Part shown: positions 1-64,000 of the stretch, one piece after another | Numbering within the stretch: the stretch's first letter is position 1 | How the letters are laid out: every line of letters begins with the position of its first letter | Assembly: GCA_030827165.1 (NCBI GenBank) | Contig: JAURFB010000003.1 | Location: 1 to 64,000, forward strand | Length of the DNA: 64,000 bases | Source: Marivivens sp. | GTDB lineage: Bacteria; Pseudomonadota; Alphaproteobacteria; Rhodobacterales; Rhodobacteraceae | Direction: 5' to 3' | The notes under the pieces: model-generated | Told to the model about the DNA's origin: nothing | Database searches by the model: none | The model's input: only the letters and a program-made list of their open reading frames with translations | Program-made: the position numbers and the translations under genes

Positions 1-2
1 GC

Positions 3-1061
3 ACGTTCGTCATTTCATGGTCGCAGACCGAACTGGATGGGCGCTGGGCCGCCCCGCGCGAGGCATTGCGCGTCGGGTCGATCTGGGCCTGGACCGGCGA
101 GGCCGTCCGCGTTGACGGGCCTGCCGGCATTCTGCCACTTGGGGCCTGCGAAGGTCAGGCGGACCTTCACGCCCGCGCTGCCTTGAGCGTTCGGCGCCTG
201 TTGCGGATGGTCGATGTCGAGGCTGGCAGAACCGAGACAGCTGCCGACCGCGATCCTTTGTTCGACAAATCCTTCCGCGTGACCGACGGCCGCGAGACAT
301 GGACCATTACGGTGATCGACACTGGGACAGGCCGCCACCCGCTCTTGATGTGCGTGGGCGAGATCCCGCCGCGACACCAAGACCTTTGGGTTGTCTCGCA
401 GTATCTTGCCGACGATCCCTCGCAGCGCACCCCTGATGTTTCTGGCGCCGTTGTCTGTTTTACGCCCGGCACCTCGATGCTCACCAGCGAGGGGGTCAAG
501 CCGGTTGAAACCCTGCGCGAAGGCGATTTTCTCCAGACCAAGGACAACGGCCTGAAGGAAATCCTCTGGATGGGTGGCCGCCGTGTTTCGGGTGCAAGGC
601 TCTTGGTCAGCCCGCATCTGGCGCCCGTGCGCCTTTGGGCGGGGGCGCTTGACGAAGGGGTCCCGGACGCGGGCCTTCTGGTTTCCCCCGATCACCGGAT
701 GATGGTGCGCGGCGCCAAGGCGCGGGCGCTATTCAATACCGACGAGGTCTTGGTGACAGCGCGCGATCTGGTCAATGACCACAGCGTTCTGGTCGATCGT
801 GCAGCGCGCGAAGTGACCTATATTCACCTGATGTTGCCCAGCCACGAGATCGTCTTTGCCAATTCGGTCGAAACTGAGAGCTTCCACCCCGCCGCCGCTG
901 CGCTCGACACGTTGGGCGATGAACCTTTGGGCCGGCTTTATAGCCGGATGCCCGAGTTGAAAGGTGATGTGCGGCGATTTGGCGATTACGCGCGGCGCGT
1001 TCTGTCGCCCTCCGAAGCTGCGATCCTGCGGCACGATGGGCGGGGCCTCCATTTCGGCTGA
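3..1061 (+). CDS. Hint-domain protein, 5' end cut by window edge
   Basis: The frame is open to the first base of the window, so the true start lies just upstream; an internal TTG at 66 is only a fallback start. About 352 residues are visible. Near residue 150 of this fragment begins a Hedgehog/intein Hint fold (VCFTPGTSML, then VETLREGDFL and a SPDHRMMV stretch), as in the Hint_2 proteins common in Rhodobacterales. These proteins have an autoprocessing-type fold, but their role is mostly unknown. No downstream intein half or extein partner is visible. A second Hint protein lies near 44.4-45.2 kb. Confidence 0.8.
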   Translation, partial: TFVISWSQTELDGRWAAPREALRVGSIWAWTGEAVRVDGPAGILPLGACEGQADLHARAALSVRRLLRMVDVEAGRTETAADRDPLFDKSFRVTDGRETWTITVIDTGTGRHPLLMCVGEIPPRHQDLWVVSQYLADDPSQRTPDVSGAVVCFTPGTSMLTSEGVKPVETLREGDFLQTKDNGLKEILWMGGRRVSGARLLVSPHLAPVRLWAGALDEGVPDAGLLVSPDHRMMVRGAKARALFNTDEVLVTARDLVNDHSVLVDRAAREVTYIHLMLPSHEIVFANSVETESFHPAAAALDTLGDEPLGRLYSRMPELKGDVRRFGDYARRVLSPSEAAILRHDGRGLHFG

Positions 1062-1080
1062 TTTGCCCGCTTTTCTGCTG

Positions 1081-1108
1081 TTGACTCGGGGGCAAACCCC
1101 TCTATAAG
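1081..1108 (+). promoter_or_regulatory. Sigma-70-type promoter of rpsD
   Basis: TTGACT at 1081-1086 and TATAAG at 1103-1108 are separated by 16 nt. The transcript would begin near 1115 and carry a leader of about 90 nt. The leader contains a small CCCC-TGCAA-GGGG hairpin (1132-1144) before the Shine-Dalgarno GAAGGAG. Whether S4 binds this leader is not known. Confidence 0.7.
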
Positions 1109-1206
1109 ACGCCTCTCATTGGTGTTGGTGGCCCCTGCAAGGGGATGCCTGTCGGGTCTTTGACCAAAGGACAACGCCCTTCGACAACTTTTGAAGGAGA
1201 CCAGCC

Positions 1207-1827
1207 GTGACCAAACGCACGTCTGCCAAGTATAAAATCGATCGCCGCATGGGCGAAAACATCTGGGGCCGCCCCAAATCGCCGGTCAACCGCCGCGAAT
1301 ATGGCCCCGGCCAGCACGGCCAGCGCCGTAAGGCCAAACTGTCGGATTTCGGCCTTCAGCTGCGCGCCAAGCAGAAGCTCAAGGGCTACTATGGCGACCT
1401 GACCGAAAAGCAATTCCGTCGCATCTACGGCGAAGCCGAGCGTGTGAAGGGCGACACCGGTGAAAACCTCGTTGGTCTGCTCGAGCGCCGTCTCGACGCC
1501 GTTGTCTACCGCGCCAAATTCGTCCCGACCGTTTTCGCGGCTCGTCAGTTCGTGAACCACGCCCACGTCACCGTGAATGGCCAGTCGGTCAATATCCCCT
1601 CCTACCGCGTGAAAGAGGGTGACGTGATCGAGGTTCGCCAGAAGTCCAAGCAGATGGGTCTGGTTCTCGAAGCCGCCCAGTCGTCCGAGCGCGACGTTCC
1701 CGATTACCTCGAGGTCGACCACTCCAAGATGACCTGCACCTTCGTGCGGACCCCGGCTCTTGCCGACGTTCCCTATCCGGTCATCATGGAACCGAACCTC
1801 GTCGTCGAATACTACGCGAAGAACTAA
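1207..1827 (+). CDS. rpsD: 30S ribosomal protein S4
   Basis: Primary 16S rRNA-binding protein that nucleates assembly of the small-subunit body. The 206-residue product begins [20 protein letters not shown] and has the S4 N-terminal domain. It is followed by the S4 RNA-binding fold from about residue 93 ([14 protein letters not shown], then [13 protein letters not shown]). GTG is the start, preceded by GAAGGAG at a good distance. It is a monocistronic unit with its own promoter and terminator, as in other alphaproteobacteria where rpsD is outside the alpha operon. Confidence 0.97.
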
Positions 1828-1847
1828 GCCTTCTCGCATCAGTTTCG

Positions 1848-1876
1848 GGGCCGCGCCTAACCGGCGCGGCCCTTTT
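1848..1876 (+). terminator. Intrinsic terminator of rpsD
   Basis: Perfect 10-bp stem GGGCCGCGCC / GGCGCGGCCC with loop TAACC, followed by TTTTCGTTT. It lies 21 nt after the rpsD stop codon. Confidence 0.85.
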
Positions 1877-1929
1877 CGTTTCTGGCCACGCGTATCGGGC
1901 CGTGACCCCACGAAAAGGAGATCCGAGCA

Positions 1930-3360
1930 ATGGCTGCGCAGACCCACACCCATCATCCCAACTATGGCCGTATCGACGGGCCAATCGTCATGATCGGCTT
2001 TGGTTCGATCGGCAAGGCGACCCTGCCGCTCATCGAGCGCCATTTCGACTACGACGCCTCCAAGCTCGTGGTGATCGACCCCAATCCCAACACCCACAAT
2101 TTCCTGTCGCAGCACGGCCATCGCCATCTGCAAGTTGGTCTGACGCCGGAGAACTATCGTGAGGTGCTCAGCGACATCTTCACCGAGGGCAATGGCTTTT
2201 GCGTCAACCTGTCGGTCGATGTCTCGTCGCTCGATGTCATGAAGCTCTGCCGCGAGCTCGGCGCTCTTTACATCGACACTGTGATCGAGCCCTGGGCCGG
2301 CTTCTATTTCGAGACCGAGAACGAGGTGCGGACCAACTATGCCCTGCGGGAAGGGGTCTTGGCCGAGAAGGCCGCCAACCCCGGCGGCCCGACTGCGGTG
2401 AGCTGCTGTGGCGCCAACCCCGGCATGGTGTCCTGGTTCGTCAAGGAAGCGCTGATGAAGCTTGTGGCCGATCTTGGCCGCAGCGATGCAGAACCGACGA
2501 GCCGCGCCGAATGGGGCAAGCTGATGCAATCGCTCGGGGTCAAGGGCATCCATATAGCGGAACGCGACACGCAGGCCCGCCGCCTGCCGCGCCCACGCGG
2601 CGTGTTCGTCAATACCTGGTCCGTCGAAGGCTTTATTTCCGAAGGATTCCAGCCGGCCGAACTGGGTTGGGGCACCCATGAAAAGTGGTTCCCGGAAAAC
2701 GGGCATAGCTATGACCAAGGTTGTCAGGCCGCGATCTGGCTTGACCGTCCGGGCGCGATGACGCGGGTTCATACATGGTGCCCGACTGCCGGCCCACAGT
2801 TCGGCCTTCTGGTCACGCATAACGAAGCGATCTCGATTGCCGATTACTATACCGTCGGCGCCCCCGGTCATCCCGAATATCGCCCGACCTGCCACTATGC
2901 CTATCATCCAAGCGATGACGCGACCCTGAGCCTTGACGAGATGTTCGGCTCGGGCCGGCAACAGACCGTTCACGAGATTCTCGAACCCGACGAGATCGTC
3001 GAAGGCATCGACGAACTCGGCGTGCTGCTTTACAGCCACGAGAAGAACGCGCTCTGGTATGGCTCGCGCCTGTCCAATGCCGAGGCCCGCACTTTGGCGC
3101 CCTTCCAGAACGCCACCGGGATGCAGGTCAGCAGCGCGGTTCTGGCCGGCATGGTCTGGGCGCTTGAAAACCCGCAGGCGGGCATCGTCGAGACCGACGA
3201 GATGGACCACAAGCGGTGCCTCGAGGTTCAGCGCCCCTATCTGGGGCCGGTCGAGGGCCATTATACCGACTGGACCCCGCTTCAGGACCGCTGGCAGCAG
3301 TTCGTCGAGGATATCGACGAGAGCGACCCCTGGCAGTTCCGCAACGTTCTGGCGTCGTAA
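1930..3360 (+). CDS. hss: Homospermidine synthase
   Basis: Makes sym-homospermidine from putrescine (or putrescine plus spermidine) using NAD as hydride shuttle; this is the typical long polyamine of many alphaproteobacteria. The 476-residue length matches the bacterial family. An N-terminal Rossmann motif (MIGFGSIGKATLPLIERHF) begins at about residue 21. The Gly-rich SCCGANPGMVSWFVKEAL stretch near 158 and the repeated acidic and Trp-rich segments are family hallmarks. The start ATG has AAGGAGA 8-10 nt upstream. It stands alone between rpsD and hisC and is probably transcribed separately. Confidence 0.95.
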   Translation: MAAQTHTHHPNYGRIDGPIVMIGFGSIGKATLPLIERHFDYDASKLVVIDPNPNTHNFLSQHGHRHLQVGLTPENYREVLSDIFTEGNGFCVNLSVDVSSLDVMKLCRELGALYIDTVIEPWAGFYFETENEVRTNYALREGVLAEKAANPGGPTAVSCCGANPGMVSWFVKEALMKLVADLGRSDAEPTSRAEWGKLMQSLGVKGIHIAERDTQARRLPRPRGVFVNTWSVEGFISEGFQPAELGWGTHEKWFPENGHSYDQGCQAAIWLDRPGAMTRVHTWCPTAGPQFGLLVTHNEAISIADYYTVGAPGHPEYRPTCHYAYHPSDDATLSLDEMFGSGRQQTVHEILEPDEIVEGIDELGVLLYSHEKNALWYGSRLSNAEARTLAPFQNATGMQVSSAVLAGMVWALENPQAGIVETDEMDHKRCLEVQRPYLGPVEGHYTDWTPLQDRWQQFVEDIDESDPWQFRNVLAS

Positions 3361-3369
3361 AGCCACGAT

Positions 3370-3392
3370 GCGCGGCGGGAAATCCGCCGCGC
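3370..3392 (+). terminator. Terminator-like hairpin after hss
   Basis: GCGCGGCGG / CCGCCGCGC stem with loop GAAAT directly after the hss stop. It is followed by a mixed pyrimidine run (GCTCTTGTCTC) and not a clean T tract, so termination may be partial. Confidence 0.5.
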
Positions 3393-3456
3393 GCTCTTGT
3401 CTCTGGAAAGCGGCTCTTTGCCTCGCTATGAGGGGCCGACCGAGACGAGAGACAAA

Positions 3457-4542
3457 ATGACCAACAAGATCAAGCCGCAGCCCGGTATCATGGACATCGC
3501 ACTTTACGTAAGCGGCGAGAGCACGGTTGCGGGGCGCAAGGATGTCTTGAAGCTCTCGTCCAACGAAAATCCCTATGGCCCGTCCGACAAGGCCAAGGCG
3601 GCTTTTGCCCGCACGGCACAGACCCTGCACCGCTATCCTTCGACCGATCATGCCGCCCTGCGCGCGGCCATCGCCGAGGTGCGCGGGCTGGATGCCGGGC
3701 GGATCATCTGCGGTGTCGGGTCGGACGAGGTGTTGCAGTTCATCGCCCAAGCCTATGCCGGCAAGGGCGACGAGGTGATTTACACCGAGCACGGGTTTTC
3801 CATGTATCCGATCCTCGCCAAGGCGGTCGGGGCCAAGCCTGTCGAGGTGGCCGAGACCGAGCGCGTGGTCGATGTGGACAAGATCCTTGCCGCTTGCGGG
3901 CCGAAGACGAAGATCGTCTTCATCGCCAATCCGGCAAACCCCACCGGCACGATGATCCCCCAGGCCGAAATGCGCCGTCTGGCCGAGGGGCTGCCCCCGC
4001 AGACGATCCTTGTTCTTGATGGCGCCTATGCCGAATTTGTCGAAGGCTATGATGGCGGCGCCGCGCTTGTCGAAGAGCGCGACAACGTTGTGATGACCCG
4101 AACCTTTTCCAAGCTCTATGGCCTTGGCGGCCTTCGGATCGGCTGGGGCTATGGGCCGAAGGCGATCATCGATGTGCTCAATCGCGTGCGCCAACCCTTC
4201 AATCTCTCGGAAACCCAACTCGCCACCGCCGAGGCGGCGATCCGCGATCTGGAGTTCGCCGAGAAATGCCGCAGCGAGAACGCGCGCTGGCGCGAATGGC
4301 TTGTGTTGCAGCTGCGCGAACTGGGGGTTGGGGCCGATCTGTCGACCGCGAATTTTGTTCTTGCCCGATTTGCCTCGGTAAACGAAGCCGAAGCCTGCGA
4401 CGCGCATCTGAAGACCGAAGGGATTATCGTCCGCCGGGTTGCGGGCTATAAGCTGCCCAAATGCCTGCGGATCACCGTGGGTGACGAATCCGCCTGCCGC
4501 CGCGTGATCCACGCGATCGGCCAGTTCAAAGGGGTCCGCTGA
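3457..4542 (+). CDS. hisC: Histidinol-phosphate aminotransferase
   Basis: PLP enzyme of histidine synthesis converting imidazole-acetol phosphate to L-histidinol phosphate; in this lineage such enzymes can also serve aromatic amino-acid transamination. The start at [14 protein letters not shown] gives 361 residues, the usual length. The frame stays open for 20 more codons upstream, but those lack family similarity. Landmarks are [21 protein letters not shown], and the PLP lysine in [15 protein letters not shown]. Its stop overlaps the tyrA start by one base (TGATG), suggesting translational coupling. Confidence 0.93.
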
Positions 4543-5462
4543 TGGCCGTGATCTATGACCGCGTCGCCCTGATCGGCCTTGGCCTGATCGCCGGCTCGAT
4601 GTCGCTTGCCATGCGCCGCGACGGGCTTGCCACGGAGGTTGTCGGCTATGCCCGTTCGGCCGAAACCCGCGCGACGGCCCGCGAGATCGCTCTTGTCGAT
4701 CGCGTCTGCGATACGCTGGCCGAGGCTGTGAAAGGCGCTGACCTCGTGGTTCTTGCCGTTCCGGTGGGCGCGATGGAGGCGGTGGCTGCGGAAATGGCGC
4801 CGTTCCTCAAGCCCGGCGCGACGGTGAGCGATGTGGGCTCCGTCAAGGGCGCGGTGATCGCAACCGTCGGTCCGCATATCCCAGAGGGCGTCAATTTCAT
4901 TCCGGCGCACCCGCTGGCGGGCACCGAACATTCCGGGCCGCGCTCGGGCTTTGCCGAGCTCTTTGAGAACCGCTGGACCATCCTCATTCCCAGCGGGGCC
5001 AAGCCGGACGAAGTGGCAAAGCTTCGCGCGCTTTGGGAGGGCATGGGCGCCAATGTCGACGAGATGGACGCCGATCACCACGATCTTGTCCTCGCGGTCA
5101 CCAGTCATACGCCGCACCTTATCGCCTATACGATGGTGGGTGTGGCCGACGATCTGCGCCGCGTGACCGATAGCGAGGTTATCAAATACTCCGCCGCCGG
5201 TTTCCGCGATTTCACGCGGATCGCCGCCTCGGACCCGACCATGTGGCGCGACGTTTTCCTGAACAACAAGGACGCGACGCTGGAAATTCTTGGCCGCTTC
5301 ACCGAAGAGCTTTTCGCGCTCCAGCGGGCGATCCGCACCGGCGATGGCGATCACCTGCACGCCTATTTCACCCGCACCCGTGCGATCCGTCGCGGGATCA
5401 TCGAAGCTGGTCAGGATACCGCCGCGCCCAACTTTGGCCGGGTGGCAGAGAAGAAGACCTAG
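4542..5462 (+). CDS. tyrA: Prephenate/arogenate dehydrogenase
   Basis: NAD(P)-dependent oxidative decarboxylation step leading to tyrosine, of the TyrC/cyclohexadienyl dehydrogenase type. The 306 residues open with the dinucleotide motif VALIGLGLIAGSMSLAMRR. The substrate-site motif HPLAGTEHSGP follows near residue 126. No chorismate mutase or ACT domain is fused. It is coupled to hisC, an arrangement that pairs the dehydrogenase with the aromatic/histidinol aminotransferase. Its stop overlaps the convergent DUF2125 gene's stop by four bases. Confidence 0.93.
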   Translation: MAVIYDRVALIGLGLIAGSMSLAMRRDGLATEVVGYARSAETRATAREIALVDRVCDTLAEAVKGADLVVLAVPVGAMEAVAAEMAPFLKPGATVSDVGSVKGAVIATVGPHIPEGVNFIPAHPLAGTEHSGPRSGFAELFENRWTILIPSGAKPDEVAKLRALWEGMGANVDEMDADHHDLVLAVTSHTPHLIAYTMVGVADDLRRVTDSEVIKYSAAGFRDFTRIAASDPTMWRDVFLNNKDATLEILGRFTEELFALQRAIRTGDGDHLHAYFTRTRAIRRGIIEAGQDTAAPNFGRVAEKKT

Positions 5463-6445
5463 AACGCCGGCAAAGAGGCGATGGGGAACATCCCGAGCCA
5501 GACCTGACCGCGATCGACCGTCAGCGGAACGTCGACCGTATTGGCCCCTTGTGCGAGGCTTGCGCCGACCGAGCGCCATGTCGCTTCATCTGCCGGATGG
5601 ATGAGGCCGGCGTTGACGCCGAGGCTGACCATCTGGTCCCAGCCCGTCACCGCAAGTTGGAGTTTGCCCGAGAGTTGGCCATCGGCGTCAATGTCGAGGT
5701 TGCCGCTCATTGCCAGAACCATGTCACCCCAGACGAGCCGCACATCGCGATAGCCCATGGTGGTGAGTATCGGGCCCGAGCCCGCAAGAGCCGCTGTATC
5801 AAGCGGGCGGTCGAAAGTCAGGGTGCTGTCGAATTTGGCAAGGTTGATCGCCGCAGGCATCGACCCGGCGGGATCAAGCCGTTCGCGCAGCTCCAGCGGC
5901 AGGACGAGCCCGTGGGTGTCGAAATAGGCATCATAGGTCTGATGGGTGTCCGATGCGGGGCGCAGGGCCAGAAGGCCCCGGTCGCTCGAAGCGGCCCAGC
6001 CCGCGTCGGACTGGAGGGCAACGGCGCCGACTTCTGCTGTCACCGTATCGAGCGCTGGCGCGGTGCCGAGGGTGACGGACGCGGAAGCGCGCAGACGCTC
6101 GGAACTGACCGAGATCGTCCGTCCAGCGATCATCAGGCGCTGATCTTCGGGCCAGACGGCGATGATCTTGTGCGGCTGATAGCTGAGGGCGAGAATTTGG
6201 AATATTGGCGTTTGCCAGCCGTATGTTCCGCTGGGATCGGTCAGATCGAGACCGGTGACGATTGTATCAAAGCGCGAGGGGAACCCGTGGGTTTCGAGGC
6301 TTTCATAGCCGACCTGCCAGCCGTTGTCGGAAAGCTGTTCGAGAAACGCTACCCCCTGTTTCTCGACCGCCATCCGCCCGACAACCCAGTATCCGCCCCA
6401 AAGGGCGGCCAGAGCGAAGGTCACAATGATCAGAATGCGCATCAT
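5459..6445 (-). CDS. DUF2125 envelope protein
   Basis: Protein of about 328 residues of the alphaproteobacterial DUF2125 family, function unknown. Starting at the MMRILIIV methionines, it has one N-terminal hydrophobic segment (IIVTFALAALWGGYWVVG) that reads as a signal anchor. It continues with a beta-rich periplasmic body (GWQVGYESLETHGFPSRFD, then LDLTDPSGTYGWQTP). A longer frame reaches 6484, but those extra codons lie before the membrane segment and look non-coding. It is divergent from the cyclotransferase gene with a 62-nt gap. Confidence 0.8.
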   Translation of the reverse strand: MMRILIIVTFALAALWGGYWVVGRMAVEKQGVAFLEQLSDNGWQVGYESLETHGFPSRFDTIVTGLDLTDPSGTYGWQTPIFQILALSYQPHKIIAVWPEDQRLMIAGRTISVSSERLRASASVTLGTAPALDTVTAEVGAVALQSDAGWAASSDRGLLALRPASDTHQTYDAYFDTHGLVLPLELRERLDPAGSMPAAINLAKFDSTLTFDRPLDTAALAGSGPILTTMGYRDVRLVWGDMVLAMSGNLDIDADGQLSGKLQLAVTGWDQMVSLGVNAGLIHPADEATWRSVGASLAQGANTVDVPLTVDRGQVWLGMFPIASLPAF

Positions 6446-6507
6446 GGGGGGTTTCCCGGCGGTTTCGAACCGCGTTATAGGCAAGCGGCAATGCGAGGGC
6501 CAGCATC

Positions 6508-7035
6508 ATGCCGCTGTGGATATTCGGCTATGGATCACTTCTGTGGCATCCCGGTTTCGAACCGGCCGAGCGGATCCGCGCGCGGCTTGCGGGCTATCAC
6601 CGCAGCTTTTGCATGTTGTCGATCCATCATCGGGGAACTGTCGATAAGCCCGGCCTCGTGCTTGCGCTCGACCATGTGGCCGGTGGTTCTTGCGAGGGGC
6701 TGGCGCTTGGAGTGAAAGAGGGTGAGGAGGATGCCGTTCTTGCCTATCTGCGCAAGCGCGAGCTGATTTCTTCGGCCTATATTGAGGAAACCGTGATCCT
6801 CGATCTGGCCGATGGCCGCTCTGTCGAGGCGGTGGCCTATGTGATCGACCCCAAGCACGAACAATACTGCCAGTTCGTCCTAGAAGAGCAGGCGCAGCGC
6901 ATCGCCGGCGCGGTCGGCGGGCGGGGGCCGAACCCCGAATACCTGTTCAACACGGCCGACCATCTGGCCGAGCTGGGCATCCATGATCCCGACCTGACGT
7001 GGCTTTGTGGCCGCGTCCGTGAACTGACCGCCTGA
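6508..7035 (+). CDS. ChaC-like gamma-glutamylcyclotransferase
   Basis: Probable glutathione-specific gamma-glutamylcyclotransferase releasing 5-oxoproline and Cys-Gly. The 175-residue product starts with the substrate-binding loop IFGYGSLLWHPGF typical of ChaC. It retains the mid-protein acidic region containing YLRKRELISSAYIEE, whose Glu residues include the expected general base, and ends in the ChaC-type GGRGPNPEYLFNT segment. No operon partner is evident; the next gene starts 78 nt downstream. Confidence 0.88.
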   Translation: MPLWIFGYGSLLWHPGFEPAERIRARLAGYHRSFCMLSIHHRGTVDKPGLVLALDHVAGGSCEGLALGVKEGEEDAVLAYLRKRELISSAYIEETVILDLADGRSVEAVAYVIDPKHEQYCQFVLEEQAQRIAGAVGGRGPNPEYLFNTADHLAELGIHDPDLTWLCGRVRELTA

Positions 7036-7113
7036 GGGGCTGACAAAACGGTTGGGTTTCGGAATCCGCCCGACTATGCTCGCGCCAACAATAACCAGAC
7101 AGGAACCTGTGCC

Positions 7114-8286
7114 TTGACGGACATCAGGGAGCCCGAGGCCGAGTCGTTTTTTTCGCGTCCTTTGCGCCAGATTACCTCGATGCTGATTGCGCTCGGCCTG
7201 ATTGCGGCCGGAGCCTATATCGGCTTTCCAACGCTCGACGCGATCTTCTGGTCCAACCCCTATCTCAACGGGTTGATCCTTGCCGTGTTCTTCCTCGGCA
7301 TCCTGTCGTGTTTCGGTCAGGTTATTCAGCTGATGTATTCGGTCCAGTGGATCGAGGCCTTTTCCCGCACGCAAAGCGGCGAAAAGCCACCCTCGCTTCT
7401 GGCGCCGCTCGCCACGCTTTTGCGCACGCGCGGGGCGCGGATGCACTTGTCGCAAAGTTCGTCGCGGTCGATTCTGGATTCCGTGGCGAGCCGGATCGAC
7501 GAGGACCGCGAGATCACCCGCTATCTTGGCAGCACGCTGATTTTCCTCGGCCTTCTTGGCACATTCTATGGCCTTGCCACGACGGTCCCGGCGCTTGTCG
7601 ATACGATCCGCTCGCTGACGCCCAAGGACGGCGAAACCGGTGCCGAGGTGTTTGGCCGCCTTCAGGCTGGCCTTGAGGCGCAGCTTGGCGGCATGGGAAC
7701 GGCATTTTCCTCATCGCTCCTTGGCCTTGCCGGTTCCCTGATCGTCGGCCTGCTGGAGCTTTTCGCCGGCCACGGCCAGAACCGCTTCTATCGAGAGCTT
7801 GAGGAATGGCTTTCCTCGATCACCCGTCTTGGATTTTCCAGCGGCGATGACCTTGCCAGCGCCGGAGAAGGCGGCGACGCTTCGGGCGTTGTCGCGCTTC
7901 TGGCCGAACAGCTTGAAGCCATGCAGATGACCTTCACCCAAACCGACATCAACCGCTCTCAGGCCGACGACCGGATGAGCGACCTGATTGGCGCGGTAAA
8001 CAGGCTGGCCGGTCAGCTTGAAGAGGGCGGCGCGAAAGAAGCGATGCTGAAGATCGCCGAGGGGCAGAAAGAGCTGATCGACCAATTGGCAAGCAGCGGG
8101 GTCGACGGCCTCGATGCCGAAAGCCGGATGCGCCTGAGGTCGATCGATGTGCAGCTCCTCCGCATCCTAGAAGAGCTTTCAGTGGGACGGCAAGAAACGC
8201 TCAGCGATCTGCGCGGCGATATTGCCGGGCTGACGCGCGCGCTGAGGCAAGGGCGCGGGCGGCCCGACAGCGCCGGCCGGAGCTGA
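7114..8286 (+). CDS. MotA/TolQ/ExbB-type proton-channel subunit
   Basis: Inner-membrane protein of 390 residues. It has predicted membrane helices near residues 20-45, 58-80, 148-170 and 198-220. It carries the ExbB/MotA signature region (TRYLGSTLIFLGLLGTFYGLA, then GGMGTAFSSSLLGLAGSLIVG). A cytoplasmic tail of about 150 residues rich in Glu, Gln and Leu follows. TTG is the likely start, with AGGAAC upstream. The partner gene begins two bases after the stop, so the two surely form one complex. By family knowledge such pairs convert ion flow into movement or force on a periplasm-spanning partner. Confidence 0.87.
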   Translation: MTDIREPEAESFFSRPLRQITSMLIALGLIAAGAYIGFPTLDAIFWSNPYLNGLILAVFFLGILSCFGQVIQLMYSVQWIEAFSRTQSGEKPPSLLAPLATLLRTRGARMHLSQSSSRSILDSVASRIDEDREITRYLGSTLIFLGLLGTFYGLATTVPALVDTIRSLTPKDGETGAEVFGRLQAGLEAQLGGMGTAFSSSLLGLAGSLIVGLLELFAGHGQNRFYRELEEWLSSITRLGFSSGDDLASAGEGGDASGVVALLAEQLEAMQMTFTQTDINRSQADDRMSDLIGAVNRLAGQLEEGGAKEAMLKIAEGQKELIDQLASSGVDGLDAESRMRLRSIDVQLLRILEELSVGRQETLSDLRGDIAGLTRALRQGRGRPDSAGRS

Positions 8287-8288
8287 CG

Positions 8289-10469
8289 ATGGCGCTGAGC
8301 CGCAAGGGCGCCAGCCGGTTCGAGGCCAACACCTGGCCCGGATTCGTCGATGCGATGACGGGGCTACTTCTGGTTCTGATGTTCGTCCTGACCATCTTCA
8401 TGGTCATTCAGTTCGTGCTGCGCGAAACAATTACAGGGCAGGAATCCAAGTTGAGCCAGCTCACCGCTGAAATCAGCGCCCTGACCGAGGCCTTGGGCCT
8501 TGAGCGCGACCGCTCGTCGGCACTGGCGGGGCAGGTGGGAAGCCTGACCTCGTCCCTCAGCGACCTGACCGACCAGAGCAGCGCGCAGGCGGCACTTATC
8601 GCCGCCTTGACCATCGAGCGCGATGCGCAGGCGATTGCCCTGGCCGAGGCCGAGAATAGGATTACGGGCTTTGAGGCGCAGGTTGCGGGGCTTCTGGCCC
8701 AACGCGCCGACCTGCGCGATCAAGTGGCGGGGCTTGAAGCCGATCAGGCACGGATGTTTGACGAGCAAGAGGCGCTGAACCTTGCTTTGGCCCAGGCGCG
8801 TGACGAGATCGACGCCACCGCCGAAGCGGCGCGCCTTGCCGCCGCGCGGCGCGAGGCGCTTGAAGCGCTGCTGGCCGATCTGAATGCCGCGTCGGACTCT
8901 GACGCCGAAAAGATCTCTGAGCTTGAGGCCGCGGCCCTTGCCGATGCCGCCGCCGCCGAGGCGCTGCGCCAGCGTCTTGCCGATGCCGATGCCGAACTGA
9001 CCGCGATGACCCTTGCCCTTGATGCGCAGCGCAAGAAAGCCGAGGATACGCTGACCCTTCTGGCCGCCGCCGAGGCAGCGAAGGACAACCTCGACATCAA
9101 CCTCGCCAACGCGATCCTTGCCCAACAGCAGGCCGAGGCAGAGCTTGAGCGGCTCAAGACCGACAGCGGCGATCTCGATGCGCGGCTGGCGGCGGCGCTC
9201 TCGCTTCAAGATGCCACCGAGGCGCAGCTTGAACAGGCGCGTGCCGCACTTGCGGCAGCGGAATCGAGCAATCAGGATCTGACCGTGCGCCTCGCCGCAG
9301 CCATCGCTGCCCATGACGATGCCTCCTCTAGCCTCGATATAGTGCAGGCTGCGCTCGACAAGGCGCTCGAAGACGGGCGCCTGAGCGAAGCCGATCTGCA
9401 AAGCCGCCTTGCCGCCGCTCTCCTCGCGAAAGAAGCGCTGGCGCAGGAGCTTGCGGCAACGGCCGCCGCCGGGGATCAGGCCGATGAAGACCGGCAAACG
9501 CTTGAGGAGCGCCTCGCCGAGGCGCTTATGGCGCGACAGGCGCTTGAGGCGCAGGTGGCCTCGCTATCGCAGTCGAGCGACGAGAGAGCGCAAGATCGCG
9601 CCGACCTTGAAGGGCGGCTTGCCGAGGCGCTGGCGGCCATTGCCGCCGCCAAGGCCGATGCGACCGAGATGATGTCAGAGCGCGAGCGGCAGGCGGCCCT
9701 TCTGGCGCAGGCCAACATAGAACTTTCGGCCGAGCAGGCGCTTTCTGCCGAAGGCCAGCGCCAGGTCGCGCTTCTCAATGAGCAAGTCGTCGAGCTGCGT
9801 CGCCAGATCGCCACCTTGCAGGCGCTTCTCGACATCGCTTATCAGGCCGATGCAGAGGCCAAGGTCCAGATTGAATCGCTCGGCGCCCAGCTCAACACCG
9901 CGCTGGCCCGCGTCGCCAGCGAAGAGCGGCAGAGGCGCGCGCTCGAAGAGGCCGAACGCATCCGCCTCGAGGCCGAAAAGGCGCAGCTTGAGGCGCAAGC
10001 CCGCGATCTTGAAAGCTATAAATCCGAGTTCTTTGGCGAGATGCGCAACATCCTTGCCGGGCAGGAAGGCATCCGCATCGAGGGCGACCGGTTTGTCTTT
10101 TCCTCCGAGGTTCTCTTCGAAAGCGCGAGCGCCGACCTCTCGCCGGAGGGCAGGGCCGAAATCGCCAAGGTCGCCGCCCTCTTGCGCGGCGTCGTCGACA
10201 AGATCCCCTCCAACATCGACTGGATCATCCGCGTCGATGGCCATACCGACAACGTGCCGCTTTCGGGTGGCGGGCTTTACCGCAACAATTGGGAACTGAG
10301 CCAGGCGCGGGCGCTTTCGGTGGTCGTGTTCATGATCGACGAAGAAGGAATTTCGCCGCTGCATCTGTCGGCCAACGGCTTTGGCGAATACCAGCCGATC
10401 AACTCCGACGACACGCCTGAGGCACGGGCCCAGAACCGACGGATCGAACTCAAGCTCACCGAGCGATGA
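8289..10469 (+). CDS. MotB/OmpA-like peptidoglycan-binding protein with giant coiled coil
   Basis: 726 residues. A short cytoplasmic N-terminus leads to a single membrane helix (about residues 19-45, FVDAMTGLLLVLMF onwards). An almost uninterrupted Ala/Leu/Glu-rich coiled coil runs from about residue 50 to 580. A C-terminal OmpA/MotB-type domain follows, with the peptidoglycan-binding signature GHTDNVPL and NNWELSQARALSV, ending in QNRRIELKL. Within the coil, units with the pattern DLxxRLAxAL recur at residues 295, 330, 369, 404 and 439, mostly 35 apart. The ExbB-like gene is directly upstream. Genes of this type are annotated in Rhodobacterales as peptidoglycan-binding proteins; the biological role is not established. 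Confidence 0.88.
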   Translation: MALSRKGASRFEANTWPGFVDAMTGLLLVLMFVLTIFMVIQFVLRETITGQESKLSQLTAEISALTEALGLERDRSSALAGQVGSLTSSLSDLTDQSSAQAALIAALTIERDAQAIALAEAENRITGFEAQVAGLLAQRADLRDQVAGLEADQARMFDEQEALNLALAQARDEIDATAEAARLAAARREALEALLADLNAASDSDAEKISELEAAALADAAAAEALRQRLADADAELTAMTLALDAQRKKAEDTLTLLAAAEAAKDNLDINLANAILAQQQAEAELERLKTDSGDLDARLAAALSLQDATEAQLEQARAALAAAESSNQDLTVRLAAAIAAHDDASSSLDIVQAALDKALEDGRLSEADLQSRLAAALLAKEALAQELAATAAAGDQADEDRQTLEERLAEALMARQALEAQVASLSQSSDERAQDRADLEGRLAEALAAIAAAKADATEMMSERERQAALLAQANIELSAEQALSAEGQRQVALLNEQVVELRRQIATLQALLDIAYQADAEAKVQIESLGAQLNTALARVASEERQRRALEEAERIRLEAEKAQLEAQARDLESYKSEFFGEMRNILAGQEGIRIEGDRFVFSSEVLFESASADLSPEGRAEIAKVAALLRGVVDKIPSNIDWIIRVDGHTDNVPLSGGGLYRNNWELSQARALSVVVFMIDEEGISPLHLSANGFGEYQPINSDDTPEARAQNRRIELKLTER
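9171..9707 (+). repeat. In-gene 105-nt repeat encoding 35-residue coiled-coil units
   Basis: Repeat units begin at 9171, 9276, 9393, 9498 and 9603, spaced 105, 117, 105 and 105 nt. Each begins with codons for the pattern [D/T]L-x-x-RLAxAL. A looser copy (NLDINLANAIL) precedes them at about 9087. Thirty-five residues equal five heptads, so the register of the coiled coil is preserved. Confidence 0.7.
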
Positions 10470-10550
10470 ATTTCGGTGCGTGAACGCACATCGGCCGTTG
10501 ATTTATTCCCAATTTCCAATCCCACGCACAAAGAGGAGAGTCTTCCCTTG

Positions 10551-10571
10551 CAAGCGGACGTTGTCTGCTTG
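10551..10571 (+). promoter_or_regulatory. Leader hairpin upstream of doxX
   Basis: CAAGCGGAC / GTCTGCTTG can form a 9-bp stem (one G-U pair) with a GTT loop, 32 nt before the doxX start. It is preceded by a purine-rich AAGAGGAGAG. It could be a leader control element or a partial terminator for the upstream pair; no T tract follows. Confidence 0.35.
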
Positions 10572-10602
10572 GGTATTTCGCCAAAGGGAAAAGGACAATT
10601 CG

Positions 10603-11043
10603 ATGACGGTACTTGCGAACAAACTGGGAGCGATTTCGGCACCTGCCGGGCGGGTGCTTCTGTCTCTCATCTTCATCATGGCGGGTCTGCAAAAGATTTC
10701 CGGCTATTCCGGCACTCAGGCCTATATGGAAGCGATGGGAGTTTCCGGCGGCCTTCTGCCCCTGGTTATCCTCGTTGAACTTGGCGGCGGCATCGCGTTG
10801 CTGCTGGGCTGGAAGGCGCGGGTGGCCGCTTTTGTTCTGGGCGGGTTCTCGGTGGTTTCGGGGGTGCTGTTTCACCTTGTTCCGGGGATTTCGATGGAAG
10901 GCATGGCAGCGCAGGCCGAGATCACCAGCTTTCTCAAGAACCTGACCATCGCCGGTGGCATGGGCATGGTTGTGACCTTTGGCGCAGGTCACTGGTCGTT
11001 GGACAACCGGCAACTGACCGGCGGCCGCGCGACCGCGGCCTGA
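10603..11043 (+). CDS. DoxX-family membrane protein
   Basis: A 146-residue DoxX-type integral membrane protein with four predicted helices: GRVLLSLIFIMAGLQKISG, LVILVELGGGIALLLGW, AAFVLGGFSVVSGVLFHL and IAGGMGMVVTFGAG. The motif FIMAGLQKISG near the first helix is typical of the family. The ATG start chosen here has AAAAGGAC upstream. The frame is open much further upstream, but that part overlaps the preceding gene and lacks similarity. DoxX relatives are often linked to redox or thiol stress, but the function here is not known. Confidence 0.87.
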   Translation: MTVLANKLGAISAPAGRVLLSLIFIMAGLQKISGYSGTQAYMEAMGVSGGLLPLVILVELGGGIALLLGWKARVAAFVLGGFSVVSGVLFHLVPGISMEGMAAQAEITSFLKNLTIAGGMGMVVTFGAGHWSLDNRQLTGGRATAA

Positions 11044-11062
11044 CGACAGCGGGCATGAAAAA

Positions 11063-11088
11063 GGGCGCCGGCCGTCTGGCGGGCGCCC
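11063..11088. terminator. Bidirectional terminator between doxX and clpA
   Basis: GGGCGCC and GGCGCCC arms (11063-11069 and 11082-11088) lie between two convergent genes. An A-rich flank on the left (GAAAAA) would provide the U tract for clpA transcripts; the right flank is CTGTTCG. Confidence 0.65.
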
Positions 11089-11107
11089 TGTTCGTATGCC
11101 TGTGGTC

Positions 11108-13435
<2,328 letters not shown>

Positions 13436-13596
13436 TTTCCGTGCTCCTCTCAGTTGGGGGCAGGGGGTCCGATGGCCCGTCCTGACCGTGGCCTTCTAGG
13501 TCTTAAGGTTTGGTTTTATCTCGGAACCTTCAAGGACTAATTTTGCCACAGCGATCACATTTGCGATGAAATGGGCAGTTTTTCCGCCTCATCCTT

Positions 13597-14364
13597 TCAG
13601 AATTTGTCTTTCCGCGCACGGATATGAGCGAAAACCGCCGCATCTTCCGCGCCTTGCAGTCCAACGGCCGCCTTGACCTCGGGCAGATCGGCCCTGAGGA
13701 AGGGGTTGGTGGCAATCTCTTCGGACAGGCGCGAGGGCACAGTCGCCTCGCCGCGCCCCCGTTGCGCCGCGATCTCTTCGGCACGCGCCCGAAGCGCGGC
13801 ATTGCCGGGCTCGATGGTCAGGGCAAAGCGGGCATTGCCGGCGGAGTATTCATGGCCGGAGCAGACCACCGTCTCGGGCGGGAGGGCGCGCAGCTTGAGA
13901 AGGCTTTGCCACATCTGCGCGGGCGTGCCTTCGAAAAGCCGCCCGCAGCCCAGCGCCATGAGGCTGTCGGCCGTGAAAACCAGGCCCGCGTCAGGCATGT
14001 AGAAGGCGATATGGCCGACCGTATGGCCGGAGACGTCGATGACATGGGCCGGCTCGCCCAACACCTCGATCACGTCGCCCTCTTTGACCGCCAGATCAAG
14101 CTTTGGCAGGCGGTGCGCATCCGCTGCGGCGCCGATCACCTTCGCGCCATAGGCCGCGCGCAAAGGCTCGACCCCGTCAATATGATCCCAGTGGTGGTGG
14201 GTCAGAAGGATCAGATCGAGCCTCCAGCCGCGCTCTTCCAGCGCCCGCTGGATCGGGAAATCCTCAGGCGCATCGACAAGGGCGGTTTGGCCCGTCACGG
14301 CGTTGTGCAGAAGATAGGCGTAGTTATCGGCAAGACAGGGCAGGGTGACGAGTTCGAGAGGCAT
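13597..14364 (-). CDS. gloB: Hydroxyacylglutathione hydrolase (glyoxalase II)
   Basis: Hydrolyses S-D-lactoylglutathione to D-lactate and glutathione in methylglyoxal detoxification. The 255-residue metallo-beta-lactamase fold starts MPLELVTLPCLADNYAYLLH. It carries the metal motif LTHHHWDHIDG, the VIDVSGHTVGHIAFY strand and VVCSGHEYSAGNARFA. The C-terminal glutathione-binding region ends in the typical NPFLRADLPEVK. The frame continues 30 codons further upstream without family similarity. It is divergent from the methyltransferase gene, with 61 nt between the two starts. Confidence 0.95.
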   Translation of the reverse strand: MPLELVTLPCLADNYAYLLHNAVTGQTALVDAPEDFPIQRALEERGWRLDLILLTHHHWDHIDGVEPLRAAYGAKVIGAAADAHRLPKLDLAVKEGDVIEVLGEPAHVIDVSGHTVGHIAFYMPDAGLVFTADSLMALGCGRLFEGTPAQMWQSLLKLRALPPETVVCSGHEYSAGNARFALTIEPGNAALRARAEEIAAQRGRGEATVPSRLSEEIATNPFLRADLPEVKAAVGLQGAEDAAVFAHIRARKDKF

Positions 14365-14425
14365 GGTAATGTCGCAATCGCTTGTTATTCTGTGGCCAGC
14401 CTGACGGAAAGGACCCCTGCCTGCA

Positions 14426-15193
14426 ATGCACCTCGACGTGCTGGACCTGCGCAACTTCTACTACCGCAGCCCGCTTGGACGGGCGGCGCAAAAGGTCATC
14501 CGCGATCAGCTTCTGGCGATCTGGCCCGAGGCCAAGGCGCAATGCGTGGTCGGCTATGGCTTTGCGGTGCCGCTCTTGCGGCCCTACCTGACCGAGGCGC
14601 GGCGGGTCATCGGCCTGATGCCGGGGCCGCAGGGGGTCATGCCATGGCCCGCAGGGATGCCGAATGTCAGCGTCCTGTGCGAAGAGGCGGTCTGGCCGAT
14701 CCGCACAGGCTCGGTCGACAAGCTTGTTCTCATGCACGGGCTGGAGACGGCCGAGAACCCGTCGGCTGTGCTCGACGAATGCTGGCGCGTTCTGGGCCCC
14801 GGCGGGCGGGCCGTTTTCATCGTCCCCAACCGGGCCGGAATCTGGTCGCGGTCCGACAAGACGCCATTTGGCTATGGTCGACCCTATTCGTTGGGTCAGC
14901 TCGAAGCCCAGTTGCGCCGACACGGCTTTGCACCGGAACGGGCGATGTCGACGCTCTATCAGCCGCCGTCCTACAGGAAGGTCTGGCGGCGCATGGCCGG
15001 GCTTCTGGAGGCCGGCGGCCGTCATCTGCCGGTTTTTGCGGCAGGAGGCGTTCTGTTTGTCGAGGTTTCCAAACAGGTGGCCGCGCCCCTTCGCCCGGGC
15101 CTGACCGAGGCCGTCCGCAGGCCCATGCGGGTGCTCGAGGGGCTTGGGGCGGCGGAGCCGAAACCGAGCTACAGGGGCCCCGGCGCAAGCTAG
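14426..15193 (+). CDS. Class I SAM-dependent methyltransferase
   Basis: 255 residues with a shortened methyltransferase fold: a motif I-like [15 protein letters not shown] near residue 40, the acidic post-I region, a motif II-like [16 protein letters not shown] near 94, and the [17 protein letters not shown] strand. The substrate cannot be told from the sequence. Divergent neighbourhood with gloB is common in Rhodobacterales, but a functional link is unproven. Its C-terminus is basic and Pro-rich. Confidence 0.82.
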
Positions 15194-15289
15194 GCCAGAA
15201 TCGCCCCGGATTCGCCCCGTAGGGGGATTTTCGCGGCCTTCCGGAAAAATAATTTGGGCCTGTTAGCGGGATCATTGCCCAAGTGCCTG

Positions 15290-15298
15290 TGTTATAAG
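15290..15298 (+). promoter_or_regulatory. Extended -10 promoter candidate for atpHAGDC
   Basis: TGTTATAAG matches an extended -10 (TG-n-TATAAG). No convincing -35 lies 16-18 nt upstream. A start near 15305 would give a leader of about 170 nt carrying the 15384-15407 hairpin. Confidence 0.4.
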
Positions 15299-15383
15299 GT
15301 TGGGCGATGCTTAATTGCCGCAGAGAAAGCGATGCTAGGCGGTTGCCCCACACAAAAGGCTCTGCTACATCCGCCCTGATTTT

Positions 15384-15407
15384 AGCCCTCGGTATATCCC
15401 GAGGGCT
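15384..15407 (+). promoter_or_regulatory. Leader hairpin before atpH
   Basis: Perfect 9-bp stem AGCCCTCGG / CCGAGGGCT around the loop TATATC, 68 nt before the atpH start. No U tract follows, so it looks more like a stabilising or regulatory leader element than a terminator. Confidence 0.5.
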
Positions 15408-15474
15408 CCAAGTATGCCCTCCGCCACCCGTCGCCGGGCGAAAGGACTGGGCCAAACACATCGGAAGGGTGGAC

Positions 15475-16034
15475 GTGTCCGAACCAGCTTCGATCTCAAC
15501 CGGCATCGCCAAGCGCTATGCCACCGCCGTTTTTGAACTGGCGAAAGAGGAAAAGGGTCTCAAGACCCTTGAATCTGACATCGATGCACTGGACGCCGCG
15601 ATCGAAGGATCGGCGGATCTTCGTGCGTTGATCACTTCGCCGCTCTACAGCCGCGAAGATCAAGCAAACGCCATGATGGCGCTTGCCAAGAAAATGAAAC
15701 TCTCGTCGACCGTGACCAACACGCTCGGCCTGATGGCGTCAAACCGCCGCCTGTTAGTTCTTCCCCAGCTGATCGTGGCGCTGCGCGCCCGTATCGCTGA
15801 GGAAAAGGGCGAAGTGACTGCCGAGGTTGTCAGCGCGAAGGCCCTGACCAAGACCCAGGCCGACAAGCTTGCCAAGACGCTCAATGCGCAGATCGGCAAG
15901 ACGATCAAGATCAATGCGACCGTGGATGAAAGCCTCATCGGCGGTCTTGTCGTTAAGGTGGGCTCGAAGATGATCGATACCTCGATCGCCTCCAAGCTCA
16001 GCTCTCTCCAGAACACCATGAAAGAGGTCGGATA

Positions 16035-16035
<1 letters not shown>
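15475..16035 (+). CDS. atpH: ATP synthase F1 subunit delta
   Basis: Stator subunit linking F1 to the peripheral stalk. It has 186 residues from the GTG start ([22 protein letters not shown]), with GGAAGGGTG upstream. The frame is open to 15307, but the upstream codons show no family resemblance. The C-terminal signature [19 protein letters not shown] is present. First gene of the F1 operon atpHAGDC; the F0 genes are absent here, as expected for alphaproteobacteria, where they lie elsewhere. Its stop overlaps the atpA start by one base. Confidence 0.94.
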
Positions 16036-17573
<1,538 letters not shown>

Positions 17574-17603
17574 TTTCGTGGCTTTGGATAAGGAGACAAG
17601 GCA

Positions 17604-18476
17604 GTGCCTAGTCTGAAGGACCTGAAAAACCGGATCGCGTCGGTCAAATCGACCCGCAAGATCACCAAGGCCATGCAGATGGTGGCCGCCGCGAAACTGC
17701 GGCGGGCACAGGAAGCGGCCGAGCAGGCCCGCCCCTATACCGATCGCTTCAACGCGGTTCTTTCGGGGCTTGCCGCCTCTGTCGGCGGATCGGATTCCGC
17801 CCCCCGGCTTCTGTCGGGGACCGGGTCCGACAAGGTCCACCTTCTGGTGGTCATGACGGCGGAACGCGGCCTCTGCGGTGGTTTCAACTCCTCGATCGTC
17901 AAGCTCGCGCGCACCCGCGCGGCCGAGCTGATCGCGGCGGGCAAGACCGTCAAGATCCTCACTGTCGGCAAGAAGGGCCGCGAACAGCTGCGCCGCGATT
18001 GGGCCAGCCACGTCGTCGCGCACGTTGATCTGTCGGCGGTTCGCAAGCTTGGCTACACCAATGCGCAAGACATCGCCCGCGACCTTCTGGGCCGCTTCGA
18101 TGCCGGCGAGTATGACGTTGCCACCATCTTCTTCAGCCGCTTCCAGTCGGTGATCTCGCAGATCCCGACCGCACAGCAGATCATCCCGGCCAAATTCGAA
18201 GAGGCCGAGGCAGGCGCCGCAATGCTCTATGACTATGAGCCGAGCGAAGAGGCGATCCTGGCTGACCTGCTGCCGCGCGGTGTCGCAACGCAGATCTTTG
18301 CGGCGCTTCTCGAGAACGCGGCGTCCGAACAGGGCGCGCGGATGAGCGCGATGGACAACGCAACCCGCAACGCCGGCGACATGATCGACGGGCTGACCAT
18401 CGAGTTCAACCGCTCGCGTCAGGCTGTCATCACCAACGAGCTGATTGAAATTATTTCGGGCGCGGAAGCGCTCTAA
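17604..18476 (+). CDS. atpG: ATP synthase F1 subunit gamma
   Basis: Central rotor shaft of F1. The 290 residues open with [20 protein letters not shown] and [13 protein letters not shown], the conserved N-terminal helix. They include [13 protein letters not shown] and end with the C-terminal helix [20 protein letters not shown] and [15 protein letters not shown]. The ATG/GTG region is preceded by AAGGAGA. It sits between atpA and atpD in the standard order. Confidence 0.97.
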
Positions 18477-19919
<1,443 letters not shown>

Positions 19920-19928
19920 GGAGGCAAC

Positions 19929-20336
19929 ATGGCAGATACGCTGCAATTCGATCTCGTGAGCCCCGAGCGGAGGCTTGCCTCCGTCGTGGCCCGCGAGGTC
20001 CAGATCCCCGGCGCCGATGGCGATATGACGGCCATGGCCGATCATGCGCCGATGATCACCACCTTGCGCCCCGGCGTTCTTCGGGTCGTGCATGGCGGCG
20101 GCTCGGACGACTATGTGGTTTCGGGCGGTTTCGCAGAAGTGACCGCCAGCGGCGTATCGGTTCTGGCTGAACAGGCCCTGCCGCGCGCCGAGGTCACTCA
20201 GGCGGTCTATGACGAGATGCTCGCAGCGGCCCGCGCCGCGCAAGGCAGCGCCGCCTCGGACGCGACCGACGCCGCGGCCAAGACGGTTGCCGATATGGTG
20301 GCCGTGGGCGAACAGCTCGGCTTCGCTGCCCGCTGA
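19929..20336 (+). CDS. atpC: ATP synthase F1 subunit epsilon
   Basis: Small rotor subunit that regulates ATP hydrolysis. It has 135 residues. The N-terminal beta-sandwich ([32 protein letters not shown]) is conserved. The C-terminal helical part is Ala-rich and shortened or divergent, as is usual in alphaproteobacteria. AAGGAGG lies just upstream of the start. Last gene of the operon, followed by a strong terminator. Confidence 0.95.
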
Positions 20337-20355
20337 TCCGGCCTGATCGGAATTG

Positions 20356-20385
20356 AAAGGCCCCGCGAAATCGCGGGGCCTTTTT
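20356..20385 (+). terminator. Intrinsic terminator of the atp operon
   Basis: Stem AAAGGCCCCGCGA / TCGCGGGGCCTTT with an AA loop, followed by TTTTT. It lies about 20 nt after the atpC stop. Confidence 0.9.
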
Positions 20386-20437
20386 CGTTGTTGAACCTCA
20401 CGCCGGTTCGACCGATTGTCTGCCCAAAGGTGTTTGT

Positions 20438-21630
20438 ATGACGTTCAGCGGCACTCAGGTTTTCATTCTCGCCACGATCCTGATCGACGCGATCGGGATC
20501 GGCCTGATCTTTCCCATGATGCCCGATCTCATGGACCACGTCGGCGCCAACTCGGTGGCGGACGGAGCTTTTCTCGGCGGCATCTTGGTGGCCGCCTACG
20601 CGGCAATGCAATTCTTCGGCTCGCCGGTGATCGGCGGCCTGTCTGACAGCTTTGGTCGCAGGCCCGTCCTCATCGCCTCGCTCGCGGCGTTGGTTGTCGA
20701 CTATATCCTGATGGCGCTGGCCGACAGCTTTGCGCTCCTGCTTGTCGGCCGGATGCTCACGGGGGTCGCCGGAGCCAGCTATGTGACGGCGATGGCCTAT
20801 CTGTCGGATATCTCGTCCGCCAAAGATCGATCGGCCAAGTTCGGACTGGTCGGGGCAACCTTCGGGGTTGGTTTCGTGATCGGCCCGGCCCTGGGCTGCC
20901 TTCTGACATCGGTCAGCCTCAGCGCCGTTCTAGTGCGCGGCGGCTCTTTCGGCGATCAACGTCCTATTCGGGATCTTCGTTCTTCCCGAGAGCCTGCCGC
21001 CCGAACGGCGGCGCAAGATGACGCGCCGGGATTTTAACCCGTTTGGCGTGATCTTCGACGCCATCCGCCTTCCAGGCATCGCCGTGCCGCTTGTGATCCT
21101 TTTCGTCTTTCACTTTGCGACGATGGTCTATCCGACCGTCTGGTCGTTCTGGCTGCGCGAGGTCTTTGGCTGGAGTGCCGCGATGATCGGGCTTTCGCTG
21201 GCGGCTTATGGGGTTGGCGCGGCGCTGAGCCAGAGCCTTGTCTTGGGCTTTCTCGTCAAGAGGCTTGGAGATTATCGGACTCTTTGGCTCGCGCTCGTCT
21301 GCTGCTGCGTAGCACTCCTTGGCTATGGTTTTGCCAATGCCGGATGGATGGTTTTCGCGATCCTGATCCCGGCCTGCCTGGGCGATATGACAGCGCCCCT
21401 GGCCACGGCCATGTCGGCCAATCTTGCCGATGAAGATCGCCAGCATGGGCGCGATCACCGCGGTTGTCGCGCCGCTCATCGTGACGTCGATCTTCCAGAC
21501 CTTTGCCAGCGAAGATGCGCCAATTTACCTCCCCGGCGCCCCCTATCTTTTTGGCCTTGCCCTGACCATTCTGGTCTTGCCGCTGGTTCCGCGTCTGCGG
21601 CAGATCAGCCTGCGTAAGGAGACCGCCTGA
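20438..21630 (+). pseudogene. Decayed TetA-like MFS efflux transporter
   Basis: Three reading frames in succession encode consecutive parts of one 12-helix TetA-type major facilitator. Frame 1 (from 20438) runs through the motif GGLSDSFGRRPVL to IGPALGCLL. Frame 2 continues with AALSAINVLFGIFVLPESLPPE and later MSANLADEDRQ. Frame 3 gives ASMGAITAVVAPLIVTSIFQ to the stop at 21630. Frame 1 changes to frame 2 near 20925, consistent with loss of two bases from a GCGCGC-like run. In the restored frame an amber TAG (20931-20933) falls where the family usually has Trp. The second change near 21435 fits a deletion of about 26 nt between two GCCAG repeats. The original substrate is unknown. Confidence 0.85.
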
Positions 21631-21980
21631 TGCGCCTGGGCATTTCCGGCCCTCTCGGGATCGAGGATGGCGGGATCGTCCTCTTTTCAGACTATGAACA
21701 CGACGGGCCGATGTGGACCGGCACGGGCCCCCGCGAGGCGCGCCAGCAGGTGGTTTTCAAGGCGCCCTTTGGCGCGCCGCCTTCGGTCCGGGCCTGGCTG
21801 ACGATGGTCGACATCTCGAACCAAGGAAATGTGCGGATGGACGTTCAGGCCGAGGCGGTGAACGAGCAAGGCTTTGCCGCAGTATTCCGCACATGGGGCG
21901 ACACGCGCATCGCGCGGGTCAGGGTTGGTTGGCAAGCCATCGGGGCGACAAGCCATCCCGACAACTGGCAGGTCGATTAG
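21630..21980 (+). CDS. H-type lectin domain protein
   Basis: A 116-residue single-domain protein matching the H-type lectin (discoidin II/Helix agglutinin) fold: [21 protein letters not shown], then [20 protein letters not shown], ending RVGWQAIGA. It has no signal peptide, so it is probably cytoplasmic or has a non-classical location. Its start overlaps the last base of the decayed transporter's stop (TGATG), which implies an ancestral operon. Its stop overlaps the convergent prs stop. Function is unknown. Confidence 0.85.
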
Positions 21981-22993
21981 GCGGAATACATTCCCTCATA
22001 GATCGGCGCGAGGGTCTCGTGTTCGAACAGCGAGGAGACCGAGGTTCCGTTCCAGATATTCAGGATGGCCTGAGCAAACATCGGCGCGGTCGGAACGATG
22101 CGGATGTTGGCGCAATTCTTCACCTCCTCGCTGGCCTCGATCGAGTCGGTGATCACCAGCGATTTCATCACCGAATTGGTGATCCTCTCGACGGCCGGGC
22201 CAGACAAGACGCCGTGCGTGATATAGGCATGCACTTCGGTCGCACCGTGGTTCATCAAGACCTCGGCGGCCTTGGCCAGAGTGCCGGCGGTATCGCAGAT
22301 GTCATCGACGATGATACACTTCTTGCCGGCCACGTTGCCGATCACGGTCATTTCGGCAATTTCTCCGGGCTTTTCGCGGCGCTTGTCAACGATGGCCAGC
22401 GGCGCATTGATCCGCTTGGCCAGCTCGCGGGCGCGGGCCACGCCGCCCACGTCGGGCGAAACCACCATCACATCCTGAAGGCCACCCTTGAAGTGGTGCT
22501 TGATGTCGAGCGCAAAGATTGGCGAGGCGTAGAGGTTGTCCACCGGGATATCGAAAAAACCCTGGATCTGGGCGGCGTGCAGATCGAGGGTCAGAACCCG
22601 CTCGATGCCCGCCTCGGCGATCATGTTGGCGACAAGCTTGGCTGTGATGGGCGTGCGGGCCTTGGTGCGGCGGTCCTGACGGGCATAGCCGAAATAGGGG
22701 ATCACGGCGGTAATGCGCGAGGCCGACGACCGGCGCAGCGCGTCGGCGATGATCAAGAGCTCCATCAGGTTGTCGTTGGCGGGATTCGAGGTCGGCTGGA
22801 TGATGAACATATCCTCGCCGCGGACATTCTCGTAGACCTCGACAAAGATCTCCTGGTCGTTGAACCGCTCGACCCGCGCATCGACCAGCCCGACGTTCAT
22901 TCCCCGATGCATCGACATCCGGCGGGCAACGGCCTTGGCGAGGGTTTGGTTGGCATTGCCGGAAATGAGCTTGGGCTCGGTCATCGTAGGCAT
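21977..22993 (-). CDS. prs: Ribose-phosphate pyrophosphokinase
   Basis: Makes PRPP from ribose 5-phosphate and ATP for purine, pyrimidine, histidine and NAD synthesis. About 338 residues from the [12 protein letters not shown] start; a second ATG nine bases on is possible, and the frame also extends to 23047. Key segments are GDARVERF-like [28 protein letters not shown] (flexible loop), [17 protein letters not shown], and the PRPP-binding loop [12 protein letters not shown]. All catalytic regions are intact. Confidence 0.96.
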
Positions 22994-23103
22994 TAGATTG
23001 ATCCCCAGACTGGCAGGTCTAACAAACGCGATTCGTGGCGTTGACACCGCCTAGCACAGCACTACCGTTTGAGAAACTCGTTCAGCCGGATTGGGGTGCA
23101 GAA

Positions 23104-23703
23104 ATGCCGCATATCGATTACTTCTTCTCGACCGTTTCGCCGTTCACCTATCTTGCCGGCCAGCGGCTTGAGGAAATCGCCGCCAGGCACGGGGCGATCA
23201 TAACCTACAAGCCCCTCGATATCGGCGCGGTTTTTGCCCGCACCGGCGGCACGCCGATGAAGGACCGGCATCCAAACCGGCTTGCCTACCGGCTGCAAGA
23301 GATGCGCCGGCAAGCGGCGAAGGCGGCAATGCCCATCACCCTAAAGCCCGCATTCTGGCCGGTCAATGGTGCGCCGGCGGCCTATGCGATCATTGCCGCG
23401 CAGAATGAGGGCGGCGGCGATCTGGGCAAGCTTGCCCACGCGATCCTCCGCGCCTGCTGGGCCGAGGACAAGGATATTTCCCAAGATGCGGTGATCCGCG
23501 ATTGCCTTGTGAGCGCGGGATATGACACAGGCGTGGCCGACAGGGGCCTTTTCACCGCCGCCGGCGTTTATGAGGCCAACCTCGAAGAAGCCATCGCCCG
23601 CGGCGTCTTTGGCGCGCCCTTCTACATCACCGAGACCGACGAGCGGTTCTGGGGGCAGGACCGGCTGGACGATCTGGATCTGCACCTGGCCGGAGCCATC
23701 TGA
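23104..23703 (+). CDS. 2-hydroxychromene-2-carboxylate isomerase/DsbA-like
   Basis: A 199-residue DsbA-type thioredoxin-fold protein of the kappa-GST/HCCA isomerase family: MPHIDYFFSTVSPFTYLAG, then the helical insertion and the C-terminal FGAPFYITETDERFWGQDRLD. The active-site Ser of SPFTY replaces the DsbA CxxC, as expected for glutathione-dependent isomerases. The frame stays open upstream to 23035, but the ATG used here begins the conserved region. The true substrate is unknown; no aromatic-degradation genes are nearby. Confidence 0.85.
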   Translation: MPHIDYFFSTVSPFTYLAGQRLEEIAARHGAIITYKPLDIGAVFARTGGTPMKDRHPNRLAYRLQEMRRQAAKAAMPITLKPAFWPVNGAPAAYAIIAAQNEGGGDLGKLAHAILRACWAEDKDISQDAVIRDCLVSAGYDTGVADRGLFTAAGVYEANLEEAIARGVFGAPFYITETDERFWGQDRLDDLDLHLAGAI

Positions 23704-23724
23704 GCGGGGCGGCGCGCCACCAGC

Positions 23725-24774
23725 CTAGCCCGCCAGAAGCGCCAGAAACCGGTCGATTGCCTCGCTGGTCATCGACCAGTCGCAGACAAGGCGGCCGGTC
23801 AGGATACCGGCAGGATCGCCCGCGTTCACATCGCCATCCTCGACATAATAGACCGCACCGGCGCCCAGCAACCGCTGGTGCAGCGCGCGGGGCGCCTGAA
23901 AAAAGATCATGTTGGCCTGGGGCTCAAAGGCGAAGCGGATGTCGTTGCGTCCTTTCAACCCGTCGACGAGCCGCCCTGTCGCGGCATTGGCGGCGCGGGC
24001 TAGGGTGGTCCAGAGGCCGCCGTCAAGATAGGCGTCCATCTGCGCGGCAAGGAAGCGGTGCTTGGAGAAGAGATGCGCGGCGCGTTTGCGGCGCAGTTCG
24101 AATTCCCAAGCGAGGGCGGGATCGAAAATCACGCAGGCCTCCACGCCCATGCAGCCGTTCTTGGTGCCGCCAAAGCTGACCGCGTCGACGCCCGCCTTCC
24201 ACGACATTTCGGCAGGGGTCAGGCCGAGCGCGACAATCGCATTGGCAAAACGCGCGCCATCGAGATGCAGCTTCAGCCCATATTCCTTGGTTACGGCCGA
24301 GATCGCGCGAATTTCCTCCAGCGAATAGATCGTGCCGCGCTCTGTTACCGTGGTGATCGACACCGGCCCGCGCTGTGGCCCGTGGACGCCGCGGTTGCCT
24401 TCGGCCTCAAGCGAGGCACGCAGGGTTTCCGGGGTCATCTTGGCATCCGGCGCCTCGACAAGCGTCAGCTTGGCGCCGCCCATGTAAAATTCGGGCGCAT
24501 TGCATTCGTCGCAGTTTATATGCGCCATCGTTGTGCAAAAGACGGTCTCCCACGGTTTGGTCATAGTGGCGAGGATCAGCGAATTGGCCGCCGTGCCGGT
24601 CGGCACAAGATAGACCGCCGCCTCAGGCGCTTCAAAGGCGTCTCGAATCTTGTCGTTGACTGACGCGCTATATGGGTCGTTGCCATAGCCCATCGCATAG
24701 CCCGCGTTGACGCGGCTCAGGCGCTCAAGGATCGCGGGATGCACAGGGCCGGAATTATCGGACGCGAAAAACAT
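23725..24774 (-). CDS. ltaE: Low-specificity L-threonine aldolase
   Basis: PLP-dependent cleavage of L-threonine or allo-threonine to glycine and acetaldehyde. The 349 residues start MFFASDNSGPVHPAILE and contain VPTGTAANSLIL and LHLDGARFANAIVAL. The PLP-lysine segment is SFGGTKNGCMGVEA. Last gene of the minus-strand group; it begins directly after the ycgN stop with no gap. Other beta-eliminating lyases of the same fold cannot be fully excluded. Confidence 0.88.
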   Translation of the reverse strand: MFFASDNSGPVHPAILERLSRVNAGYAMGYGNDPYSASVNDKIRDAFEAPEAAVYLVPTGTAANSLILATMTKPWETVFCTTMAHINCDECNAPEFYMGGAKLTLVEAPDAKMTPETLRASLEAEGNRGVHGPQRGPVSITTVTERGTIYSLEEIRAISAVTKEYGLKLHLDGARFANAIVALGLTPAEMSWKAGVDAVSFGGTKNGCMGVEACVIFDPALAWEFELRRKRAAHLFSKHRFLAAQMDAYLDGGLWTTLARAANAATGRLVDGLKGRNDIRFAFEPQANMIFFQAPRALHQRLLGAGAVYYVEDGDVNAGDPAGILTGRLVCDWSMTSEAIDRFLALLAG

Positions 24775-25245
24775 TCAAAATGGCTCCTCGATGATGTGGT
24801 CTTCCCAGTCGTCCTCGCCGACCTCGAATTCCGGAATGGTCAGGCCCCGCACCGAAACACCCGCCGCGTGGACGGTTTCGGGATCGCCAGAGATCAGCGG
24901 GTGCCACGGGTAAAGCGGGCGCCCCTCGACGACCAGCCGATAGGCGCAGGTCTGGGGCAGCCAATAGAGATTGTCGCGCAGGGTCTTTGGGGTCAAAACG
25001 ATGCACTCGGGCACGAATTGATGCCGGATCGGATATTGGCTGCACAGGCAGCTTTCATCGTCGAGAAGCCGGCAGGCAACGCGGGTGAGGGCAACTTCGC
25101 CGGTATCCTCATCCTCGAGCTTGTTGAGGCAGCATTTGCCGCACCCATCGCACAGCGCCTCCCATTCGGCGCGGTTCATCCGGTCCATAGGCACGGTTTC
25201 CCAAAACCGGGGCCGCAGCCCGCCGCGCGAAATCCCGTCAGACAT
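24775..25245 (-). CDS. YcgN/UPF0260 cysteine-cluster protein
   Basis: 156 residues of the YcgN family with many conserved cysteines ([25 protein letters not shown], then CIVL and CAYRL). The spacing suggests metal or iron-sulfur cluster binding; the family function is unknown. It overlaps the ribF end by eight bases and abuts the threonine aldolase gene, so it lies inside a translationally coupled group. Confidence 0.9.
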
Positions 25246-26176
25246 CGGCCAAAATCCTGCGCGCCTGATCGCAATCGGCGCCCATCTGGGTGATCAGGGC
25301 ATCGAGGCTGTCGAATTTCTCTTCGGGGCGCAGGTAGTCGACCAGCGCCACCGAGATATCGGCCCCGTAGAGATCGCCTTTGAAATCAAAGAGGAAGGTT
25401 TCGCAATTGGGATGATTGAAGCCGAAGGTGGGGCGCACACCGATGGCAGCCGCGCCGTCATACGTCCCCTCATGCGGGCCGGTCAGCACGTCAACCTTGA
25501 CCGCATAGACGCCATGCCGCGGCGGATGCAGCCCCTCGATCGAGATATTGGCCGTGGGGTATCCAAGATCCCGCCCGCGCTGATCGCCGCGGATCACCTC
25601 GCCGTCGGTCCTGTGCCAATGGCCGAGCATCGCCGCCGCATCGCGCGGCCGGCCCCCGGTAAGGGCGTTCCGGATCGCGGTGGACGAGACTTCGCCTTGC
25701 GCCAATTCGACCAGCTCGGTCACGGTCACGCCAAAGCCCAGCTCGGCGCCGAAGGCCACAAGGTCGGTGGCCGAACCGGCGCGGCCCTTGCCAAACCGGA
25801 AATCGGCGCCGATCACGATATGCGCGAGGCCAAGGCGCTGATGGATCACCGTTTCGGCAAATTCTCGGGGCGATAGCGCGGCAAGACCCGCGTTGAAGGG
25901 CACTTCGTAAAGCTTCTCGATGCCGAGCTTGGCCATCCGGTGCGCCCGTGTCTCTGCGCTCATCAGGCGGAAGGCGGGGGCATCGGGCGCGAAAAACTGG
26001 CGCGGGTGCGGCTCGAAGGTCATCACGCCCAGCGGCACGCCAAGGCGCGCGGCCTCGGTGCGGGCGATGTCGATCACCGCCTGATGGCCAAGGTGAACCC
26101 CGTCGAAATTGCCGATCGCCGCGGCGGCGCCCCGGTCGGTGGGATCAAGGAAAAGGGTATCGCGGATGATGCGCAT
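25238..26176 (-). CDS. ribF: Bifunctional riboflavin kinase/FAD synthetase
   Basis: Makes FMN and then FAD from riboflavin. 312 residues from [16 protein letters not shown]. The N-terminal FAD synthetase nucleotidyltransferase half has [15 protein letters not shown] and later [13 protein letters not shown]. The C-terminal riboflavin kinase half has [15 protein letters not shown] and [15 protein letters not shown]. An upstream in-frame start at 26212 is less likely. It lies 38 nt after the MaoC gene. Confidence 0.95.
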
Positions 26177-26214
26177 GGGGCCTTGGGTAGCCGCCCCCGC
26201 GCGGCGGCGCAAGA

Positions 26215-26658
26215 TCAGTCGAACTTGCGGCTCGGCGCCAATACCGTGGCCTCGCCGATCAAGACCTTCTTGCCGTTGACCAGACAGCGCGTATCCATCG
26301 TCACGCGGCGCTTGGAATGGTCGATGCCGGTGACTTCGACCTCGGCCAGAACCACGTCGCCGGGGCGGACAGGGCCAAGGAATTTGAGCGTCTGACCGAG
26401 ATAGACGGTGCCGTGGCCCGGCAACTGCTCGCCAATCACCGCCGAGACAAGGCCGGCAGTCAGCATCCCGTGGGCAATGCGGCCGGCAAAGATCGTATCC
26501 TGTGCGTAAACCTCATCGAGGTGGACGGGATTGCGGTCGGTCGAAACCTCTGCGAATAGCTCGATATCCCGGTCGGTAACCTCCTTGAGGAGCGACCGGG
26601 TCATGCCGATTTCGATGTCTTCGATGCAGATCGTTCCGCGAGGGGCGTTATCGAGCAT
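26215..26658 (-). CDS. MaoC-family (R)-enoyl-CoA hydratase
   Basis: A 147-residue hotdog-fold protein with the hydratase-2 motif: AEVSTDRNPVHLDEVYAQDT (catalytic Asp and His), then FAGRIAHGMLTAGLVSAVIGE. It resembles PhaJ-type enzymes that hydrate enoyl-CoA to (R)-3-hydroxyacyl-CoA, linking beta-oxidation to polyhydroxyalkanoate or other routes. The start at MLDNAPRGT has GCGGAG upstream; the frame extends to 26700. Substrate length is not predictable. It lies between a HAD gene and ribF on the same strand. Confidence 0.87.
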   Translation of the reverse strand: MLDNAPRGTICIEDIEIGMTRSLLKEVTDRDIELFAEVSTDRNPVHLDEVYAQDTIFAGRIAHGMLTAGLVSAVIGEQLPGHGTVYLGQTLKFLGPVRPGDVVLAEVEVTGIDHSKRRVTMDTRCLVNGKKVLIGEATVLAPSRKFD

Positions 26659-26749
26659 CTGGCACTCCGCAAGCAATAAACAATCGACCTGAGCGGTCAA
26701 TTTGTAACATAATTACTTTGCAGTTGCAGAAATATCAACCCCGAAAACT

Positions 26750-27622
26750 TTAGCGAAGGAAACCGATCGCGTAGGAGGCCGTTGTTTTTTCTCTGTCCAG
26801 ATAGGCGGTTAGGGCCTCTGGATCGGGCTGTTCGGTGGTTTTGGTTTCCGAAGCGGCGAGGCCGCCGGTGATGAAGAGGGAATCGATTCCCTCGCCCATC
26901 GCGCCGAGAACGTCGGTGCGGATCCCATCGCCGATGGCGATAATGCGCGGATCGGCTGGTGCATCGGGCAAGGCCGCGAGCCGCCGCGCGGCCAGATCAT
27001 AGATCGGCGGGTGCGGCTTGCCGAAATAGAGGCTCTCGCCCCCCATCTCGCTATAGAGCGCCGCAATGGCACCGGCGCACCATTCACGGGCGTCGCCACG
27101 ATCGACGACGATGTCGGGATTGGCGCAAAGAAGCTTCATCCCCTTTTGCTTGGCGTAAAGAAGCTGGGGGCGGACCGAGGCCGGATCGGCGAAAGGATCG
27201 AACGGGCCGCAGCAGACGATGCCCTCGGCCTCTTCCAATGCGACCCGCTGAATATTGGCCGGGTTTTCTATGAGGCGCATGGGTTCGAAGAACGGCAGGT
27301 CGTGCGGCTCGCCCATGAACCAGACCTTCTCGCCAATCGCCCCCATAAACATCGCCGCGCGGGCGCTGTCGCCGCTCGTCGCAATGGCGTCCCATGCGTC
27401 GTTGGGCACGCCCATCCCGCTGATTTGCCGCTCCACATGGGCGCGGCCCCGCGGGGCGTTGGTCACCAGGATCACCTTGCCTCCCTGGGCGCGGAACGCC
27501 TGCAGGGCTGCGATCGCCGCGGGGAAGGCTGTGATGCCGTTGTGCACACAACCCCAAAGATCGACATAGGCAACATCGTAATTGGCACTGATGTCGGAAA
27601 ATGACTGGATGATCTGGGTCAT
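26750..27622 (-). CDS. TIGR01459-type HAD-superfamily hydrolase
   Basis: 290 residues of the HAD IIA group. The family's nucleophile motif is VDLWGCVHNG (Asp in DLWG), followed by VILVTNAPRG (Ser/Thr motif). Motif III/IV is IIAIGDGIRTDVLGA, with GKPHPPIYDLA upstream of it. The relatives are sugar-phosphate or nucleotide phosphatases; the substrate is unknown. It sits between ppaC and the MaoC gene on the same strand, after a terminator, so it probably has its own promoter. Confidence 0.88.
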   Translation of the reverse strand: MTQIIQSFSDISANYDVAYVDLWGCVHNGITAFPAAIAALQAFRAQGGKVILVTNAPRGRAHVERQISGMGVPNDAWDAIATSGDSARAAMFMGAIGEKVWFMGEPHDLPFFEPMRLIENPANIQRVALEEAEGIVCCGPFDPFADPASVRPQLLYAKQKGMKLLCANPDIVVDRGDAREWCAGAIAALYSEMGGESLYFGKPHPPIYDLAARRLAALPDAPADPRIIAIGDGIRTDVLGAMGEGIDSLFITGGLAASETKTTEQPDPEALTAYLDREKTTASYAIGFLR

Positions 27623-27656
27623 TGGGAACTTTTCGGCAAGGGGAAATCAGAAAATG

Positions 27657-27678
27657 AAAAGGGGCGCCGCAGCGCCCC
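27657..27678 (-). terminator. Intrinsic terminator of ppaC
   Basis: GGGGCGC / GCGCCCC stem with a four-base loop. Read on the minus strand it is followed by TTTTCATTTTC. It lies 18 nt after the ppaC stop. Confidence 0.85.
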
Positions 27679-27695
27679 GCTTCGAATAGCGCCCG

Positions 27696-28613
27696 TCAGA
27701 CCTTGAGGTTCGGGATGATCTGCTTCTTGCGGCTCATGATGCCAGGCAGAACCACGGTGTCGCCGGTGACGGTCGCGCCAAAGCTCTTCTCGGCGACCGT
27801 CTTCACCAGATCGTTTGGCACAAGCAGGGTCGCCTCTTCCTTGAGGATATCCACGACGAAGAGAAGGACCTGATCGACGCCGTCTTCGTCGGCGACGGTA
27901 TCCATCGATTTCATCAGGCTGTCCTTGCGATCAAGCACGATCTTCGGCGCAGTGGTTTCGAGGACCGAGACGCGGAACTCTTTGCCGCCGACGGTGTATT
28001 CCTTCGAGTCCATCCGCAAAAGCTCGGCGTCCGAAAAGGCCGACACATCGGATTTGGCCTCGAACATCTCGGACGCAAATGCGGGGATCGAAACGCCGAG
28101 ATCTGCGGCGAGGCTTTCGGCCAGCGCCTTGTCGGTCGGGGTGGTGGTGGGCGAGCGGAATTCGAGCGTATCCGACAGGATGCACGACAGCATCAGGCCC
28201 TTGATCGCATCCGGCATAGCGTCGGCGTCGGCGCCCATCAGGCCATGCATGACGGTCACGGTGCAGGCCAGCGGGCGGATGGTGATGTCGATCGGACCCT
28301 TGGTTTCAAGGCCGCCGACCAACTTGTGGTGGTCGATGATCGCCAGGATATCGGCGTTGTTGATATTGGCCGGAAGCTCGGCGGGGTTGTTGGTGTCGAC
28401 CACGACGCAGGGCTGGCCGTCGGCCACATCCGCGATGACCGGCGGCAGGTCAAAGCCCCAGCGCCGGGCAACGAAAGCTGCCTCGGTGTTGGGGGTGCCC
28501 AGAAGACGGGCTTCGGCGGCGGTACCGTTGTGGTTGAGATACCAGGCCCAGACAAGCGGGGCGCCGGTCGAGTCGGTGTCGGGGGCCTTGTGGCCGAAAA
28601 CAAGCGTTGTCAT
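27696..28613 (-). CDS. ppaC: Manganese-dependent inorganic pyrophosphatase
   Basis: Family II pyrophosphatase, DHH superfamily. The 305 residues have the N-terminal metal motifs FGHKAPDTDS, VDTNNPAELP and IIDHHKLVGG, plus the C-terminal DHHA2 domain with MSRKKQIIP at the end. It hydrolyses pyrophosphate released in biosynthesis. The gene stands alone with its own terminator and is preceded by an untranslated region of about 200 nt. Confidence 0.95.
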   Translation of the reverse strand: MTTLVFGHKAPDTDSTGAPLVWAWYLNHNGTAAEARLLGTPNTEAAFVARRWGFDLPPVIADVADGQPCVVVDTNNPAELPANINNADILAIIDHHKLVGGLETKGPIDITIRPLACTVTVMHGLMGADADAMPDAIKGLMLSCILSDTLEFRSPTTTPTDKALAESLAADLGVSIPAFASEMFEAKSDVSAFSDAELLRMDSKEYTVGGKEFRVSVLETTAPKIVLDRKDSLMKSMDTVADEDGVDQVLLFVVDILKEEATLLVPNDLVKTVAEKSFGATVTGDTVVLPGIMSRKKQIIPNLKV

Positions 28614-28821
28614 TCCATTTTCCTTGGGGAGAGCAAGTTTGCGCGCCTTATAGAAAGGGTTGGCGGCCTTGTCACGAGGGGCGCTGGCGTTAATTGCCGC
28701 GGGCGGATCATCCCGCCTGCGGCCTTTTTCCGGGGCTGGCGCGCATGAGCCACCAGCCGGCGCGCATCAACATCTTGCCAAGCCGCAACCGAAGTCCGGC
28801 AGGGCGCGGCGCTGTACGCGC

Positions 28822-29055
28822 CTAGAAACGCGGATCGTTGGCCAGGGCGACAAGCTGGGCCTTGCGCACCTCGGGCGAAGGCACAGCCGGGATATGCGCC
28901 GCGGCGGGGCCGGAGGGCGCGTCGTGCCGCGAAGCCGCGAAGCGCAGGGCTTCCGGCTGGCTGCGGCGGATGAAGGGCCGATCCCGATGCCGCAAACCGG
29001 CAGGGGCGGGATCGGGGCCGATACGGTGATCGACCACGAACAGCGGGGGATGCAT
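28822..29055 (-). CDS. Small hypothetical protein, 77 residues
   Basis: Short ORF starting MHPPLFVVDHRIG with AGGAAA six to seven bases upstream of the ATG. It is Ala/Arg/Pro-rich, with ARG-containing helices (RRSQPEALRFAASRH) and no membrane segment. Several overlapping frames are open in this GC-rich stretch, so coding is inferred mainly from the ribosome binding site. No function can be assigned. It is divergent from groES. Confidence 0.45.
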   Translation of the reverse strand: MHPPLFVVDHRIGPDPAPAGLRHRDRPFIRRSQPEALRFAASRHDAPSGPAAAHIPAVPSPEVRKAQLVALANDPRF

Positions 29056-29285
29056 TGGATTTTTCCTGATCGAAGGGACGAAGCGGCACGTGGCCGCGAC
29101 AAAGGGCTGGGACGCTGCGCTAGCAGGTCGCGAAGAGGGTTCCTTTCATCATGTCAGCCTCCTATCAGGGCGCCGGGGGCGCAGTTTGTGGGGTGCCGTT
29201 TAGACGCTCTTTTCAAATTCCCAAAACAAAAATGACGAAAGCTTGCCTTCGTGCGCGTCAGTCGTGACTTTTTTGCCTGCTTTGC

Positions 29286-29315
29286 CTTGACTCACCCAAG
29301 GGCCTCCCCTAACTC
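29286..29315 (+). promoter_or_regulatory. groESL heat-shock promoter
   Basis: CTTGACT (29286-29292) and CCCCTAAC (29306-29313) are 13 nt apart, close to the sigma-32 consensus CTTGAAA-N11..16-CCCCATnT. The same DNA also reads as a sigma-70 promoter, TTGACT-N17-TAACTC. Both could be used. Confidence 0.7.
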
Positions 29316-29322
29316 TTCGCCG

Positions 29323-29349
29323 TTAGCACTCGCGCGAGGTGAGTGCTAA
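29323..29349 (+). promoter_or_regulatory. CIRCE operator (HrcA site)
   Basis: TTAGCACTC - nine bases - GAGTGCTAA, a perfect match to the CIRCE inverted repeat. It starts about eight bases after the -10 and so overlaps the expected transcription start. HrcA repressor binding is inferred from family knowledge; hrcA itself is not in the window. Confidence 0.95.
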
Positions 29350-29403
29350 CGGCCCCCAGGGAGGGGCAATCGAGACAACGAAAGACAGTTAGGAGCTGCA
29401 AGC

Positions 29404-29691
29404 ATGGCTTTCAAACCGCTGCATGACCGCGTTCTGGTCCGTCGTGTGCAAGGCGACGAAAAAACCAAGGGCGGTCTGATCATCCCCGATAGCGCCAAGG
29501 AAAAGCCCGCAGAAGGCGAAATCGTCGCCTGCGGTGAAGGCGCCCGCAAGGATTCGGGCGAGCTGATCGCGATGGCCGTCAAGGCCGGCGACCGCGTGCT
29601 GTTCGGCAAATGGTCGGGCACCGAGGTTACCGTCGACGGCGAAGAACTGCTGATCATGAAGGAAAGCGACATTCTCGGCATTATCGCCTGA
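29404..29691 (+). CDS. groS: Co-chaperonin GroES
   Basis: A 95-residue lid of the GroEL cage. It begins [20 protein letters not shown], has the mobile-loop region [19 protein letters not shown], and ends [11 protein letters not shown]. First gene of groESL, under CIRCE and a heat-shock promoter; AGGAGC precedes the start. A 48-nt spacer leads to groL. Confidence 0.98.
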
Positions 29692-29724
29692 GAACGTTTC
29701 ACGCTTTCGCAACCAACAAGTTAG

Positions 29725-31383
<1,659 letters not shown>

Positions 31384-31407
31384 GCTGTCAGATCAAAGTG
31401 ATCGGGA

Positions 31408-31438
31408 AAGGGCCGCCTCTTGGGCGGCCCTTTTCTTT
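31408..31438 (+). terminator. Intrinsic terminator of groESL
   Basis: GGGCCGCC / GGCGGCCC stem with loop TCTTG, flanked by AA on the left and TTTTCTTT on the right. It lies 27 nt after the groL stop. Confidence 0.9.
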
Positions 31439-31530
31439 GCGAGCTCGATCTTCGCCAAGCGTGGTGTCACAAACCGTCGGGGAGCGATCCTGAAGTTGAC
31501 AGCGAAACAGGCGAGTGGCGCTTTGGAGAG

Positions 31531-32172
31531 CTAGTAGAGGTTGGTCTCCCGATCATCTTTGACGCCCTCTTCCAACTGCTTGAGTTCATGGGCGAGCTCC
31601 CCGTGTGCTTTCATCATTTCCGCCAGCGATGGCACGTTCGAGGTGTCGGGCCAATCGGCCTTTTCCCAAACTTTGCCTCGGATAAATGCTTTGGGGCAGT
31701 GGCACAGAACCCTTTCCACCTGCATGAGCAAGACCAGTTCAGACGGGCGTCCGTTTATCGCAAGGCTCTCTCCCAAAGCGGCATCCTTGACCAGCGCCGC
31801 CTTGCCGCTGACGCGAAGCGTGTCGCGGTGGCCGGGAATGATGAAGATCAGCCCGAGGTTGGGATTGCCCAAGACATTTTCAAACGTGTCCATGCGCTTG
31901 TTGCCGGGGCGGTCTGGGATCGCGAGGAGTTTGGGGTTCAGGACTTTGACAAACCCACTCGGGTCGCCCCTCGGCGTCACGTCGTGAATGCCATCTGGCC
32001 TGCTTGACGACATGACGACGAGCGATGACGCCGCGATGAACCTTTCCGACAGATCATCTATGTGATCGATAACCTTGTGGGCGACCCAATCTGACGGCAT
32101 TTGCTCGACTTGCCGCAACTCTTGGGACGACTTGATGTGTTGATCGACTGAAAGTCCGAACACCAGATTCAT
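31531..32172 (-). CDS. PPOX-class FMN-binding flavoprotein
   Basis: 213-residue split-barrel flavoprotein of the pyridoxamine-5'-phosphate-oxidase-like group, close to the MSMEG_1061 type. Typical segments are FIAASSLVVMSSSRPDG, DVTPRGDPSGFVKVL, IPDRPGNKRMDTFENV and GLIFIIPGHRDTLRVSG. The ATG has an excellent GGAGG. Base composition is visibly lower in G+C than its neighbours, which suggests recent acquisition. Substrate unknown. Confidence 0.85.
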   Translation of the reverse strand: MNLVFGLSVDQHIKSSQELRQVEQMPSDWVAHKVIDHIDDLSERFIAASSLVVMSSSRPDGIHDVTPRGDPSGFVKVLNPKLLAIPDRPGNKRMDTFENVLGNPNLGLIFIIPGHRDTLRVSGKAALVKDAALGESLAINGRPSELVLLMQVERVLCHCPKAFIRGKVWEKADWPDTSNVPSLAEMMKAHGELAHELKQLEEGVKDDRETNLY

Positions 32173-32273
32173 TTTGAGCCTCCGGTAGTTGATCTGACGA
32201 GGCTAGCTCAACTACAGCTTTGTGCCAAATATGTCGGCCAACGCTGGCAACAGACCCAGCCCAGGGAGACACA

Positions 32274-32756
32274 ATGCCGCCAAGCTTCCAACGACCGATG
32301 AACCCCGGTGAAGAGGCTGTCGTCGAGCGGCTCTTGCAGCGGGCCTTCAAGGGCTCTGACGAGGCGCGGCTGGTCCGCAGCCTGCGCAAATCGCGGCAGA
32401 TCGCAGGCGAGATGGTGGTACCGGGCGAGGCGGGGATCGTCGGCTATTATGCTCTGTCGAAGATGGTCGAGCCGAAGGGCTGGCTGGCGCTTGCGCCAGT
32501 GGCGATTGACCCCGATTGGCAGGGTCGCGGGATCGGGCGGCGCATGGTCGGCATGGCCGCCGAATGGGCGCGGCTCAGCCGGACGATGATTGTCGTTCTG
32601 GGGGCCGTGCCCTTTTACCGGAAGGCTGGGTTCAAGGCCGCGCGGGCGGCAAAACTGGTCTCGGGCTATCCCGTCGATCACCTTCTCTTGGCGGGGCCGG
32701 GCGACGATGCACCAGCGAAGGCCCTGTTATATCCCCCGTCATTCGACGGGATCTGA
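32274..32756 (+). CDS. GNAT N-acetyltransferase
   Basis: 160 residues from MPPSFQRPMNPGEEA, with the acetyl-CoA motif region LAPVAIDPDWQGRGIGRRMVGMA (Q/R-x-x-G-x-G/A) near residue 73 and the later VVLGAVPFYRKAGFKAA. It resembles YhbS-type acetyltransferases; substrate unknown. AGGGAGAC precedes the start. A longer in-frame start at 32220 exists but lacks similarity. The DMT transporter gene follows after 47 nt. Confidence 0.87.
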   Translation: MPPSFQRPMNPGEEAVVERLLQRAFKGSDEARLVRSLRKSRQIAGEMVVPGEAGIVGYYALSKMVEPKGWLALAPVAIDPDWQGRGIGRRMVGMAAEWARLSRTMIVVLGAVPFYRKAGFKAARAAKLVSGYPVDHLLLAGPGDDAPAKALLYPPSFDGI

Positions 32757-32803
32757 CCGCGAAAATCCTTGCTTTGCAATCGCCTCGGGCGCACCACTTT
32801 CCC

Positions 32804-33637
32804 ATGCGCCTCTTTCTTCTGACCGCCCTGACTATGACGGCCTTCGCCGCCAATTCGGTGCTCAACCGGATGGCTGTCGGGCCGTACGGGATGCCGCCCG
32901 AAAGCTTTGCGATCGTGCGGACACTTTCGGGGGCCATCGTGCTGTGGGCGCTGGTTGCTCTTCGTGGGGGGCGTCTGCCGCTTGCGGATTGGTCTGGCCG
33001 CCTGATCGGGGCGGGGGCGCTTTCGCTCTATCTTGTCGGGTTCTCGCTGGCCTATGGCCGGCTCGATGCCGGGATCGGCGCGCTCATCCTCTTTGGTGGT
33101 GTGCAGCTGACCATGTTTGGTGGCGCGCTGATCGGAGGCGAGGCTATCCCGGCAAAGCGCTGGATCGGTGCTGGGGTTTCACTGGCGGGTCTGGCCTATC
33201 TCGTCTGGCCTCGTGGCGTGGCCGACTATCCGGGCCTCCAGATCGCGTTCATGGCCGCTGCGGCCTTCGGTTGGGGGGTCTATTCCTTCAAGGGACGCGG
33301 GGCCAAAGACCCGCTGGCCCTTACCGCCGCCAATTTCGTTGTGTCCGTGCCCATCGTCGCGCTCCTTCTTTTTGTCGCGCCTTTCGAGATGCCGGCCTCG
33401 GGAACCGCCCTTGCCATTCTTTCCGGCGCGGTGACAAGCGGGCTTGGCTATGCCCTCTGGTATGCGATCCTGCCCTCCCTTGGCGCCACGCGCGCGGCAG
33501 TGGCGCAACTCAGCGCGCCGGTCATTGCCGCGCTGGGCGGGGCGGTTGTCCTGGCAGAGCCGGTCGGGGCAAGATTGATCATTGCCGGCGCACTCGTGTT
33601 GGGGGGCATTGCCCTGTCGCTGATGTCCGGGCGTTAG
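32804..33637 (+). CDS. EamA/DMT-family membrane exporter
   Basis: 277 residues with about ten predicted helices in two EamA repeats, e.g. LFLLTALTMTAFAANSVLNR, then GAGALSLYLVGFSLAYG, and the repeat ALSGAVTSGLGYALWY-like segment SGAVTSGLGYALWYAILP. It belongs to the drug/metabolite transporter superfamily; relatives export amino acids or other small metabolites, and the cargo here is unknown. The ATG chosen starts the first helix. Its stop overlaps the convergent GNAT gene. Confidence 0.87.
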   Translation: MRLFLLTALTMTAFAANSVLNRMAVGPYGMPPESFAIVRTLSGAIVLWALVALRGGRLPLADWSGRLIGAGALSLYLVGFSLAYGRLDAGIGALILFGGVQLTMFGGALIGGEAIPAKRWIGAGVSLAGLAYLVWPRGVADYPGLQIAFMAAAAFGWGVYSFKGRGAKDPLALTAANFVVSVPIVALLLFVAPFEMPASGTALAILSGAVTSGLGYALWYAILPSLGATRAAVAQLSAPVIAALGGAVVLAEPVGARLIIAGALVLGGIALSLMSGR

Positions 33638-34125
33638 CGCAGCTTTTTTGCCAACCTCTGGGCAAGCTGGGTCTTGGCGCCGATGGTGATCTCGCGCGGT
33701 GGCAGGGCGGCGGCAAAACCCTCGCGCTCCCAAAAGGCGCGGCCCTTCACATTGGCAATCAGAACCCCGACAAAAAGCCTGACAGCGCCCCGCTTGCGGC
33801 TTTCCGCTTCGATGTGGACAAGGAGCTTTGGGCCCAACCCGCCGCCGCGCACATCCTCGGCAAAGGCCATAAGGCCGATGTAGCCGTCGGACGCTTCGGG
33901 GAAGCCGAAATCGACGCTTGCGACCCCGATGAGGCGTTCCCCATCAAAGACGCCAAGCCGCATCTGTTTGGCGGGATCAGCATTCGGCGGGGCGTCGTGG
34001 AAAAAGCCCTCGGTCTGCCGCTCGTGATCGGTCAGCCCGCGCTCCATCTCCGAGAAGTCGCGGCAGCTGTCCCAGAACGACCAGACGGCGGCCCAATCGG
34101 CGACGGGATCAAGGGTTCGGATCAT
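33634..34125 (-). CDS. GNAT N-acetyltransferase (second)
   Basis: 163-residue acetyltransferase with the acetyl-CoA motif AFAEDVRGGGLGPKLLVHIEAE near residue 87. The C-terminal GVLIANVKGRAFWEREGF is the usual motif B. Substrate unknown. Its start overlaps the Nudix gene stop (ATGA), so the two are probably translated from one message. Confidence 0.87.
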   Translation of the reverse strand: MIRTLDPVADWAAVWSFWDSCRDFSEMERGLTDHERQTEGFFHDAPPNADPAKQMRLGVFDGERLIGVASVDFGFPEASDGYIGLMAFAEDVRGGGLGPKLLVHIEAESRKRGAVRLFVGVLIANVKGRAFWEREGFAAALPPREITIGAKTQLAQRLAKKLR

Positions 34126-34577
34126 CGCAGGATCGGCTCCAGCGGGTCATAAGCGGGCGCGCCCGGATCTTTCCACGCCACGGCGGCCAAACTGTCTGGC
34201 TTGACCGTCAGCGCCGCCATCTCTTCGCGCGTGACCCAGCGGCGCATCGAGACGATCCCCTCGGGGTCTGTCCAAGCGCCGTCGGGGTCTCCCGCGATCA
34301 GGGTGCAACGGAAATAGACGTCGACCTGATGAAAATCGCTGTCGGGATCATGGAACTCGTTGACAAGGCAGGGCGGGCCGACCCGCACCGTCATGCCGGT
34401 TTCCTCGTGGAACTCGCGGGCGAGATTGTCGGGCAGGCTGCTGTGAGGTTCGACCCCGCCACCTGGCGCACACCAGATGTGATCCTTGCCCTTCCAGGCG
34501 TTGACCAGCAAGAGCCGCCCTTCGCGCATCAGGATGCCGCGGACTGCCAGGCGGGGAGGGCGGGGCTTGACGTTCAT
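34122..34577 (-). CDS. Nudix hydrolase
   Basis: 151 residues from MNVKPRPPRLAVRG. The Nudix box reads GGVEPHSSLPDNL then AREFHEETGM. The metal-binding REFHEE part is intact, but the first Glu of the consensus (GX5E) is Ser here. The substrate could be a nucleoside diphosphate derivative. The frame remains open far upstream, but that region is antisense to the lipase gene. Coupled to the downstream GNAT gene. Confidence 0.85.
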   Translation of the reverse strand: MNVKPRPPRLAVRGILMREGRLLLVNAWKGKDHIWCAPGGGVEPHSSLPDNLAREFHEETGMTVRVGPPCLVNEFHDPDSDFHQVDVYFRCTLIAGDPDGAWTDPEGIVSMRRWVTREEMAALTVKPDSLAAVAWKDPGAPAYDPLEPILR

Positions 34578-34655
34578 AAGCGCCAACCTGCCGTCTGACG
34601 TGGGGTCATTCAAGCCTGCCGTGGCAGTTTCAGAATTCGATGTTATCTGAGGCGC

Positions 34656-35396
34656 ATGTTGGCCCGTGTTTTGATCCTTTTCGCCGCCCTCGGCCTTGCC
34701 GCGCCCGTCCGTGCGGCGAGCCCCGAGGCGGATTGCGTTGTCTTGCTGCATGGCCTTGCGCGCAGCGAATATTCGATGACCCCGATGCAGCTTGTGCTCG
34801 AACGCGCTGGGTATCTTGTTGTCAACTCGGGCTATCCGTCCCGCGACTACACGATCGAAGAGCTGGTGGAGACCTGGGTCGCCCAGGATGTGGCGGCCTG
34901 CGGCGAGCGGCGGGTCAATTTCGTCACGCATTCGATGGGGGGCATCCTCGCTCGGCTCTGGCTCACCCACCACCGGCCCGAGAACCTGGGGCGCGTGGTG
35001 ATGATGGGGCCGCCTAACCATGGCTCCGAACTTGTCGACATATTCGGCGAGTGGGAGCCGTTTCAGTGGGTGAACGGCCCGGCGGGCCTTGAACTTAGCA
35101 CGACGCCAAACGGCATTGCCGAAGAGCTTGGCTATCCCTCCTATGACGTCGGGATCATCGCCGGCGACCGGTCGATCAATCCTGTTTTCTCGCGGTTGAT
35201 CGAGGGGCCGGACGACGGCAAGGTTTCGGTCGAGACCACCCGCATCGAGGGGATGCGCGATCACCTCGTCTTGGGGGTCACGCATACCTTCATGATGATC
35301 GACCCGATCGTGATTGCCGAGGTTCTGCTGTTCCTCGACGAGGGCAGGTTCGATCACGACATGACGATACGGAACCTCGTGACCGGCTTCTTCTAG
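34656..35396 (+). CDS. Secreted alpha/beta-hydrolase (lipase-like)
   Basis: 246 residues with an N-terminal signal peptide ([18 protein letters not shown], cleavage likely near residue 21-23). The mature part begins with [16 protein letters not shown] (HG motif) and has the nucleophile elbow [11 protein letters not shown] (Ser of HSMGG). It resembles PGAP1/lipase class 2 type esterases. The final catalytic His is probably in GVTHTFMM. Exported to the periplasm; substrate unknown. Confidence 0.87.
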
Positions 35397-36469
35397 CCCT
35401 TGGCCGGGCCGATAATGCGGTTCAGATGGCCCATCTTGCGGCCCGGCTTGGCCTCGGCCTTGCCATAGAGGTGGATGGCGGTGCAGGACTCGGCAATCTG
35501 CGGGATGCGGGCCACGTCCTCTCCGATCAGGTTTTCCATCACCACGTTGGAATGGCGGCTGCCATCGCCCAAAGGCCAGCCCGCCACGGCGCGGATGTGC
35601 TGTTCAAACTGGTCGATGACGCAGCCGTTCTGGGTCCAGTGGCCGGAATTGTGCACGCGCGGGGCGATTTCGTTGACGACGAGGCCTTCGGCGGTCACGA
35701 ACAATTCGACTCCCATGACGCCCACATAATCGAGCGCGTTGAGGATGCGGGCGGCTATGAGCACTGCATCCGACCGCTGCGATGGCGAGAGCCGCGCCGG
35801 GACGGTCGTGGTGTGCAGGATGCCGCCGAGGTGAACATTTTCGCCCGGATCGAAGCAGGCGACCGAACCATTGAGCGCCCGTGCGCCGATCACCGAGACC
35901 TCGTTGCTGAAATTGACAAAGCCTTCAAGGATCGACGGCGCGCCGGCCATGTCGGCATAGGCAGAGGCGGCATCCTCAAGCGCCATGATCCGCGCCTGCC
36001 CCTTGCCGTCATAGCCGAAGCGGCGGGTTTTGAGGATTGCGGGCGCGCCGATGGTCTCGAGCGCGCTGTTCAGGTCAGCCTCGGAGGCGACATCGGCGAA
36101 GGGCGCTGTCATGAGGCCGAGATCGCGCAGGAAAGCCTTTTCCGCAAGCCGGTCTTGCGACGTCGCCAGCGCGGCGCGGCCGGGGGGGATCGGGCGCAGC
36201 GCCTCAAGGATGTCGAGGGCGCTCGTCGGGATATTCTCGAACTCGTAGGTGATCACATCGACCGAGGCGGCAAAGGCACGCAGCGCGGCCTCGTCCTCGT
36301 AGGGCGCGGTCGTGACGGATTGGGCAACCTGTCCGGCGGGCGGGTTGGCGCCAGGCTCGAAGATATGCGTCTTGAACCCCAGGCGCGAGGCCGCGACCGA
36401 AAGCATACGGCCAAGCTGGCCGCCGCCAAGAATTCCTATGGTGGCGCCGGGGGCGAGCCGATCAGTCAT
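35393..36469 (-). CDS. purK: 5-(carboxyamino)imidazole ribonucleotide synthase
   Basis: ATP-grasp enzyme that carboxylates AIR to N5-CAIR. 358 residues from [23 protein letters not shown]. The grasp region includes [14 protein letters not shown], and the C-terminus has [15 protein letters not shown]. The start lies inside the purE end (8-nt overlap), a classical purEK pair. Its stop overlaps the convergent lipase gene by four bases. Confidence 0.96.
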
Positions 36470-36950
36470 CTTGCGGTTCGTCCGGGATCGAGGCGGACAG
36501 GGCCTCGCGCCAGGCGTCAAGCCGTGCGGCGATGCCCGCATCCTCATTGGCAAGGATCGCGGCGGCCATCAGGCCGGCGTTCGATGCGCCCGCCGCGCCG
36601 ATCGCCATCGTGGCAACAGGAAAGCCCTTGGGCATTTGCAGGATCGAATAAAGGCTGTCGACCCCCGAGAGCGCCTTGGTCTGGACCGGCACGCCGATCA
36701 CCGGAACGCGGGTTTTCGAGGCCATCATGCCCGGAAGGTGAGCCGCGCCACCGGCGCCAGCTATGATCACCTTGAGGCCCCGGCTTGTCGCTGTCTTGCC
36801 ATAGTCCCAAAGCCGGTCGGGTGTCCGGTGCGCCGAGACGATCTTTTTCTCGTAGGCGATCCCGAGTTCATCAAGGATATCGGCGGCACTCTTCATCGTG
36901 GCCCAGTCAGACTGGCTTCCCATGATGATCCCGACGGTTACTCCGGCCAT
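36462..36950 (-). CDS. purE: N5-carboxyaminoimidazole ribonucleotide mutase
   Basis: Rearranges N5-CAIR to CAIR in purine synthesis. 162 residues with the conserved [13 protein letters not shown] (GSxSDW) near residue 9 and [11 protein letters not shown] near 38. Gly-rich [15 protein letters not shown] follows. Overlaps purK by eight bases, so the two proteins are made together. Confidence 0.97.
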
Positions 36951-37022
36951 GACGGTCCCCTTGCAACGGAAGCGGCACTATACTCGCCGTAGCCTCGGAG
37001 GCAACGGGCGATCAGGTCGCAG

Positions 37023-37241
37023 TCAGGCGATAATATCGGGCAAGAGCTTGTCTTCGAGATGGGCGATCCGGTCTTTCAGCATCAGCTTCTGCTTTTTCAA
37101 CCGCCGGAGCGTCAGCATGTCGGCCGACCCTTTCTCGTGAAGCGCATGAATCGCCTCGTCAAGATCGCGATGCTCGCGCTTCAGGACCTCGATCCTCACC
37201 TTGAGAACCTCTGTCTCGTCCATCTCGGCTGATGAGTTCAT
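37023..37241 (-). CDS. DUF465 (YdcH-like) protein
   Basis: 72 residues, strongly charged and helical, with the DUF465 pattern EHRDLDEAIHALHEKG and LRRLKKQKLMLKDRIAHLED. The start at MNSSAEMDETEV is preferred; an upstream frame exists but adds a Gly/Arg stretch without similarity. Function unknown. A second in-frame ATG six codons later is also possible. Confidence 0.85.
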   Translation of the reverse strand: MNSSAEMDETEVLKVRIEVLKREHRDLDEAIHALHEKGSADMLTLRRLKKQKLMLKDRIAHLEDKLLPDIIA

Positions 37242-37303
37242 TTTCGGCCCCGGCAATCCTTGAAGGAAAGATAGGAGCCATCGGCCTCTTTCACCAGCCT
37301 CCA

Positions 37304-37333
37304 CTTGCACAAGCCGCTGTCTCTGCCCATATT
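37304..37333 (+). promoter_or_regulatory. Heat-shock promoter of hsp20
   Basis: CTTGCAC (37304-37310) and GCCCATAT (37325-37332) are 14 nt apart, a good fit to the sigma-32 consensus. It also reads TTGCAC-N17-CATATT for a sigma-70-like enzyme. The expected transcript leader would be about 55 nt. Confidence 0.6.
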
Positions 37334-37395
37334 TTCTGCGAAGGGCCGCCGGAACGGGGCCCGCACAGACGGTCGCTTAGAAAAGGACGTGTCGC

Positions 37396-37818
37396 ATGAC
37401 GAAATTGACCTTGGGAACCCATCCCTACCTTCTGGGCTTTGAACAGCTCGAGCGTCTGGTCGAGCGCACCGCCAAGACCGGAAACGACGGCTATCCCCCC
37501 TATAATATCGAACAGACTTCACAAACCTCCTACCGCATCACTCTCGCGGTGGCCGGATTTGGTGAGGATGACCTCGCGATCACGGTCGAGGACAATTCCC
37601 TCGTGATTCGTGGACGACAGCAGGACGACAGCGCTGACCGCGTGTTTCTGCATCGCGGGATCGCGGCGCGTCAGTTTCAGCGCTCTTTCGTTCTGGCCGA
37701 TGGTGTCGATGTGGGCGAGGCGATCATGGAAAACGGGCTTTTGCACATCGATCTGACGCGAAAGGTTCCCGAAAGCGTGGTTCAGACGATCAAGATCCGG
37801 AAAGGAAGCGCGAAATGA
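37396..37818 (+). CDS. Hsp20/alpha-crystallin small heat-shock protein
   Basis: 140-residue IbpA-like holdase. The alpha-crystallin domain starts near residue 36 (PPYNIEQTSQTSYRITLAVA), continues with VIRGRQQDD and ARQFQRSFVLADGVDV, and ends with the signature GLLHIDLTRKVPE. It binds denatured proteins under heat stress. AAAGGACGTG precedes the start. The DUF1150 gene overlaps its stop (ATGA), the conserved alphaproteobacterial pairing. Confidence 0.94.
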   Translation: MTKLTLGTHPYLLGFEQLERLVERTAKTGNDGYPPYNIEQTSQTSYRITLAVAGFGEDDLAITVEDNSLVIRGRQQDDSADRVFLHRGIAARQFQRSFVLADGVDVGEAIMENGLLHIDLTRKVPESVVQTIKIRKGSAK

Positions 37819-38039
37819 ACACCAAACACGATCTCGCGCGGTTGGTGAGCGATATCGTTTACGTCAAGCCTGTCGCGGTGTCCGAATTGCCCGAGGAGAT
37901 GCGGGCGCAGGCGGGCGATCGCGACCAGATCTTCGCGGTCTGTGATGCAGAAGGGCAGCAATTGGCACTGGTGGTCGACCGGAGCACCGCCTTCTTCCTT
38001 GCCCGGCAGCACGACCGAACACCGGTCACGGTGCACTAG
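37815..38039 (+). CDS. DUF1150 protein
   Basis: 74-residue protein of the DUF1150 family, typically found right after hsp20 in alphaproteobacteria. It has the pattern LARLVSDIVYVKPVAVSELPEE and ends with FFLARQHDRTPVTVH. The function is not known; translation is coupled to hsp20, so a role in the stress response is likely. Confidence 0.9.
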   Translation: MNTKHDLARLVSDIVYVKPVAVSELPEEMRAQAGDRDQIFAVCDAEGQQLALVVDRSTAFFLARQHDRTPVTVH

Positions 38040-38051
38040 GCTTTTTAAGCC

Positions 38052-38078
38052 AAGGGCGACGGAACGACCGTCGCCCTT
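38052..38078 (+). terminator. Terminator-like hairpin after hsp20-DUF1150
   Basis: AAGGGCGACGG / CCGTCGCCCTT, an 11-bp perfect stem with loop AACGA, followed by CGTTT. It lies 12 nt after the DUF1150 stop. Confidence 0.7.
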
Positions 38079-38115
38079 CGTTTAACCGAAACGATACCTC
38101 AACAGGGCCTCCCAA

Positions 38116-38604
38116 ATGCCGACCAAAACCCGTTATGACCTTTCGCAAATCGTCCTTCACTGGCTGATCGCAATCCTGATCGGCGCAAATTACCTTCTCG
38201 GCGATGCCATGAGCGATGCCTTCAAGGCGCTTGTTCGGTCGGGCGGGTCCGGTGCGCTCGACGGCGCCGCCAACGCCCATAGGCTGATCGGGGTCTCTGT
38301 CGTGGTGCTTTTGTTTGTTCGGGTCGCACTGCGGCTTTTCAAGAAGGCCCCAGCCGAGGTGACTGCGCCCCGGCTCATGCAGCTTGCGGCCAAGGCCGGG
38401 CATCTGGCCCTTTACGTCCTCATGTTTGCCGTGCCGATCAGCGGGTTTCTGGCCTTCAATGGCCTGAACCGCGATCTGGGCGAGGTGCATGAAGTTCTGA
38501 CCAACCTCTTGATGCTGCTGGCCTTTGGCCATGCGCTTTTGGCTTTCTATCATCACTATGTGATGAAGGACGGCCTTCTCGTCCGGATGATCCCGGGCAA
38601 GTAG
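38116..38604 (+). CDS. Cytochrome b561-type membrane protein
   Basis: 162 residues with four predicted helices in the bacterial cytochrome b561 pattern. The first is SQIVLHWLIAILIGANYLLG (heme His in LHW), then AHRLIGVSVVVLLFVRVALR and GHLALYVLMFAVPISGFLAF. The last carries LLAFGHALLAFYHHYVMKDG, with further candidate heme His residues. It moves electrons across the membrane; partners are unknown. It has a perfect terminator after it. Confidence 0.9.
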   Translation: MPTKTRYDLSQIVLHWLIAILIGANYLLGDAMSDAFKALVRSGGSGALDGAANAHRLIGVSVVVLLFVRVALRLFKKAPAEVTAPRLMQLAAKAGHLALYVLMFAVPISGFLAFNGLNRDLGEVHEVLTNLLMLLAFGHALLAFYHHYVMKDGLLVRMIPGK

Positions 38605-38620
38605 ACCGCCCTTGAAAGCG

Positions 38621-38647
38621 AAACGCCGCCCCTTGGGGGCGGCGTTT
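38621..38647. terminator. Bidirectional terminator, cytochrome b561 / sat-cysC
   Basis: AAACGCCGCCCC / GGGGCGGCGTTT, 12-bp perfect stem with loop TTG, flanked by A and T runs, lying between convergent genes. Confidence 0.88.
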
Positions 38648-38670
38648 GCCTGGGATGCGCTTGGCTGCGA

Positions 38671-40743
38671 TCAATTGGCGGCGATAAGGCCCATGCCCTC
38701 GAGCTTGAGCAGGACTTGATGGGCGCAGGTATCGACATCGGCGTTTTCGGTCTCGATCCGAAGCTCGGGGTGCTCAGGCACGTCATAGGGATCGGAAATG
38801 CCTGTGAATTCCTTGATCTTGCCTTCCCGCGCCAGCCTGTAGAGACCTTTGCGATCCCGCCGCTCGCATTCCTCGATGCCGGTCGCGACGTGAACCTCGA
38901 CAAAAGCGCCGAAGGCTTCGACATCCTCGCGCACGGCGCGGCGGGTGGTGGCATAGGGTGCGATCGGGGCACAGATGGCGATGCCGCCGTTCTTGGTGAT
39001 CTCGGACGCGACATAGCCGATGCGGCGGATGTTGAGATCGCGGTGCTCCTTGGAAAACCCAAGCTCGGACGAGAGGTTTTTTCGCACGATATCGCCATCC
39101 AGAAGCGTCACCGGACGGCCGCCCATCTCCATCAGCTTGACCATGAGCGCGTTGGCGATGGTCGATTTGCCCGATCCCGAGAAGCCGGTGAAGAACACGG
39201 TAAAGCCCTGTTTGGAGCGGGGCGGCGAGGTGCGGCGCAGTTCTGTCACGACCTCGGGGAACGAGAACCACTCGGGGATATCTAGCCCTTCGCGCAGGCG
39301 GCGGCGCAGTTCGGTGCCCGAGATATCGAGGATGGTGTCGCCCGAAGGGACCTCGTTGGCCGGATAGTATTGCGCCTTCTCCTGCACATAGACCATGTGC
39401 TTGAAGTCGACCATCTCGAGGCCGATCTCGTCTTGGTGCTGTTTGAACAGCTCCTGCGCGTCATAGGGCTCGTAGAAATCCTGACCGGCCGAATTCTTGC
39501 CGGGGCCGGCATGGTCGCGGCCGACGATGAAATGGGTGCAGCCGTGGTTGCGGCGGATGATCCCGTGCCAGACGGCCTCGCGCGGGCCGGCCATCCGCAT
39601 GGCGAGGTTGAGAAGGCTCATCGTTGTCGTGGCCTGCGGATATTTGTCGAGCACCGCCTCGTAGCAGCGCACGCGGGTAAAGTGATCGACATCGCCCGGC
39701 TTGGTCATGCCGACGACGGGATGGATCAGAAGGTTGGCCTGCGCCTCGCGGGCGGCGCGAAAGGTCAGTTCCTGGTGCGCACGGTGCAGCGGGTTGCGGG
39801 TCTGGAAGGCGACGATCTTGCGCCAGCCGACTTTGCGGAAATAGGCGCGCAGCTCGTTTGGCGTGTCGCGGCGGGCGCGGAAATCATAGTGGACCGGTTG
39901 CTGGATGCCGGTGACAGGGCCCCCAAGATAGACCGCGCCGGCCTTGTGATGCAGGTAATTCACCGCCGGATGGGCAACATCGTCGGCGCCGAACACCTTC
40001 TCGGCCTCGTGTGGCTTGTTCGGCACCCATTTGTCGGTGACGGTCATCGTCGCAAGGATCACGCCTTCCTGATCGCGGAGCGCGATATCTTGTCCGATCT
40101 CGATCCCGTCAGCGAATTGCTCGGATACATCGAGGGTAATCGGCATCGGCCAGAGCGTCCCGTCAGCCATGCGCATATTATTGACAACGCTGGTATAATC
40201 CTCTTCCGAGAGGAAACCTTTGAGGGGGAAGAACCCGCCGTTCATCAACAGCTCCAGATCGCAGATCTGGCGAGGGGTCAGGTCGTGGCTGATAAGATCG
40301 CCCGCCGAAACCTTCAGCTTCTGGGCGGAATCGTAGGAAACATAAAGCTCCGGGATCGGAGCAAGGTTGGGAAGCATCAGAGGTGTCCTTTTCTTCAATG
40401 AGAGATGCCCGCTTTCGGTGCCGGTCAGTTCGGCGTGCAGGGCGTCGTATTCGGCGAGCTTGCGCTCGAGGAAACGGTCGGTGAGGCGGGCCTTGGTGGC
40501 GGCGCCGCGCGAGGTCAGGGCATAGGCAAACCGCTGGCGGCGATCGGGGCCGGAGCGTTCGGAGATGGTGATGAGGCCCGCTGCCACAGCGGCGCGCAGG
40601 TGACTGTTGAGGGTGCCGAGGCTGACGCCCAGCGCCTGTGCCGTCGCCCGCTGCGAAGCATCCGGCGCCAGATCGAGCTGACGCAGAAGGCGGAAGAGCT
40701 GGTCTTCCTCGGGTCGGGCGGTTTGAGGTTCGGGCTGTGCCAT
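38671..40743 (-). CDS. MarR-like domain fused to ATP sulfurylase/APS kinase
   Basis: 690-residue uninterrupted frame. Residues 1-~110 look like the MarR-type EPS-associated winged-helix regulator: QLFRLLRQLDLAPDASQRAT, then ALGVSLGTLNSHLRAAVAAG (recognition helix) and a C-terminal basic helix. From residue 123 (MLPNLAPIPELY) the chain is a full bifunctional Sat/CysC of 568 residues. It has the ATP sulfurylase motifs QTRNPLHRAHQ and GRDHAGPG, and the APS kinase P-loop GFSGSGKST. An internal ATG at 40377 has AAAAGGACACC upstream, so a separate enzyme could also be made. Converts sulfate to APS and PAPS. sbtA-sbtB lie upstream on the same strand. A palindrome sits 14-29 nt before the start. Confidence 0.87.
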   Translation of the reverse strand: MAQPEPQTARPEEDQLFRLLRQLDLAPDASQRATAQALGVSLGTLNSHLRAAVAAGLITISERSGPDRRQRFAYALTSRGAATKARLTDRFLERKLAEYDALHAELTGTESGHLSLKKRTPLMLPNLAPIPELYVSYDSAQKLKVSAGDLISHDLTPRQICDLELLMNGGFFPLKGFLSEEDYTSVVNNMRMADGTLWPMPITLDVSEQFADGIEIGQDIALRDQEGVILATMTVTDKWVPNKPHEAEKVFGADDVAHPAVNYLHHKAGAVYLGGPVTGIQQPVHYDFRARRDTPNELRAYFRKVGWRKIVAFQTRNPLHRAHQELTFRAAREAQANLLIHPVVGMTKPGDVDHFTRVRCYEAVLDKYPQATTTMSLLNLAMRMAGPREAVWHGIIRRNHGCTHFIVGRDHAGPGKNSAGQDFYEPYDAQELFKQHQDEIGLEMVDFKHMVYVQEKAQYYPANEVPSGDTILDISGTELRRRLREGLDIPEWFSFPEVVTELRRTSPPRSKQGFTVFFTGFSGSGKSTIANALMVKLMEMGGRPVTLLDGDIVRKNLSSELGFSKEHRDLNIRRIGYVASEITKNGGIAICAPIAPYATTRRAVREDVEAFGAFVEVHVATGIEECERRDRKGLYRLAREGKIKEFTGISDPYDVPEHPELRIETENADVDTCAHQVLLKLEGMGLIAAN
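40375..40395 (-). promoter_or_regulatory. Internal ribosome-binding site and ATG for Sat-CysC
   Basis: AAAAGGACACCTCTG-ATG on the minus strand, inside the fusion frame. It gives a product starting MLPNLAPIPEL, the normal N-terminus of stand-alone Sat/CysC. It therefore allows two products, fused and unfused, from one message. Confidence 0.55.
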
Positions 40744-40756
40744 CGGCTATCAAGTG

Positions 40757-40772
40757 TGTTCAATGTTGAACA
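40757..40772 (-). promoter_or_regulatory. Palindromic operator candidate before the fusion gene
   Basis: TGTTCAA-TG-TTGAACA, perfect 7-bp arms two bases apart, with a looser outer match. Placed 14-29 nt upstream of the ATG, where a MarR-type dimer would block transcription or translation. Binding by the fused domain is inferred. Confidence 0.55.
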
Positions 40773-40901
40773 TATTGCAGGATAATCCGCGCGAAGCCAG
40801 AAAAAACAACGCAGCCGGATTGCGCCAGAGCGAATGTTGCGGTGACAACACGCCCGGCCAAGCGGCCGGATGTGGCCGAGGCGTCGGCCCGCGGGGCCAA
40901 T

Positions 40902-41216
40902 CTAGAAACGTTCGGCCCGCAGAACCTTGCAGTCGCTGACCGAGATCACGCCGATATGGCGATCCACGACGCGATAGGCGGCTTCCAAAAGCGGTTCGAG
41001 CCTTTCGGGGCGAATGATGCAAACGACCTGCACCATGCCACCGGCCCGGCCGACCTGCCCCTCGCGGCTCCAGCGGCCCGATTTGCCCGACCCGCCAAGA
41101 ACCGGCAGGATCGAATACCCGGTCACCCCCGCGGATTCCAGTGCATCGGTCAGGCGCGACTGCATCGGGGTCTCGATGATGATGGCGACGCGTTTGGCAT
41201 CATGGGTTTGGTGCAT
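40902..41216 (-). CDS. SbtB-like PII-family protein
   Basis: 104 residues of the PII superfamily. The T-loop region is replaced by the Gly/Arg-rich GGSGKSGRWSREGQVGRAGG. The remaining core (VQVVCIIRPERLEPLLEAAY, then VISVSDCKVLRAERF) fits SbtB-like proteins that bind adenyl nucleotides. The cyanobacterial redox tail (CGPxGC) is missing. It starts three bases after the sbtA stop, so the pair is almost certainly functional together. Confidence 0.82.
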   Translation of the reverse strand: MHQTHDAKRVAIIIETPMQSRLTDALESAGVTGYSILPVLGGSGKSGRWSREGQVGRAGGMVQVVCIIRPERLEPLLEAAYRVVDRHIGVISVSDCKVLRAERF

Positions 41217-41219
41217 GGT

Positions 41220-42185
41220 TCAGGCTCTGGTGATCATGCGTGCGGCCTCAAGGTAAAGCGGAATTCCGATCGTGAGGTTGAACGGGAATGTGATGCCAAG
41301 AGAAAGTGTCAGATAGATACCGGGATCGGCATCCGGCACGGCCACCCGCATGGCCGCCGGGACGGCGATATAGGACGCCGAAGCCGCAAGCACGGCGAAG
41401 AGCATCGTGCCGCCGGTCGACAGGCCCAGGGTTGCGCCCACCAGCGCCCCGGCGAGGCCTCCCAGAAGCGGCATGATCACTCCGAAGGCCACAAGTCCCG
41501 GCCCGATCATCGCACGATTGTCGCGCAGGCCGCGACCGGCGATCAACCCCATGTCGAGCAAGAAGAGGCACAAGACTCCCTTGAATGGCGAGACGATGAA
41601 GCTCTCGATTTCGGCAAGCCCGTCCTTGCCGGTCAGGCCACCGATCAGGAAAGACCCGATCAGGAGAACGATCGAGCCGTTCAGCAAGATTTCGCGCCAC
41701 AGCTTGGAATCCATGCGGGCGCTGCCATCGCGGCTGACCAGCCAGAGCGCCGAGAGGATTGCGGGAGCTTCCATCGCGGCGGCGACGGCAACCATGAAGC
41801 CTTCGGACGACATGCCGTTGTCTTGCAGCACCGATGTCGCGGCGACAAAGGTTACGATCGAGATCGAGCCATAATGGCCCGCCACCGCGGCCGCGTTGAC
41901 CCTGTCAAGCCGGGACATCACTTGCAAAAGGCCAAAGGCGAGGAAAGGCAGGGTGGCCGAAAGGGCCACGCCCGCGAGAAGGGCGGACCCCAGGGTTGCG
42001 TTCAGGCCATGATCGGCAACACTGACGCCGCCTTTGAATCCGATCGCGAAGAGCAGGTAGATCGACAAGGCCTTTGCCGCGGCCTCGGGGACATAGAGAT
42101 CGGATCGGACCAGTACGGCGAAAACGCCAAGAACGAAACAGAGGATCAACGGCGAGCTGAGATTGGCAATCGCGAGGTCAAGCAT
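41220..42185 (-). CDS. SbtA-type sodium-dependent anion permease
   Basis: 321 residues, about ten predicted helices, of the Sbt_1 (SbtA) family of sodium-dependent bicarbonate permeases. Recognisable parts are the N-terminal LILCFVLGVFAVLVRSDL, the Gly-rich GHYGSISIVTFVAA in the middle, the pattern ASASYIAVPAAMRVAVP near the C-terminus, and LSLGITFPFNLTIGIPLY. Substrate is bicarbonate in cyanobacteria; in this non-photosynthetic-looking neighbourhood it is unproven. Followed by its PII-like partner and a sulfate-activating enzyme. Confidence 0.85.
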   Translation of the reverse strand: MLDLAIANLSSPLILCFVLGVFAVLVRSDLYVPEAAAKALSIYLLFAIGFKGGVSVADHGLNATLGSALLAGVALSATLPFLAFGLLQVMSRLDRVNAAAVAGHYGSISIVTFVAATSVLQDNGMSSEGFMVAVAAAMEAPAILSALWLVSRDGSARMDSKLWREILLNGSIVLLIGSFLIGGLTGKDGLAEIESFIVSPFKGVLCLFLLDMGLIAGRGLRDNRAMIGPGLVAFGVIMPLLGGLAGALVGATLGLSTGGTMLFAVLAASASYIAVPAAMRVAVPDADPGIYLTLSLGITFPFNLTIGIPLYLEAARMITRA

Positions 42186-42333
42186 CTGAGAGTATTCCGT
42201 CCAATCCCGCGGATGTTCTGCGGCTAGTTATGAGTGTCCGTCGCCCGGTTCAATAGGGCGGGTGGCTTTGAAGTTGTTTTGACCGTGGTGAAAGGCCTGA
42301 TGTCCGTTGGATCGGCGTCTGCGGAAGCGCTGG

Positions 42334-43724
<1,391 letters not shown>

Positions 43725-43893
43725 TCAGAACCCGATATAGCCGCGCCGAGCCGAGGTTTAAAGGCCGATGGCGAAGAACACATAGCAGATATGCAATGTG
43801 TAGCCGAGCGAAACGATATTGCGCTGACTTGAAAGATAATTGCGTATTTGGCGCCTATCGCGTAGTGTTTGCGAAATTTCCTAAGGAGCCAAC

Positions 43894-44394
43894 ATGCCCG
43901 GCAGCAAACTCGACGAAATCGACCGTATGATCCTTGCGGAGCTTCAGGCCGATGGACGCATGACCAATGTCGAGCTTGCCAAGCGGGTGGGGATCTCGGC
44001 GCCACCCTGCCTGCGGCGGGTTCGCACGCTTGAAGAGCAGGGCTATATCCGCGGCTATCATGCCGATGTCGATCCGCGCGAACTGGGTTTTGAAGTCCAG
44101 GTCTTTGCAATGGTCGGGCTGGTCAGTCAGGCCGAAGCCGATCTTTCGGCCTTCGAGGCAAAGTGCAAGAGCTGGTCACTCGTGCGCGAGTGCCACATGC
44201 TCAATGGCGAGGTGGATTTCATCCTCAAATGTGTCTCGCCCGACCTGCGGACCTTTCAGACCTTCCTGACCGAACAGCTTACCGCCGCGCCGAATGTGGC
44301 CAGCGTGAAAACCAGCCTCGTCATCCGCGACGCGAAGGACGAGCCAGGCGTGCCCTTCGACGTTCTGGAAGAGCGGCTCCGCCGCGACGCCTGA
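43894..44394 (+). CDS. Lrp/AsnC-family transcriptional regulator
   Basis: 166 residues with the N-terminal winged-helix (KLDEIDRMILAELQADGRMT, NVELAKRVGISAPPCLRRVR) and a C-terminal RAM/AsnC ligand domain (VFAMVGLVSQAEADLSAFEA). AAGGAGCC lies upstream of the ATG. It is divergent from trxB, a frequent arrangement in alphaproteobacteria, so it may control trxB. Its stop directly abuts the convergent Hint gene stop. Confidence 0.92.
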   Translation: MPGSKLDEIDRMILAELQADGRMTNVELAKRVGISAPPCLRRVRTLEEQGYIRGYHADVDPRELGFEVQVFAMVGLVSQAEADLSAFEAKCKSWSLVRECHMLNGEVDFILKCVSPDLRTFQTFLTEQLTAAPNVASVKTSLVIRDAKDEPGVPFDVLEERLRRDA

Positions 44395-45189
44395 TCAAGC
44401 GGCGTAGAACAGGTCGAGGTCTTGCAGTTTGAGGCGCGGGGCCATTGGCGCGCCGAACTCGGTGAAATCCAGCATATGCGGGAAGAGCGTCATGAACAGG
44501 CGCAGAAGATCGCCCCGCAACGGGAAGCGGTGCGCAAGGCCGGGGTGATAGCTTTCAACCTCGATGCCACCGGTCACAAGCCGCTGATGTTCTTCGAAGG
44601 CAAGGTGGAAAACCTGCACCGAGGTCATCGGCGTGAGTTCGACGATGTTGACGCCGTCGATGAAATCCCGCAGCGGCACCAGCGCGGCGGATTGGCCCGT
44701 CAGGGTCTTGATTCCGGGTGCGCGGTGGATCATCCGGGCCGAAGGGCCAAAGACCGTATCGTTGGCCGGCCGGCCAAGGCCCATCGCCTCCGCGGACATG
44801 CGGGTCAGATGCCGCATCTCCGGGGATTGGCCCTCGGCGCTCGGAACGAGCATCATCGAGCCCTTCCAGGTCAACCTTTCAAATTCGCCTTCAGCCGTCA
44901 GAACCATGTCGCCCGGCAACAGATCCTCGACCGCGACGGGGCCGAGCCGGGTTTGGAAGATGGTTCCGCGGGCGAAGGCCGAAAAGGCTTCTTCGAACTG
45001 GGGAATGGCGGGGGCGATATGGGAATGCTCCACAATATCGCCGTTTGCTGCCAGATGGACGGCCTCATACCTGCGCATAAGAGGCTGAATGCGCTGAGGT
45101 TGCCCACCGGGACGAGCGATCTGGCCCTGACGGACCAGAGAGGAAACGGGAAGATCCAGCCCGGTGCTGGAATCGGGGGTCATTGTCAT
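44395..45189 (-). CDS. Hint-domain protein (second)
   Basis: 264 residues. A leader of about 75 residues is followed by a Hint-type domain: FARGTIFQTRLGPVAVEDLLPGDMVLTAEGEFERLTW, then the conserved MRHLTRMSAEAMGLG and IHRAPGIKTLTGQSAALVPLRDF, and the C-terminal VFHLAFEEHQRLVTGGIEVESYHPGL. It differs from the Hint protein at the left edge, so it is not a simple copy. No signal peptide is obvious. Function unknown. Confidence 0.83.
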   Translation of the reverse strand: MTMTPDSSTGLDLPVSSLVRQGQIARPGGQPQRIQPLMRRYEAVHLAANGDIVEHSHIAPAIPQFEEAFSAFARGTIFQTRLGPVAVEDLLPGDMVLTAEGEFERLTWKGSMMLVPSAEGQSPEMRHLTRMSAEAMGLGRPANDTVFGPSARMIHRAPGIKTLTGQSAALVPLRDFIDGVNIVELTPMTSVQVFHLAFEEHQRLVTGGIEVESYHPGLAHRFPLRGDLLRLFMTLFPHMLDFTEFGAPMAPRLKLQDLDLFYAA

Positions 45190-45398
45190 GCGGGCACCTT
45201 TTGTGCTCGCCTTCAGTCGGCCCCCACCGACAACGTCCGGCTATTGAACGATTGATCCCAAAAACGCCGATTGGGTGCGTTCTGTCAAAGAAACAGTCCG
45301 TTCTCGCGCCGCTCCGGGGATAATGAGGTTTGGAATCCGAAATTGTCCCGCGACAGTGAACGGATTTGTCACAATCCGATTCGCCTGCCCCAAATAAA

Positions 45399-45422
45399 AA
45401 CCGCCCAGGTGGCCGGGCGGTT
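45399..45422 (-). terminator. Intrinsic terminator of the 55-aa gene
   Basis: AACCGCCC / GGGCGGTT, an 8-bp stem; on the minus strand it is followed by TTTTTATTTG. It lies downstream of the small conserved gene. Confidence 0.8.
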
Positions 45423-45457
45423 CAGGTGCCGCCAAATGGCGGTAGGAGAAGTGAAAC

Positions 45458-45625
45458 TCAGGCCGAGGCAGACGAGGACGCGGAAGCTTGGGAGAGATCT
45501 TCGGCGGCTTTGCGGCGGGCGATCATGGCCTGACGGCGGGCGCCACGGGCCCAGGGCATCTGGTGCTGCTCGCATTTTGCGGCTTCCGCGGCGAGTGTTT
45601 TGATCCAGCGCTTTTCCGTCGTCAT
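45458..45625 (-). CDS. Small conserved protein, 55 residues
   Basis: Starts MTTEKRWIKTLAAEAAKCEQ, then WARGARRQAMIARRKAAEDLS and an Ala/Ser tail. The N-terminal part resembles a small conserved Rhodobacterales protein of unknown function, judged by recognition and not by any search. ACAGGATACG precedes the ATG. It has its own terminator. The upstream extension to 45700 has no similarity. Confidence 0.65.
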   Translation of the reverse strand: MTTEKRWIKTLAAEAAKCEQHQMPWARGARRQAMIARRKAAEDLSQASASSSASA

Positions 45626-45862
45626 GATCGTATCCTGTCCCTTGAAGTTTGCCTCAGTGACCTCAATCTCGTCCCGCTTCGCGGCGCTTTCTGGCGGCAA
45701 AAAAGGAATTTCCGTGAAATTTCACCAATCCGACAGATCGGCGCCGATTGTTCGTGAATTGGGGCGTAATCCCCGAATTGCAGGGGGTTTGGCGGGAGTT
45801 GCCTCTTCCCGGCGGCGCCGTCACGCCAATTCACCGGGTCCGGCGCCCCAGTTGCGCCACAA
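45626..45862. other. Intergenic stretch with several imperfect hairpins
   Basis: No gene is visible. A partial inverted repeat GAATTGGGG...CCCCGAATT around 45752-45780, and a GGCGCC-rich segment before the pgeF stop, may form structure. Nothing specific can be assigned. Confidence 0.4.
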
Positions 45863-46618
45863 TCAGAGGCGGATGGCCGAGATCAGGCGGCCGTAGTCGG
45901 CCTCTCTGGCTTTGGTGGCTCTGCGGTAGCTGAAGAAACGGTCGGGATCGGAATAGGTGCAGTTCCGGGTCCATTCGGCGCTTTCGATGCCAGCATCTCG
46001 CAAAAGGTGCAGCCCAAGCGCGGGCAGATCAAACATCATCCGGTCGCCTTCGCCACCAGCGAAGAAGCGGGCGAAGGTTGGGTCTTCCGCGACGAAGGCG
46101 TCAAAGAATTCAGGCCCGACCTCATAGGCGCGCTGGCTGATGGTCGGGCCGATTACCGCGCTGATCCGGCTACGGCTGGCACCGAGCGCCTCCATGGCGT
46201 CGACGGTCTTGCCAAGAACGCCGGAAAGCGCGCCTTTCCAACCAGCGTGGGCCGCACCGATCACGCCCGCTTCGGGATCGGCGAAAAGGACCGGTTGGCA
46301 ATCTGCGGTCAGAACAGTCAGCGCCACACCGGGCAGATTCGTCACCATCGCATCGGCGGAAGGGCGTGGGGCGTCGGGGTCGGTCACGATAACCACATCG
46401 GCGGAATGGATTTGATGCACACCGAGAAGCTGCTCGGGTTCGAGATCGAGCGCACCCGCCACCCGCCCACGGTTGATCGCCACGGCCTCGTGCTGGTCCG
46501 AACTGCCATAGCCGCAGTTGAGCCCCTTGAAGATGCCCGACGAGGCGCCACCCTGACGGCCAAAGAAACCGTGCCGCAGGGGCGCGAGGGCGTCGGAGGT
46601 GATGATGTCGAGCGTCAT
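45863..46618 (-). CDS. pgeF: PgeF/YfiH-type polyphenol oxidase family protein
   Basis: 251 residues of the laccase-domain family, known in other species to act as a purine nucleoside phosphorylase/adenosine deaminase or to edit peptidoglycan precursors. Key parts are NCGYGSSDQHEAVAINRG, the metal-site GVIGAAHAGWKGAL (His) and GPTISQRAYEVGPEFF, with RNCTYSDPDRFFSYRR at the end. Its start overlaps the midA stop by four bases. Confidence 0.9.
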   Translation of the reverse strand: MTLDIITSDALAPLRHGFFGRQGGASSGIFKGLNCGYGSSDQHEAVAINRGRVAGALDLEPEQLLGVHQIHSADVVIVTDPDAPRPSADAMVTNLPGVALTVLTADCQPVLFADPEAGVIGAAHAGWKGALSGVLGKTVDAMEALGASRSRISAVIGPTISQRAYEVGPEFFDAFVAEDPTFARFFAGGEGDRMMFDLPALGLHLLRDAGIESAEWTRNCTYSDPDRFFSYRRATKAREADYGRLISAIRL

Positions 46619-47673
46619 GGGTCACATCCGGGCGGCGGCAGGCGCCCTTCGGGATAGAGCGCCAATACCTTGAAGAGGTCGCCCATTTCGTCGGGATGGG
46701 TCAAGCGGCGATGTGCAAGGACCACGCGTTCAAGCTCGGCCCCGGCAAGTTTCGAGGCCAGTTGCCGGGCGCGCGCCGTGATGCCGAGCCGTTCGAGAAA
46801 GACGCCTTGGGTCGTCAGCTTGCTGAACCTTGCCGGAGCCGCAGACAGCGCCACCGCTTCGAAATCCACATGCGCGGTCAGGTCGACCTCGCCGGGATCA
46901 ACGAACGGGTCGCTCGCGGCATGGGCGCGGATCGCTTGAAACGTATCGCCGAGCGAGCGCCAGTCGCCATAATCGGTGATCAGCGCGGCGCCGCCGTCGG
47001 CGCCGATCCGGCGACCGATGTCCTGCACGAGAGCAGGCAGGGCGGGGCAAAACTCGATCAGATCGCCATCAAGCGTGTCCCGGAGGCGGTGGGCCAGAAA
47101 ACCATAGGTCGTCTGATCGCCTAATCCGGGCAGCAACTGGCCGCTTCGCAGCCCCACGACCCGCTCGCGCCAGCCTTGGCCCTGCCGCACGAACTGGCGG
47201 ATCGGCAGGGCATCGAAGAATTCGTTGGCGACAAGCCAGATCGGGCCGTCCGGCAGGCTGGCGATACCGTCGTGCCATGTCGCCTCCGGCAGCCGCAGCG
47301 CCTGCGCCCGGCGCAGCTCGGGCGATGTCTCGACAAGATGCACCTCGGCCGCGTCGGTGAAGCCCGCGACGCCCTCGGTTGCCCGCAAGATATCCGCCAT
47401 GAGCGTGCCGCGCCCCGGCCCAAGCTCGGCAAGGATGAAGCGCGGCGGCGCACCCTGATCGCGCCACGACTGCGCCAGCGAAAGGCCAATCAGCTCGCCG
47501 AACATCTGGCTGATCTCGGGCGCGGTGATGAAATCGCCCGCCGCGCCGAAAGGATCGCGCGTGGCGTAGTAGCCGTGCTCGGGATGCATCAACGCCTCTG
47601 CCATATAGTCGGCAATCGAGATCGGCCCGGTCGCTGCGATCCGGGCGCGAAGCTGGTCTTCGATGGCGGTCAT
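46615..47673 (-). CDS. MidA/NDUFAF7-like methyltransferase
   Basis: 352 residues of the DUF185 family, whose mitochondrial member NDUFAF7 methylates an arginine of complex I subunit NDUFS2. It begins ISIADYMAEALMHPEHGYYAT, followed by FGAAGDFITAPEISQMFGEL, the SAM-binding ILAELGPGRGTLMADIL and the NEFFDALPIRQF motif. The start overlaps the lgt stop by four bases. A target in the bacterial cell is inferred from the family only. Confidence 0.9.
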   Translation of the reverse strand: MTAIEDQLRARIAATGPISIADYMAEALMHPEHGYYATRDPFGAAGDFITAPEISQMFGELIGLSLAQSWRDQGAPPRFILAELGPGRGTLMADILRATEGVAGFTDAAEVHLVETSPELRRAQALRLPEATWHDGIASLPDGPIWLVANEFFDALPIRQFVRQGQGWRERVVGLRSGQLLPGLGDQTTYGFLAHRLRDTLDGDLIEFCPALPALVQDIGRRIGADGGAALITDYGDWRSLGDTFQAIRAHAASDPFVDPGEVDLTAHVDFEAVALSAAPARFSKLTTQGVFLERLGITARARQLASKLAGAELERVVLAHRRLTHPDEMGDLFKVLALYPEGRLPPPGCDP

Positions 47674-48554
47674 GGCTTGCGCCTTGGCCAAAGGATCACG
47701 GCCAGACCAATGAGGATCATCGGTGCGGACAAAAGCTGGCCCATCGTGAAACCCCAGTCGCCATATTGATAGGCATAGCCGAGGGGATTGCCGAGGTTGA
47801 CAAACTGGGCGTCGGGTTGGCGGAAAAACTCGACGATGTACCGAGAGAGGCCATAGCCTAGAAAGAACATCCCCGTGAGCGTCCACCGGCGGCGGAGCAT
47901 CCCGCGCCTCAAGGCAAGCCATGCGATCAGCGTGCCGAGGACAAGCCCCTCAAGCCCCGCCTCATAAAGCTGGCTCGGGTGGCGGGCGCATTCGGCCACC
48001 ATGATGAGACAGTTCTGGGCCGCTTCGCCGGGGAACACCACGGCCCAAGGCACATCCGTCACCCGTCCCCAAAGCTCGCCATTGATGAAATTGGCGATCC
48101 GGCCGAGGAACAGGCCGATAGGCGCAACGATGGCCAGCGAATCCGCGACCGAGCCGAGCGGCAGCTTGTTGAGGCGGCAATAGAGGAGCGTCGCCGCGAT
48201 CACCCCGGCAAAGCCGCCGTGGAACGACATTCCGCCCTCCCAGACCCGGATGATCGACAAGGGATCGGCGGCGAAGGCGTCGAAGGCATAGAAGAAAACA
48301 TAGCCAAGCCGCCCGCCAAGGATCACCGCGATGATGATCCAGGTCATGAAATTCTCAAGAAGCATCGGCGTCATCGGCGGCGTGAACTGCGGCCAGAGCT
48401 TGGGCCTGCGCATCAGCCAGGCAATGATCTGCCAGCCGGCGACGATCCCGACGATATAGGCCAGCGCATACCAGCGCAGGGCGAAATCATAGCCGCCTAT
48501 CGAGAAGGAAAAGATCTCGGGCGAAATATCGGGAAATGGGATCGAGGCACGCAT
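47670..48554 (-). CDS. lgt: Prolipoprotein diacylglyceryl transferase
   Basis: Attaches diacylglycerol to the lipobox Cys of prelipoproteins in the inner membrane. 294 residues from MRASIPFPDISPEIF; a longer start at 48590 is less likely. Multi-helix protein with the conserved HGGFAGVIAA and the signature GRIANFINGELWGRVTDVPW. The C-terminal helix includes EFFRQPDAQF. First gene of an lgt-midA-pgeF group with overlapping ends. Divergent from ubiK. Confidence 0.95.
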   Translation of the reverse strand: MRASIPFPDISPEIFSFSIGGYDFALRWYALAYIVGIVAGWQIIAWLMRRPKLWPQFTPPMTPMLLENFMTWIIIAVILGGRLGYVFFYAFDAFAADPLSIIRVWEGGMSFHGGFAGVIAATLLYCRLNKLPLGSVADSLAIVAPIGLFLGRIANFINGELWGRVTDVPWAVVFPGEAAQNCLIMVAECARHPSQLYEAGLEGLVLGTLIAWLALRRGMLRRRWTLTGMFFLGYGLSRYIVEFFRQPDAQFVNLGNPLGYAYQYGDWGFTMGQLLSAPMILIGLAVILWPRRKP

Positions 48555-48656
48555 GGGGCTAGTCCTGCGCGCGAGGGCGGTCGCTGTCAACTCCCGCCCT
48601 GTTGCCTTGGCGGCTTCGCGCCTCCATATAGGTCATGACGAACCTCGGAGGCCGCG

Positions 48657-48902
48657 ATGCAGACGCGCAACAAGATCATGGACGACCTGAGCCAATTGAT
48701 GACCAACGCCATGGGCGTGGCACAGGGCGCGCGCGACGAGGCGGGCAATGCCATGAAGTCCTTGCTCGACCGCTGGCTGGCCGAGCGCAATTTCGTGACG
48801 CGCGAGGAATTCGATGCGGTTCGCGCGATGGCTCAGAAGGCCCGCGAGGAAAATGCCGCGCTTCTGGCGCGGATCGAGGCGCTCGAGGCGACGAAGAAAT
48901 AA
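48657..48902 (+). CDS. ubiK: UbiK/BMFP-type accessory factor
   Basis: 81 residues; an N-terminal amphipathic helix (KIMDDLSQLMTNAMGVAQG) and a C-terminal coiled coil (EENAALLARIEALEATKK). Members of this family help ubiquinone-8 assembly or membrane fusion in vitro. CTCGGAGG precedes the ATG. The gene is divergent from lgt; no ubiquinone genes are near. Confidence 0.85.
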   Translation: MQTRNKIMDDLSQLMTNAMGVAQGARDEAGNAMKSLLDRWLAERNFVTREEFDAVRAMAQKAREENAALLARIEALEATKK

Positions 48903-48930
48903 CTTCCGCCGAGCGACAGCGCCTGCCTTG

Positions 48931-49146
48931 TCAGGACGGGCGCTTTCCAGACAGGGCATGGGCAACGATATCGTTGGCGTGGCCGTGGCCCATCCTGTGT
49001 TCGGATTTCAGATGCGCGACAAGCTCCATATGCCGCGCAGGCATTTGGCCCTCGACGATCCCGAGCCAATGGCTGATCGGCTGGCCGTATTTCTTTTCGA
49101 TGGATGGAAAGTAAGACGCTGGTCCCTTGATCTTTTCCGCCGACAC
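48931..49146 (-). CDS. DUF4287 protein
   Basis: 71 residues from a GTG preceded by GGGGGTGG. Pattern: SAEKIKGPASYFPSIEKKYG, HWLGIVEGQMPARHMELVAHL, then KSEHRMGHGHANDIVAHALS, the DUF4287 signature. Function unknown. Convergent with ubiK. The frame extends further upstream without similarity. Confidence 0.8.
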   Translation of the reverse strand: MSAEKIKGPASYFPSIEKKYGQPISHWLGIVEGQMPARHMELVAHLKSEHRMGHGHANDIVAHALSGKRPS

Positions 49147-49459
49147 TTGCCACCCCCAAGCACGGAGGCGGTGAAATTGCCCCTCCGCGAACCGAACCGG
49201 AGTAGACCTCGGATTGCCCGGCGTCGCAAGAGACGCTGGCGGTTTGGGAAAGCCCGCCACAAGAGGCATTATGGCCGAAGAGATTGAAAAAATTCCGAGT
49301 CTCTTTCGACTTATCCCCAAAAAACTGCTTTACAGACTTCCCCCGGCCCCCCACCATATGTCGTAGGGACGCAACAAAAAGACTACCGTCCCTTGAGCAG
49401 GCACCTAGCGCTTGGGGCGCTGCCATTACCCCGGCGCTATAACAAATGAGGCCGAGCAC
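49147..49459. other. Intergenic stretch before ybjN
   Basis: Over 300 nt without a clear gene. Contains a 31-codon plus-strand frame (49271-49366, MAEEIEKIPSLFRLIPKKL) with AAGAGGCATT upstream, of doubtful status. No strong promoter pair is visible for ybjN; a TATAAC at about 49438 has no well-spaced -35. Confidence 0.35.
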
Positions 49460-49963
49460 ATGGCATTGACCGAGCACTTCGTAGACGAAGGCGATATCCA
49501 TCCGATTGACCTCGTGGAGCACATCGCCGAACACCACGCCTGGGAATTCGACAGGATCGCGGACGACCAGATCGCCATGGCGGTCGAGGGTCAGTGGCGC
49601 ACCTATTCAATCACCCTTGCCTGGTCGGCCTATGATTCCACCCTGCGCCTGATCTGCACCTTCGAGATGGAGCCGCCAGAAGAGCGCGACCAGCTTCTTT
49701 ACGAGGCGCTGAACCGCGCCAATGATCACTGCTGGGCCGGCAATTTCACCTGGTGGTCCGAGCAAAAGCTGATGGTCTATCGCTATGGTCTGATTCTTGC
49801 CGGCGAGCAGATCGCCAGCCCCGAACAGATCGACACGATGATCGGTGCGGCGGTGATGAGTTGCGAGCGGTTCTATCCGGCCTTCCAGCTGGTGACATGG
49901 GGTGGGCGCACGCCTGCCGAGGCGATGCAGATTGCCATTTCCGAGGCCTACGGCCGCGCCTGA
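49460..49963 (+). CDS. YbjN domain protein
   Basis: 167 residues with a YbjN fold resembling type III secretion chaperones: HFVDEGDIHPIDLVEHIAEH, then IAMAVEGQWRTYSITLAW, and ANDHCWAGNFTWWSEQKLMVYRYGL-like NDHCWAGNFTWW and RYGLILAGE. The family is linked to motility and stress in enterobacteria, and its role here is unknown. The in-frame start at 49412 is less likely because GAGGCCGAG precedes this ATG. Confidence 0.83.
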   Translation: MALTEHFVDEGDIHPIDLVEHIAEHHAWEFDRIADDQIAMAVEGQWRTYSITLAWSAYDSTLRLICTFEMEPPEERDQLLYEALNRANDHCWAGNFTWWSEQKLMVYRYGLILAGEQIASPEQIDTMIGAAVMSCERFYPAFQLVTWGGRTPAEAMQIAISEAYGRA

Positions 49964-50042
49964 CGCATTTCGCCCGCTCCGGCTTGAACCCCCTCGGGGC
50001 GGGCACTAACCTCGTTGCGAAGCGGCTCGGGGGGATCATCCG

Positions 50043-50852
50043 ATGAAAGATGTTGAAACACGCGGTCTTGTCCTTCTGGGCTGTGGCAAGATGGGGTCTG
50101 CGCTTTTGGCCGGATTGCTGGAGGGTGGCCTTTCGCCCGAAGCTGTTTGGGTGCTTGATCCCAACCCGTCGGATTGGCTTGCACGGACCGGCGTTCATGT
50201 GAACGAGGGCGTTCCGGCCGATCCCGCTGTCGCGCTTGTCGCTGTCAAACCGCAGATGATGGGCGAGGCACTGCCGACTTTGCAGGCGCTGGGCAATGGC
50301 ACGACGCTTTTTGTCTCTATCGCCGCGGGCACCCCGATCGCCGCCTTCGAGGCAGCGCTTGGCGCACAGACGCCCATCGTCCGTTCGATGCCCAACACCC
50401 CTGCCGCTGTGGGCAAGGGGATTACCGCGATCATCGGCAATGGCCACGCGGGCGCGGCGGATATGGACACCGCAACGGAGCTTCTTTCCGCGGTAGGACA
50501 GGTCGTCAGGCTTGAGGATGAGGGACAGATGGACGCCGTTACAGGCCTGTCCGGCTCGGGTCCGGCCTATGTGTTCCTGCTCATCGAGACGATGACGACG
50601 GCCGGGATCGAGCAGGGCCTCGCCCCCGATCTGGCCCTGCAACTCGCGCGGGCGACCGTAGCGGGCGCGGGCGCTCTGGCCGAAGGCTCGACCGAAAGCC
50701 CCGCGCAGCTGCGCATCAATGTCACCTCGCCCAACGGCACCACGCAAGCCGCGCTTGAAGTGCTGATGGATCCCTTGGCCGGCCTGCCGCCGCTTGTCAG
50801 CCGCGCCATTGCGGCCGCCACCCACCGCTCCAAGGAACTTGCCCGTGGCTGA
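50043..50852 (+). CDS. proC: Pyrroline-5-carboxylate reductase
   Basis: Last step of proline synthesis. 269 residues with the dinucleotide motif LVLLGCGKMGSALLAGLL, the conserved VRSMPNTPAAVGKG and GLSGSGPAYVFLLIE. The C-terminal signature is VTSPNGTTQAALEVL. The ATG is directly after GGGGGGATCATCCG. The csaA start lies inside its end (8-nt overlap). Confidence 0.96.
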   Translation: MKDVETRGLVLLGCGKMGSALLAGLLEGGLSPEAVWVLDPNPSDWLARTGVHVNEGVPADPAVALVAVKPQMMGEALPTLQALGNGTTLFVSIAAGTPIAAFEAALGAQTPIVRSMPNTPAAVGKGITAIIGNGHAGAADMDTATELLSAVGQVVRLEDEGQMDAVTGLSGSGPAYVFLLIETMTTAGIEQGLAPDLALQLARATVAGAGALAEGSTESPAQLRINVTSPNGTTQAALEVLMDPLAGLPPLVSRAIAAATHRSKELARG

Positions 50853-51186
50853 TCCCATTACCTTCGACGATTTCCTCGCGGTCGATATCCGCGTGGGCCG
50901 CATCCTGCGCGCCGAGCCGTTCCCCGAGGCCCGCAAGCCAGCGATCAAGATGTGGATCGACTTCGGCCCCGAGATCGGCGAGCGCAAGACCTCGGCGCAG
51001 GTGACGGTCCACTACACGCCCGAAAGCCTCGTCGGCAAAGAGGTGATGGCCGTCGTCAACTTTCCGCCGCGCCAGATCGGCAGGTTTATGTCCGAGGTTC
51101 TGGTCCTCGGGCTTCCAGACGAAAACGGCGCGGTCGTTCTGATCGGCCCCGACCACAAAGTCCCGCTTGGGGGGAGGATGCATTGA
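50845..51186 (+). CDS. csaA: CsaA-type tRNA-binding protein
   Basis: 113 residues of the CsaA family, which resembles the tRNA-binding domain of methionyl-tRNA synthetase and has chaperone-like activity in Bacillus. It starts at GTG (ADPITFDDFLAVDIRVGRIL) with AAGGAAC upstream. Contains KTSAQVTVHY, NFPPRQIGRFMSEVLVLG and the family end IGPDHKVPLGGRMH. The next gene's TTG overlaps its stop. Confidence 0.88.
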   Translation: MADPITFDDFLAVDIRVGRILRAEPFPEARKPAIKMWIDFGPEIGERKTSAQVTVHYTPESLVGKEVMAVVNFPPRQIGRFMSEVLVLGLPDENGAVVLIGPDHKVPLGGRMH

Positions 51187-52145
51187 AGAAACTTCTGATC
51201 ACCCGCGTCATCGCCCAGCCAGTTCTTGATCAGGCAGCAAGGCTTTTTGACCTGACCATCCGGCAAGACAGTGCTGGCATGAGCGAGGATGAATGCGCCG
51301 TGGCGCTCGCCGCCTATGACGCGATCCTGCCGACCCTGGGCGATCAATTCACCGCCGCCGCCTTCGAGAGGGCACAGGCGGGCGGCCTGCGCTGCCGGAT
51401 GCTCGGCAATTTTGGCGTGGGCTACAACCATATCGACGCCGCCGCCGCAATCAGGGCGGGGGTGATCGTCTCCAACACCCCCGATGTCCTCACCGCCGCG
51501 ACCGCCGATATTGGCATGACCCTGATCCTGTCAGCCTGCCGCCGCGCGAGCGAGGGCGAGCGGATGCTGCGGGCAGGAAAATGGGGCGGCTTCGGCCCGA
51601 AATCCCTTCTGGGCACCGAAGTCACGGGCAAGACGCTCGGCATCGTCGGCATGGGCCGGATCGGGCAGGCGGTGGCGCATCGCGGGCATTACGGCTTTGG
51701 CATGCCGGTGATCTATTTCAACCGCTCGAAGAAGGACGTCGACCTGCCCGCGCGGCAGGTCGAAACGTTGCACGACCTGATGGCGGGGGCCGATATCGTT
51801 GTCGTCACCGTGCCGGGCGGCGGGCCGACCACCAAGCTGATCGACCGCGCCGCCATCGCCGCGATGAAACCCACGAGCATCTTCGTGAATATCAGCCGAG
51901 GTGAAGTGGTGGACGAGGCGGCCCTGATCGACGCGCTCGAGGCAGGCGCCATCGCTGGCGCGGGGCTCGATGTCTATGAGAAAGAGCCCCACGTTCCCGA
52001 ACGCCTGCGCACGCTTGAAAACTGCACCCTCCTGCCGCACCTCGGCAGCGCCACCGTCGAGACCCGTCAGGCGATGGGGCAGATGGCGCTCGACAATATC
52101 ATCGCCTGGGACGCGGGGCAGGAGCCGCCGCAGCGGGTCAACTAG
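51183..52145 (+). CDS. D-2-hydroxyacid dehydrogenase (glyoxylate/hydroxypyruvate reductase type)
   Basis: 320 residues of the GyaR/GRHPR type. The best start is TTG in a TTGA overlap with the csaA stop, preceded by GGGGGAGGATG. Landmarks are GNFGVGYNHID, SNTPDVLTAATADIG, the NAD motif GIVGMGRIGQAVA, NISRGEVVDE (catalytic Arg/Glu region) and LPHLGSATVETR (catalytic His). It reduces glyoxylate or hydroxypyruvate. Third gene of the proC-csaA chain and convergent with tdk. Confidence 0.9.
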   Translation: MKKLLITRVIAQPVLDQAARLFDLTIRQDSAGMSEDECAVALAAYDAILPTLGDQFTAAAFERAQAGGLRCRMLGNFGVGYNHIDAAAAIRAGVIVSNTPDVLTAATADIGMTLILSACRRASEGERMLRAGKWGGFGPKSLLGTEVTGKTLGIVGMGRIGQAVAHRGHYGFGMPVIYFNRSKKDVDLPARQVETLHDLMAGADIVVVTVPGGGPTTKLIDRAAIAAMKPTSIFVNISRGEVVDEAALIDALEAGAIAGAGLDVYEKEPHVPERLRTLENCTLLPHLGSATVETRQAMGQMALDNIIAWDAGQEPPQRVN

Positions 52146-52728
52146 GGGCGCGGTCGCCCACCGCCTCGCGCCAGTGGCGGCGGCAGAGCGAGACATAGCG
52201 GTCATTGCCGCCGATCGAGACCTGATCGCCATCGGTCAAGACATTGCCCGCCGCGTCCTTGCGGACGACCATCGTCGCCTTCTTGCCGCAGTGGCAGATG
52301 GTGCGAACCTCGCGCATTTCGTCCGCCAGCGCGAGGAGAGCGGCCGAGCCGGGGAATAGCTTGCCCAGAAAATCGACGCGCAGGCCGAATGCCATGATCG
52401 GCACGCCCAGATCGTCGACCGCCCGCGCCAATTGCCAGACCTGCGCGGGCTCTAGAAACTGGGCCTCGTCCACGAAGATGCAGGCGCAGGGCGCTTGCGA
52501 CAGGCGCGCGCCGATCTTGGCGAAAAGGTCTTCGCCGGGGCCGAAGGTATCGGCCTTTGCGCCGATGCCGATCCGGCTCGCGATCCGGCCCTCGCCCGCG
52601 CGATTGTCGAACTGAGCGGTCAGCAGATAGGTCTGCATCCCCCGCTCGATATAGTTGTGCGAAGCCTGCAAGAGCACAGTCGACTTGCCGGCGTTCATGG
52701 TGGAGTAGTTGAAATAGAGCTTTGCCAT
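52138..52728 (-). CDS. tdk: Thymidine kinase
   Basis: Salvage kinase phosphorylating thymidine. 196 residues: P-loop NYSTMNAGKSTVLLQA, the conserved Walker B region CIFVDEAQFLE, and paired Cys of the zinc lobe (CHCGKKATMVVR; CRRHW at the end). It overlaps the hydroxyacid dehydrogenase end by eight bases (convergent). Confidence 0.95.
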   Translation of the reverse strand: MAKLYFNYSTMNAGKSTVLLQASHNYIERGMQTYLLTAQFDNRAGEGRIASRIGIGAKADTFGPGEDLFAKIGARLSQAPCACIFVDEAQFLEPAQVWQLARAVDDLGVPIMAFGLRVDFLGKLFPGSAALLALADEMREVRTICHCGKKATMVVRKDAAGNVLTDGDQVSIGGNDRYVSLCRRHWREAVGDRAPS

Positions 52729-52774
52729 GAGGCTACTATGCGGCTGGCGGCAGCGGACGCAAGATGCGGAAAAC

Positions 52775-53899
52775 CTAGGCGCGCTCCACGATCACCGATC
52801 CCACGGAATAGCCAGCCCCGAAAGAGCAGATCAGGCCCTTTTCGCCCGGTTGAAGGTCGGCGGAATGCTGCGAGAAGGCGATGATCGAGCCGGCGGAGGA
52901 GGTATTGGCATAGTCCTGAAGGATATTGGGCTGCTCGCCCGGTTCAGGATCGCGTCCAAGGACTTTGCGGCCGATGTAGTCGTTCATCGTCTTGTTGGCC
53001 TGATGCAGCCAGAGGCGGGTGAGGTCGGAGGAGGCCACGCCCTCTTCGGTCAGGTGATCTGAAATGTGCTGGCTCACGAGCGGCAGCACCTCTTTGAAAA
53101 CCTTCCGACCGTTCTGCATGAACTGCATGTCGCGGCGGTCCTGCTTCTGGTCGTGGGTGCGGCGCAGGAAGCCGTTGTTGTTGCGGATGTTGTTGGAAAA
53201 CTGGGTGGCGCAGCGGGTCGAGAGCACCTTGAAATGCGTGCTGGCGAGGCCTTCGTCGCGCTCGATCACCACGGCGGTGCAAACGTCGCCAAAGATGAAA
53301 TGGCAGTCGCGGTCGCGCCATTCGAGATGGGCTGAACAGATCTCGGGATTGACCATGAGCGCCCGCCGCACCGCGCCGGTCTTGACCATCTGCACGGCGG
53401 TCTGAATGCCGAAGGTGGCCGAGGAGCAGGCGACGTTCATGTCATAGGCAAAGCCGCCCGCGCCGATCAGCGACTGCACTTCGACGGCGATCGCCGGATA
53501 GGCGCGTTCGTGGTTGGACGCAGCGCACAGGACAAGGTCGATATCGGCGCCCGTGAGGCCTGCTCCGGCAAGGGCGATCTCGGCAGCCTTGAGCGCCATC
53601 TCGGCCATGATCGAGGGATCCTCGTCGGCCCGGGCGGCAAACCGTGGAAACATCCGTTTGGGATCGAGAACGCCGTCCTTGTCGAGAACGTGTCGCCGTT
53701 CGATCCCCGAAGCGTTCACGATGAACTCGGCCGAGGAATGCGGCTTGGGTTCAGTGGCGCCGGCGGCGATTGCGTCGGCGTGTTCGGTGTTCCAAAGGTC
53801 AGCATGGGCGTTGAACGCAACGACCAGCTCGTCGTTGGTGATGATTTCGGTGGGGGTGAAAACCCCCGTCCCGGTGATTGCGGCGCTATACATCATCAT
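52775..53899 (-). CDS. FabH-like beta-ketoacyl-ACP synthase III
   Basis: 374 residues of thiolase fold in the FabH-like group, longer than housekeeping FabH (about 320) and with an inserted N-terminal region. The catalytic Cys is in NVACSSATFG, His in LHQANKTMND and Asn in NTSSAGSIIAF. Three tandem ATG codons form the start. The substrate is not clear; the paralogue may act in a special fatty-acid or ketone pathway. It lies downstream of carB on the same strand. Confidence 0.88.
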   Translation of the reverse strand: MMMYSAAITGTGVFTPTEIITNDELVVAFNAHADLWNTEHADAIAAGATEPKPHSSAEFIVNASGIERRHVLDKDGVLDPKRMFPRFAARADEDPSIMAEMALKAAEIALAGAGLTGADIDLVLCAASNHERAYPAIAVEVQSLIGAGGFAYDMNVACSSATFGIQTAVQMVKTGAVRRALMVNPEICSAHLEWRDRDCHFIFGDVCTAVVIERDEGLASTHFKVLSTRCATQFSNNIRNNNGFLRRTHDQKQDRRDMQFMQNGRKVFKEVLPLVSQHISDHLTEEGVASSDLTRLWLHQANKTMNDYIGRKVLGRDPEPGEQPNILQDYANTSSAGSIIAFSQHSADLQPGEKGLICSFGAGYSVGSVIVERA

Positions 53900-53976
53900 G
53901 CCCTCAGTGACCAGGCGCAAAGCTAGGAAGCGGCCCGGCGGCTGTCCAGCGTTACGCAAGGGAAAGGCCCCGCAGG

Positions 53977-56900
53977 TCAGCCCTGCAGCGCCCTCACATC
54001 GAGCTCGCCCTCTTCCCGCGCGACCATTGCCAGCGTGGCGGCGTGGCTTGCGGCGGCGGTGGTGAAGTAGGGAATCTTGTCGTAGAGGGCGACGGCGCGG
54101 ATATCGCGGCTGTCTTCAACAGCCTGCGCGCCTTCGGTGGTGTTGAACACCAAAGCGATGTGCCCGTCCTTCAGGCGGTCGACGATGGTCAGGCCGCCTT
54201 CATAGACCTTGTTGACGATCTCGGCGGAAACGCCGTTGTCGTTGAGCCAGGTCGCGGTGCCCCGGGTTGCAACGATGCTGAAGCCAAGGCCGATCAAGGT
54301 CTGGGCTGCGTCGAGCATCTCTTCGGTCTTGTCGGCATCGCGGATCGAGATGAACACAGTGCCTTCGGTCGGCAAGACCGTGCCTGCGCCCATCTGCGCC
54401 TTGAGGAAGGCGCGGGCGAACGAGCGGTCCCATCCCATGACCTCGCCTGTCGAGCGCATTTCCGGCCCGAGGATCGTATCGACGCCGGGGAAGCGGGCGA
54501 AGGGCATCACGGCCTCTTTGACGCTGAACCAGGGTGTCTTAGGATCGGCGAGGGTGAAGGGATTGCCGAGGGGCAACACGGTCATCGGGTCGGCCGCTTC
54601 GGGGTAGGGCGCGCGCAGCGGGAAGTTCGACATCGGCTCGCCCGCCATCAGCCGCGCGGCGATCGAGGCGATGGCGCTGTCGGTCGCCTTGGCGACGAAG
54701 GGCACGGTGCGCGAGGCGCGGGGGTTGACCTCGATGAGATATACTTCGCCATCCTTGACCGCGAATTGAACGTTCATCAGGCCGACAACGCCCAGGGCGA
54801 GTGCTAGTGCCTCGGTCTGCTTGCGGATCTCGGTGATGATCTCCGGCGAAAGCGTATGCGGCGGCAGGCAGCAGGCGCTGTCGCCCGAATGAACGCCGGC
54901 CTCCTCGATATGCTGCATGATGCCGGCGACATGGGTGTTCTTGCCGTCGCTGAGGCAATCGACATCAACCTCGGTCGCGCCCGAGAGATAGCTGTCAAGC
55001 AGAACCGGGCTGTCGCCCGACACGACCACGGCATCGCGGATATAGCGGAGCAACTGGTCCATATCGCGCACGATTTCCATCGCGCGGCCACCCAGAACAT
55101 AGGAGGGGCGGATCACCAGCGGGAAGCCGATCTCGTCGGCAATGGCCAGCGCCTGCTCGTCGGTCGAGGCGATGCCGTTGACCGGCTGCTTGAGGCCAAG
55201 CTTGATGACAAGCTGCTGGAACCTTTCGCGGTCTTCGGCAAGGTCGATCGCGTCGGGTGTTGTGCCCAAGATCGGGATACCCGCCTCCTGCAACGCATTG
55301 GCGAGTTTCAAGGGTGTCTGGCCGCCGAACTGAACGATCACGCCATGCAGGGTTCCGTTGTATTGCTCGACCCGCATGATTTCCATGACATGTTCAAAGG
55401 TCAGCGGCTCGAAATACAGGCGGTCCGAGGTGTCGTAATCGGTCGACACGGTCTCGGGGTTGCAGTTGATCATGATCGTCTCATAGCCCTGATCGGTCAG
55501 GGCGAAACAGGCATGACAGCAGCAGTAGTCGAACTCGATCCCCTGGCCGATCCGGTTGGGGCCGCCGCCCAGGATGACGACCTTTTTGCGGTTCGAGGGG
55601 CGCGCCTCGCACTCCACATCGCCCATCGCGGCGGTCTCGTAGGTCGAATACATATAGGGCGTTTGCGCCTCGAATTCGGCGGCGCAGGTGTCGATCCGCT
55701 TGAAGACGGCGGTGACGCCCAGGTTGATCCGGGCCCGGCGGACATTGTCTTCGGTGCGGCCGGTCAGCGTGGCAAGGCGGGCATCGGTGAAGCCCAGCAT
55801 CTTGAGCCCGCGCAGACCTTTTTCGGTCACCGGCAGGCCCTCTTTGCGGACAATGTCCTCGGCCTCGATGATTTCGCGGATACGCGCGAGGAACCATGGA
55901 TCAAACGCGGTGATCGCTTGAATTTCGTCGTTGCTCAGGCCGTGACGCATCGCCTGCGCGATGGTGCGCAGGCGGTCGGGCGTGGCCTTGGAAAGGGCGG
56001 CGGTGATCGCCGACTTTTCCGGCGCGCCCGGAATGGCGATCTCGTCAAATCCGGTCAGGCCGGTTTCCATCGACGCAAGCGCCTTTTGCAGGCTCTCGTG
56101 GATGGTGCGGCCGATCGCCATGGCTTCGCCGACAGATTTCATCGCAGTGGTCAGCTCTGGCTTGGCGCCGGGGAATTTCTCGAAGGCAAAGCGCGGGATC
56201 TTGGTTACGACATAATCTATGGTCGGCTCGAACGAGGCGGGCGTGACCTTGGTGATATCGTTGTCCAGCTCGTCGAGCGTATAGCCGACAGCGAGCTTCG
56301 CCGCGATCTTGGCGATCGGAAAGCCGGTGGCCTTGGAGGCGAGCGCCGAAGAGCGGCTGACACGCGGGTTCATCTCGATCACCACCATGCGGCCGTCTTT
56401 GGGGTTGATCGCCCATTGGACATTCGAGCCGCCGGTTTCGACCCCGATCTCGCGCAGAACGGCAATCGAGCCGTTGCGCATGATCTGGTATTCCTTGTCG
56501 GTCAGCGTCAGCGCCGGGGCGACGGTAATGGAATCGCCGGTATGGACGCCCATCGGATCGACGTTTTCGATCGAGCAGACGATGATGGCGTTGTCGGCCT
56601 TGTCGCGCACAACCTCCATCTCGTATTCCTTCCAGCCCAAGAGGCTCTCGTCGACGAGGATCTGGCCGACCGGCGAGGCTTCCATGCCAGAGCGGCAGAA
56701 ATGTTCGTATTCGGCGCGGTTGTAGGCCACGCCGCCTCCTGTCCCGCCCAGGGTAAAGGCGGGCCGGATAATCGCCGGCAGACCGACATATTCGATGGCG
56801 TCGATGGCCAGTTGCAGGCCCGCCTTGATGTCGCGTTTGCCGTTTTCCAGCTTGGGGGCGGTGATGATGGTGGCTTTGGGATTCTCGATCCCGAGCCGGT

Positions 56901-57309
56901 CCATCGCCTCGCGAAAAAGCTTGCGGTCTTCGGCCATCTCGATGGCTTCGCGCTTGGCGCCGATCATCTCGACGTTGAATTTTTCCAGGACGCCCATGTC
57001 GGCAAGCGCCAGCGAGGTGTTGAGGCCGGTCTGCCCGCCCATCGTCGGCAAAAGGGCGTCGGGGCGCTCTTTCTCGATGATCTTGGCGACGACCTCGGGG
57101 GTGATCGGTTCGATATAGGTTGCGTCTGCCAGTTCGGGGTCGGTCATGATCGTCGCCGGGTTTGAATTGACGAGGATGACGCGATAGCCCTCTTCGCGCA
57201 GCGCCTTGCAGGCCTGAGCGCCCGAGTAGTCGAACTCGCAGGCCTGTCCGATCACGATGGGCCCCGCTCCGATGATCATGATCGACTTGATGTCGGTTCT
57301 CTTCGGCAT
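53977..57309 (-). CDS. carB: Carbamoyl-phosphate synthase large subunit
   Basis: Makes carbamoyl phosphate for pyrimidines and arginine. 1110 residues: duplicated ATP-grasp halves ([15 protein letters not shown] in half one; [15 protein letters not shown] in half two), an oligomerisation domain between, and the allosteric MGS domain at the end ([20 protein letters not shown]). It starts [20 protein letters not shown]. The small subunit carA is not in the window. Confidence 0.97.
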
Positions 57310-57375
57310 GGTGGTCCCCCGGGGCTAGGCGTATGGCAGCAAGGCGCGAGGCAGGGCGCGCCCAAATTGTCCTGC

Positions 57376-57403
57376 GTTATAGGGATCGAGACGCTCGGCG
57401 CAA
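57376..57403 (-). promoter_or_regulatory. Candidate promoter of carB
   Basis: Minus-strand TTGCGC (57398-57403) and TATAAC (57376-57381) with 16 nt between them. A start near 57369 gives a leader of about 60 nt. Confidence 0.45.
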
Positions 57404-57592
57404 GGCCCGAATGCTTTGCAAAACGCGGAAAATCACCCCCCGGACACGGCGCCGCATCGCCCAAGGTCCAAGTCCCCTGCGGGGCGCCACGTCGCGGACA
57501 GGTCGATGAAGGGGGCTATCCCGAACATGACAACGTGAAAGGTCGGAAAGGCTTGCGGCAAAGCGACGTGCAATCGCGGCCCTGCGAATGCC

Positions 57593-58864
57593 TCAGGTGC
57601 TGTCGGTCCCCGTCCTGTTCGGTACCCGGCCAACCATGAGAGCGACCGGCAAGATCAGAAGTGAAAGAATCGCCGCGACACTCCCAAGCGAGATCCCCGT
57701 CGCCAGCCAGATTACCAGCAAGATCGGCGGCATCGACAACCCCGCGACCGCCGGTATCAACAAGAGCAGCGCCTGCCGCCGCGGAAGGAAACCAAGAACT
57801 GCCGGCAGCATCAGCACTGGCCCAAGGGCATAATGCGCCCAGCCCAGCGGGCCGAGAACTGTCAGCAGGCACCAAATCCCCAGCAGACGCAATGGCAAGG
57901 CATCGGGAAAGGGAAGTGTGCGGGTTCGGGCGAGGATCAGAGCCGACCCTGCCAACAACAGCACGTAGCTCAGTGCCGTGATCCAGGGAACGGAGGCAAT
58001 CCGCCCGAAGGATTTCTCGTTGACGAGCTCGACCGGTGTTCCAGCCAGATTGCCCCAAAGCGCGGTTAGAAGCCCCGCCACCGAATAGCCCAGTGGCGAC
58101 AGAAGGTGCAGTTCGCTTGCCCGTCCGAGCTGTTCCACGAATTCGATCTGAAGCGCTCGGCCGCTGATCGCAAGGCCGGCAACAGCAAGCGCGATGGATC
58201 CGATCGCTGTTGCCGAGGCCGCGCGCCAACGCCTGTCGGCCAGAAAGACTATTCCAAGGAAAAGTGGGGCCAGCTTGATTGTGCCAGCCAAGGCAAGCCC
58301 CAACCCGGCCGTGGTGTCCATCCCCTGGCGATAGAGAACAAAGGCCAGAAGGACGATGGCAACCACGATGATCTGCGGCTGGGCGTGGAAGAGTGCATTT
58401 TGCAGAGCGACTGTGGGCAAGCCGATCACAAGGCTCGCCACGACCCAGATCGCGGCTGGCAGCCTGCCCCCTGCCACCGAACGCGCCAGCAGGACAGCCG
58501 CACACAAACAGGCAAGCTCGACCGCAAGTCCGATCTCGATGAACTGAACAGCGCTGACAGTCTTGGTCAGCGGCGCGATCGCCGCAGCGATGAGCGGGGG
58601 ATAGACGAAGGAAACAAGCGGCGCGCCCTCAAGGCCCTGATCTTGCGCGAGGGCGAGCCAGTAGGGATCTTCGATGAGCGCGCCGAAGAAAACCGACGGC
58701 GCGGCATAGACGCTTTGCCATTCTCCCGCCGCATAGGCGCTTGCGCCGAAATAAACTGCGCCAAGATCAGGGGGCCAATGATCGCGCAAGACAAACAAGG
58801 CCAGGACGGCGGCTGTGCCAAGCAGCGCAACCGCTGAAAGAAAAGAGATAAATCGACTGCTCAC
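57593..58864 (-). CDS. GT87-like (DUF2029) polytopic membrane protein
   Basis: 423 residues, about ten predicted helices, of the DUF2029/glycosyltransferase-87 type. The N-terminal FISFLSAVALLGTAAVLALFVL and a large loop with DLGAVYFGASAYAAG (conserved Asp near a membrane edge) match the family. Such enzymes use polyprenyl-phosphate sugars; the acceptor is unknown. GTG start with GAGG upstream. Composition is slightly AT-richer than the neighbours. Confidence 0.8.
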   Translation of the reverse strand: MSSRFISFLSAVALLGTAAVLALFVLRDHWPPDLGAVYFGASAYAAGEWQSVYAAPSVFFGALIEDPYWLALAQDQGLEGAPLVSFVYPPLIAAAIAPLTKTVSAVQFIEIGLAVELACLCAAVLLARSVAGGRLPAAIWVVASLVIGLPTVALQNALFHAQPQIIVVAIVLLAFVLYRQGMDTTAGLGLALAGTIKLAPLFLGIVFLADRRWRAASATAIGSIALAVAGLAISGRALQIEFVEQLGRASELHLLSPLGYSVAGLLTALWGNLAGTPVELVNEKSFGRIASVPWITALSYVLLLAGSALILARTRTLPFPDALPLRLLGIWCLLTVLGPLGWAHYALGPVLMLPAVLGFLPRRQALLLLIPAVAGLSMPPILLVIWLATGISLGSVAAILSLLILPVALMVGRVPNRTGTDST

Positions 58865-59050
58865 TATGGCCTCGGCCCATTATTTTGCGCGATCTTGCGG
58901 AGGAGGGGCCGGATTGTGCAACCCAATTTCGTGCCTTCCGGCCGAATACTTGCGCAAGTCAGGGTCGGCTTCGGCAGTTCGGGCTCCGTATTCCAGCTCC
59001 ACTTCCTGGGCCCGTGGCGGTAGGGAACAGGCAAGTTTGGCAGGACCTTT

Positions 59051-60163
59051 ATGCGAATCCGCTTTGACCATGCCCCGCAGGGCGAAGGCGCCGCGCTGTT
59101 TGATCGGCCTCGGGCGATGATTTCTGCCGCAACTGCCGCTGACGTCCCTGCCGCACTGGCCGCGCTGGATGCGGCGCGCGCCGAAGGGGCATGGGTTGCG
59201 GGCTATGCAAGTTATGAGCTTGGCTACGCCCTCGAGCCGCGCCTTGCGCCCTTGATGCCCCAGGGGCGCCGCCTGCCGCTTCTTCAGTTCGGGGTTTACG
59301 ATGCGCCGCAAGCCGCCGTGCCTCTAGCCAGCAGGCAAACGCGGATCGGCGATCTTGCCCCACGGCGCAGCCGCGACGGCCATCTCTCTGCTGTGGCGCA
59401 AGTGCGCGACTATATCGCCGCGGGCGACATCTATCAGGCCAACCTGACCTTCCCTCTGAGCCTTGCCGCCGAAGGCTCGCCCGAGGGGCTCTATGCCGCC
59501 CTCGCCGCCGCTCAGCCCGTGGGCCATGGCGTACTGGTCGAGCAAGAGGGCCTGCCGTCGATCCTCAGCCGTAGCCCCGAGCTGTTCTTTGCGACCGATG
59601 GCGCGGGCCGCATCGTCACCCGTCCGATGAAGGGCACCATGCCGCGTGGCGCGACCCCGCAGGAGGACGAAGCCAATCGCCTGTTCCTTGCCTCCGACGC
59701 CAAGAACCGCGCCGAAAACCTGATGATCGTCGATCTTTTGCGCAACGACCTGTCGCGCGTGACCGAGGTCGGGTCGGTGAGGGTGCCACGGCTCTACGAG
59801 GTCGAAAGTTACGCCACTGTCCACCAGATGGTCTCCGAGGTCGAAGGGCGGCTCCGCTCCGGAATTGGCCTTGCCGATATTTTCGCCGCGCTCTTTCCTT
59901 GCGGGTCGATCACCGGCGCGCCGAAGGTGCGGGCGATAGAGATTATCCGCGAGCTCGAGATTGCCCCGCGCGAAATCTATTGCGGCACGATCGGCTGGGC
60001 CGCGCCGGACGGGCGCGCCAGCTTCAACGTCGCCATCCGCACAATTCTTCTGGAAGACAGCGGCGATGCGCGGCTTGACGTGGGCGGCGGGATCGTCTGG
60101 GATTCGACGCCAGAGGCCGAATATGAGGAGGCGCTTTGGAAGACCCGCTTCGCCAGGATCTGA
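59051..60163 (+). CDS. pabB: Aminodeoxychorismate synthase component I
   Basis: Makes 4-amino-4-deoxychorismate for folate. 370 residues, short form without an extended N-terminus. Conserved motifs SRSPELFFATDG, PMKGTMPRGATP, LLRNDLSRVTEVGSV and GSITGAPKVRAIEII are all present. pabC overlaps its end and is read from a TTG with a strong AGGAGG. Confidence 0.94.
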   Translation: MRIRFDHAPQGEGAALFDRPRAMISAATAADVPAALAALDAARAEGAWVAGYASYELGYALEPRLAPLMPQGRRLPLLQFGVYDAPQAAVPLASRQTRIGDLAPRRSRDGHLSAVAQVRDYIAAGDIYQANLTFPLSLAAEGSPEGLYAALAAAQPVGHGVLVEQEGLPSILSRSPELFFATDGAGRIVTRPMKGTMPRGATPQEDEANRLFLASDAKNRAENLMIVDLLRNDLSRVTEVGSVRVPRLYEVESYATVHQMVSEVEGRLRSGIGLADIFAALFPCGSITGAPKVRAIEIIRELEIAPREIYCGTIGWAAPDGRASFNVAIRTILLEDSGDARLDVGGGIVWDSTPEAEYEEALWKTRFARI

Positions 60164-60783
60164 GCGATCCTCCCCGGATCATCGAAACGATGGGCTGGCG
60201 GCCAAACGAAGGGCTGCGCTGGCGCGAGGACCACATGGCGCGGATGGCCGGAACGGCGGCGCGGCTTGGCTATGCGTTCGACCTTGATAAGGCGCTGGTG
60301 CTTCTGGCCGGGATCGGCGGCGATGCTCCGCTGCGCTGCCGCCTGACACTCGACCACGACGGCAGGTTCGACCTCACCACCGCGCCGTTCGCTGCCGGTC
60401 CGCCCCGCTGGCGCGTGGTCTGGGCCGAGGCGCGGCTTGATTCAGCCGACCCGTGGGTCGGGGTGAAAACCACCCGCCGAGCGGCCTATGACACCGCCCG
60501 CGCCGCATTGGGGCCGGGCGAGGACGAGGCGCTCTTTCTCAACACGGCGGGCGAGGTGGCCGAGGGCACGATCACCAATCTTTTCGTCGAAATGGCCGAT
60601 GGCCGCCGCCTGACCCCGCCGCTTGCCGCCGGCTGTCTTCCGGGAATCCTGCGGGGGCGGTTGCTGGCTGAAGGCTGGCAGGAAGGCCGCCTCACGCCCG
60701 CCGACCTCGCCACGGCCCGCAATATCTGGGTCGGAAACGCCCTTCGCGGGCTGATCGAGGCCGAACTTTCGCCCTTTGCTTGA
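60136..60783 (+). CDS. pabC: Aminotransferase class IV (4-amino-4-deoxychorismate lyase-like)
   Basis: 215 residues, PLP enzyme giving 4-aminobenzoate and pyruvate. The start is TTG (EDPLRQDLSDPPRI), five bases after AGGAGG, inside the last 28 nt of pabB. Motifs: GVKTTRRAAYDTAR (PLP Lys region), DEALFLNTAGEVAEGTITNLF and LPGILRGRLL. The short length fits the PabC group. Linkage to pabB supports the role. Confidence 0.88.
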   Translation: MEDPLRQDLSDPPRIIETMGWRPNEGLRWREDHMARMAGTAARLGYAFDLDKALVLLAGIGGDAPLRCRLTLDHDGRFDLTTAPFAAGPPRWRVVWAEARLDSADPWVGVKTTRRAAYDTARAALGPGEDEALFLNTAGEVAEGTITNLFVEMADGRRLTPPLAAGCLPGILRGRLLAEGWQEGRLTPADLATARNIWVGNALRGLIEAELSPFA

Positions 60784-60852
60784 CATCCGCCTTGCGGTTC
60801 TTTCTATCACCGCAAAGCCCAAGACCCCGAAATCGACCCGAGGATCGCCAAG

Positions 60853-62643
60853 ATGCACGCCTACCGTTCCCATAGCTGCGCCGCCCTGACCAAGGCGAAT
60901 GTCGGCGAGACTGTCCGCCTTTCGGGCTGGGTTCACCGCGTGCGCGATCACGGCGGCATTCTCTTTATCGACCTGCGCGACCATTATGGCGTGACACAGG
61001 TTCTGTGCGATCCCGACAGCCCGGTGTTCAAAGAGGTCGAAAAGGTCCGCTCGGAATGGTGCATCCGCATCGATGGCGAGGTGAAGGCCCGCGCCGCCGA
61101 TCTGGTGAACCCCAAGCTGCCGACCGGCGAGATCGAGGTTTTCGTCCGCGACATCGAAGTTCTCGGCGCGGCGTCCGAGCTACCGCTCATGGTGTTTGGC
61201 GATCAGGAATACCCCGAAGAAACCCGCCTGCGCTATCGCTACCTCGACCTGCGCCGCGAGAATATGCAGCGCAACATGACCCTGCGTTCGGACGTGGTCG
61301 CCGCGATCCGCCGCCGGATGTGGGACAAGGGTTTCCGCGAATACCAGACCCCGATCATTACGGCCTCATCCCCCGAAGGCGCGCGCGATTTCCTCGTGCC
61401 GTCGCGCCTGCATCCGGGCAAGTTCTATGCCCTGCCGCAGGCCCCGCAACAGTTCAAGCAGCTGATCATGGTTTCGGGTTTCGACAAGTATTTCCAGATC
61501 GCCCCCTGCTTCCGCGACGAAGACCCCCGCGCCGACCGCAGCCCGACCGATTTCTATCAGCTCGACATGGAAATGAGCTTTGTCACTCAGCAAGACGTGT
61601 TCGACACTGTCTCACCGGTTCTGGCGGGCATTTTCGAAGAGTTTGGCGGCGGCAAGAAGGTTGATGCGCCGGCCGAGTGGCCGCAGATTTCCTATCGCGA
61701 TGCGGCGCTCTGGTTTGGCACCGACAAGCCCGACCTGCGCAACCCGATCAGGATGCAGGTTGTGTCCGAGCATTTCGCCGGCTCCGGCTTTGCGATTTTC
61801 GCCAAGCTTCTTGAGCAAGAGGGCACCGAAATCCGCGCCATTCCCGCCCCCAAGGGCGGCAGCCGTAAATTCTGCGACCGGATGAATGCCTTCGCCCAGA
61901 AAGAGGGGCTGCCGGGCATGGGCTATATCTTCTGGCGCGAGGCCGAGGATGGCTCGGGTATGGAAGCTGCAGGCCCGCTTGCGAAAAACATCGGCCCCGA
62001 GCGCACCGAGGCGATCCGCCAGCAGCTGGGCCTTGGGCTTGGCGATGCGGCCTTCTTCCTTGGAGGCAAGCCCGCGACCTTTGAAAAGATTGCCGGCAAG
62101 GCCCGCACCGTCATCGGCGAAGAGCTGAGCCTCACCGAGAAAGACCGGTTCGCCTTTGCCTGGATCGTCGATTTCCCGATCTACCAGAAGGACGAGGAAA
62201 AGGGCGGCTACGAGTTCGAGCACAACCCCTTCTCGATGCCGCAGGGGGGGATGGAGGCGCTGCAGGGCGATCCGCTCGACGTGCGCGGCTTCCAGTATGA
62301 CCTGGCCTGCAACGGCTATGAGCTGGTCAGCGGCGCGATCCGCAACCACAAGCCCGAAATCATGTTCAAAGCTTTCGAGATCGCCGGATATGGCGAGGAC
62401 GAGGTGCGCAAGCGCTTCGGCGGCATGGTCAATGCGTTCCAGTATGGCGCCCCGCCCCACGGCGGCTGCGCGGCGGGGATCGACCGGATCGTCATGCTTC
62501 TGGCCGATACGGCCAACATCCGCGAGGTCATCATGTTCCCGATGAACCAGCGGGCCGAAGACCTGATGATGAACGCGCCGTCCGAACCCGCCAACGAACA
62601 GCTGCGCGAATTGCGCCTGCGGGTTCTGCCGCCCGAGGCCTAG
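60853..62643 (+). CDS. aspS: Aspartate-tRNA ligase
   Basis: 596 residues with the N-terminal anticodon-binding OB fold ([20 protein letters not shown]), the class II catalytic motifs ([26 protein letters not shown]-like motif 2 and [16 protein letters not shown] motif 3), and the bacterial GAD insertion. Charges tRNA-Asp, and possibly tRNA-Asn, which many alphaproteobacteria then amidate. Its stop overlaps the LysR stop. Confidence 0.97.
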
Positions 62644-63536
62644 AGGTCTTGAATCCCAAGATCGGCGCGCAGCCAGTCCCGGAAACCTAGGACTCTCGGG
62701 TCTGGCGTTGCTGTCTCGGGAAAGACCACCCACATGCCACGGCCTGTTTCAATGGTTGCTGGATGAATTTGCACAAGATGGCCCGTTGCAATCTCGGCTG
62801 CGGCCAAAACCAGATCGTATAGAACCGCTCCATGGCCAGCGAGGGCGAGGTCGAGCATCCGGGCGCGGTTGTCGTATTCCATCATGATGCCGGGCGGCGA
62901 TCCCTCGTAGCCAGCGGCCTCAAACCACTTCGTCCAATCGTCGCGCCACCCTCTGTTATAGCCGAGGGTCATTGCCGCGATCTCTTCTGGCTTGAGCGGC
63001 AGGGTTCGCCCCGCGACATATCCGGGCGTTGCGACAGCGGCGAGCGTGTCTCGATGCAGAAGGAGTGACGCAAGCCCCTTCCATTCCCCAGCCCCATAGC
63101 GAAGTGCTGCGTCTTTCCCATCTGTGTCAAACCTGGCAAGTGCCGATGACATCTGCGGCGATATCCTGAGGCCCGGATAGGCGTTGTGGAAGTTGGCTAG
63201 ACGGGGAAGCACGATCCGGTTCCCGTAGAAGGGCGCAATCGACAGGACGATCTCGCCCGTCAGATCGCGGCGGGTCAGGCCATTTGTGGCTTCCGCAATT
63301 TCATGAAACGCGGCTTCCAAACGGCCCGCGAAGGATCGCGCGTTTTTGGTTGGCGTGACCTTTCGGGTTCCCCGTTGGAAAAGTCTGATACCGAGCGCCT
63401 CTTCGAGCGCCTTGATTTGATGGCTGATGGCGGCCTGCGTGACGTTGAGCTCTTGCGCGGCCGCCTTAAAGCTTTCGAGCCGGGCCGCCGCCTCGAAGGC
63501 GCGAAGCTGATTCAAGTTGGGAAGCCGATAGCTCAT
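62640..63536 (-). CDS. LysR-family transcriptional regulator (GcvA-like)
   Basis: 298 residues: HTH in [20 protein letters not shown] and [20 protein letters not shown] (residues about 8-55), then a periplasmic-binding-like effector domain. It belongs to the GcvA-type group. A perfect dyad lies 12 nt before its start. It is divergent from a 73-residue ORF, which may be its target. The gene and its flanks are less GC-rich than the neighbours. Confidence 0.9.
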
Positions 63537-63547
63537 TCGAGCCTCGC

Positions 63548-63570
63548 ATGATTTAGTTTTCCTAAATCAT
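63548..63570. promoter_or_regulatory. Perfect dyad, likely LysR operator
   Basis: ATGATTTAG - TTTTC - CTAAATCAT, 9-bp perfect arms with a 5-nt centre. It contains T-N11-A spacing expected of LysR boxes. It lies between the LysR start and the divergent small ORF. Confidence 0.8.
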
Positions 63571-63652
63571 CCTGTGAGAAACCATCGTTTGTTGTCAACA
63601 AGCGCAAGGGGCACGATCGGGTCAGACAAAGACTTCAACGACGGAGACCACC

Positions 63653-63874
63653 ATGCCCCATCACCGCAACGCCCCGCGCCTCACCGAACTTGATCTGATG
63701 ATGCTGAGCCGCTTTGGACAGTGTCATTCCGAGAAGGCAGCCGCAGCAGAGAGCGCCCTCTCTGGGATGGCCGAGCCCTCAAAACTGCGGATTTGGATCG
63801 CCGCGTCGCTTCGCGAACTGACCCAGAAACTGGACAGCCGCCCGCACGTCGCGCGCTCGCTCGCGCAGGTTTGA
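63653..63874 (+). CDS. Small hypothetical protein, 73 residues
   Basis: Starts MPHHRNAPRLTELDLMMLSR with GGAGACCACC before the ATG. Predicted mostly helical, charged, without membrane or signal segments; a lone Cys at FGQCHSE. It lies just beyond the LysR dyad and could be the first target gene. Not recognised. Confidence 0.55.
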   Translation: MPHHRNAPRLTELDLMMLSRFGQCHSEKAAAAESALSGMAEPSKLRIWIAASLRELTQKLDSRPHVARSLAQV

Positions 63875-63924
63875 CAGCGCGACCCGCCTTAATAAAGCAA
63901 AAATACTAGAATAAATACGCTAAT

Positions 63925-64000
63925 TCAAGCAGCGCCAAACGCGCTGGCCGCCGTGGCCCCAAGCGCAACCAGAAGAAGCACGGCGCCGCCGACGAATACG
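63925..64000 (-). CDS. 3' end of a membrane protein
   Basis: The last 24 residues (VFVGGAVLLLVALGATAAS...) form a hydrophobic helix followed by a TGA stop, read on the minus strand. The rest is outside the window. It ends with AFGAA. A transporter of the LysE, DMT or MFS kind is possible, but nothing more can be said. Confidence 0.6.
   Translation of the reverse strand, partial: VFVGGAVLLLVALGATAASAFGAA

Follow-up and report, generated by a model that had tools for sequence, protein, structure and literature searches.

A coiled coil longer than the periplasm is wide, and varying largely in whole heptads, in a MotB/OmpA-like protein of Rhodobacteraceae

How is a coiled coil two to three times as long as a typical periplasm is wide accommodated in a protein that ends in a peptidoglycan-binding domain? 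In models of wall-anchored motors the wall is gripped directly above the motor, and a nearly universal complex of the Rhodobacteraceae does not fit this picture easily. The question is raised here by a gene of Marivivens sp. in the window, meaning the whole stretch of 64,000 nucleotides (contig JAURFB010000003.1, positions 1 to 64,000) that was analysed. Its product, called the B subunit in the following, and the product of the gene in front of it, the partner A, resemble the two components of ion-driven motors, and the coil of the B subunit most probably runs along the envelope.

The interval of the coil gene is exactly one open reading frame of 726 codons plus a stop (Table 1). The N terminus of the B subunit is short and basic and is followed by a single transmembrane (TM) helix at about residues 20–42, the one hydrophobic segment in the hydropathy profile. 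The residues W16, P17, G18, F19, V20, D21, A22, M23, and T24 are invariant in 50 aligned relatives, and Asp21, lying within the TM helix, is presumed to be the proton-carrying residue. The C-terminal end matches the Pfam family OmpA (residues 609–717, E = 7e-18) and the solved structures of MotB and PomB with E-values down to 4e-18, the motifs GHTD, LS..RA, and NRR being aligned. The wall-binding motifs are invariant in the alignment of the relatives, and by these motifs the domain is predicted to be of the peptidoglycan-binding type. The sequence-only reading, which had called the protein MotB/OmpA-like, was right in this respect.

Table 1. Coordinates of the coil gene, its parts and its neighbours in the window
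Feature	Position	Strand	Description or basis
B subunit gene, 726 aa	8289..10469	+	OmpA/MotB-type peptidoglycan-binding domain behind a short N terminus, a TM helix and a giant coil
WPGFVDAM motif and TM helix, residues about 16–44	8334..8420	+	alignment, hydropathy
Coil, residues 46–572, 75 heptads	8424..10004	+	phase slips at residues 358 and 554
Central length-variable section, five degenerate units	9168..9704	+	variable alignment columns
OmpA/MotB-type domain, residues about 600–726	10086..10466	+	GHTDN, NW.LS..RA, NRR motifs
Partner A gene, 390 aa, product a membrane protein of the MotA/TolQ/ExbB/ZorA type	7114..8286	+	ends 2 nt before coil gene
ChaC and DUF2125 genes	5459..7035		upstream of motor pair
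DoxX gene	10381..11043	+	directly downstream of coil gene

The protein belongs to the NCBIfam model NF006542 (PRK09039 'peptidoglycan -binding protein'), which it matches with 775 bits against a curated cut-off of 388 (E = 6.7e-233). The models NF006542 to NF006546 (PRK09039.1) describe the same family, in which the sister models of 342–350 positions represent short members. No function is described for the PRK09039 model, and the literature search found neither a functional study of PRK09039 nor a description of how long the coil is, of its quantisation or of the partner in this family. The family itself is already in the databases, and what is new is the long rod together with the whole-heptad rule of its length. 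The equivalog models for flagellar MotB were matched below their cut-offs (at best 95 bits vs. 283 for MotD and 88 vs. 300 for MotB), and an identity as flagellar MotB was therefore rejected. A Foldseek search with the AlphaFold2 model of the B subunit returned MotS, MotB, and PomB as well as ZorAB, with matches driven by the OmpA end, and the B subunit matches ZorB with E = 2e-22. The Rgs proteins of Sinorhizobium (PMC7327166) were considered as characterised homologues and rejected, as their described domains do not match.

The ExbB-like partner which had been postulated from the sequence was found in the TolQ/ExbB/ZorA-like gene 2 nt upstream. In 267 of 277 loci the partner gene is located directly upstream of the coil gene on the same strand. 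Partner A carries a cytoplasmic tail, helical and about 150 amino acids long, and matches the PADLOC model ZorA1 (E = 1.6e-8), while the match to the Pfam family MotA_ExbB is weak (17.2 bits, under the cut-off of 22.9). Its AlphaFold2 model has pLDDT values mostly above 90 across the membrane core (residues 20–240), and the Foldseek search with this model lists ExbB and TolQ on top and also ZorA and MotA (prob 1.0, best E 2e-3). VIA comparisons with TolQ, ExbB, and ZorA gave Z values of 11.8, 11.5, and 11.3; Z values of 11–12 can be reached by chance for helical models, and the top rows consistently belong to the TolQ/ExbB/ZorA family. A MotA/TolQ/ExbB fold is thus predicted for partner A. The window's own genome, which is 82% complete, contains a sole PF01618 match at E<=0.01, located at another locus (1.8e-36), which is taken to be TolQ. 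Because this strong match lies elsewhere, the coil gene and its partner constitute an additional motor and not TolQR. An apparently uncharacterised motor, besides the TolQ of the window's own genome, seems to be conserved across the Rhodobacteraceae, which are abundant in the sea.

Parts of this pair are known from other systems. With MotAB and PomAB it shares the MotB-type OmpA domain, the aspartate in the TM helix and the tandem order of the A and B genes, but a 527-residue coil replaces the short plug-linker region. The Tol-Pal (TolQRA) and Ton systems have the TolQ/ExbB-like component in common with it, and domain II of TolA, with 110–335 residues in proteobacteria (PMC12204202), is also long and often helical. 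In contrast to Tol-Pal, the OmpA domain is here fused to the B subunit of the motor itself, and the coil reaches up to 719 residues. The pair also resembles ZorAB of the Zorya system, where a wall-binding B subunit is combined with an A subunit with an extended helical tail, and for which mutants showed that the TM aspartate of ZorB, wall binding and the tail of ZorA are all required for function (PMC11890865). These parts occur here, too, except that Zorya has its long tail on the cytoplasmic side of A, whereas the very long rod is found here on the periplasmic B subunit, i.e., on the wall side. Membership in Zorya was rejected, as PADLOC found no ZorC-, ZorD- or ZorE-like effector among the ten neighbouring proteins and the pair is near-universal in the order.

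The coil itself comprises 527 amino acids with 13 glycines and not a single proline, which corresponds to a straight length of 78.3 nm if 0.1485 nm are counted for each residue. From the sequence, a coil at about residues 50–580 and near 80 nm had been proposed, exceeding the periplasm; the measured values agree closely, and for the periplasm of Escherichia coli 30–36 nm were determined by tomography (PMC8824477). In the same study, the longest Lpp with which E. coli still grew nearly normally was extended by 21 residues (PMC8824477). The hydrophobic periodicity of the coil is 3.51 residues with a power of 31, the highest power among 500 shuffles being 13.5, and its heptads carry Leu, Ile, Val or Arg in a and Leu or Ala in d. 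The coil is strongly acidic with a net charge of -50 over its 527 residues, in which the SMC arms of the same genome differ. Family-wide, Cys is absent from the natural coils and only 9 prolines occur in 92,567 residues.

This excess length is general in the Rhodobacteraceae and not an oddity of one gene. NF006542 matches 195 of 196 genomes sampled from the order, with all 88 genera of the sample represented, and NF006543 matches 183 of 289 genomes in the class. Between fixed anchors, the 198 distinct Rhodobacteraceae coils measure 278–691 residues or 41–103 nm, so that no measured coil of this family fits upright into the 30–36 nm of the E. coli periplasm. Elsewhere in the class, 66 coils range from 107 to 719 residues and cluster at 131–191 residues (19–28 nm); among 40 further class loci, L265, L272, L276, and L282 remained unmeasured, with no match to the anchor motifs. 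The exact coil length of the window is kept in the nearest relatives at 89–90% identity (Rhodobacteraceae, Marivivens MAGs). The length of the partner is only weakly correlated with that of the coil (r = 0.36) and was rejected as its ruler.

Additionally, some individual members were noted. The two non-Rhodobacteraceae loci L269 and L270 encode coils of 691 and 719 residues with zero heptad interruptions, which are the longest found and among the most regular, and L270 is built of near-identical 28-residue units. In L272 (genome G210, contig C23) the family member lies in an open frame of 1276 amino acids, and L268 is a second family copy in the same genome. Strong short-form members with E-values of 1e-118 to 1e-130 were also found in five genomes labelled as belonging to the same phylum but lying outside the class (G539, G599, G614, G633, and G728), which means that the family is either not strictly alphaproteobacterial or was transferred.

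The lengths of the coils are locked largely to whole heptads. A length of 7n+5 was found in 48 of the 66 non-Rhodobacteraceae coils, and the 132 distinct lengths deviate from uniformity for modulus 7 (p = 1.2e-15) and also for its multiple 14, but not for the moduli 3–6 and 8–13 (p>=0.7). As a control, the cytoplasmic tail of the partner is uniform modulo 7 (p~1), a comparison covering the Rhodobacteraceae, in the loci of which alone the tail anchor could be located. Independent close pairs gave 87 nonzero length differences, of which 30 are divisible by seven (p = 2e-6), and 310 gap runs, of which 151 are divisible by seven, including 90 of exactly seven residues. The rule is looser in the Rhodobacteraceae, where 68 of 198 coils are 7n+5 and the other residue classes are mostly +/-4. 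Chemoreceptors also show length classes in whole heptads, with coils of 12–32 paired heptads (PMC6628036), but these are hairpins with paired heptads, whereas single heptads are gained or lost here. A mod-14 rule was not seen among the coils (odd and even heptad numbers occur 28 vs. 28 times), and a paired-heptad hairpin of the chemoreceptor type was rejected for this reason. The quantisation could result partly from DNA slippage between heptad repeats, and such slippage may supply some of the length variants, which would then be filtered by selection for phase. Selection appears to preserve the continuity of the coil by way of whole-heptad indels and not a fixed length, and the whole-heptad rule would mean that an unbroken rod is more important than a rod of a given length.

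A repeat of 35 residues had also been reported for the coil. It does exist, as five DLxxRLAxAL-like units begin at residues 294, 329, 368, 403, and 438 and occupy about residues 294–472 in the central section, but they are degenerate and their spacings are 35, 39, 35, and 35. The best match at lag 35 scores 73, which none of 200 heptad-preserving shuffles equalled at this lag, while the best such shuffle over all lags scored 76. At the DNA level, no tandem array behind the repeat was found. Among relatives, RLAxAL is present in 0–5 copies, the number of which is only moderately correlated with coil length (r = 0.43). The autocorrelation of the family peaks at lag 28, which is strongest, and at lag 21. 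The repeat, though weak, is real, but it is secondary; as the unit governing length change it was rejected in favour of the 7-residue heptad.

The phase of the heptads was followed with a seven-state HMM. It was trained on 264 coils and thus on the same family to which it is applied, whereas the length statistics are independent of it. In this HMM, position a is occupied by Leu (39%), Ile (11%), Arg (11%), and Val (10%), position d by Leu (38%) and Ala (26%), e and g are charged, and b, c, and f contain 31–37% Ala. Inserts of 1–6 residues were noticed in 99–100% of the trials, inserts of seven in 1%. The HMM passed through 47 of the 48 coils of length 7n+5 without a phase jump, those of 691 and 719 residues included, and 51 of the 198 Rhodobacteraceae coils (278–600 amino acids) have no internal jump. 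The remaining ones contain few jumps, mostly of 3 or 4 residues, which are concentrated in the middle of the coil and towards its C-terminal end. In the 198 Rhodobacteraceae coils, Gly, Asn, Ser, and Asp are not enriched at the jump sites (0.161 vs. 0.156 in the background), and the jumps therefore look like stutters within a helix and not like loops. The arms of SMC proteins, known from other members to be antiparallel and interrupted, served for comparison. In the SMC arms of the window's own genome, the same HMM, fitted to the coil family, needs 0.9–1.2 jumps per 100 residues, two to three times as many per residue as the two jumps in the 527 residues of the window coil, and the arms contain 3–6 prolines each.

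In a parallel in-register homodimer, position g of one chain opposes position e' of the other at i+5. Opposite charges at g–e' are strongly enriched (z = 22 family-wide, a value inflated by related sequences, and z = 17 when each length is represented by a single sequence). The enrichment is also seen in every third of the Rhodobacteraceae coil taken separately, while other pairs of positions at i+5 gave z from -1.4 to 4.5. The window coil alone gave z = 0.6 with n = 74, where the test has no power. By established coiled-coil rules, Leu, Ile, Val or Arg in a and Leu or Ala in d are dimer-like. Together, the pattern of residues points to a parallel in-register dimer as the form of the family coil.

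From this it is probable that the pair forms an ion-driven motor of the 5:2 type, the B dimer of which is a continuous parallel coiled coil running from the membrane along the envelope to the wall. A pentamer of partner A would surround the dimer of B, and the two B chains would form one essentially continuous in-register coil between the membrane and the peptidoglycan-binding domains. A straight coil of about 78 nm (41–103 nm in the Rhodobacteraceae) cannot stand upright and therefore most likely runs along the envelope. It most likely leaves the motor near the conserved glycines Gly50 and Gly70 and then follows the envelope, so that the OmpA end would be attached to the wall at a distance of some tens of nanometres from the motor. 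The rod could either keep B fixed during the rotation of A or relay tension to the channel from the wall. The family, the motor-type partner, the Pro-free heptad coil, its heptad-locked length and the parallel charge pattern in the family are shown by computation. The stoichiometry, the proton flow, the lateral orientation, the direction of force and the physiological role are inferred here, and the near-universal presence of the pair argues for a housekeeping role. The sequence-only reading had left the choice between folding back, bundling, a lateral course and a wall contact made elsewhere. Of these, folding back through loops is disfavoured by the heptad-locked length, the loop-poor jumps, the single uncompensated heptad indels and the parallel charge pattern, and the lateral rod seems likeliest.

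The main rival for the window protein, although itself unlikely, is a jointed rod in which three or four stiff pieces (about residues 46–203, 213–362, 367–488, and 498–577; 12–23 nm each) fold back or zig-zag across the periplasm. It is suggested by the AlphaFold2 model, in which a helix extends over nearly all of residues 19–589 with breaks at 204–212, 363–366, and 489–497. Two of these breaks have pLDDT values under 50 and a continuous heptad phase, which speaks against joints there, while the third, in the middle, adjoins the stutter at residue 358, and most phase slips of the Rhodobacteraceae are located centrally or at the C-terminal end of the coil. The sequences at the breaks, e.g., EDGRLSEAD, resemble helix caps and could mark real joints. 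The model was calculated for a single chain of the presumed dimer from a 50-sequence alignment (mean pLDDT 72, pTM 0.32), and a monomer prediction for a presumed dimeric coil is not decisive. A compact bundle, which had been named as the outcome that would speak against an oversized coil, was not obtained, the confidence of the model being low, and its three breaks make the jointed version conceivable. Against joints in general speak the jump sites without an excess of loop residues, the conservation of total length modulo 7, which variable loops would not produce, the missing mod-14 rule and the existence of members with 579–719 uninterrupted residues.

Less probable than the jointed rod is an upright rod in a locally wide periplasm, such as at the pole, the septum or an envelope stalk, or one reaching to or through the outer membrane, with its length tracking a dimension of the envelope. 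The short members of 107–191 residues (16–28 nm) would indeed fit a normal periplasm in this way. However, close relatives can differ by tens of residues (470 vs. 348 amino acids with end domains of 94% identity), which is not ruler-like, and the end domain bears wall-binding motifs. Equally improbable is a higher-order bundling, in which the dimeric coils of several motors would pack via their Ala-rich outer faces into periplasmic filaments linking the motors: the Ala content of b, c, and f in the window coil, 36.6%, is high compared to 17.5–22.5% in SMC arms of the same genome, but the negative net charge would repel neighbouring coils and the Ala-rich surface may only reflect helix stability.

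With the laterally running coil as the preferred reading, a more general assumption can be made tentatively and with less certainty than for the single protein. The family may represent a widespread alphaproteobacterial class of motors which carry their wall anchor on a stiff in-plane rod that can reach about 100 nm and whose length evolves freely, but largely in whole heptads. Such a rod would make contact with the wall far from the motor and would serve as a lateral tether that resists torsion, or as a cable under tension.

Finally, the genes around the pair were compared between loci. In the Rhodobacteraceae, ChaC (176 of 180 loci), DUF2125 (154 of 180) and ClpA (132 of 180) are conserved neighbours, which give no clear functional clue. 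The ChaC and DUF2125 genes upstream of the motor pair were found in none of 36 loci elsewhere in the class. The DoxX gene downstream of the coil gene is without a match (E<=1) in the 180 Rhodobacteraceae loci compared, including two relatives at 89–90% identity, and looks like a local insertion.
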